Below, piece after piece: positions 1-64,000 of a stretch of 64,000 nucleotides of DNA. Source of the DNA: Styela clava (Eukaryota > Chordata > Ascidiacea > Stolidobranchia > Styelidae); contig NC_135259.1 in NCBI RefSeq assembly GCF_964204865.1, forward strand, positions 7,202,974 through 7,266,973. Reading direction: 5' to 3'. The position numbers were made by a program, and so were the translations under genes. Below the pieces are notes generated by a model. It was not told where the DNA came from and did no database searches. It was given only the letters and a program-made list of their open reading frames with translations. The first letter of the stretch is position 1, and every line of letters begins with the position of its first letter.

Positions 1-2007
1 CCTATAGGGCGATCCTGAAAATAAGATGTCGATTCCCATTTTCTTGCAATTCCGATCATTCTGGCATTCGCCGTTTCTCTAGCCCACGTGCCTCCATATC
101 TAAATGCCTGTCCTGAAAATGATTGTCAAGTTGGATTTTTTATAAGAATGAGCCCTCGCTCCGAAGTTGAATACACTTAAGCATCTCTCAACCAAATCGA
201 ATAGAAGTTTTTGCAAATTTTATTGGACCGAATACCCGATTTGTTACTGATAGAATTTAATTAATAAGATGTTCACAATATAAACAAAACTTACCAGGAA
301 CATATCCCGAATAGTTTGGCATCAGACCGGCTTTTGTGTGATAAATATGTTGTGCCGGTAATCGAAATTTGAATGCACTTTGCCGATATCTATCAAAATC
401 TTCATTGTCATACCAAACACCCTGCGTCCTGTCCGGGGTAAACCAACGGCACATATCTCTGCACCATGGCGTATTTTGCTTGAAGTTTGTAGTTATTAAC
501 TGAAAATACACAGAATTATTTCACTTACAGAACACCAAAAAGACTCATGTAAACATTCTAAATGTTCAGCGGAAGTAAAAAGCGAAAAATATCGACAAGA
601 CCAAGATGGATGAGCTCGTCTGGGGAGGGGTAGTAATTGTATCGAAAAAATACTGCATATGAAATATCTGCCTACTAGTTATAATTTTCCCAAATGATTT
701 GGAACTTTTCAGTGGCCTGCGAGGCTTAATTGAGACAATTTGCAAATAGGATAAACGGTGAAAGCAAGGTTAATTTTTTTCAGCATAAAATCGAATTTTT
801 CATTGCAAAGTAGGTTAAAGTTCACATGCGGGAGACTCCGCGAAATATTGTTCTTTGTGTGGTTTTGATAGAAGCCCAGGTCCTTTGTCGTTACAACGAC
901 GATGACCACGTTAATGCCTTAATTAACTGCACCTATCTCAGCCCCACAGCGTTCAAACCCAAAATAAAATCGACGGTTCATATAAATCAACAGAACGCAA
1001 ATGTAATGGGACAATTTATATTGAAACTGTCTAGTCATGATAATATGACATAAAGTCACCACACTTATCTAGACTAGATTTTGCGCAGTCACATTGTCAC
1101 TCAGTGGGGTTACCATATTTTTGTGACTTCAAATCGGGACGCCTCGGAAGACAACGACCCCTTAGCTGTGATTTTATAACTTCACATTTTCCGATTTTAC
1201 TACATAGGCCTACATTTAAAGCTCGGCTGCCTTCATTGACCATATTGTTATCAAAATTTCATGCGCATATCCTCTGTCCAAATATCGGGTTCAGTTCGAA
1301 AAATAGGAAGGAATTGACGTTAACAATACCGGTACAAATAATTCTAATTCAGACTAATTAGTATTGGTTTTACATGCGATACGTCTGCCATCAATGGGAA
1401 TCAGCGGGAAACGAACGCATTCACCTTCAGTAAGTAGGCTAGCGCTGCGCTACACAGAAACAACAGTAACGAAAACATGTTTGTGTATTATGCTGGAAAA
1501 GAGGGACCTTTGGCTGACTTATCGGGACGGCGGGACAAAACGCTGAAAAGCGGGACTGTCCCGCCTAAAGCGGGACGTATGGTAAGCCTATCACTCAGAG
1601 ATGCCAGAAAAGGGCCAAGTTTCAGTGGGATTATTGATAAAATGAACAATTTATCGATAGCTATTAGTAACAAAGTATGCATCTAATTCATGCATTGCTC
1701 TGATGTCTACGACACTGCCGGCACCTGTGAAACGCATGTGTTACTGCACGTTTGCATGTGTTCTGGGGGAAATTCTTTTGTTCACATGGTAAAGGTATAA
1801 TACAATTATTTTTATTTCAAAGACAAACTAACCCTGTGTTTGTGATCCACTCGTGGAGGATATTTGTACGTTGGTGGAGCAGTATGAGCACGTTGCTGTT
1901 GTTTCGATGATGTCACCAATCCGATGTCCGCTGCTGACTGGACACGTTGACTGATGTTAGGCAGTCTACGACTGAATGACTCTTGTGGCTTGAAATCATG
2001 ATCGGAA
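1..2007 (-). CDS. Partial gene for a putative ciliary/sperm microtubule inner protein (GYVPG motif)
   Basis: Three consecutive minus-strand exons can be joined: 2007-1833, 499-295 and 112-1, the last running off the window. Each junction has AG/GT signals (donors GTTAGT at 1832 and GTAAGT at 294; acceptors TTTTCAG before 499 and 112) and the phases agree. The product contains a Ser/Gln-rich stretch, then PWCRDMCRWFTPDRTQGVWY, and across the last junction a YSGYVPG motif followed by FRYGGTWARET. A GY.GYVPG.KF.YG-type motif is known from FAM166/CIMIP2-like and other proteins of the axonemal doublet lumen; I infer a related role but cannot name the orthologue. The exon at 2007 needs two bases from an upstream exon that I could not find, so the 5' end is missing as well. 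Coding status is fairly secure, function is not. Confidence 0.55.
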
Positions 2008-2629
2008 CTATGAAAAAGGAAAAGCATTGTATTAAAAGAGTCAAGCCGCGCCTTTAAAGTATAAAAAGATAAGTACATTGACTAACCTATTCCATACGCA
2101 GAAATAATGTGTTATTAGACTGAAACCAAAATAATTTAAAAAACGAGCTTAGAGTCGACTTAAGTTACGGATTGCATTTTACTTGACTATAAATATTTCA
2201 GCTTGATTCTTTGAAATCTGTGTAGCCTACTCGGTTTAGACCTGACGGAATTTTATTTGGCGCGTCACAACCATGATTGAAGAAACACTCGATTTGAACT
2301 CAACGGTCGAGGTTTGGCCTCAAGCCAGGGCTTGCGGAGGGTCGAGTTACTGCACTGTGAAGTCACGAGTCAAGTTACTACACTGCTTTGAGTCACAAAT
2401 CAACCAATTTCATAGGCAACTGTGAAGTTTATAAGTCGAATTTGCAATGGCTTGAATCGTTATTTTGATATTGAAAACCAGAATGAGATTCATACTTGTG
2501 TCAAAGCGAATCGTGTTAACGACGAAGAAATGTATCGAATGAAGGGGTTACAGTCCATAAAATTTTGCAACTGTAAATATATACTACAACCATTAAAATA
2601 TCGAGAAACGCAAATACATGGTTACGACA

Positions 2630-2830
2630 AACGTGAGAGCGATGCTCAAATATATGGGCGCGGTGGCCAAACGAAGTAGTACTGGTATGCAATCTGTCAC
2701 GGTAGACTACCGATACCGTACCGCAGTCTTCACACTTCGCCTGGCCACCAGATCGCGAACGCTGATCCGCCACAAGGTGCACGATTTTTGACTTTGATGA
2801 CGTCATCGCTCACTAAAACAACGTATCCAT
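2630..2830. repeat. Pogo/Tigger-like repeat remnant
   Basis: The stretch around CTGTCACGGTAGACTACC matches, with small changes, the interior of the element at 53270-53920 (CTGTCACAGTAGACTACC), including the neighbouring AGTANTGGTATNCA and GGTACCGCA-like blocks. It is therefore a second copy of the same dispersed family. Both ends are degraded. Confidence 0.45.
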
Positions 2831-3369
2831 TAAAGCCCACAGAAAATTTTAAAATAAATAAGGTAATAGCCTTCTAGAGAGAAATACAATATTTGACCAC
2901 TGAAAATCCCAGAGCAATTGACTCTGTAGTTTATGTGAAAAGCGATTTTTTGAACGTTATTACAATAAGAAAAATGTCACTGTCAACAGATTGCGTTGCT
3001 TTCCTAAAGTTGGAACAAAACATTGATATTTCAAACATGTTCACTTAGCTTATTGCCACACGACATCAGTTGTTTTAAACGAGGTTTGCAGCATTTGTCC
3101 ATGTTGTTTCATGTTTAAGAGAAACACGTATCTTGTACAATTCACATATCTATGTTTTTATGTCCTTCATATAACTCGACAAGCATTGTTGAACAACAAT
3201 AGATGATTGGTTATTCGATATTCCATTGTTGGTTAATTGAACATATCAAAACATGTGGTAATAAACAATAGAAACGCGATATAACAGGCGTAACAATAAC
3301 ATAACGTAAATCTTTCGATTTTCTGGTAAATTTGAACGCTTCACACATAAACGGATGTAAACCTGAGGT

Positions 3370-3565
3370 GACCGTACATTTGAACCCACATACATTTGAA
3401 CCCATACATTTGCACCAGTATATCCGCGGGTTCAATCTATATGAGGGTTCTAAAGTCCATGAGTTAGGGTTAGTACGGGTTCAAATATCCGTAAAAAAAA
3501 TTGCATAGGTGCAATAGTATGCAGGTGCAATTGTCGTGGGTTCAAATTACGAATTCAAATGTAAT
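3370..3565 (+). repeat. GGGTTCAAAT-type dispersed repeat, copy 1
   Basis: Built from short degenerate units such as CATTTGAACCCA, ATCCGCGGGTTCAATC and GTATGCAGGTGCAATTGTC, with a central GAGTTAGGGTTAG. The same order of blocks recurs at 42515-42725 and, inverted, at 51745-51915; more degenerate versions lie at 58490-58700 and 59020-59110. No coding capacity is seen. The nature of the family is unknown to me. Confidence 0.7.
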
Positions 3566-6539
3566 GAAATCTAAATCTGAGCACGACAGATGAAAAGTAT
3601 GGCATAAACGTCTGTTTGTCTTTATTGCGTACGTTGATGGAGCGCTGGTGGCAAATGGGCATAATACTACTTTTTATCAAGTATGACACTGCATAATAAA
3701 TATATTTTTACACGCCACTAAAATTTTGAACAGTGTGTACATCCGCCTCGTTATATACATCAACTGTAAATTAGTCTAGATTAATTGAAAGTCCATGAAA
3801 CCATTGTACCAACTCACCATGTTTGTCGAGGATTAACGTGAGAGGCTTCAAGCATTTAAAATTGCCTATCGAGTGTTCAGGAGTATTTACAGAACACAAG
3901 AACCGTTTAAATATCTAATTTAGTCAAAGTGTGCCTACGCTTTTCAGCAATGTTTATAGAAACATTAGACCATTTTGCGATACAATATATGCAATCGATC
4001 AAGTCTGGCACTGAAACGAATCGTATTTTATTTTAATATGGCGGGGCTATTGTGATGAAAACAGAATAATTACGAACGAACCGTTACACCCGGCTATACC
4101 ACAGTATGACTAACTTTACGTACCTGTTTAAAATTATTAACTTATAGGATTCACTATGACGAAAAACAAAATATCACATTCAATTCCGACATATTTCGGA
4201 ATTAACCATTTTTGTGGGGTGTTATCTATCCAACCAATTCAACGGTATTCAACGAAATTTCATGAATCAACGTGGGCCAATCGAATTTGTTACATCATAG
4301 ATGGGGCGGTAAGCAGAGAATAACTGAAGTAATCAACTGAAAACAAGGTCCATTTAACTATTTCTAGAATAGCCTTTTTAATTTACATGATAGAAACAGT
4401 TGTTACTTACTTTGAGCCCCTTTTTTTGTAAACAGGACTGACCGTTACGTAAATACTCTGAGACGAATATGGATGTCCGGGAGTAGCATAATTCGGCATG
4501 TCTTTATTTAATTAGTATGTAGATCACCAAACAAATTTTATGCTACAATGCAAATGCAATGTTATGCTACAATGTCAAGTATACATAACACTATGATTAT
4601 ATGAATACTCTACTCTATGGAATACACATTTAATGAAAACAATTATCAGTTGACAGCAGAAGGATAACCGTAGATTTGCTCAGTTATTTTTGATAGAAAC
4701 GAGTCGTTTATGAAACCATCAATTTTATCTAAGAAGGGTCTCAATTCACTCAAAAATTTGAAAAATCCAAAAATAAACACTTTTTTGTGATATTTCATGA
4801 ACTTTACCATATATCATGCGTTATTAACCAATTTCAATTTTGTTATATTCGACGCTGCACCTGCCAGTCTTACGCTTAAATGCATCTTATCATACGAGAA
4901 TGTATACGTTAAATCTCACGGACTTAGTTAAAAAACAGTTTATTTTACATACATATATAATGTGAAAATCTGGTATCCCATTCTAGCTAGCTATACATAA
5001 ACTCGAAGTCTCGAAACAAACATTCTGGTTTGAATGAAACCTATAAACCGGTCCTCGACACCGACATTAATTGAAGTAAAAGCGGAGACAGATGTACCTA
5101 GGCTATCAATTTTCAAGGTGAGCCCTCTGATGAAAGTACGACAGAGCAAGTGAAATGAATACATTGTTATTACAAACAACGGCACACGATTGAAACAAGT
5201 GAATATCTATCGGTAATTTAAGCCATAGGACATGTGTAATGTATATGAAAACATCGAACATTTCATATACTCAAAACACACAGTTCGTATTTTAGGTTAC
5301 CTGTGGGCGGAACTTCGAAAATAGTAGTAGGTGAAATTTCTGGCGTTTTAAAAGCCTCTGGGTAGACTTTCTATCTAAAGCCCGCGCATGGCCGGTATTA
5401 AATGATCGTTTCTCTTATAAATCATGTAGCTTTTCATTCAGGTTGAAAATCTAATAAGATCCGTTAGAAACATCTTCGTTATATTGCCCAGACACTATCG
5501 CAAATATGCTTAAACCAAATACTTGAAGATGTCGGCAAATTACAGAAAAATCATCTAACGCCTTATATATGAGTGATCTCTGTATTCAATGTGATATTTT
5601 GGACAGCAAACGTGATCCTGTCTTTGTTTTCAAAATTAACCTAATAATTAGATATAGTCTGTTTGTACTATTCTGACACAATAATGTTCTTTATTTATTT
5701 AGATTTTTCTTGTATTTAAAAAGGATGTCACATTTCCTCATATATATTACAATTGTGACCAACATTTGCTGCCACTTTTCCATTAAAATCTATTAGATGG
5801 CTATTTACCTACATTCGTGATATGTATTTTCAAAATGATTGGAATACTTCAGCCCCATGCTTTACCTGAACGTCTTCGCTGCAATACGATAATATTGTAA
5901 TGTCAAGTCAGGCCACAATGCTTTCAGCTGTTTAAAATATTCTCTGCTACAAGCTATCAACTCTCAAGCCAGACTTGTGTATTGTTAATCCCAGATTCGT
6001 CCGAATACCAGTCGACAATATTTCCGAGTGGAATAATTATGCTGAGGTGTTTTGAAATGGACGGTGATGATGTGTAGCCTTTGTTACCCGGTCTGATGAC
6101 AAATTGGTGCTTCTTGTGTAGAACGATGCTTTTGTTATTTCGGTGTTTTATATTTATATTGAATGACAATGGCTCGATCTCATTTATCATGCCAAGTTCG
6201 ATTTGACCGCTAAAATAACGATATTCTTGTTCTTACAAGCATTCCCGTATTGCAAAGTGGCACCTTCCAAATTCTCTACAGTCTGTCTAATTGTCTATAA
6301 TATTCACGTTTTACTTGCGTTCGTTAAATTCAGATGTACCCAAGCTTTTCAGGCTGTACGAAATAAAAATGCCTTCAAAATTCCGCGCTCGTTACTTCAT
6401 AGATGCTGGTTGAATTAGGCAAAGCTTTGTGGTTTCAAAAACATCACATATATGCACATTACATTAAGCTGCCCGACAGTGAGTATACAGCCATCCTATT
6501 AATTCCACAAACTCGCCTACTTTAACTCATTAACGAAAA

Positions 6540-7672
6540 TCAGCATCAAGTGTAACATTCCATTATTACGACGTTTCGCGGTTTTCTGAATATTTCTTTG
6601 TCGTGTGGAAGGCGATTGCAGCAATTTTAGGATAAAGAGCTAGACTATTATAAATCAACCTGGTACAAAAGATCCCTAATAAAAACCATCAGGAAAAGAC
6701 AACTACAATTTTTTGGGCACATAAACAGAGCAGATGGGATAGAAAAGAAAATATTGTGTGAAAAGATTTGCGGTACCAAAAGTAGAGGAAGACAACGCAC
6801 AAAATACACCGACGGTCTGAATAATTACGCAACGAAGAAAGAATCCTCCAAAATGGAAAGCCATGATCGCCGATGCCTATAACAGACCTGGTACATGAGG
6901 AAGAAGACGTAAACACTACTATTTATCTGCTCAGCCGAGTTCAGCGAACATGAGTGATTTTTTTAGTTTTTAAAGGAAAATCAGGCAGGGTTGGGGAAGG
7001 AGAGTTAACCTTTTGTTTTTATTTTTGGCATACATGTTAACGATCACAAAATTGAGTTTCAATTATAAAAGCAGCAATTTTTTTCGTGAACTTGCGCCGT
7101 GATTTTTTTCTGATAATTTTGGGGCTGCGCAAACAAAATTTTGATAACCGCTGATGTAATTGACGTACAAATATATTACTCTTACTTCATCCTAAACTAG
7201 CCTTCAGTGATCTTAACTAGTCATAAGACAAGTATGAGACTCGGGATTATTCTGTAGTTGATAAATATATTGAAGATTTACATATGACGGCTAAACAAGA
7301 GAACATGGCAACGGTAACACCCTTAATTCATAGTTATAATCGAGTCCGCACGTGCCAATTCCACAATGTATACATTACAAATAGGCATTTCATGCTGCTT
7401 TGATGCTTCTTTGGATCAGGATGCATTTTCAGATAATCCATGTCGTGAAACAATTGTATAATATAATAATTACTACGACATGGGATATCGAATTATCCGT
7501 TTTGTACACGTACAATTATTATAAATGTACTTGGCTAATCACTTATATCAGCATAACGTAATATCTTTATGATACGGAAGAAATTCCCCCCATGTTGGTA
7601 TTTTTTTTTAAATGAACAATTGATTACATTCTAAATGATTTCATATTTGAATACAGTTTCAGTCTAAGTACA
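6540..7672 (+). repeat. Direct repeat S, left copy (partner at 12900-13588)
   Basis: Several blocks match 12900-13588 in the same orientation: CGATTGCAGCAATTT, ATATTGAAGATTTA, CATGCTGCTTTGAT followed by CTTCTTTGGATCAGGAT, and ACAATTGATTACATT. This copy is longer mainly because of a retrotransposon fragment at 6665-6910. Together with R2/R2' it frames the bHLH gene copies and marks the start of a tandemly duplicated unit. Confidence 0.75.
6665..6910 (+). pseudogene. 3' fragment of a non-LTR retrotransposon reverse transcriptase ORF
   Basis: Plus-strand translation gives LIKTIRKRQLQFFGHINRAD and, slightly further on, CGTKSRGRQRTKYTDGLNNY, ending in stops near 6880-6907. This is the typical C-terminal tail of non-LTR reverse transcriptases (RKRQLQFFGHI...GRGRQR). 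No polymerase core is present, so it is a 5'-truncated dead copy. It interrupts repeat S and is missing from the partner S' at 12900-13588, so it either inserted after the duplication or was lost from S'. Confidence 0.7.
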
Positions 7673-8275
7673 ATTTGTCTATATATTTCTTTATTTATTA
7701 CATTTCAAAAAATTCAAGAGCATATCTCCACACTGACACAAGTAATTTCATATCGTTTCCCTTGACTGAGCAAGTGTAATATATTTTAAAATTCTTTTCC
7801 AGCACACCCAATCTTACGCATGCACTTGATTGCTCACTTTAGATAAATTTCTACTTGAATTCTCCACCGATCAAAGTATTTAGGAGTGATTTCATCTCAA
7901 TTGTTTCTGAATTGTCCCTCTATTTGTAAATACATGATGGATTACGATATTCACCATGCATTCTATACCCATTTTCACTTGGTTTTCAAACGAATCACCA
8001 TAGCCCAAAATCTTCTATCCTGTAATGACATGGAGTTAGGTCGACTTTTCTAATCACAAAACTGAAATTCACAATGTATAAATGTATTCAAGTAGAATAG
8101 GAAAAGCAGTTATGATAATACAAAAATGGATAAAAACAAAATGCGAAGTAAAATAACAATTGTGACAGATTTTAATTAAGATTCGAGTTGTCAACATAAA
8201 AATAAATAAATCAGTTTGTTCAAAACAATATGGAACTCCAAGAAAATAGCAAACAATCATATTCCAGATATTCAT

Positions 8276-10189
8276 TCATCTGACCCATTCAGTCCACATC
8301 AACCGTGTTGTTAAATCTGTAAAAATTGTTATACATTATTAAATAAAATTAAATTACCATTTTTTCAGACTAAATTTTTATTGGCATTTAAAAATAACAC
8401 TAAGTTGAATCCTCGTAATTAATAATTTCACCAAGGTCATGATTGTACTTACCACTGATATTCCATTTTCTTGATTTATACTCTGCATTTCCGTTGATAC
8501 ATTCCTTCACAAACTGATTTGGATGTTTTTCTGATTCTAACATATCTCGTAGAAATGCTATGTATGCAATAGCAAGATGTAATGTGTCTATCTGAAAAGA
8601 AGTTTGATTATATTGAAAAACTTTTAAAAGATATTAGATAATTTGTAAAACATTACGACTGCACTTATTTTTTCAAATATTCTTTCTGAAAATAATTTTT
8701 TATAAACTTAGGAGGCTAAAAGGGAAACCTTTTATGATGAGAGTAAAACATTCACTAAAATTTGTGATCATCTTGTCAACTTTTTCTGTGAACAAATGTA
8801 TTCAGAAAGTAAAGTCTAGTAAGTTTGTTACACAAACTTTTTTCCTAATACTGTTATTTCAAACGTTTGTTAATAATATTGATTACCTTTGAAAGTCTTT
8901 TTTCATATGGGAATGTTGGAACACGAGACCTCAATTCTTCAAATCCTTCGTTGATATTGAACATTCTTTTTCGTTCCCGATTGTTTGCCGATTTTCGTTC
9001 TCCATTTAAACTAAGCAATGTTAAATTTGATTAATTTTAAATGCTCACTTCTAACTAAATTTATCTATATGGTAAACTCCATAATATATTCTCTCGGAAA
9101 CATTATGATCCAATTTATAAAGCATTTTTTAACCTCACACGACATTACTCGAAATATATAGTAATAATATTTATCGTGTTATATGAGGAAACCTTACGTC
9201 ACGGGAGAAGTTCTCTTTTCCTTTCTTCGCATTTGTCTTGAACTAATCCTTTGTTCCTTAAGTTTGAAATTGTCAACTTGTTGTTCTTTTACGTGGTGTT
9301 GATGGAGTTGATTATTTTTAGTCATTTCAAAGGGAGTGGCAACGTATGGATATACAGGTAATACAGGAAAGGCTTGAATTCTTTCAGTTGTAACAGGAAC
9401 AACATCGGCGTGGGAATAATACATCTGTCCGCACATTTCTCTAACTTGTTCATTTAATGTTTTATCAAGAGTTTGAAGATACGATTCATCTGATATTGAT
9501 GACAAGAACTCTTCACCAAGTTGGCAAATGATTTCCCCATTTGCATCTGCTTCTATAAATGTAAATTTTAATTTTAGACAATGAATATTTCGAAAAAATA
9601 TGATAAAGAAACAACGAGTCCCAATTATTTCATCCTGGAAACCTACCTTGAGAAGTTTCTATTATTTTGTCGTCTATCTTATCGTCAACTAAATAATTGC
9701 CATTTGTCGGCAACTCCAGCTGTAAAGAAATAACAGAAACATGTAGAAACAAGGTTTGTTTCTTGTTCTATTTTCTCATAAATTCAATCTAATTCTTTTT
9801 CAAAAAAATCTGTAAGTTAACAAGTTACATGCCTGGAATAAATCAGTACTGCTACCGAGCAACTGTTCATTAAATGATTGCAGAACAGTGAATTGTGAAG
9901 ACTGTGAATCTTGAATGTAATCATTCTCCACAAGTATTGCTTTTGGTCCACATCCATCGACAAAGACATCATCATTGTATATGAAAGATATTGCTTCAGA
10001 TTCTTGCTCTTGAGTAACTGATATTACTTCTGTGGAGTCAGATAAATATTCGGTTTTGTCATTCGATTGAGAAAGCAACACGGGAATCTGTTGATCATCT
10101 CCTTCAATGAAAATATTCTCAGGTGAATGTGAAGTTTGCAAACATGCAAATTCAAGTATTTTTGAATCTGGAATATTTTCTGAATTCAT
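8276..10189 (-). CDS. bHLH transcription factor, FERD3L/PTF1A type, copy A
   Basis: Six exons on the minus strand: 10189-9833, 9719-9647, 9552-9198, 9010-8887, 8591-8453, 8316-8276; 1089 nt, 362 residues plus stop, all phases consistent. The first four exons encode a long acidic N-terminus beginning [10 protein letters not shown]. The bHLH domain spans exons 4-5: basic region [15 protein letters not shown], loop [13 protein letters not shown] and helix 2 [18 protein letters not shown]. Family knowledge: this RERKRMFN...VPTFxYEKRLS pattern is closest to FERD3L and PTF1A, which bind E-boxes with E-proteins in neural or pancreatic progenitors. The protein ends [12 protein letters not shown]. Intron 1 has a GC donor (CAG|GCATGT) where copy B has GTATGT. 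The start ATG is conserved in copy B and lies about 64 bp after a TATA box. Symbol withheld because orthology is uncertain. Confidence 0.85.
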
Positions 10190-10252
10190 TATTAAATGTA
10201 ATCCACAATCGAATGAATAGATAACTGATGTCTTATTTCCAGTACAACCCCC

Positions 10253-10259
10253 TTATATA
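10253..10259 (-). promoter_or_regulatory. TATA box of bHLH copy A
   Basis: The minus strand reads GCAATATATAAGGGGG about 64 bases upstream of the ATG at 10189. The same element is conserved upstream of copy B (GCAATATATAAAGGGG at 15461-15476), supporting it as the core promoter of both copies. Confidence 0.6.
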
Positions 10260-10299
10260 TTGCAAACACACGACAATCCCAGATGACATTAAATATCAT

Positions 10300-10450
10300 C
10301 TGTTTCATGCATGTCGGGATAGTCGGGGAAATCTGTATTTGTTCCATGGATTAGTGTGTATCTGACAGTTTAGCACGTGTAATTGTTGTTGTGTAGTCAG
10401 TGTCCACGCGTAAGCACGGCGTGACACCAAAATTGATACCTCGATTCATT
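10300..10450 (-). promoter_or_regulatory. Conserved proximal promoter block of copy A with CACGTG E-box
   Basis: The block contains GACAGTTTAGCACGTGTAAT, a CGGGGAAATCTGTATTTG stretch and GCGTGACACCAAAATTGATA. It is nearly unchanged in inverted orientation at 15285-15430 before copy B, and a diverged version recurs at 11580-11730 in this same arm. The palindromic E-box CACGTG and strong conservation against a more variable background suggest regulatory function. The binding factor is unknown. Confidence 0.5.
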
Positions 10451-11579
10451 TATAATACTATGCATACATTCGAATCATTATAAATGTTGAATATTATAAT
10501 CTTGCATTAGTAAATTTTACAATCAGATATATAATCTCAACAATGTACGCGACTACAATCTTCTTAGTAAAAAGGAGTTCCAAAACTTTCCATGTCTCAA
10601 TGTAAAGATATGAATGGTATTAATCATCACAATGTGAAGAAATTTTAGCGCTTCAATTAAAGTTAATTTTATTACTTAAAATTTGTTCCAGCACAAACAT
10701 GGGTTAAATGACCCCGTAACGACATATTTGATAAACAGAATTAAAATAAAAACATCCTGATTTAACAGAAAATAATACAAGTCAAAAACGACATTAATTT
10801 TGCCCACAGGTAAATATTCAGATCCGGAAAGGCAGATAGAATCGATTTTTAACAGGACAATATCTATATTTTGCGTATCATAATTTGTCCAGGTATAATT
10901 TGACACCAATACTTCTTTGTTTGATTTCCTGCTTTAAGTTGTTTGTTTGAAAATGTGATTTTTGTTATAATTGTTCATATTTTACATAAGAATTTGACAA
11001 ATCATAACGTGGCATCATAAGAAAGGCATGTAACAAAGCAGCGAAGTTATTGGCGTGGTATATTCGGTTTGCACTTATTTTATAATACTTATTTTTCTAT
11101 ACAGCAGCTGGCATAGTTCTACTCGGAATAATGTTATTTATCCTAATCTTATTTTACATACTGGATATAAGAATATATATTAACAAGGAACACGATTGTT
11201 AGAAATATTTTTTTGCTTCAACTGAGTATTTGTAAAGGTATTGCAAAAATATGAAGTGGATGAAAGGCCATTACTTTCTCACTATTTTTTCATCATCTTC
11301 AGGTTAACAAGATGTTTTTGTATAATGTTTGTTTCATGTAAAAAATGAAGAACAACGACAACTAAATAGGGAAACACAATAAGCAAATATTTATTTTACG
11401 TTCCCTGGAAGTCACAATAAATTAAGCATCTCATTATAGGGGAACAAATAGAGCAGTTTTTGAATTTTGGAATAATATCTGAATCCAGGACTATACGTGG
11501 TCTACAATTAAATGTGAATGATTACACCTATCCGTTGATATGCTACAAAACATACAGACGAAGATATCAAATATCATAA

Positions 11580-11730
11580 AATAAGATCCGTACCATGCAT
11601 GCAGGGATAGTTGGGGAAATTTGTTCTGTGGATTAGTACATACATGACAGTTTAGCACGTGCGATGATGGTTGTGTCGGTAACATTGATAATCTGTACTC
11701 TAGCTGCATGACACCAGGATTGATAGTTTT
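11580..11730 (-). repeat. Second, diverged copy of the promoter block in the left arm
   Basis: CATGCAGGGATAGTTGGGGA, GACAGTTTAGCACGTGCGAT and TGACACCAGGATTGATA follow each other in the same order and orientation as in the proximal block at 10300-10450. No exon 1 follows it. The inverted counterpart in the right arm lies at 14010-14150. It may be a left-over promoter from an earlier duplication, or a duplicated enhancer. Confidence 0.6.
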
Positions 11731-12599
11731 GATAGCTTCAATAATTTGTTATAATCATCTAATACTTAACTTTTGTTGGAATGATTTTTCAAATTAAATC
11801 ATTGTTTGATGAAATATTCCAGAAACAAGTACCAAATATAAAACTAAGTAAGTTTCAATTTTTGCGTTTCAGGTAAAACTTCATTGGGTTTAGTGTATTT
11901 TTCCTCCTCAATATATTCGACAGACAAGGTGATAAGTTTTCACTTCAAAATTTACTTATAGTTGACTGTAACTCGTAACCCATTGTAGCTCTGTTTGTGC
12001 ATTGCAGGAATTAACAGAACTGGAAATAGTAACGGTTTAGTCATACTGACTATAAAAACATTTCTTTATTTATAAAAACGAAAATCAAATAAAGAAATAT
12101 TGATGTTACGTTTCCTGACTTTTACAACACATTATATTTGTTTACTTAGTACATATGTTTTATCGATTTTATTCTTCATTTCCGCATACTGTACTTTATT
12201 TAAATCAAATTTTGATTTTTTCGTTATTTTTGCTTTAATATTCAAATTACGGTTATAACAACGATGTTATGGCTGATATATACCACATTTTGACATCTTA
12301 AAAGATAATGAGGTCAAAGGTGACCTAAAAACACTATACTCGTGTTATTCTTGAGAAAACATACCTTCTGTGCAAAGTGTCCCAGATTACTGAAACTTTT
12401 GGTTACAATCAATCATACGCAAACAAAAATTTGCGTCTAATGAAGTTTTTTTTTCATTTTTGTCAAAATATAAAAATATATGGGTTTTGTTTTTGGGAGA
12501 TCAACCTGAAAAGGTATAACTTTATTGAATGAATTTTCTTTCGAGTACTGAAGCACTCTTACACAATCAATCGGTTCACAATGTGTCGTACTTTATTCA

Positions 12600-12865
12600 C
12601 AATTTCTACCTGACATTGCTGGCCAAATGCTTATTTGTAAATCTACAAATTACGCAGGGGATTTTAGATAGATATAGCAGCGGTTTAGCTTTCCATCGCC
12701 GGATTAAAGATATATATATATATTTGTTCACCACCCTTTTTGTCGCTGTTTAATCATAAAACACTAATTCGGGGTAAAGGATTTTGCACTTGCCATATTT
12801 TGATACCAGGCACTCACTCTATACCACTTACACTCAAAGATCTCAAGCTAATTTGATTCATATTA
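12600..12865 (+). repeat. Direct repeat R2, left copy (partner at 17957-18252)
   Basis: Shared blocks with 17957-18252 in the same orientation: CTACAAATTACGCAG, GATATAGCAGCGG, CGCCGGATTAAA, TTCACCACCC, GTCGCTGT.TAATCATAAAA and CAAGCTAATTTGATTCAT. It ends where the second copy of repeat S begins, as expected at the junction of two tandem units. Confidence 0.75.
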
Positions 12866-12899
12866 ATTGTACTCAAGATAATACACGAGGTACTTATTA

Positions 12900-13588
12900 T
12901 AATGTAACAAAGTGACTTTATATGTCCACGATCTTTGGTGGCCTCCACGAATTTTCTTTGTCCCACGGAACACGATTGCAGCAATTTCGGGACAGAGAGC
13001 TAAACTATTAAATATACGATTGATGTTTTGTATCATATTTTGACTATTAATATGTCTAACTCCACAAAATGATTTACCAAGCGGAGCTGTTGAGGTCTTA
13101 TTTGTCCAAAACATGCAAATTATTAGCAATACTAAACTAGACGCCAGGCATCTATGAGACGTGGGAGACGTGGGATTGTCCTGTGTTGGTGCATATATTG
13201 AAGATTTATATCCGATGGCCCAAATAACAGAACAGTGCATCCTGTAATTCGGAATCGCAGTTGGAAAACACACCTTGTGCGTGCCGATTCCACAATAGAT
13301 ACATTCTGAATAGCGTTTCATGCTGCTTTGATACTTCTTTGGATCAGGATACTTTTTCAGCTAATCCATGTTGTGAACAGTTGCTTAATCTAACTACGGC
13401 ATGGGATGTTTAATTATCCGTTTTGTACACGTGCAATATAAATGTATAAGGCTAATCACTTATATCAGCATGATGTTATATCTTTATGATATGGAAAAAT
13501 CTCCCCCCTTGTTGATATTTTTAAAAAGAAACAATTGATTACATTGATAATGATTCAATATCTCAATACATTTTCAGTCTAAGTACAA
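12900..13588 (+). repeat. Direct repeat S', right copy (partner at 6540-7672)
   Basis: Same-orientation counterpart of 6540-7672 (for example CATGCTGCTTTGAT followed by CTTCTTTGGATCAGGAT near 13320), without the retrotransposon fragment. It starts about 35 bases after R2 and ends at 13588 (CAGTCTAAGTACA), exactly where the inverted right arm begins. Confidence 0.75.
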
Positions 13589-14009
13589 ATATTAAATAAA
13601 AAATAACGAACAAAATCGAAACGAAAAAATTTCATTCAAATGAAATACTGTATGCGGAAATAAAGAATGAAATCGATTTTGACGAGATAAAACACAGAAA
13701 TAATTTATTGTAAAATTCGTAACATCAATATCTCTTTATTTGATTTCCGTCTTTATAAACAAAGAAATATTTATAGTAAGGGTGACTGAACCTTTACGAT
13801 TTCCAGTTTTATTAATTCCTGCAATGCACAAACAGAATTACATTGTTATGAGTTACAACCAACTTCATGTCAATCTTAAAGTGGAAAAGTATCCCCTTGT
13901 TTGTCGAATATATTGAGAAGAAAAATTCACTAAACCCAATATAGTTTTCCTGAAATTTAAAATTGTTTTAACAAAAGCTAAGTATTAGATAATTATAACA
14001 AATTATTGA

Positions 14010-14150
14010 AGGTATCAATCCTGGTGTCATGCAGCTAGAGCACAAGTGTGCAATGTTACCGACCCGACCATATTCACACGTGGTGAACTGTCTTATATAC
14101 TAATCCATAGAACAAATACAGATTTCCCCAACTATCCCCGAATGCAAGGA
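14010..14150 (+). repeat. Second, diverged copy of the promoter block in the right arm
   Basis: Inverted counterpart of 11580-11730: TATCAATCCTGGTGTCATGC, then CACACGTGGTGAACTGTC and ACAGATTTCCCCAACTATCC. It resembles the proximal block of copy B at 15285-15430 in order and orientation. The E-box core here is ACACGTGG, shifted relative to the other copies. No exon follows. Confidence 0.55.
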
Positions 14151-15284
14151 ACGAATAATACTTGTTACTCTATATTTCGTCTGTGTGTTTAATAATGTGA
14201 GTGCAATCATTCATTTAATTGTGGATCACGTATAGTGATGGATTCGGATTTTATTCGAAATTCAAAAACTACTAGATTTGTTCCAAAGATGCTTTATATG
14301 TTGTGACTTTCAGTAATATCAATATTTGCATGTTATGTTTCATTATTTAGGCTTCGTTATTCTTCATATTTTACATAAAACAAACATTAAACAAAAATAT
14401 CTTGTTGACCCAATGACGGTATTAAAATAGTGAGGAATTAATGGCCTTTCATCCTCTTTACATTTTTTGCAATATCTGTACAAATTCTCATTTGGGGCAA
14501 AAAAACAACTATAACAATCATGTTTTCTTTGGATATACATACTTATATCAAGTAATATAAATAATAAGATTAAGGTAAATAATATTATTTCGAGCAGAAC
14601 TACGCCAGCTGCTGTATAGACAAGTATAGAAAAATTAGTATCAAATTACAAGTACCACGCCGATAACTTCGAAGCTTTTGTAAATGCCTTTCTTATGTTG
14701 CCATGTTATGAATTGTAAAATTCCTCTGTAAAATATGAACAATAATAACGAAAATCACATTTTTAAACATACAACCTAAAGCAGGAAATCAAACAAAGTA
14801 GTATTGATGTCAAATTATACTTGGACAAATTATGATTCGCAAAATATAGATTTTGTCGTTTTTAAAAATCGATTATATATATCTGTCTTTCCGGATTTAA
14901 CTGTTTACCTGCGAGCAAGTGTTTTCGTCTTTGATTTGTATTATTTTAGTTAAATCAGAATATTTTTATTTCAATGCTGTTTATCAAATATGTCGTCACG
15001 TGGTCATTTGACTAATGTTTGTGCGGGAACAAATTGTAGGTATTGCTAAAATTCCTGCATATTTTTATGATGACTATCATTCATGTCTTTACATTAAGAC
15101 ATAGAAAGTTTAAAACTCCTTTTTTCTAAGAAGATTGTAGTCGCGTACATTGTGAAGATTATGTATGTATCTGATTGTAAAAATTACTAATGCAAGATTA
15201 TGATTTTCAACGTTTTTTATGCCAACGAGTAATTATGGGTCTATAATGAATCAAATGTATGCATAGTATTATAAATGAATCGAG

Positions 15285-15430
15285 GTATCAATTTTGGTGT
15301 CACGCCGTGCGTACGCGTGGACACTGACTACACAACAACAATTACACGTGCTAAACTGTCAGATACACACTAATCCATGGAACAAATACAGATTTCCCTG
15401 ACTATCCCGACATGCATGAAACGGATGATA
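15285..15430 (+). promoter_or_regulatory. Conserved proximal promoter block of copy B with CACGTG E-box
   Basis: Reads TATCAATTTTGGTGTCACGC, then ATTACACGTGCTAAACTGTC and CAGATTTCCCTGACTATCCC; near-identical to the block before copy A in the opposite orientation. It lies 35-180 bp upstream of the TATA box at 15465. Confidence 0.5.
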
Positions 15431-15464
15431 TTTAATGTCATCTGGGACTGTCGTGTGTTTGCAA

Positions 15465-15473
15465 TATATAAAG
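15465..15473 (+). promoter_or_regulatory. TATA box of bHLH copy B
   Basis: TATATAAAG inside GCAATATATAAAGGGG, about 61-69 bases upstream of the ATG at 15534 and conserved with copy A. Confidence 0.6.
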
Positions 15474-15533
15474 GGGTTTACTGGAAATAAGACATCAGTT
15501 ACCTATTCATTCAATTACGGATTACATTTAATA

Positions 15534-17487
15534 ATGAATTCTGAAAATATTCCAGATTCACAAATACTTGAATTTGCATGTTTGCAAACCTTACATTCAC
15601 CTGAGAATATTTTCATTGGGGAAGATGATCAACAGATTTCTGTGTTGCCAGAACATTTTTCTGACTACACAGAAGTAATATCAGTCACTCAAGAGCAAGA
15701 ATCTGAGGCAATATCTTTCGTATACAATGATGATGTCTTTGTCGATGGATGTGGACCAAAAGCAATACACGTGGAGAATGAATACATCAAAGATTCAGAC
15801 TCTTCACAATTGACGGTTTTGCAATCATTGAACAAACAGTTACTCTGTAGCAGTAATGAATCATTTCAGGTATGTTCTGATTTATGTTAAGTTACAGCTA
15901 TTTTTGAAAAAAGATATTAGATTGAATTTATTAGAAAATAGAACATTCTAATGATCTTGTTTATACATGTTCATGTTATTTCATTGCAGCTGGGGTTGCC
16001 TACAACTGAAGAGTATTTAGTTGATAACAAGGAAGATGATGGGAGAATCGAAGCTTCTCGCGGTAGGCCTTCATAATGAATAACTGACAATCGTTGTTGT
16101 TTGGGTTTTAATCTTGTCCTGTAAAAAAATATGGTTATTGAAAATACTTCGTCCTTATCATTTTTCCTATATTTAAAAAAAATTTAACTAAATTTGAAAT
16201 TTACTTTTCTAGAAGCAGATGCAAATGGGGAAATAATTTACCAACTTGGTGAGGAATTCTTGTCATCAATATCAGATGAATCGTATCTTCAAACACTTGA
16301 TAAAACATTAAATGAACAAGTTAGAGAAATGTGCGGACAGATACATTATCCTCATACCGATCTTGTCCCTGTTACAACTGAAAGAATTCAACCTTTTCCT
16401 GTATTACCTGCATTTCCATACGTTGCTACTCCCTTTCAAATGAGTAAGAATAGTCAACACTATCAACACCGCGTGAAAGAACATCATGTTGACAATTTTA
16501 AACCTAAGGAACGAAAGATTAATTCAAGACAAATGCGAAGAAAGGAAAAGAGAACTTCTCCCTTGACGTAAGATTTTCTTATAGACGATAAATATTTTTA
16601 CTATATATTTCGAGTAATGTCATGTGAGGGTAAAAAACGCTTTATAAATAAGATTATGATGCTTACGATAGAATACATTATGGAGTTTACCATATAGATA
16701 CCTCATGTTATAATAACGCAATTGAAATTATTCAAATTGAACATTGCTTAGTTTAAATGGAGAAACACAAGAAAGAAAATCGGCAAACAATCGAGAACGA
16801 AAAAGAATGTTCAATATCAACGAAGGATTTGATGAATTGAGGTCTCGTGTTCCAACATTCCCATACGAGAAAAGACTATCAAAGGTAACAATTAATATTA
16901 ATAAATCATTTTAATAACATTAGTAAACAAATTTTTCTTGTAACTGATTTACTAAATTTCATTTTCTGAATCATTCGTTCACAGAAACAAATTGCATTTT
17001 GCAAGTTTGCATATCTATCATTGCATGGATATTTAGTAAATATTACCTTTCATTCATAGAGCTTCTCTTTATACTCTCATAGCAATTTTCGCTGTTCTAA
17101 AATATTTCCAGAAAGGGTAGCAAAAAAAGGTCCGGTAGTAATATTATGAAAATGTAGTTTATGGAAATCTTTTTCCAGATTGACTCATTGCGTCTTGCTA
17201 TTGCATACATTGCATTCCTAAGAGATATGTTAGAATCAGAAAAACATCCAAATCAGTTTGTGAAGGAATGTATCAACGGAAATCCGGAATATAAATCAAG
17301 AAAATGGAACATCAGTGGTAAGTAGAAACATAAAATAGTTGATAAAAAGAAATCGACTATGTTTTTTTTTTTCAACTACCAGAAAAATTGTGAGGCATTG
17401 TAATTATTTGATATTGTCGTGTAAAAATTTATTATACTTTTCACAGATTTAACAACGCGATTAATGTGGACTGAATGGGTCAGATGA
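15534..17487 (+). CDS. bHLH transcription factor, FERD3L/PTF1A type, copy B
   Basis: Six exons: 15534-15869, 15990-16062, 16213-16567, 16752-16884, 17179-17317, 17447-17487; 1077 nt, 358 residues plus stop, all with GT-AG introns and matching phases. The protein parallels copy A exon by exon: acidic N-terminus starting [10 protein letters not shown], basic region [23 protein letters not shown] loop, helix 2 [18 protein letters not shown] and terminal [12 protein letters not shown]. It differs by deletions in exon 1, three extra residues (ETQ) at the start of exon 4 and scattered substitutions, so both copies look maintained as genes. Role by family knowledge: E-box-binding developmental regulator dimerising with an E-protein. 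It is divergent to copy A, with about 5.3 kb between start codons. The ATG was chosen because it is conserved and follows a TATA box at a usual distance. Confidence 0.85.
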
Positions 17488-17797
17488 ATGAATAGCTGCA
17501 AGATGATTGCTTTCTATTTTCTCGAAGTTCCATATTGTGTTAAACAAGACTGTGCATTTTCATGTTTTCAGTGATAACTGGAAGCAAACCTGTATTGAAA
17601 TATCACAATTTTACAATTTACTTTTTATTTATTTTTGTCAAATTTTTTTTATCAGCATGACTTCTTTAACCCGTCTACTTCAATACATATAGTCATTATG
17701 AACAATATTTCAGTTTTGTGATTATAGAGAAGGCGACCTAACTCTATTTCATTGCAGGATAGACGATTTTTTATCATAGGTGATTCATTTGAAAATG

Positions 17798-17945
17798 GAC
17801 TAATTAAAAATGGGTACATCCGTAGTGTGTGTACCAGGTTAGGGTTAGGCTGTAATTTTAATCCGATTTCCCTTATTTTAGTTGATAGAACTTTATCCAA
17901 TTCCGCTTGAATTCGAGTACTAATATACGCGTACATCGGCAATCG
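17798..17945 (-). repeat. Partial short inverted-repeat element (GTGTACC/TTAGGGTTAGG family)
   Basis: TGTGTACCAGGTTAGGGTTA followed by TTTCCCTTATTTTAGTTGATAGAACT is the reverse of a block in copies at 36126-36330 and 43680-43905 and resembles the MITE at 21494-21683. It sits exactly between the end of the right arm and R2', where the left unit has unrelated sequence. Confidence 0.5.
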
Positions 17946-17956
17946 GGTCTACCTGG

Positions 17957-18252
17957 GATTGTTGGCCGAATGCTTATCAGTTAATCTACAAATTACGCAG
18001 AGGTTTTGTGATGGATATAGCAGCGGATTAGTTTTCCAGCGCCGGATTAAAACAATATATATATATTTCTCTTCACCACCCTCCTTGTCGCTGTCTAATC
18101 ATAAAAACATATGCATATTTATGTGAAATTAAATTATTAATTTAGGGTGAAGAATTGGGCGATTGCTATTATTTGATATATACAAACTGGCGCTCACCCT
18201 ATATTCCGCTTACATACAAATATGGCAAGCTAATTTGATTCATTAACTCAAC
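17957..18252 (+). repeat. Direct repeat R2', right copy (partner at 12600-12865)
   Basis: Same-orientation match to 12600-12865 (CTACAAATTACGCAG, GATATAGCAGCGG, CAAGCTAATTTGATTCATTA). It marks the right boundary of the duplicated region. Confidence 0.75.
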
Positions 18253-18432
18253 TTGCAACGTGTGATTTATTCCGTATTTTGCCTACGTAACTTCTGGTTG
18301 CAGTGCGAAATGAACAAACGTTATAATTTATTTTAGTACCTCTTTAATTCACGTACAAACAAAAATACGTAATAAAAATACGTTTAACAACTACTACACA
18401 GTAAAAACCCAAATCCGTATAAACAAATACAA

Positions 18433-18438
18433 ATTTAT
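18433..18438 (-). terminator. Poly(A) signal of the first stefin-like gene
   Basis: AATAAA on the minus strand, 22 bases past the stop codon at 18460-18462. Position and orientation fit the end of that transcript. Confidence 0.45.
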
Positions 18439-18459
18439 TCCAACATTTTCTTCTTGAGA

Positions 18460-19638
18460 TTATGGTGGAGACAGCTTAGCAACGATCTCCAAGGTGTAAG
18501 TTTTTATATCTCTTTGTTTTGACAATCCACCAATCGAAGTCAGATACATAGGTGTGGAACGAAAAGCATTAGCAATTGCAATGTGGATGTAAGATTTTCT
18601 ATCAACTTTGACCTGTAAAATTAAAATGAATTTGAAAGTGTCATTGGAAATAACAAAATCTCATGGCAGTTTTGCCCTTTGTAGTGAATAACTAAAAATG
18701 TACATGCATATTTAAAAATAGGGGATTTAAAAGCATTATTTAAAAGTCTCGTCAGAGTTACATTGTACTATTGGGCAAAAACTATCCTCATCCATAGCCC
18801 ATCTTGATCGAGGTTGAGAATCGTCTACCACCAGGACAACATCTTCTTTCTTGAAATTTCTCTAACCATAAATTGAATAGATTTTACTGACGAGTATGTT
18901 TGCCTATTTTTGATTTAATTACCTTGGCTATAATAATATTTTCATCTTCCACCGATAGCCTGAACGATTTTGTAGAAAATATCGAAAACGTTTCGTTCAA
19001 TTCCACTTGCGATTCAGAAAGAAACTGTAATGAATAACAAGCAACAAAGAATTACTTTAAATTTAAAATTAAATAAAGATCATTTTATGAACGACGAATT
19101 GGGCTAGAAACCGGGTGTTTTGTTTACTCAATATGAAATAAATTTACTTTCAGCAGTCTATTAACAAAATTAACCATTCTGTCCCACAGTATAAGAAAGA
19201 ATAGATCGAAACAGGTTTTCCTTTGTTAAGGTCAGGATAACAATTGAGAAAGGATCTTGCTTGTGTGTATAAAGTCCAAGGTTTCCATTTCCTAAGCCCC
19301 ATCAACATCTATTAGCCCCAGCTATGTACTTCATTTTCTTATCAATAATCACCCACTCCCGTAAATCAAAACGATTGTTTTTATTTCAATTCCGATTATA
19401 TAATTACTTTCTTTAACCGTTAAAAGAAAATTTCAAGTGCGGTTAACACTTTTTTTTTATATTTAGGATATGAATTTTATACTATTACACTCACCTTAGA
19501 TACAATATCGTTCACTACTGATCCATTTCTGTTAACTATCGGTGAGATGGTATATCGAGCTGCAGAACTGATTGAAATCGTATGTAATAAAACGATTCCT
19601 ACTAGAACAACGCACCCGAGGTATTTAGAGCAAAACAT
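18460..19638 (-). CDS. Small secreted stefin/cystatin-like protein 1
   Basis: Three exons, minus strand: 19638-19495 (48 codons), 19024-18923 (34 codons) and 18612-18460 (50 codons plus stop); 132 residues, phase-0 introns with GT-AG ends. The start is the ATG at 19638; the open frame extends upstream only with non-ATG codons. A hydrophobic signal peptide (CVVLVGIVLLHTISISSA) precedes a mature part of about 106 residues. Exon 2 ends ...SVEDENIIIAK and exon 3 begins VKVDRKSYIHIAI, matching the strand-loop-strand pattern of cystatins. The 102-nt middle exon and its join after a lysine match stefin gene structure as I know it. The QxVxG inhibitory loop is replaced by LSVEDE, so classical papain-type inhibition is doubtful. 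It is a paralogue of the genes at 20829 and 28854. Confidence 0.7.
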
Positions 19639-19659
19639 CGCTACTTTTGTTCGTTCCAC

Positions 19660-20828
19660 GTCCTGGCTGGTATGTGGTCAAGGTCACGGAGAGCTAGAAT
19701 TTATTTTCATATACTTTGATAAAATTATTTAAAGTTCACTAAGATTCCAGTGTAAATAATGCTAATTGATCGTATCTAAATAAACATTCCGAACTCTAAT
19801 TCCTTCTTATCACTGAAATTCATTCATGCGCTACCTTCTTAGACTTCGTCTTGTGGAGTCATGAGGAGGCAAATAGTTACATTTACTAGGTAATTCAAGT
19901 TAAACTACTTCTACTGTCAGTTATTCTTTCATTTCACCAATTGTCCATCTAAATAGCTCATGCCAAATTGTAAGGGTACGTGTAATAGGATTAATGGAAC
20001 TCCGAAAATGTCATTGCCAAATTATAAACATTAGAGGTTCACCTCATACATCTTCTCATGCAGCTTAACGGATCGTTCAACGTCACGAGCTATTGTTACG
20101 GCGGCTATTTGTAAGATAGTCTTGGCGTGAGTAATAATAGTATGTTGATGTGAAGAAATTGCAATGTGCAGATATAGTATGAGATAATCGCATGATAAAC
20201 TTGGCTCGATGAAATCTAGGTACAAGTTTTACGTTTCAATTTAGTTATAATTCCAGGCATAAATGAATAACAGTATTAATCTTCAAGTGTTTTTAATCAA
20301 AAAAATTCACGATTTGTCTTCAGGCTTTCAGAAAATGTTTTCAAGAGCATGTACATAAGGATTGTTTTGGTATTATGTTGTTGGCATAAGTTTTTTATTG
20401 TCAGATTTAAAGTCTATTTTTCAAACTTTTAAACTATTATAGCTGCCTTAATTTTCAGCAATGTTAGCGGCCTAATAAAGTTTAGGTGATGTTTTGGAAA
20501 ACGGAAATATCGTTCTATCCATTGTCGCATTCCAAACTCGTCAATACTGTATCCTATACTCAACGCTGTATATAACTCGCTATAACTTTCTCACACCACC
20601 ATAATTCATAAGTATCAGAAAAATATTAATAATACTCCACTAATTACCAATACAAAAGAAAATATTTATTTTTCCATTTAATACACAAACCAACTACAAC
20701 AAAAACACACTAATGTAAAAAGTACATAATTATGAGGTTGTGAAGAAAAATGTTGTAAAGATACCGAAAAATATACAGGTTTATATTAAACCAAATATGA
20801 TCTTTTGCAAAAATGACAATTGTTTTAA
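19660..20828. other. Spacer between stefin-like genes 1 and 2
   Basis: About 1.2 kb. It contains the 3' region of the gene at 20829-21940, with a minus-strand AATAAA at 20665-20670 about 160 bases past its stop. I see no other exon. Confidence 0.4.
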
Positions 20829-21940
20829 TTATTCCCGAGGTCGAAGAGTCGCAGTAACTTCTAGGATGAAATCTTTTGAACCAATATATTTGATGGAAGT
20901 AAGATAAGTAGGAGAATCGAAAGTTTCTCTGATTGCCATATTGATGTATCGTCGCCTACCAACTTGGATCTGAAAATAAAACGAGAAAATATAACGCCTT
21001 AAAGTAAACTGTATGGACTTTTGTCAACTCAGATGAAATGGTATCACATACTAACCTACGAGTAAGTCCTAGGTATTCAGGCTTAGTTTCGGGACAATTA
21101 GAATAATATGATTGTCGAAGCGTTGTGCATATAAATATTTCAAATAATCTTAAGCTCACGACGGCTCACGACTCAAGGTTTAGTGGAACGTTCTTTCTTG
21201 CTAAATTCATTAATGATGAAGGAAATGACATACGTATATATGAGAATAATTTTACCAATTATGATTCTAACGTTACTATTTTTTTGTATAAAATGATTCG
21301 TCAAAGTAGAAGAAATCACCTTGACTAAGATAATGTCGTAATCTTCAATTGCTCTTTGATAAGATTTAGCAACAAACATTGTCGAAAAATTGTCATTGAG
21401 GTCATCTTGCGCTTCTTTGATGAACTGAAAATAAATAAAACCAAGTCATGTTCGGTGAATATTAAAATAAAATGAATGCTTTTGGCGCCTTCATAGTATG
21501 TGCACCAAGATGGCGGACACCGGAGGTTAGAGTTAGTGCATAATTTTATTCTAATTTCCCTTATTTTAGTTATATTACAAGTTCGGGAACTAGCCAAGTG
21601 ACTCCCGTAGTGTTTGTACCTGAAATTATGGCCTAACTCTAACCTGTTGGTACACATACTGCGCTATCTTGGTGCACATACTACATGAGTACCATGCTTT
21701 TTGTTAGTCATTACCCACAGAGAACAGATGGCATTACTGTAATAAGAACCTAATTCACGAAAGACTGGGCCTAAAATCCCAATTAAATCGAATAGTTTGC
21801 TAAAACTAGCTTACTTTTTGAACGGTCTTCTGATATCGAGCTCCATTGGTGTCTCTGAATCCAGAAATTGTGTAGGTTGTGGCAAATACTGAAGAGACAG
21901 AAAGTCCAATCACCACCAGAAGGAATGCAAAGTAGTTCAT
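20829..21940 (-). CDS. Small secreted stefin/cystatin-like protein 2
   Basis: Three exons, minus strand: 21940-21815 (42 codons), 21424-21320 (35 codons), 20969-20829 (46 codons plus stop); 123 residues, phase-0 GT-AG introns. N-terminus MNYFAFLLVVIGLSVSSVFA is a clear signal peptide. Mature part: TYTISGF start, exon 2 with YQRAIEDYDIILVK, exon 3 IQVGRRRYINMAIRETF then SPTYLTSI. The segment Q-x-A-I-E-D followed by YDIILVKIQVG aligns well with the cystatin QVVAG-NY-IKV region, but the glycine is replaced by D. It shares PTYLTSI and TYTIS with protein 1 (PMYLTSI, RYTIS). A TATATAA box lies about 50 bases upstream of the ATG. Intron 2 carries a small MITE at 21494-21683. Secreted role unknown; a cystatin fold is inferred. 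Confidence 0.75.
21494..21683. mobile_element. MITE with ~20-bp terminal inverted repeats
   Basis: Starts TAGTATGTGCACCAAGATGG and ends with the near-complement CTATCTTGGTGCACATACTA; 190 bp, no coding capacity. A TA dinucleotide at each end is compatible with a TA target duplication, as in Tc1/mariner-type MITEs. It sits in intron 1 of stefin-like gene 2, between the exons at 21424 and 21815. Confidence 0.75.
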
Positions 21941-21989
21941 CTTGTTTCTTCGTTTTTGTTTGTACTCACGATTTTGCTTGACTGAAAAC

Positions 21990-21997
21990 TTATATAT
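21990..21997 (-). promoter_or_regulatory. TATA box of stefin-like gene 2
   Basis: Minus strand reads ACATATATAAGTTTTC about 50 bases upstream of the start codon at 21940, a short spacing that implies a very short 5' leader. Confidence 0.5.
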
Positions 21998-21999
21998 GT

Positions 22000-24900
22000 A
22001 ATCTTGCTTTGTCGCTTTGCTTATATACTACGAAACCATTAAAAATGTTTAATTTTCTAACAATCAGATAAATATGGCCCATTGAAAATTTACACATGAA
22101 GACTGTCATTATTCATGGCTTATACTTGTCTAACTTAGAACTTGAGTTGATAGAAAAATAAAATTTTACCATACACGTGTTAATTTCAGCGACAACACTC
22201 TACGAGTAAGTATACTAGGATATATATTCTGAATATATGTATTCATGTTCAGTTCATACATGAATGTAGCCTAAACTAGGCTTAAATTAAAAATAAGCTT
22301 AGTCGAATATGGTTATTAATTGTAATACTTTGACCATAAGAAGGTTGGACTTACGCTAATATTGCGAAGAGTCAATGTATATGTGTTAATTGTCTTCTAA
22401 TGCATATAAAACAAATAGTGAATATTCACATCCAGTAAATAAATCATGTGTCCTCTCGCCGCGCGCGAACGTGATATAAATCTTAACATAAATCTTCTTG
22501 TCTAGCAGCGACTTCTTTGAATTTTTAATGACACTTGGTCGTCTTTTGTTAAATGAGTCGAGTATACAACGAACCCATACAAAACACATAATATTAATGT
22601 GGAAACCTCTGTAGAACATAGTTCCAGTAAAATACCTCAGACTGTTTAGCATTGTCAAAATTTCGGGCCGTGACTCGTAACTGAGATGTACAAAGCCGAA
22701 GCAGTGTGTAAAGGTGTACAGCGGTTTCAATATTCGAAATAGTTTAACGTGTTTGCGTTTTCAAATTATTTTGCAAATCTGTGCAATTGTCACTATTTCT
22801 TTCATTCCGAATAGTAGAGTATTTTGTATATTGGTAAATGACCCATGTTAGGTATATCTCATAAACTGCTTGAGTACCGACAACAGTACTTACTATACGC
22901 CACCCTTGTGACGCAATTTTAGAAGACCCAAAATAGTTCAATAGTAATTATATATATTCATTGAGGTTTACAAGTTATCGCTAGAGTGCCTATTGGTGCC
23001 ATTGATTTTGAAGCAAATCACAGCCCTTATGTTAAACTTTACCCTTACGTGAATTACGGGTTTCCAATTATACGATACAATTTGGCTACATTATGGAGAA
23101 GTAAAGAGTTATGGGCACCCTAACTTCAGCAAACGTTGACGATATGTTCATATCAATAAACATAATTTAGGTTATTATTTCTTCGTATCTTGACCCCTTA
23201 CTTTCAATGACATATATCAGGGTGGTCCAAGGTTGCTCGGTTGAAGGGCCGCAAAAACTTTTGAGAGGGTCTCGCGGGCCGCAGTCGGAGAAAAACCCAT
23301 GAGTGATCAAAATATCGCGAGTTTACTTACTTTAAATATATTAAATTAAAAAAAGAGAGTTTAGCGTTCTAATCGGCCGATTGTTATGTTACATGGGTGT
23401 TTTTTATTATTTTAAGGAAGATATATAAAGCATATAGTCATTTTAAAATTGCTTCCCGAGTAGTACCGTGGCATTTTCCGTAGCTTTTCTCGCGTTTGGT
23501 TTGGTAATGTTGCTTTAAATTATATTGTTTCGTGACAGATATTATTTTAATTATAGCACACCGTTGCGGGCAAGGAAATACGTTTCCTCTCAGTTTTCCT
23601 CTGTCACTTGTCCTTCAAGACTCCTTTTATGATGAATTGTTTTATTTGACTAATTTTATAACTTGCAGGGGCCTAGTGCTATCGTCAAAGAACAACCAAG
23701 TCAGTCTAAGTTGGGATTTCGATGCCTAGCTAAAAAAAAATGGATTGCGCCGCGCTTAGTCAGCTATGCGTTCCGTCACTGCGGTCACATGGCCCACGCT
23801 TGAAAATAGAGGAATTCATTTTCCATATATCGATCACAGAACCTCACTCCCGTATCGGCACCCTAGATACAACATTGAAATTGGATTAGTATACGCTAAA
23901 GGTAAAATTGTTCAGTCCGCCCGGAATGTGTTCGCGAGTCGCATGCAGACCGCGTGCCAGGGTTTGGACCACCCTGAGTCTTATATATATATATACGTTA
24001 ACTTTTAAACCAGACCATTATTCCAATTTTTGTTTCATTATTTTACAACCATTTTGTTCGCGTTATGCTGATTATTTGAAATTGGATTTGTTGTTCATGG
24101 CTTTCATACGACCGTGTCCATGCATCTGATTTTATTTGAACTAAGCCTCTTATTTTCAGGATGAAATTCTGTCCTATAAATAGGTTTTATTTTATTTCAA
24201 AGTCAGGAAAGTTAGAGAATTTCAAACCACTCGCTTCAGCATTGTCCTATCATTAATGTTTCCTCAGACATATAATTTATTGTTAATATATATTCAATAT
24301 GTTAAACAAGAGAGAAATTGAAAACTTTACAAATACTCACTCACTACATCAGAAAACGCACATGTGCTTAGTAAATGCAGATACAACAAAGCGCATCTCA
24401 TCGTTTTATATTGAAAAGCCTATCTATACTCGTGTTGTGATTTTATAAGGTACATTCAGTTCATGTTTACATTTTGGTTATTTTTTCCTTGTGAATTTTG
24501 ATGCAATGAGGAGTTTGAAAATAGTGTGCGTTCTATTTTCTTGCCATTTGTAAGAATGTCGATGTTGAAAATGTAGTCGCATAAAAAACGATCCTCAGGA
24601 TGTAAAAAAAATTAGATTGATTCTAGATCCGAACACCGGAAAAATCAAATTATGGTAACACAAACTTTGGCGTGTGGCGAGCCCGCATTACCATCACTGG
24701 AAGTATATATCACTTCAGTGAATTAAATTATAAATCCTGGCGGTTTGTAAATAAGACTTGCCAAAATCTGGTTCATTTACTACTTTGTAACGCAATGAAA
24801 CGCGATTTATCCATTGAGTGGTATAAACAATATTGGGATAATATGCTTAATATTTAGAATGGGAGAGAGAGAAGCTGGCCATATGGTGTACCACGGCCTT

Positions 24901-27900
24901 TCGTCCGATTACCTGCCTAGGTTGGGTATGGGCTAGCTAGCCTGGTGTTGTTTATTTCAGGTACATACACTTAATGGTAGGGGATGCTGTAACCGATAGG
25001 CGACCGACCTTTATTATAATTTACTCCTCCGAATAAACTTTGAAAAAATATTTTTGAATCTAGAATATATATTTTTTAAATCCGTCTATGGGCCGAAAGA
25101 TAATCTAATAGGCTGTTGCACTCATATCGAGGCCTCTAAGCAAGGCTGGATTAACCATTAAGCAGTATAAGCACGTGCTTAGGGAACCAAATCTTCAATG
25201 TTACCTCAGTGTTAGATGAGGTAATTCGCGTTGGTCAGGCAACACGGATTTCAATATTGAACCGGTTGAAATAAATCTGTGCATATTATTTTTCCACAAG
25301 TATCATCTGAAACCTTCTATAAATGTTTGTAGGCATGACAAATATTTAAAAAAAAAAAAAGGCAAATTAATCATAACTTGTCCCTCAGTTAGTAGCGAAA
25401 GAATGTTTCCTCGACCATTGCCCCCTAAAAAATTCTCCCCATACTTTACTACTGCAAAAAATTATGCTTATTTTGAGAGTGTTCTGGAGAGTGGGCACTT
25501 ACAATTTGGTTAACATGTTCAAAAACATAATTTTTCATTATTTACATCAACTATTTGATCACATCTTGGGCTAGTCTGTCGCAGCGTTTGCGGGACTGAT
25601 GTTTGATTATTTCAACTAAACTAAAAGCTTTTAGGAAAATGACTAATGACTATCATGTTATTTGATTTAGAACTTGTTTTTGAAAACACAATTGAAACTG
25701 ACAAATAAAGTACAAAACAACGAAAACAAACCGACGCTTACAACGGTGGTTATCAGACTGAGCGGTTGGACAAATTGGAATTGTTTCGTCATTGCTGATT
25801 GGTAATTGTTACGGAAATAAACAAAGAAATCGATTCTCGTGGAAACATTCACACTGACACTTACTTATTCAATTTCAGATAACATGGAACGTTTTTATAA
25901 ATATTACTTTCCATATATATGGCACCAAAGTCGTAAGTACTTAGGTCCCATGAAAGGCACAATCCGACCCTCGTTCTAATCACTCAATGTATAAAACACT
26001 GTCGAATGATGCCTGGTGGAGCATGTCCCATTAAACCCCGGGCAATTGTTCTTCAAAGCATCGAAGATTTTTAGACTGCTCCGTGTCAAGAATACACTTG
26101 CCAACGTTATGAATATTTTACACTGGACTAAGGGCAAAGGGTAATATGCCAGGCAGTAGTTTGTCCTGTTGTAAAGTATATATTCAAAAAAAGAAAAAAG
26201 AATATGGCAAAATGTTAGTTTCAACCGTTCAAAACCAATTCAATCTAATCTCATAGCTTGCATTGCTCTGCGATGTCAAATACCGAAACTCATTACTGAT
26301 TCCGGATAAAGTATGAGTGTGAGTATTGATTTTCCATTGTGCCTCATGTCCCCATATACTTAACATGAGGACCAGCACTGTTATTTCAGTTTTCTTCTTT
26401 AGACGCAAAACTGATTTTTTAAGATTCCTTGTATCAATTGCCAGGGATGTAGCCTAGTATTTATAGAAAGTGGATTTCTTTAGTATGTTTTTGCTTACTC
26501 AGCATCACCTGGAGTTGTTTTTCTGAGTTGTTTGGTCAGCACGTAAGGTTAAGAGCAACCCTACCACGCATTAGGCTGATGCTGCTCAAAGCGTATGTTG
26601 GAAAGAAGTGGCATCAAATGCACGGGAGAAAACTGTCAGTTCTTGGATTGTATAATGCTTGTTGAGAATTGCTCTGATCATGAAGAAAGTGTGAGTTAGA
26701 CAACAACTAGTATCATCCCTTGTGTGACTATGATGACAAAAAAAATCTCCATGTTGTCCGAGCACAAATTCTATGTCATTGGCTACTTAGCTGATTTTGT
26801 TGCTAGGTTACGAAACAAAGAGGACTTGTCACCAGGAGTAGGAGTCCAATTTCTCTCAACTCGGATTCGATTGTAAACTTTCCTCGACTCGACAAGCCTA
26901 GTTGAAAATAATTGCCATTCTTATGCATCGTAAACTTATCAATATTTGGAAAAAAATTATTTTTGTGATTACCGGTATATATTTTTCGTTTCTAACAATG
27001 CATATGTTTTGATTATAAAATTTGAAATGCAACAGTTTACAGTTATTCTTTATAACATTTGAACTTTGAACTCTCCTGTTCGATTAAAATTATTGAATTC
27101 ATATTGAAGGGACTCATTATGAATATAAATTAAGTTGAATAAAATCATCCATAGAAAGTAATAATCATCTCTGTTTGTCATATGAATCTCATTATTAAAC
27201 CGCATTAAGTAGGTCGTAAAATAAATTATGGACAGTTTAGTTTTGGAATGAGAAACCAATTCAACTTTATACAAATGCACGAAAAAAATATATAGTTTAT
27301 TTATATTATAATAAGACGCTTAAAGTCATCGATATATTTTTAACAATTTTTGATCCGCGAATTTTAGAATTGTAATAATAAAAAAAAACGAATGAAAGAG
27401 AAGATTTTATATTACTATTTTTGATACCCTCAAAATTGCCTCGAACCAGTTGTGTGTTTTACAACAGGAAAAATACAGTATTTTGCATGCGCAAAATACA
27501 ATATAGACACACAGTATTTGAGTCTGGGCAAGCCCGATAAGCATTATTATTACGTAACAAATGCAAGTTTTTCCGCTGCCGGGGTTTAAAAATGAAGTGC
27601 CAAAAATCGCGTGTCCAAATCCAGACTGACAAATGATCCTACAATAACTTCCGCAGTATGCATTAGTTATTGTCTCACTCCAAAAGTAGTGTGATAAATT
27701 TTATTCGCAATGGTAGCAGTAGCATCAAAATGCCCGATTTGTTCTAATTCTAAGCAAGCGAAGAATCGCGTTTGGAGGAAATTGTAAATTAGATACTGAA
27801 GTTGAGCAGTCATGTAACATTCATGGTTTGAGAATATTTATTTTTTGCTCATGGGGTGACACATGAATACTTAACACTTACGACTAAAAATTAGGCACGC

Positions 27901-28750
27901 CCTTTTTCCGAATTGTATTATTTAAATAAATCTTAAATAAATGATGAAACATTTACTCCGGGTACAATTAAATATTCAAATCAACAACTTAAATGGAACA
28001 TAAGAAATACAAGTTGTGTATGTGCATGTGCAGTTATCTGCACATTTAGTGTCCATTCGTTTTTGTGTAGGACCTTATTACCGATCAGTCGATCGCGATC
28101 TATGTTGAAGATTTTAGTCGATCGCGATCGGAAGCAGGTTGGCCACCCCTGATATAGACCAAACGACAATTGCATTATTGCGGACTTGGCGAGCTCTCTA
28201 ATCAATCGCAAATATATTATAATTTATCCACGAGTAATAAAATGTTGTTATTTTGAATGTGATTGTGCTGAATATTCCAGAAAATATCGTTGTTTTCACA
28301 CCGAGATCTTAAATTACTTCCTCTTCCACTATTTCCATCTATTGATGGGCATCAACTAAAAGCCCTCGAGGCAGTTCAGCTGCATTCAAAGCATTTATTT
28401 AATTGCCCGTATTGAAGATAATTAACCAACCGTGCGACGATCATTTCGAATATGAAGGTGTACAACTTTTTTAGAAGTTAAATAAAGTTCATCATAAATA
28501 ATAAATCATTATTTCTCCTGTTTGAAACTCGATCAAGCTCTTTTGTGAGAGGGTCCATGCTTACATTATGGATATACACATAAAAGGCATTCAACGGTGA
28601 AAATCATTCCTCTCTTTGAAGGATTTTATTGTATAACACCATGGATATATTGCTGCTAATTTTAATTTTGTAGCACGTAATTTACTACGTGCCAAACTAT
28701 AAACAAGATATTTCTAATTTTTTTTATTTGTGCCATAAACGTGTCTTAGA
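22000..28750. other. Intergenic region between stefin-like genes 2 and 3
   Basis: About 6.7 kb without a supported gene. It holds a hAT-like element at 23218-23976, a possible hAT-derived fragment near 25130-25450 (GGCTGGATTAACCATTAAGC), and a degraded end CAGGTTGGCCACCCCTG near 28136-28152 typical of hAT or MITE termini. The remaining open frames are short and lack splice partners. Confidence 0.5.
23218..23976. mobile_element. Non-autonomous hAT-like element (~760 bp)
   Basis: Left end CAGGGTGGTCCAAGGTTG and right end GGGTTTGGACCACCCTG form an imperfect terminal inverted repeat beginning CAGGGTGGTCCAA. The left flank carries GGGCCGCAAAAA and GCGGGCCGCAG blocks common in hAT-derived repeats. 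No transposase frame is seen. A convincing 8-bp target duplication is not visible. Confidence 0.65.
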
Positions 28751-28758
28751 TGTGCGAA

Positions 28759-28766
28759 TATAAAAG
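28759..28766 (+). promoter_or_regulatory. TATA box of stefin-like gene 3
   Basis: TATAAAAG in GCGAATATAAAAGCCC, about 90 bases upstream of the ATG at 28854; a canonical core-promoter sequence at a suitable distance. Confidence 0.6.
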
Positions 28767-28853
28767 CCCAATGACTTATGTTCATGCACACTTTTGATCT
28801 GAGACTCGATTTGGAAGTTATTGGCCGCTGTTAAAATAAAAAAAAACTCAAAA

Positions 28854-29629
28854 ATGCAGTCGTCCTTGGTAGTTTTGTTGTGCCTGGTAGCTTGCATTTC
28901 ACTGACGAACGCTTTTACAATTTATACTTTTGGCGATAGGGTTCAAATTCAAAAGAAAGATACGGTGGATACCATTGCTGATTCCGTAAGTACATCTCAT
29001 AATGTATTCAATCCAATTTAAAATACGGAAAATTTTTAAGAGTAGTTACAATACTCAATCCAATTGTTTTTAGTTGAAACAAGAACTTCAAATAATGAAT
29101 GGTGAGAAATACGGAAAGAAAAAATGGGACCCCAGAATTTACAGAACATCACGCCAAAATACCAACGTAATTTGGATGAAGGTTAGTAAATTTTCACCTT
29201 TATGGTAACATTCCTTATTAGGTATTGAACAAACCAGATTGTTACTAGGATTTTAATGAATTCACAAATGCATAACACTTATTGAGGTTAGTAACGCTGT
29301 GCTTAGGTGATCTGTCAAAAAATTCTGATCACTTTGAGTAAGTACATTACAATTCACAAGGTGATGCGTGTATTTCACCGACGTTTGCAGTTGGATTTTA
29401 AATATAGATCCGATGTATTAGTTATTAAACGTAATGCAACACAACTTCAATATTTCGTTCTGAGGTTGAATGATGAAATATTATTTTCCCTTTACAGATC
29501 AAAGTTGATCACAAGAAATTTCTTGGAGTTGTCATCGAAGACGCTTACTCTGGTTCACCTAATATTATTGAATGTGAAGTCGGATACGACAGAAATATGG
29601 GAATGAAAACAGGAGCTTTAATTCTCTAA
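28854..29629 (+). CDS. Small secreted stefin/cystatin-like protein 3
   Basis: Three exons, plus strand: 28854-28985 (44 codons), 29074-29181 (36 codons), 29498-29629 (43 codons plus stop); 123 residues, phase-0 GT-AG introns. Signal peptide MQSSLVVLLCLVACISLTNA; mature part begins FTIYTFG, like the TYTISGF of protein 2. Exon 2 ends NVIWMK and exon 3 starts IKVDHKKFLGVVI, aligning with VKVDRKSYIHIAI of protein 1. The C-terminal IECEVGYDRN...TGAL segment resembles the stefin GYQ-K-D-LTGF end. The inhibitory QxVxG loop is absent (SRQNTN in its place). It lies on the opposite strand about 7 kb from its paralogues and is the most diverged of the three. Cystatin-type fold is inferred; target unknown. 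Confidence 0.72.
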
Positions 29630-29884
29630 CTTTTTTATTTCTATCTTCTTTCATTATTTGTACAAAACAAATCATATGTGAGTATATATTGAAATGGAAA
29701 ACAAAGTCAGTATTTAAATTATGAAGTGTGATTTTATACCTTATACTGTACTTTTTGATTATCGATACAATGACTTTTTTCCTTTAAGTTGACTAATTTA
29801 AACGTGAGACGTCTCCGTCATCGTTAGTAATATGGAACGTTTTTTTATTATTAAGCATTGTCGAATCGCATGTCGTCAATTCAC

Positions 29885-29890
29885 AATAAA
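29885..29890 (+). terminator. Possible poly(A) signal of stefin-like gene 3
   Basis: AATAAA about 255 bases past the stop at 29629. An alternative AATAAA lies near 30106. Without transcripts the choice is open. Confidence 0.3.
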
Positions 29891-30639
29891 TTGATCTAGT
29901 TTATATGGCGTAGTATTTTATCAACAATAAGTCAAAAGCTTCTATCGGATTCTTTTCAGAATTTTTGTCTAGATCGAATCGAGTGTTAAACTGGAGTTGA
30001 CTTGATTCATTGAATGTGTTTTAAGAATTTTTTGACTCAACTTTGTGTATTATATTTATTTTAAATATCGTTTCTTATCTTTGATGAATTTATTTTATTT
30101 TATTCAATAAACATTAAAAAATTTATTTGCTGTGCGTATAAAATAAGCAATATTGTAAGCCTACGTCTATTCTAAATGCTAGGAACAGGGATGACACTGG
30201 AGCGTTATCTTCCTTCATAATGATATGCAGATTGAAAAGCAAGGTTCGTTATATTCCTGAAACAAAGAGAAAATATAGGAGAACTTGGATTCTAAACTTG
30301 CTTATAGCAAACGGAAGTGTGTTAATTAACGCTACCGTCATAAACGTTCGCATATAGTGAAATCGTTGAAAGTTTAGTTATTCAGATAAAATCAAATATT
30401 ACAAATCTCTTATATTGGTTAGATGTCTTTTTCCACCAATATGAATAGAAGACGAACGACTGCAAATAAAAAATAAATTTATAAATAACCGTCTCCTGAT
30501 TCGGTAACTCTTCCCTCATATCTCAAAGAAAATACGTGGAAATGTAATTAATTACTGATTTAAACATCAATTTAATTCCATGTCCAAAATTTTTGAACGA
30601 TTTTTCGATGAAAAATCGCAAGAGTGAATTAGTCGATTT

Positions 30640-30935
30640 ATGAGCTGAGCGTTAGACATACGCTAGCCATCGCACTTCTAATTACCATGCGTGAGTTCGA
30701 ATCCCGTGAGAGATAATTGTGTGCCAAAGAGATTGCTGGACTCCTCATCATCTTAGAGTGAGTGGTTCATGCAAGCGCTAATCGGTTCCTTCACCATTAG
30801 GTCATACATTTAAACCAAATAATTGACTAACTAATCCTATATCCGACATAGACAGGTAACCGGACAAGATGCCGTAGTACGCCATTTGATCAAGCCGTCC
30901 TATTGCCCCGGGATAAAAATGATATTGTATTCTTA
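30640..30935 (+). repeat. tRNA-derived SINE-like repeat
   Basis: A tRNA-like head with a B-box (GAGTTCGAATCCC at 30693-30705) is followed by a body with TAACCGGACAAGATGCCGTA and a CCCCGGGATAAA end. The same head recurs at 59100-59340 (GGGTTCGAATCCCAC) and in degenerate form at 47870-48060; the same tail recurs at 53730-53850 and inverted at 60880-60975. Confidence 0.65.
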
Positions 30936-31228
30936 ATATATAACTCAAGTCCATGTATATAATTGAAAATAAAATAAAAAACAAACGAGGGGTGAACTGG
31001 TATGAGGATGCCCGCCCTATATAGGTTGTATTACTTACTCATTTTAGTCCATACCGGAGAAAGATGTTCTTGTTGATCAATTGGAGCAAAAGTGTTGTTA
31101 CTATTGTTCTGGCGGTTGTTACTGTTTGAAAAAAAATTACCTTTTTCCGCTACGACTACGAAAAAGACATTTGACTTCAGAATTTAATTACTTGGAGGCG
31201 TTTGAAGCCGCTAGACCACCGATTCTCT

Positions 31229-32377
31229 CAGTGGGCCATGGCCCACATGAACATTTTCAGGTGGGCCAGAAACCAATTTAAAAAAATGCTGGAGTTAAAA
31301 TTAGTATAATTTGATTGGAGTAGCAATTAATGATAATGCTATTTTGGGGAATTGAGTGGTAAAATTTTCATTAAAAAAATTCAATTGTCTATTTTTGGCG
31401 AAAAGGATTTTTTGATTCTCTTGTATAGTTTCACTTTCATGAGAATGTGGACGGGCCACAAAAAACATAGCACGTGTAGTAATCGAATATAAATGAAACT
31501 GAAGTGTGAGTCTACAGAATCATTGCCAGTGTCTGCAGTGGTCATTGATTAAAAAGTCAAGGAACGTTAAATTTAGCAAAATGGATGAATTTTTAAAAAG
31601 AACATCCGAAACATCTAATACTGAGCAACATATTGTACCTAGCACAAGCAACGTTGAAAAGAAAAAAAAACTTATCAAATAGGAATACAGGGAAGATTAC
31701 ATTAAATATGGATTTTTTTGTTGTGGTAACGAAGATGCTACAAATTCAGTCTGCGTTATTTGTGGGGAGTAACTTTCAAATAAAGCAATGGGTAAACTTA
31801 TGCGCCACTTAAATCCGAAATACGGTTTCGTGTCAAATTTGACGAAAAAGCACTTAACTCTAATACAGCAAAGATAAGTACTGGTACTTTTTCGCAAATA
31901 ACAATGAACGATACGACTGGATCCGAAATCCTTTCTCAACTAGTGCTGAACTGTCAACGAAAGAAATACCCCTGCGTATTAGAGAAAATTTCTTCGAAGT
32001 ATAAAAATGACAGAACGCTAAGACTCAAATTCGGTGAAATTCCACTTGATGTGTTTTGGATTTCAATAAAAGAAGAATATAAGCGCACATTTCCAATGCA
32101 GCTATTGAAATATTGCACCAGTTTTGCACAACTTATGTGTGCAAACAAAGCTTTTCCTATTTAATACTGATCAAAAACAATAAACGATCCTGCATAAAAG
32201 ATGTTGACGGCGACCTTCGAGTTGCTCTTCCACGTATTGATCCTAATATAAAGCGATTGTACTCATTAAAACAACCACAAATCTCTCAGTGAAATATATA
32301 TGAACTTAAAACAAAGTTACACTTCGTTTTTCTCGTTTATGAGTGTGCCGTAAGTTAAAAAAGATTGCGGAGCACTG
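31229..32377 (+). pseudogene. Internally deleted hAT transposase of ZBED5-like type
   Basis: From the ATG at 31581 the frame reads MDEFLKRTSE..., then after a stop DYIKYGFFCCGNED and VCVICGE followed by KLMRHLNPKY, a BED-type zinc-finger pattern. Further right, with frameshifts and stops, come CTTYVCKQSFSYL and DGDLRVALPRIDPNIKRL, the typical C-terminal dimerisation (hATC) end of ZBED5-like transposases. The catalytic middle is missing. Right end GCGGAGCACTG and left CAGTGGGCC could be the element termini (CAGTG), but flanking 8-bp target repeats are not evident. Non-functional relic. Confidence 0.7.
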
Positions 32378-32385
32378 CTCTAGAA

Positions 32386-33458
32386 CAGTGTTTCCCAACT
32401 CGAGTCCGTCAACTTTCTTGAAATTTGGAAGAAATATACTATAACTTTTGATAAAATAACAATAATGAGCCGAAAGAATTAAGAAAGTTACTAGAAAAAC
32501 ACACTGCATGGATGTATCAACTACCAAATATATTACGGCTGAGATTTACTTTTTGTTACATAAAAGTAAACTCAGTTACATATTTACTTACATACAATTA
32601 TGTTTGCAAATAATACCGGGTGTATAGCGATTGTTTGTTCTAAACTCGAACTTCAAAATTTATCCAAATGATAAACGCTAGTTAGTAACGTATGCGCCAT
32701 GATTGTAAAAGAAGCAATGATAACGAGGGAAGCATCGCAGACATGTTTTCAATAAGGGATAAAGCAATGATGTATGTAGATAATTTGAAGAAACGTTTCA
32801 AATATTTGTGAAACTTTGTAACATTTTGAGTAGTCGATTAAAATTGAGCGAAAGCTGCTACCAATATGAAATATAACGATTCTGGAGTGTCACGGCTGGC
32901 TTTGGAATGCTGTAGGCCTACACGTAGGGATAATAAACGCTTTTGGTCGATATAAAGGCGACGCCGCTGTGTCGTGCAATAATTTTTTATTTAAATAGAA
33001 TCAAGCCCCTTTTTGTTAAATTGCTTCGAGTCGATATTGATTCGAATCGCTTCGAAATTCTAAAACTTACATCCTTATTCAGGATATATGTAATAAAAAA
33101 AAAGTTTATTCTGTAACATTTTTGTGAATTTTAGGTCTATATATATATATTAAGTCATGCTTAGTATATGTATTAACTTCGTTCAAAAATGTTTTGAATA
33201 GTTGTGCATACAAATTTATGATTTTTTGTAATAAATACAGTTAATTGCAAGAATAGTGAAATGCAAAAATTAATATGTAAATGGCATTTGAGATTTGAGT
33301 AAATAACAAAACTTTATTCCGCTGTTTAATTGCGTCACAAACTACACCTATCTAGAAGATCTAATTCAAGCATACATTATCAAAAACTGTTTGCGGCCCT
33401 TTGCCCAGTTCCCAAAATGCAATGCGGCCCTCGAAAACCCACGAGTTTGACACCCCTG
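32386..33458. mobile_element. Non-autonomous hAT-type element with 8-bp target duplication
   Basis: Left end CAGTGTTTCCCAACTCGAG; right end, read inward on the other strand, CAGGGGTGTCAAACTCGTGG. Flanking 8-mers are CTCTAGAA (32378-32385) and CTCTAGAC (33459-33466), 7 of 8 matching, as expected for hAT insertion. The right part has the GCGGCCCTTTGCCCAGTTCC block common in hAT-derived repeats. No coding sequence is seen. It inserted directly beside the end of the preceding hAT relic. Confidence 0.75.
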
Positions 33459-35032
33459 CTCTAGACTGCCCCGTCGTCACATTCCCTTCAAAACTTTTCA
33501 ACTGAATTCGTTTACGCCTTTGCACATACTTCTAACGCTAACCGAATTGTATTATATAAACTAATGCGTATGCGCTTTTCCATTACATAATAATCACATT
33601 TGTTTTGTGTATGTTGTGTTAGTGAAGTTCACTTCAGCTTTTTACGGGTGGTTAAAAATATAGGCAAAGACTTGGGAATAAAAGTTGGTATTAGAAATAT
33701 GGGAAGAAATTATATGTGGTCTCATGATCCATCTTTTACAAAATGTGACGCCTGAGTAATGACCGCCTTCAATGCTTATTTGTTTAGGTTTGTGACTTTT
33801 TTTTTTCGGTGAATGAACGCATTGAATACGTTTTAAACTCATTTATAGGTTTTGTTCACTCCCCAGATTCTTCGCTGTAATCTTTTGTGTATGTATATTT
33901 TGTTTTTGAAAATGAATCGGAGTAAAATCTATTTATCTACCTATGTTTATAATAACTCTTATTCATTAAGTAAACTTTGTCGGTTAGGATTTCACATACA
34001 GTATATTCACCCAGTTTACTTACAATGTAGGATTTGTAAACAAATGGACACGATAACGGCCTTGCATACTGTCACAGATAGGTTTTTATCCTGTGTATTG
34101 AAAGAATCAGAAGACTCAGATTCCGGATTTGTGGTTTATTATGCGGCAGCCTCACACTTAACCTAAAATCAGCATAGAACAGAGAACACAGGGAAAATAC
34201 GTTCGACAGCCAACCCAGCCGAGCGAAGAAGAGAATGAAGCTCTTTTTTTCACACGACTCGATGGTGGTCGGAGTCTCACAATAACCGGATCCGGATGAA
34301 GTATATCCAAATTGAAGATCCTCGAAAAGAATATAGGCAAATATGAAAAGACAAACTAAACCAAAACACACGGATAATAAAATTTGTGACAATACCCACA
34401 TACGGAACTGACCTACACAAATCAATGTTTAAATTGGAAACTTTATTGCAATCAATCTTTCACATTTGTTTTATATATTTTGTGGTAAAATTGTTCGTCG
34501 GAATGAAATCTCTCCCAGCAATCATCCCTTTAGAGCTGCAGTTGTGTGAATCAACGGAGTTCACGCTGATTCAGCTCAAATAATTAAACTACGGTAAGTA
34601 ATACTAATACTGTACAGACAGGCGCAATGGTATTGGCCGAATACACGTATTCTTGTTTTTTACCCAAACTTCACATAAAGAGTTTTCACTATTGTTTGCT
34701 ACAATATTATTAAACGGTTGTCATAAGTTTTACATGATTAAAATTAGATGATCACTGGAAAAACATGAAAAAAAAACTACGGTAATGAGAAAAGTTGGAA
34801 TACCTCTCGCTAACCAGCTGGAAGTGTCGCTCGCTCCATGTACCGAGTATTTCACAAGTGAGTGGCGTAACCGTATTACAGTATTACCGGTACTGGATGT
34901 AGGGTAGAATCTTGTTCCGGTTTTTCTTACAAGTTCTTTTTATACAAGAGTGGTCATTTTTATTTACCTCAATATTTTGTTCGTGTTTAGTATAGGACTT
35001 TGTTTTGGTTGCTGGAATAGCATTAACGGGAT

Positions 35033-38000
35033 ATGCAAATGGAAAATAGCCAGCGTCGGGAGAATGCAGTGCCACAGAGAACATTGGAATTTAGGTAGGT
35101 TTGTCGATCTGGACTACATTATATATATTACCCTATGATATCCTGGCTGGAAACTAATTGGGGCCACTCTTCGCTTTTCTTTACCCGAGATAAGTATAAA
35201 ACTCCTATAATCCTATTGCTACAATTATAAACGACTTATCACATCTTTTTCAGGCAAGCCATGAAAGATTTTCGGACAATGTTTCCTACTCTGGATTCTG
35301 GTCTTATAGAATGTGTATTGAGAAGTAATGCAGGACATGTTGACTCAACCATTGATCAATTATTACAATTATCTCAAGACCCAAATGCAAAAACTAGAAA
35401 GTAAGTATTGTAATATACACAAACAGACTAAATAAGACTTTGAAATAAGAAAATTTGAATTGTTCCTTTCTCAAATCCTAACTTTTAACCATTGTTTGAT
35501 CCTAATGGTATGGCGGGAATTCATCACAATTGGAAAACAGCTTTTTGAGTATCAAATATATTTTTTTGACTGTTAACATTTTTTTGAAGTTTTTTTGAAC
35601 TTTTTCAGTGATCATTGATACTTCTTGTAAACGCGTTAAATCTTAGCCATGTGATCAACAGACCAACAAACTCTTTAATTGGTGTTTTTATGGTGAATTT
35701 CTCCCTTTGACATGCCTGTTATTTACTCTAATTCCTATATTACCCTGTTTTTGTCATTGGATAAAGTTTATAAATAATATAAATAATGTTCTTGCACTCA
35801 CAGTATATACTAGATTTGTATGTCGTGTTTGTTTGATGATATATATATATATATGGGTGAATCATTTGTCATATTTTTAAAATGATTCTAAATTAAAATA
35901 CTTTTTCTTCTATTCCAAGTGATTCCAAGAGCCTTGATGAACACTAAAACAAGTATATTTCTATAGCATTTTTAACCAAGGTCTAACTTAGACTGTTTCC
36001 TGTAAGCATATTTCAACTAACATAATTAGTAGTATGATAGTTTCTGACATTATGTAGGCGAAACGTACCAGTAGCATTTGTGTTAGTGTCCAACAATACT
36101 CTTGAATCAATTAGAATAACAATCGGCGCTTCAGAAGTGTATGTGCCAATATGGAGGTAACTAATTTTTTTCGCCTACTTTACATCAATTTGTGTAAAGG
36201 AACTTAAATCTTTGGGCAGGGGGTATATTCACTTGGCTAACACTGACAGTCCCCGAACTTTTGATAGAACTAAAATAAGGAAAATAAAATTGTGGCTCAA
36301 CCTTAACCCGGTACACATACTACGGCAGTACCCAATCCTTTTTATTCTTGATACACTATCCTTGTATTATACGGGCACATACTTAACAGCTCAAATCCAC
36401 AGGGGAGGATAGGTAGTTAGGTAATTTTATGTATAGTTTCATTCTTTTATTGTGCAATGTTTTTACTTTACAGTAGAGGAGGATGGAATGCAAATGAGGA
36501 CAGTACAGACACTGATGATTCCATTCCTTCAGAGGTTAGCATCATCATTTATCTGTGGGAAATTTTTTCCATGAAATTGTTTTAACAATTTATGAATATT
36601 ACTTCACTAAATTTTAGAGAATTTTAGTTTGGGTAAAATTGGAAATACCGACATAATATTTAAATAATGGAATAGATGTACAATAGCCTATGTACATATC
36701 GACGCATGAAATCCAAATTGGGCTAAGTCCATTTTTCTAGTTTTGAGAAAAACGCAAAAAACGTTTTTTTTTTGTTTCTTTTTTTTTATTTCTCTAATAC
36801 CTTACATCGAGGATGTCTAGTTTTTATGGTCCACCAAAGTTACAATGAAGGCCATATTTAGATGGTATAAAAAAATTTGTGCTCCGCCCCAATTTTTTTG
36901 GAGGGAGGTTTTTTTGGACTTAACCCTTTTTGGCTCTCAATTTTCTGGACCTGAAACAATTTTATTGGACTTAGGGCCCTTTTATTATGTTTTTATAGAG
37001 GCTGGTATGGACTTAGCGCTTTGTATTATATTTTTTGAGAGGAGCTATGTCCAAAAAACCGGACTTAGCCCCAACTTACAATGCAGTTATCCAGAGCTAA
37101 GTCCACTATAGTAGACACAGCTCTGTTTAGTTCTCAAATGCCCTAAAAAAAGCAGGGTTATGTCCATATCTGTCTTGAGATCTAGAGCACCTATAGATAA
37201 GGCAAATAGACCAAAATGTAGAGCTAAGTCCAGGAAAATCAGCAATTGAAAAATGTCATTTTTTGGAAAAGTGGACTTAGCACTGTTTGGTTTTGAGGTG
37301 TCGATATAGAATTTGATTTGATATTCAAAACTTTTGCTTGCTTTTTGTTTAACTCAAATTTCAAACAATCTATCTAACTGATATATTTTAGAATGTGATA
37401 TGAGGTGTTCATAAAAGCCCTCTAGCCTATTATATCAGGTAAATGAATTTTGATGTGTTCCTTGCAATTAATGGGGGGGGGGGGGCACTAATTAAATAAA
37501 CCAACCTAGTTAAAATATATAGTGAGGACCAACTTCACAATGGAATTTTAGTGGCAATGGACCCCATAAACACCTGTATTTAACTTTTTAAAATAAATCC
37601 AGATTATAGTGCAAAAATTGACAAATTCTGGTCGAAAAGAAATACTATACCTATTACTATTATCATAACAGCTATTTCAAATTTTTTTCAGACATAATTT
37701 TTTAGACATCTCTAAGTATCATTTATGTTATTTTCAGTTGCTTGATCCGCCCACTTCTAGTGATGATGATATACCAGTGAGAGATCCACCACCAATGTAC
37801 ACTCCAAGGGTTGGTGACCCGCCTCCAAATTTTTTTGGTCCAAATCAGCCTGTCGAGGTTCCAGTTAGTGAGAAAAAAAGAGGATCTCACAAGCATTCTA
37901 AATCTAATGGATATCATACAAAGACGTCTAAAAAGTGTTATAGGTGAAGTGACTCTATTTAATTATTAACAAATCATAGCCAGATAAAATTGGTGAAATT

Positions 38001-41000
38001 GAGTACCAGTGGTTTGTCTAGATTGGTACAATATTGTGTAGTGTATGGTTATGGTTACATAGGACTCAACAATGACGAAGTAAAGATCTGAAGTTCAATT
38101 CCCATCACCTGATATTTATAATGTAATAATACATTGGGTAGACAATTTGGAATCATGAAGAGTCAGATTCAAAAATAGTTGCTTGTTATGTAAAATTGGC
38201 TGCTTGTCCGGAGCCTAGTTCAGGTTGCAAATAAGAAACAGCATATACAAAATGCAATAAATGAAAAATGTAGGTAGGATATAACAATTTTTTCTTTTGC
38301 AGTCCTTCTTGTTTCATTATTTTGTTATAATTACCGTATATTGGATTATACGGTATATTAATTCAAGTGATGAAATTCAATTTTTTATCAAAAATATTTG
38401 CTTTTTGATTGGTTGAATTATGACTAATGAACTTCATTTTCACTGACAAGATTGCCGATCTTCTTTTTGCAAAGTATCACTTTTACAGAGCCTGGAACCC
38501 ACCTATGCTTGGTGCTCTACCTGATGACTTTCTCAGAATATTACCGCAGCAATTCTTGGATCCCTCATCGTCAAGAGAAAAATCTAAAGTAAGTTCAGTT
38601 TCATATCACAGATTGTACGTAAGTCGTATAACGTTCTTGAAATTCCAATGGATTCTCCAATTCTTGATCCAAATTCCAAAATTCATATTCTGGGGCTGGG
38701 TTACTTGGAAACCTAAATAAAAACTAGCAAAAAAAGGTCAAAACTACAAAAACAAGTCAATATTCACAATTATAGTTGAAAATTTGCCTTCGTGAAAAGA
38801 TGTCCAGAAGGCTGCTTAAACTTCAATTGTTACATCACTGCTGACTACTTTATTAGGCATTGTAACAGAAATAAACTAAGAAGTAAATTTAGAGAAATAT
38901 CAATATGAATCATTCTTGCAAAAAAATGAAGATGAATCGAATACAGTGATCTATATCGGAAAACTATTTGCATTTTGTTTCAGAAAATTTCCTCTGGATC
39001 AAAGAAACGTACTCCACCAGCAGGTAGTACTTCAGGACATAGAAGTGTAGATCCAGTATTCTCTCATCGATCAACTCATTCTGGAGATCGAGAACTTACT
39101 ACTCGTCATGAGAAATATACTCCACCCATACTCAATAACCCAGCATCGACTACTCCATTGAGCCATCATTCTCCAAGTGTTAATAACGAGTCTACTGATG
39201 AAGACCTAACCCCGCCTCCTCGCCCTCCAAGGACTATCCAACCTAGAAGGTTGCCTCAATATAATGAACGAGACCGGAATTTACCTCTTCATTCTGATTC
39301 GATTGTACCAGGGAACTTATCGATACGTCTTGCTTCTGAAAGTCGAGGTTTCCATCATCAGTCTATGGATCCTACTCTATCTAATGGACAAAGACAAAGG
39401 CATCATCATAGGAGTTCAAGGTAGGAAGACTTTTTATGTTTTATTGGTTATATATATTTATTTAAAACATAATTGCTAATAAATATTCAATTAATGAAAA
39501 TCTCATTTTACACATAGTCAAAAGATATCGTTTTTAAAATATTAATATGATATAAAAAGAAACTGCCTTTTTAAACAGTGCAGGCAATTGTGAATTGTTA
39601 TTTCTTTTGATACTTGCCTACATATTTTATTCATATGAGTTTTTTTTGCTATTGTATAGAAAATGAAAATTTGATGTTGTATGCTATTGTAACTCCGATG
39701 TTGAAATGTCAATTCCTTCTTTTTTGTAATAATTTTATTGGACGTTATTCTAAAATTAGGGTATTGAAATGCCATTGCATTCATACTGAATTCTTCATAC
39801 TAACCTTTATTACAATAATATTAGAGGAGAAAGGATAAAATAAATAAAATTAAGGCTTTTGAATGACATTGTTCCTGACTTTTTTATCCTCTTTTTTTAT
39901 TGATAGTTTATAATAATCTATTTTATTTATAAATCATGCTTCTTATAGTTTGATTTTGATTCAATAAAATATTTTCAAACTCAAACGCATAATTGAATAA
40001 TATAAATTATGTGCATTTCAAAGTAATTCATCTCGAATCAGGAAGTTTTGTAATTACCAGCTATAATTCACTTGATTCTTACATGATCATTCATTTTCAG
40101 ATCAAACCATAGCAGATCACATAATAATTTGCCTCTACAACAAAATTTACCAAGTTATAATCAAACTACAAATTTGAATGGAAGCAATCATATAACGAGA
40201 AGAAGCAGTGATTTCACTTCTCGGAGGTGATTTTTTTGTTTTATTTTGATTTTTATTATTTTTTCACCTGTATTGATCTCATGTTAATTTCTTTATAGGT
40301 TTTAGGGTAATTTTATAATTGGACATTTTCGAAAAAATCATTGTTATTTGTTTGAGAATTTGCTCACAGTAAGGTGATTTACACTCACTCAAATCGATGC
40401 TATTTGCTTAAGAATTTGCCCACAGCTAAGTCGTACGCACTCACTCAGAAGTAATAAAAATTCATTTTTAAATCACTGAAGTTACAAAGATATCGAAGCT
40501 ATATAGATTTAGGGTTAGGCATTTTGTGCCAGTGAATTCCATTTTATGCGAAATTTGATACAGTTTACTTCAATACAATCAGTAAATCCACTACGAGGTT
40601 GGGAGTTCAAATTCTATATTTCAGTGGCTTTTCAAACTTTGTTTACCATTGATGGGCTTAAAAAATAGACTATGCTTTCATAGTAGATGTGATAAACCGG
40701 ATAAAAATTTTTGTCTGTAATTGTATAAAACTGTTTTATAGTTATGAAGTGTCCAGGATATTAGCAATAGTGAGTGAAATCATAGAATACATAAGGAAAA
40801 ATATCATAAAAGACATCAGGCATAGTTTTGGTTGCCAGTATACCAGTATGTTGTGCAATTTTTATGATCTAAAATATTAATTCATAATTTTTAGGATTTT
40901 ATAGATATTTCAATCTGATTTGCCAATGTGTCATTTATATCTGGTATTTTGATTTTATTTTGCATGGGCCACCTATAATAATTTGAGGTTAAGTTTAGCC

Positions 41001-44000
41001 TGAACTCAAATTAAAAGGTTGATTTTGTTTAAATTTGTTCTCTATTGGAATAATTAACGGTTAACATAAACTCTAGCCACATAACTAACGACTCTGTTTC
41101 TTGGAAAATACTCTTTTAACACCATTGTGTAATTAAAATTTTGATCAAAACAAGATCAAAAACTCAATTGAAGTTATATTTATCATTGTTTTTGTATTAC
41201 TCTACTATCAGCAGCACTCTGAAACGGTAATGTTTGCGTAATAATAATAAGCATGATATATTGTTTCCAGGTGACCAAGCTTATTTTATAGGCTTATTTG
41301 ATTATTTTCAATTTAATATCCTGCGCACAAAAGCACACATACACATTTATATGTGAAAATAAATTTCAGCTTTACACATACACATACATTAGATAAGTAT
41401 TTCACAATAAAAACAAGTTTGAGTCCGTCGTACTCATCAGGAGAAGTGCAGTTCAATAATGCAATAAAATTATAATTTTAGACCATCTTAGTCAAGTAGC
41501 TTGCATAATTATAGTTTTATATCATGCAAGGAAGTGGGACCTAATATTTCCTCAACTAATAAATTATATTCATATCAAGCACATTAAGCTTAAGTAGTAT
41601 TTATGTAACAGAGATCTCCATAATAAATAGATTCAAAATTGCTTACGGTATATACGATAGTAAATTCCTCTAGGATTTATTTAGAATTTTGTCTAAAATT
41701 TTTCATTTTCATAAGCATTTGATATGTGATGATCAGACTAAAGATGATCGACTGACCCTGTAGAGTGTAGGCTATAAAATAAATAAAAGGAAAAATGCAA
41801 TCTCCAGCACAACTATTGTATTTATGTATGGTAATTAAACATGAAAGCAGAGACAGGTGTATATCCTGGCATCCTGCATTACCGGTACTAAATTCAACTT
41901 ACCCGAAATTACAATGATTTTTGCCATTTCTCCGTTCAACATAAACCGATGTAAAATATGTCAAAAATTTCCAACTTGTTTTTATTTCGGAGACTATTCT
42001 TTATAGACTTATAGTAATGTATTCGTTTTTGGTTATCATTGATATGTCTACACCCCTGCTCTATTTTATACACATGTTCAAAAACTTTCAATTTTTTAAT
42101 GGCCAAGAGAATTCATTAATACCATATATAGTCTGTCGGACTCTACAGCTGTACTAAATGAAGTAAAAAAACTTTAATAAACACTAATTTGGTACATTAA
42201 AAATGATTAATAATATTGAGAAGTGAATTCATAACAAAATTGAAAATCACGATGGTACTTTACGAACACCTTGTGTAGCGAGTTTGCATTTATAAGTAAT
42301 AATTATGTCTCTATTAATTAACTATATAGGCCTATAACTTTAAGCATATTGACTATATATGACGTTTTACAATTTTTTGTTTTGTTTCCGCAGTAATTAC
42401 TGGATCACATTTAAAATTGAAGGTAATATTATGATGTTCTTCAGCAGTCAGCATATCAGCGCAATAGTATCCAATTAGCAAATGCCACATTTCAAAGTAA
42501 TATTGAGAAAATACCATTTTTGTGGTGACCGTACATTTGAACCCACGTACATTTGAACCCATGCGTATATCCGCGGGTTCAATCTATATGCGGTTGCTAA
42601 AACCCATGGGTTAGGGTGAGTATGGGTTCCAATATCCGTAAAACAAAAAAATTTCCATATGTGCAATAGTATGCAGGTGCAATTGTCATGGGTTCAAATG
42701 TTCAAGGGTTCAAATGTAATGGAACCCATTTTTGTAATTGTTTGATTTTAACATCACATAACATAAACATAAGAACATAAATTAATTAAAACAAGTGTTT
42801 GATAAGCTTCGAAGCTCAGACCGTAAGATGGTCCATGGTTCATAATGATGGAACATCAGAAAAATCCATTTAGAAAAAATGTGACATAATAAGTTACTGT
42901 TTTTTTTTGTGGGGACATGAATAAATTTCTCAAAACTATTTAAAATTGTTGGCAAGATCACTTAACAATCATAATATTTCATTTCAAATAATGCTAATTA
43001 CTTTGTGATCGGTCAAGTATGAGTCATTGATGTTGTAACTCACCAATGTGTGGCTCATCATTACATCATGCTTGAGAAGAAATATCTAATATTATTTGTT
43101 TAAGAAGCCTCCTAATATTGACAATTGTGTAACTCTGACTTCACTTCCTGATTTATATACATACTTGGATTAGTCATTCACATTCGTAGCTATTTTGTAT
43201 ACCCTTGATCTTTTCTGAGTACATACTAATGCTTTGTTTGCCTTTTTTGTGTTTGATCATATTATATTTGCTGGTTTCCATCATTGAATTGTCATTAAAT
43301 TCACACATTCCTAAGATTTTTAAATTTAGTAGTTTCCTCCTGGGTTAAGTTATCTTAAATTTTTTTTTTTATAAAATGATTGCTTAATAACATGATGGTC
43401 TGATTTAATACACGAGAGAAAAATAAAATTACAAACAGAACTTATATTTCTATCTTCATCTAATTTCATGCTGAAACTGTCTTGCTAGGATTTGAAACAT
43501 GTTCAATCCAATTATTAAATTATAGGTTAGCCTTATGTTTATTTCTATCTTAATATAAATTCATAGTCACTGTCATAATTTATGTAACATTAAGTGTGAT
43601 ATCGTTACTAATAACTAGAATTTTGTGTTGGTCAGTGAATTCACAAATATATCCCGATATGCGTCTGCAGCCTGTAAAATGGGCGCTCCAGAAGTGTATG
43701 TACCAATATAATGGAGGTGACTAATTTTGTTCGCCTACATTACGTCAAGTTGTATAAAGGGACTGAAACCTATGGACAGGGCAAATATTCACTTGGCTAA
43801 CACGGACAGTCCCCGAACTCGTAATAGAACTAAAATATGGAAAATCGGAATAAAATTATGGCCTAACCCTAACCTGGTACAGTGGTACATATACTACGGG
43901 ACTGAGAGTACCGTAAAATGAATGCAATACCGTAAAGTCATTATTGTTTATTTTGTAAAGCTGTGGGTATGTCACTGTGTGTTTAAGCTTTGCAATATTT

Positions 44001-47000
44001 TCAAGTTATGTTTTATGCTGCTACACAAACATAGCTATGAGAATTACTATCAAAAAATCAATATATGCCAGACATATAGACTATTCCTCCCCACAAACTC
44101 TTTTCTAGTTCAATAAATGAACAGAAAAAGAAGAAAATTGTTGAACTGTTTTCTCACAAGCCTAAGAATCGATTGAGTAATTCAGGCAATTACAGGAATC
44201 AATAATCCAGCTTATCACTTCACTTCTTAGGCAACGTTTAGGCCATAAAAATTGTATTCAAAGTCAGAAAGGTCAAAGAACCATTACTTTTGCCTAATCC
44301 AATAAAATTTGTTTCATTATTAACAATGGGTCGTGCATTCCAAATAAGTTTTTGATAAATTGAACTCTGATTTTTTTATTTAAGATTAAATTTCCTTTCC
44401 GACATTTGCAATATTTCCAGTTAAAAAGCGATTTCAAAAAATCAGTTTTGGTAAAAAATTAAATTTTTTTTTCGGTAATCATCTTTATGCAATAATATTT
44501 TAAATTAATAATATTTAGTGATTCAGACAAAACTCTACCCATAGATTTATTTTGTTTTATTATACTCCACTCCTAAAGAAGTTAGCCTAAAATAGCTTTT
44601 TGTACTAGGCATAATCGTTGCGAAATCATTATTTGTGATGAATTTTACAGAATATTATAATATGATTCTACATACAAGCAAGCTGTAATTCCTGATATCG
44701 TTCTCGAGTTGATTCTCGTTCAGAATTCTAGACTTATCTAGTGGATTTTCTTGGTACATTTAGTCATTACTGCGCCCTAAATTTGTATGGGACCTCATCA
44801 ACCCTTTTACTAGAGCGTATTAAATTGCCCATTGGGCATTGAAGCATGATGTATCTCTATTCAGAGCAAATGGATGGAGTGATCAAAATTATAGTATCGT
44901 ATAAAAATCAGAACACAAAGAATATGATTCTGATCTCACTGACTAGAAATAGCATTATTTCATGAGAAATTTAAAAAAAAATGTAATTTGTGTAACCTAT
45001 TTGACTGAAATAAGTGGAGTTAAATAGGGCTGAAAGAAATTTATATATTGCCTGTGACAAAAGCACCCATTTTTTTAATTCGATGAACCATTTTTTCACC
45101 AGACTGCATCCATTTCATTTTTATCAGTTATTTCCTAGACCCATGAAATACAATGTCGTTCATCAAGAACTTGTATATCGTTAATAACATTTCAAATTTA
45201 ATAGTTTACGAAAGCCGCTATATTATGGTGTTGAACAGTGAATACTATTTATCAAAGACAATCATTATACATGGTACTGTTGGAGTCATTGCTTTTAAGT
45301 ATTACCACACATTTCATGTCCACAGATTGCCATGGTATTTTAGAGTAGTAATGCCTTTTGGTTTTTCATAGGTCGATGCAACCATGAGTTACGTTGAACA
45401 GAATTAAATTAATACGACAGGGCATTTTAAATGCTCATATCGGTCATGGATTTGAAGATTTTGCGTAACAGAAAATCATCCTAGTAAAAAGTTTTTCTGA
45501 TAAATCTACTATTTTTTTCTGACTCGCAACAATTCATTTGGTATCAAAGCAATAACGGCTTTACTTTTACATCATTTTCATTTTTCCGACATAATGAAAA
45601 TGAATGCGTAAATTAGAAGCCTGCACGGGAATGGCGGTAATGCTCACCACGCAACTGTGCAAAGGTGTCGCAACAATATGCGCCGCACGTTAGTACGGAA
45701 AATAACAAACAATGCCGGTTCTATTTCATCGTCAATACAATATGTGACAAAGCTCAGAAAACTGTTTGAACATTGTCCTCGATGATGGCAAAAAGTGGCT
45801 CGGAATTATTCTAAAATTAGAAGAAAAGTATTCGAATACTTCGATATTCGTTTCGGACAACCCTGATAACTATTACAAAAGAATATGAAGTTTAAGAACC
45901 AGGAATATCCAAAGCCAGTTGAATGATTGGATCGATTTTATTTAAAATTTTTGATTTTAAGAATAATTTAGAATAGTTTCTTTTGATATATTACCATTTC
46001 GAACAATTGAAAGTTTCACAGTTCAACCAATCAAAATCAATCAAATCATTGTTCATCTTAAATTCCCTGCATTTCCAAAGTCCAACTGATTGAATATACA
46101 TTGCCTTATATGAGTTCTTTGTTGCACACGATACAATCTTGAATATATAACAAATTTGAAAATATTATTCTAGAATGTATTTGAAGTAGTAGATTATATG
46201 AACATCAGAGATAAGAATCTTTCGCTGTGTTTTACTTGTAGAATATACGACTACCAGTAAATCATTTTTATTCCTTGTAATTTTTTACCTGTATTATGAT
46301 TACATAATGTTTTGTTGCATGTTGCAAATCTGGTATAAAAGCATAAATTGTGATCTAGACCAATCAAATTGTTTGAAATGAAAAAAAAAACTAGCCAGTT
46401 ATAAACTGACCCATTTATAATACAACTTGGGATATTAATTTGATTTTCTTATAGCCTAGCCTACCATATGTGAGTGTATGTGTCTGTAATCTTGAACTTT
46501 GGAAGGTGGTGTGTACTTGTTGGAGTTGGTAGACTAATCTCAGATAAGAATCTTAGTATAGCTTATACTAAATAATTTATGAAATGTTAATATGCCAGAC
46601 AGGATGTTATAATGTACTTATGAGTGATTAAAATGAGATACCATTGTGTGGTATTTTATTGGATTTAGAAAATATTTCTTTTCAAATACTTTAGTAGAAG
46701 ATGATCCTAGGTTTTTAAAATTTATGGAAATTTTATTGGAAATTATTTAATGAGGCGATTCCCTAAATACGTCCTTAAAACGGTGAATTTATAAAAATTC
46801 GCATAATGTCACTTCGTTTCAGTGTGATTAAGAGTTATGCGCGTATAAGCCGACCTCTTAGTTTGGCAACTTTTTTTTGTGTTTTGAATTCATTGCCATC
46901 ATAGATTAAAATTCTGGTTTAATAAGTATGGTTTGAAAACAACTGCCAAGTCAATGTAAATTTGGCTGTATAGAATTAGATTGTGTTGAGCAAAGTAACT

Positions 47001-50000
47001 TCATACATAGGCCTACTACTTGGCTGAAGCTTTATTCAGAGCTACTTTATAAAATATAAAGTAAATTGAATGTGATTCAGTTTCGGAATTTTGTGTTGAT
47101 TTTTTTATATGATTGTGACGCTAGTTTTGGAAGAACTCATATATCTGCGGTTGATACGCCCTAGGTGAGGTGGTCGGCATCAGAAAATACATTTTGTGGT
47201 GTACTCGTGAGCATTCGCATCGCCAATTCACATTATAAAGTGCACTTTCCATGTAAAGATGAAAACAACCTGCCCATAACTAGTCAAATATAGAATTCAC
47301 CAACATGCCACAAACTGCCATTTTCTGCTTTTATCTGACAAGCATAGAAAATTATAGCATGTTTGCACCAAATATATGTATAATGCTGATTAATTATTCA
47401 TATAAACATGAAATATCATACAAGGAAATTTTTTGCAACATGCTTTGGTCTTCGATATTTGTCTTGTGCTACTATTTTTGTTAGCCCTATTACATTTCTG
47501 GTTCAAGGAAATATTATGACAAAATATGTTGAAAATTTTTTTAGTGATCATTGAACAACAGTGCCAAATTCAATTTAAACTTTGAAAATTTGGATGCAAA
47601 TCATTTCCAAAGTTATTTAAACAGGCATTTTTTTATGTAAGAAGCTACTTTTCTTAAATGACCTAAATTTTTCAGTTTGGCAATATTGCCTACCCAATTT
47701 ATTTATTACCTTGGGCACTGTGCCCACTTGCTTTCATTCTGTTTCTTTGCTATTTGAAAGTTTGAGCTAGTTCATACCATTAGTATTATACGAAACTGAA
47801 ATTATTACCGCACCTTCGTGGATACTCGACCAAAACTTAGATATGATTGTAGATATCAAACATCTTATAGCATTGGCGCATCATGCTAAGCGTTAGAAAC
47901 ATGCTCATCAGCTCACATTTAATTACCCTCCGCGTTTCAAATTCCATGGGAGATAAATATGTGCAATATGGGTGGTTGTTCACATAACCGCTACATCTAA
48001 AACGATTGAATAGTTTATTATTTTTATACCTAACTTGAAACATTGGTAATTACTCGAACGGTAAGGCCATGGTTTGTTATACGATTATTAAGCCATTTAT
48101 GGGTTTTTCCCTCCTTTGCATTAAGAACAAAATCCTATTCTAATAAGATGCTTACTTTTATAATTCTTGTGATTTATTAAATGAGTCTCATCAGTACTAT
48201 TATTAATTAATATTGTCATGCAGTACAATCATGATTCGATCATGCTGTATAGTAAAATATTCAAGATAAATAAATTATATTAAATGAAACAAATTTGGAA
48301 ATTGCTCCATATTGAGATGCATCCATGCGTTTTTAATTATACTATTATTATCGTTCTTTCGATTGGTCAAGTTTGAGTCATTGATAGATCATACCACTGA
48401 AGCATAGACCATCTATGATACTTCATATAAAAAAATTGACTTGATTTTAATTAATTTTATTCAGAATGGTAATGGTGTCACGAACTTCCGAGCCTGCGAT
48501 ATCGGTATCACATAATAACGGCAATCACAATGGTTTCCAATCTCCAATTAATAACGATAGACCTTCATCACATCGATCTTATCATAGATCATCATCAAAT
48601 TCATTTTCAAGTAATCATCATCATCACCAAACATCATCTGGACATCATAGTCCAGTGTTTCAAAGGTAATTCTTCTTGATTGACTATGAAATTATAGTGA
48701 TTTTTCATGATTTTATGCAATATGATTGTTGCCAGTTATTAATCTGCTTCAAATCAAACATGAGTGATTGTATATTGTGATGCCCGATGCCAATTGTTTA
48801 TTCATTCATACTTGATTGTATTATCTCAATTTGATGGATTTTGTTGTTGCATCATTATTTATTATGCATCTCATGTTATTTAGTAAAGAATTACGGCCAC
48901 TCAGCGTGTTTCCGAGACTTTTATTCACAATTCTACTCAACCAAATGCGGGGTGAAATTACATGTGATTGTTAATTTGTTCAATTATTCTTTATGAAATT
49001 TTAAAAACTTGATGTGGCAATGTCACCCTGCATAAGAGTCATGAAGCAGGGTTTCCCAAACTGGCGTCTGCTGACCCCTGAGGGTCCGTGATGGCTGAAA
49101 AGAGTCTGATCGATCTCCAATGATCGTTTTCAATCAAAAAGCCTATGCAAGCCTATCCATCGCTGTCATTAATAGACCCCCCTCGTTGGTTAGACATAGG
49201 AATTTATACGGAATAGATTGGGGGGGTCCACCGAAACTAAGATTCACTAATAGGGGTCGCGACCCCAAAAGTGTGGAAATAGGCATAGAGAATATTTTGT
49301 TATTTGACGGTTTGTTCAAACGGCTTTCTCTGAGCGAAGATATGTACATTATTTTCATTACTAGAAATGAATATGGTCTGTGCTTCAGCCGTGTCATTCC
49401 TTATATTTTTCTATTTAATAACATGATTGTTTTTGTATGCATATGAAGAGGTGGAAGTCCAGCTTTTATATCTTCTCAATCTCGTTCTGGAAGACCATCA
49501 AGTGCATCAAGGTTAGTTTACTTTTGTCTTTATTTCTGTAAAATGTTCCTATAGAACTGTCAATTGGGGTGATATGTTAGACTAACTCTTCATCCATCTT
49601 CCTCTGTTAGTTTGCGTTAATGGATGCATTATAATGCAAGGATGCTGGTGCTGGAACAAGAATAAATATGCCTATACCGTGTAATTCAAGAGTCTTGCTG
49701 CACACTTACCGACTACCGTATATCTTTGCATATGATTTGAAGCCGGTGCTTCAAATCATAACACGTCATACGCACCTATTACAGCAAATGGTTGCAGAAG
49801 AGAATCAATGAAAATGATAACCAATATTATTATGTTTTACTTTTATTAGAGTGTCTCAAAATCCTTTAAATTCATCCTCACTGTCGCTGTTGGAATTATT
49901 TAACATAACGTAATTTCGTTTCAGTGTGATCAGAGTTATGCGCATATAAGCAGACCTATTGGTTTGGCAACTTTTTTTCAGTTTTAAACTCAGTTTTATG

Positions 50001-53000
50001 CGAGGATATCATATGGTATCCAAATGTATTTCTGTAACGTTTCATCTGACCAAAGTCAGACTTTTTAGGATGACTAGATTATTGTAAACAAAGAAATATA
50101 TTTGTGTTAGTGTCCGCTGTCAAGCACGATTCTTGAATTATATAGTTTTGATTGAAAATGTTTTTCAAGGCCATTCATTGGTGTTGTTTTACACAGCAGA
50201 CATGGTAATAATAGTAATTTTTAATGAAAGGTCTTTTTGCTTGACATTTTTAACCTATTCAATTTCAATTGTAATTTATGCAATAAGTGTATTTCTTTTG
50301 ACTGTGCTCTCAAATTTTATTAGTTAAAGCAAGCCTTTAATTAATACCCCAACTTGCCTTTGTATTATTGGTGTGTATTTTGTTGGAAGTGGAATAAATG
50401 CTCGAGAGTTTATCCAAATTCAAGATAGGATCCAGTTTCACAAAACTCAAAAGTAAATTTGATACAGTGATACCTCGGTAGTCGAACGACTTGATACTCG
50501 AACAATTCGGTAGTCGACCAAAAAATTATAGTCAAAAATGGTGCGGTACATAAACAGAAATTCTTGTGCTTGAACACCCAAGCGTGCCGTCGAGTGCGAG
50601 GATTTATATTATTGAAAGCCCTGTTTCATCCTTCCCAATATTTTCAAAGTTCTAGATCGAGACCTCGAACTGCTCATGAACAAGAACAATATGTTGAAGA
50701 TCAAAAACTCGCTATTTTGTTGCAAAACGAAGAATTTATACGGGAATTGAAACGTAACGATGAATTTTTAAAAGCTTTGGAGAAAGGTAAATAAACTATT
50801 TAGGAAAATTTTTAGGCTATTTTAAAGAGAGACTGACTTTTCTAAACTCCATATTCAGTTTTGAGTAGACAATTTTGACAAAAAAATTTCGTTATTTAGT
50901 ATGGAAATCATCTCTGGAAAAAATTTCAAATTAGAATATCATTTATTGTGAATTTTTGAAAAGATGTCGCTTTTTAGCTATGCTCAATTTATGACTTTTC
51001 TTGTTACCTGATGGTTGAATTGAAATAAACCATTTCAGGATTCATGTTAAAAATTTTGAATCTGGATAATTATCGCCAGTTTCTAAATTTGTAATCTTAT
51101 AACAATACAGATATAACAATATAGAAACAATATAGATTGTATAAAATTATGATTTGTTGATATTTCTCAGATCGACCTAATAATATATCATCGATACCTA
51201 CAACTCCAATCGCGGAAATAGCAGACAGGGTCAGTATATTAAATACTTTTTTCAGAAAGTTTCTGATAGGACAATATGTAGTTCGGAATAGGATTTTTTT
51301 ATGTTTATCTTGCAATTGCAGTGGATGATAGGATTGGCTTGATCATCTGACGAACCATGGATTCAGATTCTGGGGTAGTCCCGAGAGCCATCTAGTCTTC
51401 AGTCCATCTATGAGCACTTATGTTAGCGTTTATATGGTGCTAAGATTTAATCCTTTCTTTGACCTTATGATAAATGTATATCTGCCTTCACGGCCGAGCA
51501 CTGCCCTCGAAATACACTGAAATTACCACTTCGTAGCGAATTTTTTTTTTGTGATTTGAATGTTTATGTCGGAGCAGCTAGATGCCATATTTCCAGACGT
51601 GTGAACGAACAGCTTTCCAACGAGGTACGCTCATAAGCAATATGCTCCCGCTGTATACCAGCTTAGATAAATTTTGTCCATGCAGTATTTCCCCAATTTT
51701 TCCTTTTTTCAATATTAACGTCCCTGTTCTGGCATTAATCAATCTATCGGTTCCATTACATTTGAACCCACGACAATTGCACCTGCATACTATTTATTGC
51801 ACCTCTTGAAATTTTTTTTGAACTGATATTTGAACAAATACTAACCCTAACCCATGGGTTTTAGCACCCGCATATAGATTGAACCCGTGGATATACGCAT
51901 GGGTTCAAATGTTGGGTCACTCAATCTATCACTTCAGATGTATGAATTCTTGTACTGGAGGAATCCGTGAAAAACCCTGCACCAGCAATCCATTCTTACA
52001 TAATCAACCTGTGGCACAGAATTTGAATCTATGAATCACATTGGTCGTGTAATCAATGGTGCGATGTCATGCCTAATATACATCTTAGCATATATCTCTT
52101 GTTATTTACACATCTAAAAAATACTTGGTATTTATCAGAATAAATTTTCCATTTCTAGGATATTGTACCATTACCAGATCCTGATGCGAAATATACGCAC
52201 GGATCACAAAATCCTTCTGTTCTAAAAAGAGTGGGAATGGATGATCCAGGTCAGTGTCCTTGTGTTTTTCTATTTATTCTTTTGAACAAGGTTTCTTTAA
52301 ATGAACCTTTAAACTCTTTCTTAGTTAAATGGAAATCAAATTTTTCAATTCTGGACCCTCTATTTGGCATTGAACAATACTTTTTTTTCTATGTTTTTCT
52401 GTGGTGAACTTCAAGTAGAAAACTTGATTTTTTTCTGTGTCTGTATTCCTCATACATGTCTCATATGTCCCAGTTTATGATTTTATCATTCTATTTTACA
52501 CAGAAAAAGAAGATGAAAAAATGTTCAAAGAAAACCTTAAACATATGGGAAAATGTAAGTATTTTTTATATACTGTACGTAGAAGTTGTCTTTTTTAATT
52601 TTTATTTGTAGAGTCACACTTTATTGGTAAGGTGTGTCACAATGTTCTGGTTTCCTGAAGTACGCGCCCTCAATTACTTCTAGTGGGTGTAGCATAACGA
52701 TTTTTGCATATAATATTCCTAACTCCCACCTGAGTACGTCACCCAAAAATTACAATCGCATCATAGAGCTTGCTAAAGTATAGCTACGATCGTCCGAAAT
52801 GGCATCTGTGCAGACTCTAATGAACTCACTAACACCAGCGATCTCTATCTTATCGGTATCGCTACGATGAGGAAACAAGTGGAATAGATTGCTCGATTCC
52901 GGATAATTGTCTGCGCTTTTAGACGACCATTTGACCTTTTAGACGGAATGACATATTTCATATTTTGTTATATATGCTTTTCAGCTGCCAGAAAAAAATT

Positions 53001-54041
53001 CAATGAAATTGCAAAGAAATTTTCAGTAAAGAGGAAAACTAGTTATAAATCAATGAAGAACATAGATCCTGTTTTTGCAAACTGTAAGTTAATAGAAAAT
53101 AGAAAACTAACAAACCATTATTATTTCAAATTAGAAAAAAATTAGATAGGAATATTGCTTACTTGTTTAGTACTAAAGCGTATTGTATTTGTATATCTTT
53201 CTTGAATGTCTCTTTTGTTGAATATCTTGGAACTTTTTTTTACCTCTTTAACACTTTTTAACTCTTTAACAATATACCTCGGTAGTCGAACAACCTGATA
53301 CCTGAACAATTTGGTAGTCTATCCGAAAATTCTAATTCAAAATGCTGTGGCACTCGAATTGGAATTCTGTGCTCGAAACGTGCTGTCGAGTGAGATGACT
53401 TCACCCGAACCGTGCATCTCGATTGCCTCCTGACCAACTTTAATGTATGAACAAAAGGTTGGGTCAAAAGGAAGCAGTATAGGTATACATTCTGTCACAG
53501 TAGACTACCGGTACAGCAATACTAGCACAGAAAAAAAGAATTTCATAAAACCCACATGAAATTTGCTCAAACGTACAGTAATTGATGTACCGACTCACTG
53601 TTTTGTACACATTTGAATAATTAATGTTGTTCAGGTACACATTTTCTTAATATTCTGGGTATTTTGCCAAAAATAACAATACAAAACAAACAATACAGTA
53701 ACAAACAATACAAAACAAACAATACAGTAAAACTAATCCCATACCCGACTTGGAATGGTAACCGGACGAGAGGCCGTGGTTCGCCATATGGATAAGCCGT
53801 CTTATCGGCTTTCCTCTCCCCCGGGATAAATATGTAAATCCTATCCTATCCTATATTTCAGTACTCGAACAAATCGTCCTGAATCAATTATGTTTGACTA
53901 CCAAGGCATCACTGCATTCAAATATATGTTTTGGGCTTACATAACTCATGTAACAGAATATCTCTATTTATACTCACAGGTGACGATAATTTTGATGAAG
54001 TACCAGGACCTGTCCCACGTTCCCCTGTGTTCGACCTATAA
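35033..54041 (+). CDS. CUEDC1: CUE domain-containing protein 1 orthologue
   Basis: Fifteen exons: 35033-35094, 35254-35400, 36474-36534, 37738-37943, 38489-38588, 38984-39420, 40101-40226, 48465-48665, 49449-49511, 50650-50786, 51171-51229, 52159-52249, 52504-52554, 52985-53083, 53980-54041; 1902 nt, 633 residues plus stop, all phases matching. The ATG at 35033 follows an in-frame TAA. Exons 1-2 encode LEFRQAMKDFRTMFPTLDSG and LIECVLRSNAGHVDSTIDQL, a CUE (ubiquitin-binding) domain at about residues 18-60. Exon 5 has WNPPMLGALPDDFLRILPQQ, exon 10 the helix EQYVEDQKLAILLQNEEFIR, and exons 13-14 FKENLKHMGKSARKKFNEIA; all are CUEDC1 hallmarks. Residues 193-467 (exons 6-9) are a Ser/His/Pro-rich low-complexity insertion making the protein much longer than vertebrate CUEDC1. 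Intron 7 is 8.2 kb. Family role: ubiquitin binding; precise function is poorly known. Confidence 0.93.
36126..36330 (+). repeat. Short inverted-repeat element, GTATGTGCCAATATGGAGG family (intron 2)
   Basis: Begins GCTTCAGAAGTGTATGTGCC with AATATGGAGGTAACTAA next, contains GACAGTCCCCGAAC and AACTAAAATAAGGAAAAT, and ends CCGGTACACATACTACGG. It is closely matched at 43680-43905, and its parts appear at 17798-17945 and 21494-21683. Likely a MITE family; here it lies between CUEDC1 exons 2 and 3. Confidence 0.65.
36715..37285. repeat. Cluster of GGACTTAGC motifs in both orientations (intron 3)
   Basis: Within about 560 bp of CUEDC1 intron 3 the 9-mer GGACTTAGC, its complement GCTAAGTCC or a one- to two-base variant occurs about ten times: near 36719, 36916, 36966, 37009, 37043, 37060, 37094, 37157, 37221 and 37272. 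Spacing is irregular (about 15-200 bp) and orientation alternates. No known repeat or site is recognised. Confidence 0.6.
37474..37486 (+). repeat. Poly(G) run in intron 3
   Basis: About a dozen consecutive G residues in an otherwise AT-rich intron; a simple repeat, of unstable length in sequencing. Confidence 0.8.
42515..42725 (+). repeat. GGGTTCAAAT-type dispersed repeat, copy 2
   Basis: Same block order as 3370-3565: TGACCGTACATTTGAACCCA, ATATCCGCGGGTTCAATCTA, GGGTTAGGGTGAG, GCAATAGTATGCAGGTGCAA, ATGGGTTCAAATG. In intron 7 of the CUEDC1-like gene. Confidence 0.75.
43680..43905 (+). repeat. Short inverted-repeat element, GTATGTACCAATAT family (intron 7)
   Basis: Near copy of 36126-36330: GCGCTCCAGAAGTGTATGTA, ATGGAGGTGACTAATTTTG, GGACAGTCCCCGAACT and CCCTAACCTGGTACAGTGG, ending in CATATACTACGGG. 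Confidence 0.7.
47870..48060 (+). repeat. Degenerate SINE-like head
   Basis: GCATCATGCTAAGCGTTAGAA, CCTCCGCGTTTCAAATTCCA and GGGAGATAAATATGTGCAA follow the order of the unit at 59100-59340 and 57945-57979. The B-box is mutated. Confidence 0.55.
49040..49275. mobile_element. hAT-derived repeat fragment before exon 9
   Basis: GGGTTTCCCAAACTGGCGTC and GACCCCTGAGGGTCCGTG on the left, and TAGGGGTCGCGACCCC on the right, are blocks typical of hAT-derived repeats. It ends about 170 bp before CUEDC1 exon 9. Exact ends and target duplication are not clear. Confidence 0.45.
50464..50605 (+). mobile_element. Pogo/Tigger-like terminal fragment just upstream of CUEDC1 exon 10
   Basis: CAGTGATACCTCGGTAGTCG followed by AACGACTTGATACTCGAACA; the same end sequence starts the element at 53270. 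The fragment stops about 45 bases before the exon 10 acceptor, so part of the branch-point region may derive from it. Confidence 0.55.
51745..51915 (-). repeat. GGGTTCAAAT-type dispersed repeat, copy 3 (inverted)
   Basis: Reverse orientation of the family: ACATTTGAACCCACGACAAT, TTGCACCTGCATACTATTTA, CTAACCCATGGGTTTTAGCA, GGTTCAAATGTTGGG. Lies in CUEDC1 intron 11. Confidence 0.7.
53680..53735 (+). repeat. Short tandem repeat (AACAAACAATACA..)
   Basis: Two units of about 28 bp built from ACAATACAAAACAAACAATA and CAGTAACAA, directly before the SINE tail; a minisatellite-like stretch. Confidence 0.7.
53736..53855 (+). repeat. SINE-like tail
   Basis: CCCGACTTGGAATGGTAACC, GGACGAGAGGCCGTGGTTCG and CCCCCGGGATAAATATG match the tail at 30840-30930. 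It ends in a TCCTA-rich tandem (53835-53855). Confidence 0.6.
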
Positions 54042-55328
54042 TAATTCACTCAACTATCTTTGTGATTTATTTTCTAAATGTTTATATTAAATCGTCTACA
54101 GCTGCTCAGGTCATCGGTTAACTTTTCAATTTTGCTTTTTTTTATAGTATCAAGCTTGCAATATTATTATATTGATACGCTAATATTAATTACCATAAGT
54201 ACATTTGATATTGGACTTTTAAGGACAAATCAGCAGCCTAGATCCTACTCTTTTGGCCACCACACGCGTCAGAAATTTACCACGAGCGACTAAAAATCAA
54301 ATTGAAGTAATAATACTTAAATTGTGCTTGTTATGTATTCCACCATTTTCTCTATATTTTTTTCAAAATGGGTTGTTTTCATATCTTTTTACAAATCAAG
54401 AGAGCAATGCTGAAATCAACAACAGAAAATTTGTGTATAGGCGTTTTTTTTAGAACCTGCAAATTTGGCGTAAAATACTGGCCCAGGGTAGAATATGGAA
54501 CAGAATATACAGCGTGGTTATAAAAATCCTGTTGCAATTCAAAATCGGTTCTTAATATATTTAAACCAGGTTTGTTTGAGAGATGCTTCCATCGAAATTT
54601 TGAATTCTTTAAGCCTATGGTTTAATTGAAAAGTTTTTTTGTCTCCAAAGCAACAACATGACTGACTACAATTTAGCAAAGGAATTCAGAAGTCCTTTTA
54701 TGTTTATTAGTGTTTACTAATACCTGCTATTATTTTGATTAAGCTATCTTTTTTTGCTCGAGTGAAGTTACAAATCCCTATTACCATCGTGCTTTATGAT
54801 TTGTGTTTTTTTCTGCAAATATATCTTTATGTTTACCGTCCAATAGTAATCCTGTTGAATTTTTTATGGCTGTGTTAAAAAGCAATTGAATATAAGAGTT
54901 TGAACTGTGTTTCAAAAATAATATCACAAATACCCATGTAAGATTATTCATCTGTTTGCAAAGAAAAGCAATTAAAAAGTGTTGAGTTTAGTCGTCATCA
55001 TAATAACATATAATGATTTTCCTTCAATTTATTTTTTAATTTTTGCTTGCCAAACCATGAAAGTTTCTTTATGAATTAAGTATCATCTGATGCCTCATTT
55101 GAAATTATCATCTTTATTCTTTCTTATATCAATACCATATATTAAGTACAGTGGCTACATTTTCATATACTTGACAGAGGACTTAAAAATGTAAACCTAT
55201 ATAAATCTTGTGCTATCGATTGGGTTTCTACGAGACTAATTACTTTTCCGTCTTCTATACTTTTGCGGAGGTGGATTCGTATGCATATAATGCAAGGATG
55301 CTGTAGCAAGTGTGAAGATAACTTTCCC

Positions 55329-55456
55329 AAGTGATTCAAGAGTCTTGCTGCACACTAACACAAATCTATTTTTGTAACGTTTCGTCTAACCAAGGTCAGA
55401 CAAAATGTTACAGAAATATATTTGTGTTAGTGTGCAGCAAGACTATTGAATCACTT
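55329..55456. mobile_element. Foldback element: 128-bp near-perfect hairpin
   Basis: Left arm AAGTGATTCAAGAGTCTTGC then TGCACACTAACACAAAT; right arm ATTTGTGTTAGTGTGCAGCA then AGACTATTGAATCACTT, complementary except for single mismatches, around a short centre near TCTAACCAAGGTCAGA. Partial arms of the same family occur near 36080-36115, 49670-49720 and 50025-50140, so it is a dispersed foldback MITE rather than a unique hairpin. Confidence 0.75.
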
Positions 55457-56504
55457 GAAATATATAAATCTGTTTCATTTAATGCAAGCTGTAGCGTGGA
55501 ATTTTGTAATATTCCTCATGGCTTTTAATAGGCTCTTCCAACATACATTTACATCTGAATGTATCTTCTCTCTGGGACAACCCAATGGCTGTAACTTCAA
55601 TAACTAGAATCCATTTAATTTAAGCACCTGTTTGTGTTGTCATCCTGACACGATTACAGCTACGCTATTGACCTGCGCCAAGAAGATATAAACCAAATTA
55701 AATGTATATTGTATAATGTAGTAAGGCAAATTCGAAAAAAAACGCTTTTAGGTTCGAAAAAAAAGTCATTTTAGGTGAAATACAATTTGTTGAATCCATG
55801 AAAAATATGCTGTTATTAAATTATTTTCATTCCCTGGTGAAACCTCCGATAACAATGTGAAATGATAAAAGATTGCTCATTTCTATCCTATTACTAAAAT
55901 TCAACAAAGTCTGATTTTTACTTCGATGTAAATAAATCCTGATATATCTTGCATCTGAAAATGCAACATTGCTATCCTATTAACCTTATGAAGATTATTT
56001 TGTATCTTGACAGTGCTGGGTATAGGACCCCAATCAAATGAAAATTTTTTATAAGGAACTATCCAAGATACTATTTCATTTATCCTTTGTATTGTACAAC
56101 AGGAATTCTGATGTAATGACTATTACAAATAAACTTTCTAAATAATCAAAGCATTGATATATCCACTTATTTTGCTGCATTTTGAATTATTGCCATAAAT
56201 ACCCTCGTTTGATTAAGACTAATTACCTCTGACAAAATTACATCCATTAAATGTGGGAAGAGATTTTTTATCACTACTAATAGCGATGTTAGTAATTTGT
56301 GGGAGATTTGTTTAAATGTGTTCTTCTGATCATTATTTAACCAGAAAATATATGGAATATTTCTGAAGAATGTAATTTTAACATTATGGTTCTTCATAGT
56401 CCATATATTCTGACTTTAAATCTCAATATGATGCCAATATTTGTCATAGTGGTTCTAAAAATTTCTTTGTCACTACGATACCATTACACCAGGCTTAGTC
56501 TACT

Positions 56505-56882
56505 GCAAGAGCGTAGCCAGCCTGAAATTTTGGGGTTGGCCAATTTTTTTTTTTGTATAATGACGTAATACGGCGCTCGTGACTTTTGCTCTGAACAAAG
56601 CCAAGTAGCCATCGATATCAACAATATCTTAAAGAATCGCTCTACAGACGTTGCTGTCGAAGTTATCCAAGGCATATAAGCGCGCATTCTCATCAATCTC
56701 TTTTGGTCCATTTGGTGAAAGTATTATTTATAGCAGGCCAGGACCGGTTAAATCGTTTAAGAATGGGGCAAAATGGTGTTGGGAAAAAACTGAACTCTTA
56801 CTGTAAATCTTGTGAAATTGCATTTAAAAAATTTTTTTTTGGGGGGGGACCATGGCCCCTCAGCCCCCCTGGCTATGCCTAT
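56505..56882. mobile_element. hAT-like MITE with GCGTAGCC termini
   Basis: Left GAGCGTAGCCAGCCTGAAAT and right GCCCCCCTGGCTATGCCT are imperfect complements. Flanks AGTCTACT and CCTCTACT match at 6 of 8 positions, suggesting an aged 8-bp target duplication. Interior has a T-run and a G-run but no coding sequence. Confidence 0.55.
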
Positions 56883-57929
56883 CCTCTACTGTTATTTTGG
56901 CAGCATGGGCTCGTGGTTTTGTGCATAAAGCGTTTGCTTAGAACTATGTTTCTAGATTTTTTGTCCAATTATGCATTTACCCTTATAAGTGATTAATTAT
57001 TGCCCGGTATACAACTCATCGTACTATTATGGTGTTTGAAAGGTACCTAATTTAATGTTGAACATAAAACTAGTTTACATTGTTTGATGAAATTACTATT
57101 TCTGTATTCTTGTTAAATATTATATCATGTTAATAATTTTGTAATAATATTAATATGGCACATAAATTTTGCTCTTCGTTGCTACGTTTTTTTTTTACTA
57201 TTTTCTTAATTTTTATTTTGTTCCATACAATAAGATTGCTAGTCAAAAGCGTGCTTTGCTCATTGAAAAAAATTGTAAAGTCGGCTCTGTATATTTCAGG
57301 AATGTTTTTGATAGACAAATTTGTTGTTATTTTCGTACTGTGTTAGTTATTTTCTCACAGTTGTAAATATCTCAATAAAATGCCAGTGGAATGTTCAGTT
57401 TTGTCTATTTTATTTTTATCTGTAAGGTTTTAATGAAGAGAGGTGTGAAGTGAGTAACTCCTGGTTACATATCGCGCATTTGCGGAATATTTTTAATGGG
57501 AAAGAAGTTTATGGAGAAAAATTTTTGGGTTCCCTTGAATTGGGTGAACAGTTGGAAAATGATTCAACCAAGATTATAACGTTTCTGAGGTAGGCTCTGT
57601 ATGGGGTCCTCTGTGTGCACGAAGTGCACTTGAAAATTGCTATGTGGTTTCATGAGGATTTCTTTAGATGGCGAACGTGACTGATGATATTTTTATAAAC
57701 AGTTTCCACTTCGAACAAGGCTCTGTTCCAGCAGCCACTTATCGGGGTTGGCTGGAATCTTTCTGGTTCGACCTCCCCGCTGTATTACCACATTAGTCAG
57801 GTGATGGGTATTGGATTTGAACTTCGTTAACCTGCAACGTTCAATGCTCTAACGACGGACTTGACATACCTTCAACCAGTTATTACTCTGGTTACAAAAC
57901 ATTTAAGTGAGAGAGGTCTTTTTGTCAAT

Positions 57930-57979
57930 AATAACTTGACTCGGCGGTGTGGTGCATCGTGCTAAGCGTCAGGAATACG
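57930..57979 (+). repeat. SINE head fragment cut by the hAT insertion
   Basis: GGTGCATCGTGCTAAGCGTC followed by AGGAATACG matches the head at 47870. The following hAT element begins after the target sequence CCCGTCGG. Confidence 0.5.
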
Positions 57980-57987
57980 CCCGTCGG

Positions 57988-58476
57988 CAGTGGCGTAGCA
58001 TCAACCCCCGCGGTCGCGGGAGGGCCCACAGTGCAAAGGAGCCCAAGCGGTTAGAATTTAGAAATTCAAGCCGCAAAACAAGTAATGCACATCTTATAAC
58101 GTTGATGTTAGTTCTGCTCAAATCGTTTTGTTACGTAACAATGCCATGGAGTCGTCCATTTTCGGCGTCTTGTGGTTTGATCGCACCGGCAAAATTACGA
58201 AGGCTGTCAGAATGAAAGCAAAACCTCTCAGTGGCGCACAGAAACGCAGAAAAAGGGCAGAAGAGGAAGATCGTATGAAAAAATTAAGGTAACCAAGATG
58301 AACGGCAAATTTTAGGTTACAATTGCCTTTTTATATAGCGACATGTTATGCTTTTTGACGAAATAAAAAAAAAAGCGTTGTTTTAGCTCATGTCCGAGAG
58401 TTTTTAGGGTCATTTCCACGAAATATTTTTGCGGGGGGGAGGGGGGGGGGGGCACGAGAGTCTTGCTACGCCACTG
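57988..58476 (+). mobile_element. Internally deleted hAT element with perfect 8-bp target duplication
   Basis: Left end CAGTGGCGTAGCATCAAC and right end TTGCTACGCCACTG are terminal inverted repeats (CAGTGGCGTAGCA). Both flanks are CCCGTCGG (57980-57987 and 58477-58484), a perfect 8-bp target duplication. Inside lies a short coding exon (58212-58287) for a transposase N-terminus. The G-run at 58430-58452 precedes the right end. Confidence 0.9.
58212..58287 (+). pseudogene. First exon of a ZMYM1-like hAT transposase, rest deleted
   Basis: ATG at 58212, then KAKPLSGAQKRRKRAEEED and RMKKLR, ending at a GT donor (AAG|GTAACC at 58288). The SGAQKRxxRxxEE start is typical of hAT transposases of the ZMYM1/TTF-domain type. 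The remaining exons are missing, so it cannot make transposase. Confidence 0.6.
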
Positions 58477-58489
58477 CCCGTCGGTTCCA

Positions 58490-58700
58490 TTATTTTAGCA
58501 CCCAGGGCAATTGAACCTGGATACTTTCGCACCTGCAGAATTTAGCACCCACATACAAACTGCACTAATGAACATTTGCAGCCATGGACATTTGCATCCA
58601 CGTATATTTGCACCTGCGTGTATTTGTGCACCCACGGATATTTGTGTCTATGGGCATTTGCACCCGTTAACGTTTACATCCATGGATACCAGTCTTTGGA
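58490..58700 (+). repeat. Degenerate array of ATTTGCACCCAC-type units
   Basis: Units such as ATTTGCACCTGCGTGT, ATTTGTGCACCCACGGAT and ATTTGCACCCGTTAACG follow at intervals of about 15-19 bp. They are related to the GGGTTCAAAT-type repeat family at 3370-3565 (TTTGCACC/TTTGAACC core), suggesting that family is built from this short unit. Confidence 0.6.
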
Positions 58701-59019
58701 GTAAAAGAGGTTTTATCGACATTTTCGCCGAAACACGGGCTTCCTAATGTTATGAATAGTATTGAAGACGAACTCAAACTCCAACGCGATTATTTAGATT
58801 TTCATCCATTAACTCAGATGTAAAAACGGTTTACCACTGACATTATTAACTTATCTAAGACCAGTTTTTATTGCCATCGTCTACTAACCACCACAAATTC
58901 GACTAGGTTTGCGTTATTTTATTGACAGAAAATGGATGAAAAAGTGGGATAGGATTATATATAACTCGCAATGACTGTAAACGCGTAGCGGCCCTCACAC
59001 TGAACACATGCTAATTAAA

Positions 59020-59110
59020 ATTGCATATGCGTGAAAATGCGCAAATGAATGGGTGCAAAAGTATGCAAGTGCGAATGTCTCGGGTGCAGTTTACAGGTGC
59101 AAATGTGCTG
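59020..59110 (+). repeat. GTGCAAA-type repeat units, reverse-oriented
   Basis: GGGTGCAAAAGTATGCAAGT, GCGAATGTCTCGGGTGCAGT and AGGTGCAAATGTGC; inverted relatives of the array at 58490-58700, adjoining a SINE-like unit. Confidence 0.5.
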
Positions 59111-59345
59111 TCACCACCGCGCCTCTGATTACCGTACCCTGCGTGGGTTCGAATCCCACGGGGGATAAATATGTGCAAGAGGATTCCTGGGCTTCTCACC
59201 GCCGTAGGGTGGTTCACTTAACCGGTGGTCGGGTACGGCTTCCTTCTCCATCAAGTGCATCCGGAATAAATAACTGGCTAACAGATTCCATGCCCGATAT
59301 GGCCTTATGACTAATCTGACAAGAGGCAGTTTTACGCCATACAAT
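59111..59345 (+). repeat. tRNA-derived SINE-like repeat
   Basis: Strong B-box within GCGTGGGTTCGAATCCCACG at 59141-59160, then GGGGATAAATATGTGCAAGA and a body with GGCTAACAGATTCCATGCCC and GATATGGCC. The best preserved head of the family in this window. No cloverleaf I would accept as a functional tRNA. Confidence 0.65.
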
Positions 59346-60629
59346 ATGGTAGGCTTTTCCTCAGAAGATTTAAATATGAAAATCCTAAATATGCGCAACA
59401 ATTACGTGCTGTGCTCACTGCTGCCATAGATCCTTACAGCCACCTCAACCATCCGGGCCGCTGACTAACACACTGTCATGCACTGTTGATTAGACAAAAA
59501 GCCGCGATGCACCATATCAGACCATCTTTCCTAAAAATCCGGTCCTATATTTTCCCTTGCGGTAAAACACTGCCTGCCTGCCGGAAATTTTCTCAGACCC
59601 AAAATAAGCAACTGTTATTTTAAGGATAGTAATGTATTTATGATTACGGTGTAAGTGGAACACTGATGTGAACAAAGACCTGAATTTCTTGACAAAAAAC
59701 GAAAAAAAAATAAGTGTGAGAAGGCTGATCAAGTAGGTAAAACAAGACCACAGAATTTTTGTTGTGGTTGTGCCATATTTGAAACACTGTGACAAAGTTC
59801 GATTATACCTGTGCTTACAAGTTGATATTGATATTTTGATTGGCTGACACATTGAGTTTATTCTTTGGCCAGTGAATGATTATTTAAACAAATCTAAACT
59901 AATCAGTATGGATGTTTTTTTTGATAGCAAATCCAGTTTCGCAATGTTGTTGGTGTAAATGGCTATCTTTGGACACTTAAGTTGGGCAACTATTCAATGA
60001 CACCCAACTATCTAATAAGACCCAAGAGCCAATTTAAATACCAGGTTATTTTCGAACACTGATGGGATTTTTTTGAATAAATCTCAGTATTATGTTCTTG
60101 TCTTATAATGAAAATTTTTTTAGCAATCAATCAGCAATGTATATTTTGTTTCTGATTTAAGTTTATTACTTTTTCACCCCCTTCTTGGCAGTTTTATTTT
60201 ACACTGTAACCATTGGAAAGTTTTAGGAATGAAATGTATAGTTAATCTCACTTCGAATGCAAGTGTAGATTTTAATTCACAATTGCATGAAAGGCTTTAT
60301 TTTTTGATGAAAAGTAAAGCATGTTGAAAGCAGGTATTTAATTAAAAGCTTATGTGTTCATTAAAAACAAATTTAAAATCCAGCAATAGCGACTAAATGT
60401 TATGATTGTTTACTTGTGAATGCATACTTCTCCTTATTTATACATGTGAATGACATAAAAGAAGCAACAACAGTTTGGGTGATTATCACTTTTGGTAGGC
60501 ATTATGAATAAGCTACTTTTTGTATTGGCTTAAATGTTGTGACCTATTGAATAAACGAGTATACCGGTTGCTCACCTCAATAAAAAAATCATATTTGAAC
60601 TCACTCTCAGTCTATGTTTATGAGGGTTG

Positions 60630-63502
<2,873 letters not shown>

Positions 63503-64000
63503 CTAGATAAAATATTATTGAAACAGACTCTGATGGACGCAGTAGCCTTTAATAAACTATAGAATATGAGAAGACGTTTATACTAGAGTGTAAAATGAAT
63601 GTGTTAGTTATTGTGCGCAAAAACCACACGTGTGACATGCAGTTTTAGGGTTAAAAATTATATTTTGTTAAAACACAGTATTGAATTAATAAATAAGAAA
63701 ATGCGTCTTTTGGCACATTATATTCTTACTGTCTCAATCATTCCTCAGCAAGTTAATTGTTGGTCTTCAACCTGGCCCAATTTCAATGAGTTTAATAAAA
63801 CCATTTTTGGAGATCAGATTAACTAATTGTGAAATTGCTTACAAACAAATTTCATTTTTGTACTTTTCAAAACTGTGAATTTGGGATCTCAAATACTGCT
63901 GCTGTTACCGTATATTTCGCAATAACAGGCATTATATCCAACCACCACTGACTCTCTTTTAATTCCTAATCATGAAGATATGGACGAATCATTTCAAATT
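63503..64000 (-). other. Upstream intron of the MDM2-like gene
   Basis: No exon recognised in the last 0.5 kb. By the known domain order the acidic and p53-binding exons should follow further upstream, beyond the window. Confidence 0.5.

Follow-up and report, generated by a model that had tools for sequence, protein, structure and literature searches.

Are two head-to-head bHLH genes, lying in the arms of a palindrome, a genuine and retained pair, and how did this arrangement come about? The genes sit in a 64,000-nucleotide stretch of DNA, called the window here (C13:7202974-7266973 in an assembly with 379 contigs and a total length of 376.6 Mb). Table 1 lists the features of the locus. The initial annotation proposed two intact six-exon genes with all splice phases preserved, and our gene models agree. 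Exon phases are equal in the six-exon models of A and B, splice acceptors are AG throughout and donors are GT with one exception. This exception, a detail absent from the initial annotation, is in intron 1, which is GC-AG in gene A and GT-AG in gene B. The GC donor may make splicing of copy A less efficient. The two proteins are identical at 298 of 355 aligned residues. HLH (PF00010) is the sole Pfam domain found in both, with scores of 69 and 70.1 bits against a curated cut-off of 20.7, and occupies residues 267-318 of A and 263-314 of B. The second helix reads LHLAI in A and LRLAI in B; hence, histidine in A replaces arginine.

Table 1. Features of the palindromic locus, in window positions.
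Feature	Positions	Strand	Basis or remark
Gene A, Fer3-like/Ptf1a-related bHLH, 362 aa	8276..10189	-	six-exon model
Gene A exons	10189-9833, 9719-9647, 9552-9198, 9010-8887, 8591-8453, 8316-8276	-	
Gene B, 358 aa	15534..17487	+	six-exon model
Gene B exons	15534-15869, 15990-16062, 16213-16567, 16752-16884, 17179-17317, 17447-17487	+	
X, left flank of duplicated unit	6568..7673	+	sensitive self-BLAST
Left palindrome arm	7966..12242		self-BLAST and arm alignment
Inter-arm spacer, 1.3 kb, contains Y and X'	12243..13587		sensitive self-BLAST
Y, right flank of duplicated unit	12605..12861	+	sensitive self-BLAST and genome search
X', left flank, second copy; its end is the start of the inverted arm	12928..13588	+	sensitive self-BLAST
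Right palindrome arm, inverted	13588..17816		self-BLAST and arm alignment
Y', right flank, second copy	17948..18243	+	sensitive self-BLAST and genome search
Gene A proximal promoter, TATA-like box; CACGTG / TAATCC / TTTCCC core conserved	10190..10436	-	module alignment
Gene B proximal promoter	15288..15533	+	237/246 aligned bases the same as A
Distal relic module A, older duplicate of the promoter and the opening ~40 nt of the coding sequence; ATG no longer present	11457..11725	-	module alignment
Distal relic module B, with a reading frame that starts at the ATG at 14238 and ends after 22 codons	13994..14279	+	module alignment

Arrangement of the duplicated unit

A first self-comparison of the window by BLAST placed inverted blocks at 7983-12242 and 17795-13588. 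With sensitive settings, the inverted repeat was recovered as one alignment (7966-12242 versus 17816-13588). Self-BLAST thus bears out the proposed inverted arms with head-to-head genes, although the arms are slightly longer than the 4.2 kb first given. The distance of 5.3 kb between the genes was also correct, when counted from start codon to start codon (10190-15533). The arms match at 3352 of 4051 aligned bases, an overall divergence of 17%. Further local duplications are present in the neighbourhood to the left of the locus.

Sequences that flank the arms are repeated as well. Briefly, two pieces of X recur in direct orientation, 6568-6655 at 12928-13015 and 7189-7673 at 13129-13588, and Y does so as Y'. 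The order of parts is X-Arm-Y-X'-inverted Arm-Y'. Genome-wide, Y matched two places, both at the locus, in a DNA search that skips very common words and does not by itself prove uniqueness. Hence, the flanks, of which Y is apparently non-repetitive, run in direct order around inverted arms, which points to tandem duplication and then inversion of one arm. We consider it probable that a single tunicate Fer3-like gene was duplicated in tandem, that one arm was inverted and that both copies were retained. The starting point would be one Fer3-like (Ptf1a-related, FERD3L-side) bHLH gene. Tandem duplication of the unit X-Arm-Y, together with promoter and flanks, would have come before the inversion of one arm (either would serve) that left two divergent genes. 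The duplication event itself is ordinary.

The same palindrome might be expected if two haplotypes, or a fold-back, had been joined in inverted order during assembly. Heterozygosity can be high in ascidians, with 3.63% reported for one of them, and uncollapsed haplotypes were weighed as a cause of palindromes in a Botryllus assembly, where the authors judged the palindromes to be real (PMC12448946). However, the 17% divergence of the arms and a dS of 0.27 between the copies are far above that haplotype difference. Furthermore, the X and Y flanks repeat in direct, not inverted, order, the search described above found Y at two places only, and the divergence of the arms is patterned by function. 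An assembly artefact is therefore very improbable.

Family placement and copy number

The genes were initially assigned to the FERD3L/PTF1A type. Their bHLH is indeed of this group, but the PTF1A half of the assignment fits less well. Over 58 bHLH residues, A and B share 38-39 with FERD3L, 34-35 with PTF1A, 29-30 with TWIST1 and 27-28 with TAL1, the human FERD3L and PTF1A sequences being provisional references. Vertebrate FERD3L (NATO3) has the closest bHLH of the compared set and, in the provisional human sequence, has MFNxNE and VPTFxYEKRLS in common with A and B. Unlike FERD3L, A and B have three additional exons that encode a long N-terminal region. Their C-terminal tail, a 16-letter sequence, also seems to differ from human FERD3L and may instead resemble insect Fer2.

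Vertebrate PTF1A is a group A bHLH protein like A and B, and is marked by the tail motifs SLSW and WTPE. Both motifs are absent from the A and B proteins. A separate gene at C2:20373238 carries both, and shares with A and B a phase 0 intron after LSK of the loop. PTF1A binds RBPJ by C-terminal tryptophan motifs. W298 is needed (PMC6054649). Judged from these comparisons, which use provisional human references, the pair appears nearer to the FERD3L/Fer3 (Ptf1a-related) side than to PTF1A.

Ciona Ptf1a-r (Ptfb) and Styela 'fer3-like' (XP_039261045.1) are, like our pair, bHLH genes from tunicates that belong to the PTF1A/FERD3L group. According to PMC7693978, expression of Ptf1a in Ciona is confined to coronet cells, and that of Ptf1a-r nearly overlaps it. 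One Ptf1a-r gene is listed there, against two head-to-head copies here. The same source describes three Twist-like genes in Ciona as lineage-specific duplicates. These are of the same kind as our pair: in each case, an ascidian group A bHLH gene was duplicated within its own lineage. They differ in being three, and no palindrome appears in the available account of them (PMC7693978). The initial annotation knew of no described divergent duplicates of this family. Among the papers listed by a literature search confined to open-licence papers, there was no report of this particular pair. Given the Ciona Twist-like duplicates, however, the kind of pair is not new.

Searching the genome with the protein gave 23 matches. 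Nine are exons of the pair and 14 lie elsewhere, the best of these (43.5 bits) being what we take to be a Hand-like gene. Hence, A and B appear to be the only two copies of the gene in the 376.6 Mb searched. The absence of another Fer3-like gene rests on this protein search; the bHLH was read at 18 of 38 genome HLH matches, 12 of the 38 were without retrieved sequence, and eight of the 14 loci in one batch gave no motif by pattern. A transposon or a large gene family was considered and is disfavoured, since the coding sequence turned up in two copies and Y matched two places in the search that skips very common words.

In the window, Rfam gave no matches at gathering scores. Pfam, applied to ten other open frames among the 190 of at least 60 aa, gave none above cut-off and two weak matches below it. 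COX1 had no match in the assembly. Among the 24 contigs for which a length was noted, 15 are chromosome-sized (18.7-32.7 Mb). GH6 had one match in the genome (35.4 bits; cut-off 27), on C9. It is preceded on the same strand by DAD, TED and QRSRW, which we recognised by eye as motifs of cellulose synthase. A cellulose synthase-GH6 fusion is not known outside tunicates, and this arrangement would identify the genome as that of a tunicate.

Constraint on the two proteins

Both copies had been proposed to be kept by selection, with substitutions and small in-frame indels spread over the protein. We determined dN/dS between the copies. The bHLH and tail (97 codons) contain four nonsynonymous changes at 232 sites and 16 synonymous changes at 59 sites (Fisher P 3e-9). 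In the 258 codons N-terminal of the bHLH, the corresponding counts are 58 at 615 and 34 at 159 (P 7e-5). By the NG86 method, dN/dS is 0.05 for the bHLH and tail, 0.40 for the part before the bHLH and 0.28 for the whole protein; other methods gave 0.29-0.42 for the latter. Substitutions are thus uneven rather than spread. Exon 2 is most changed, with 22 base differences in 24 codons (dN 0.30, dS 0.87). The remark on indels holds. Two occur in coding sequence, of 21 and 9 nt, in exons 1 and 4, and both are in frame. Outside the coding sequence, the arms show 50 indel events, of which 13 are in frame and 37 are not multiples of three.

A copy evolving neutrally would be expected to drive pairwise dN/dS to about 0.5. 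Taken alone, the whole-protein values of 0.28-0.42 and the N-terminal value of 0.40 are compatible with one relaxed copy. Conversely, a value near 0.05 in the bHLH and tail would need constraint on both copies. We conclude that both copies are apparently constrained at the protein level, and it is in this form that the proposal of selection is supported.

Could one copy nevertheless be a very recent pseudogene, or a duplicate that looks intact but has no function? Copy A has the GC donor and the arginine-to-histidine change in helix 2, and the N-terminal dN/dS and the heavily changed exon 2 could be read in the same way. Against this stand the dN/dS of the 97 codons of bHLH and tail, and the near identity of the two promoters described below. 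In addition, we simulated neutral substitution in one copy, with 3000 runs per rate. The sequence remained stop-free in 0.9%, 0.5% and 0.03% of runs at 0.10, 0.13 and 0.16 changes per site, respectively. A pseudogene is hence unlikely, though one copy may have started to lose its function in recent times. Open frames, splice sites and purifying selection are all present, and by these marks the genes form an intact pair with one GC donor, in copy A.

Promoters and distal modules

Between the copies, identity is 96% (237/246) in the 246 bp that precede the ATG, compared with 79% (2158/2737) at other non-coding positions of the arms (P 3e-15). The excess persists against an upstream-only baseline of 1365/1644 (P 8e-11). 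In 100-base windows, identity is 96-99% across 15288-15487 and 75-93% in the upstream arm otherwise. Both proximal promoters have a TATATAA box. From these alignments, each gene appears to retain a highly conserved promoter of its own. We infer that selection is the cause of the excess identity. Gene conversion limited to the promoter would have the same effect, and a conversion tract could end at or near the start codon. However, exon 1, immediately downstream, has a dS of 0.24 (0.20 in the first 38 aligned codons). Selection is therefore favoured over recent conversion, which we regard as unlikely.

Each arm also contains a distal module, about 1.3 kb upstream of the proximal promoter and about 64% identical to the promoter and first ~40 coding bases. 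Coding capacity is gone from both modules (Table 1). The distal cores, of ~70 bases, match the proximal cores at 52/64 and 56/68 positions (81-82%), and the five remaining pieces match at 44-72%, with piece boundaries drawn post hoc, after the alignment was seen. CACGTG, TAATCC, TTTCCC and TATCCC are present in all four modules, two proximal and two distal. TAATCC is the type of site bound by Otx-type homeodomains.

These modules bear on the suggestion that the genes are under shared control from the 5.3 kb between them. Separate promoters make sole shared control unnecessary, but the relic modules could act on both genes. The pair might then be a co-regulated divergent unit, in which control of both genes by the distal modules explains why they have stayed together. 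The better match of the cores, subject to those post hoc boundaries, and the four common motifs are consistent with such a unit. However, besides the separate promoters, the distal modules are not clearly better kept between arms (79-85% in 100-base windows; core 54/62) than the remaining upstream arm. We view this as a tentative alternative, with odds well against it. Somewhat more doubtful still is a four-module regulatory block, in which two active promoters stand beside two older promoter relics that have no gene, with the relic cores kept as enhancers and shared by the pair. It is just as doubtful that, as such a block would imply, relics left by one duplication came to serve as common control elements of the pair that the next one produced. 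If this were true, the locus would offer a compact, natural setting in which to test how dead gene starts turn into enhancers, and relatives of the gene mark dopaminergic-type neurons.

Our preferred explanation remains tandem duplication followed by inversion, with retention of both copies. Both full-length proteins are most likely E-box-binding bHLH factors, presumably with an E-protein partner. Because the two genes retain one and the same compact TATA promoter, their expression is probably in identical or overlapping sets of neural cells; in Ciona, the coronet-cell territory is marked by the related genes. Retention may reflect dosage or a partial division of labour. Hence, the locus is best read as a well-preserved, lineage-specific inverted duplicate of what seems to be a neural-type bHLH gene, and of a known kind.

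Duplicated cell-fate regulators for which both proteins and promoters have been kept are useful for the study of copy retention. Tunicates offer the advantage of few larval neurons and of promoter assays by electroporation. Hence, the pair could reveal whether two Fer3-like copies split or share one cell type.

Repeats and duplications in and beside the window

Self-comparison of the window identified a dispersed repeat of ~150–200 bases. The copies are 83–88% identical and two of them contain tandem units of 14–16 bases. Further direct duplications, local in nature, occur at the left edge of the window and beyond it. One of these spans ~2.8 kb with 79% identity and a spacing of 10.3 kb. Pieces of the sequence around window 1–541 recur ~4.6–4.9 kb leftward, and overlap in part a left-edge open frame.

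Positions of repeats, open frames and bHLH genes
Feature	Position	Orientation
Dispersed repeat copies	window 3364–3566, 42521–42721, 51758–51917	both
Local direct duplications	C13:7189621–7203514 (left of window and window 1–541)	
Left-edge open frame	window 260–520	minus
Right-hand open frame	window 61294–61761	minus
L004	C13:20662024	
L005	C6:11363225	
PTF1A-like tail gene (L021/L058)	C2:20373238 and downstream	

Right-hand open frame

The C-terminal end of this frame (16 residues, not shown) looks like the beginning of a RING finger of the MDM2 type. A Pfam search with this exon by itself returned no matches.

Other bHLH genes of the genome

L004 and L005, two genes on separate contigs that we take to be ARNT-like bHLH-PAS genes, have identical bHLH domains. 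Separately, the tail of the C2 bHLH gene contains YSLSW and IWTPE. Both look like the motifs through which PTF1A of vertebrates binds RBPJ. PMC12338642 proposes that tunicates have lost Ptf1a. If the C2 gene is a genuine tunicate Ptf1a, it would argue against the loss proposed there.
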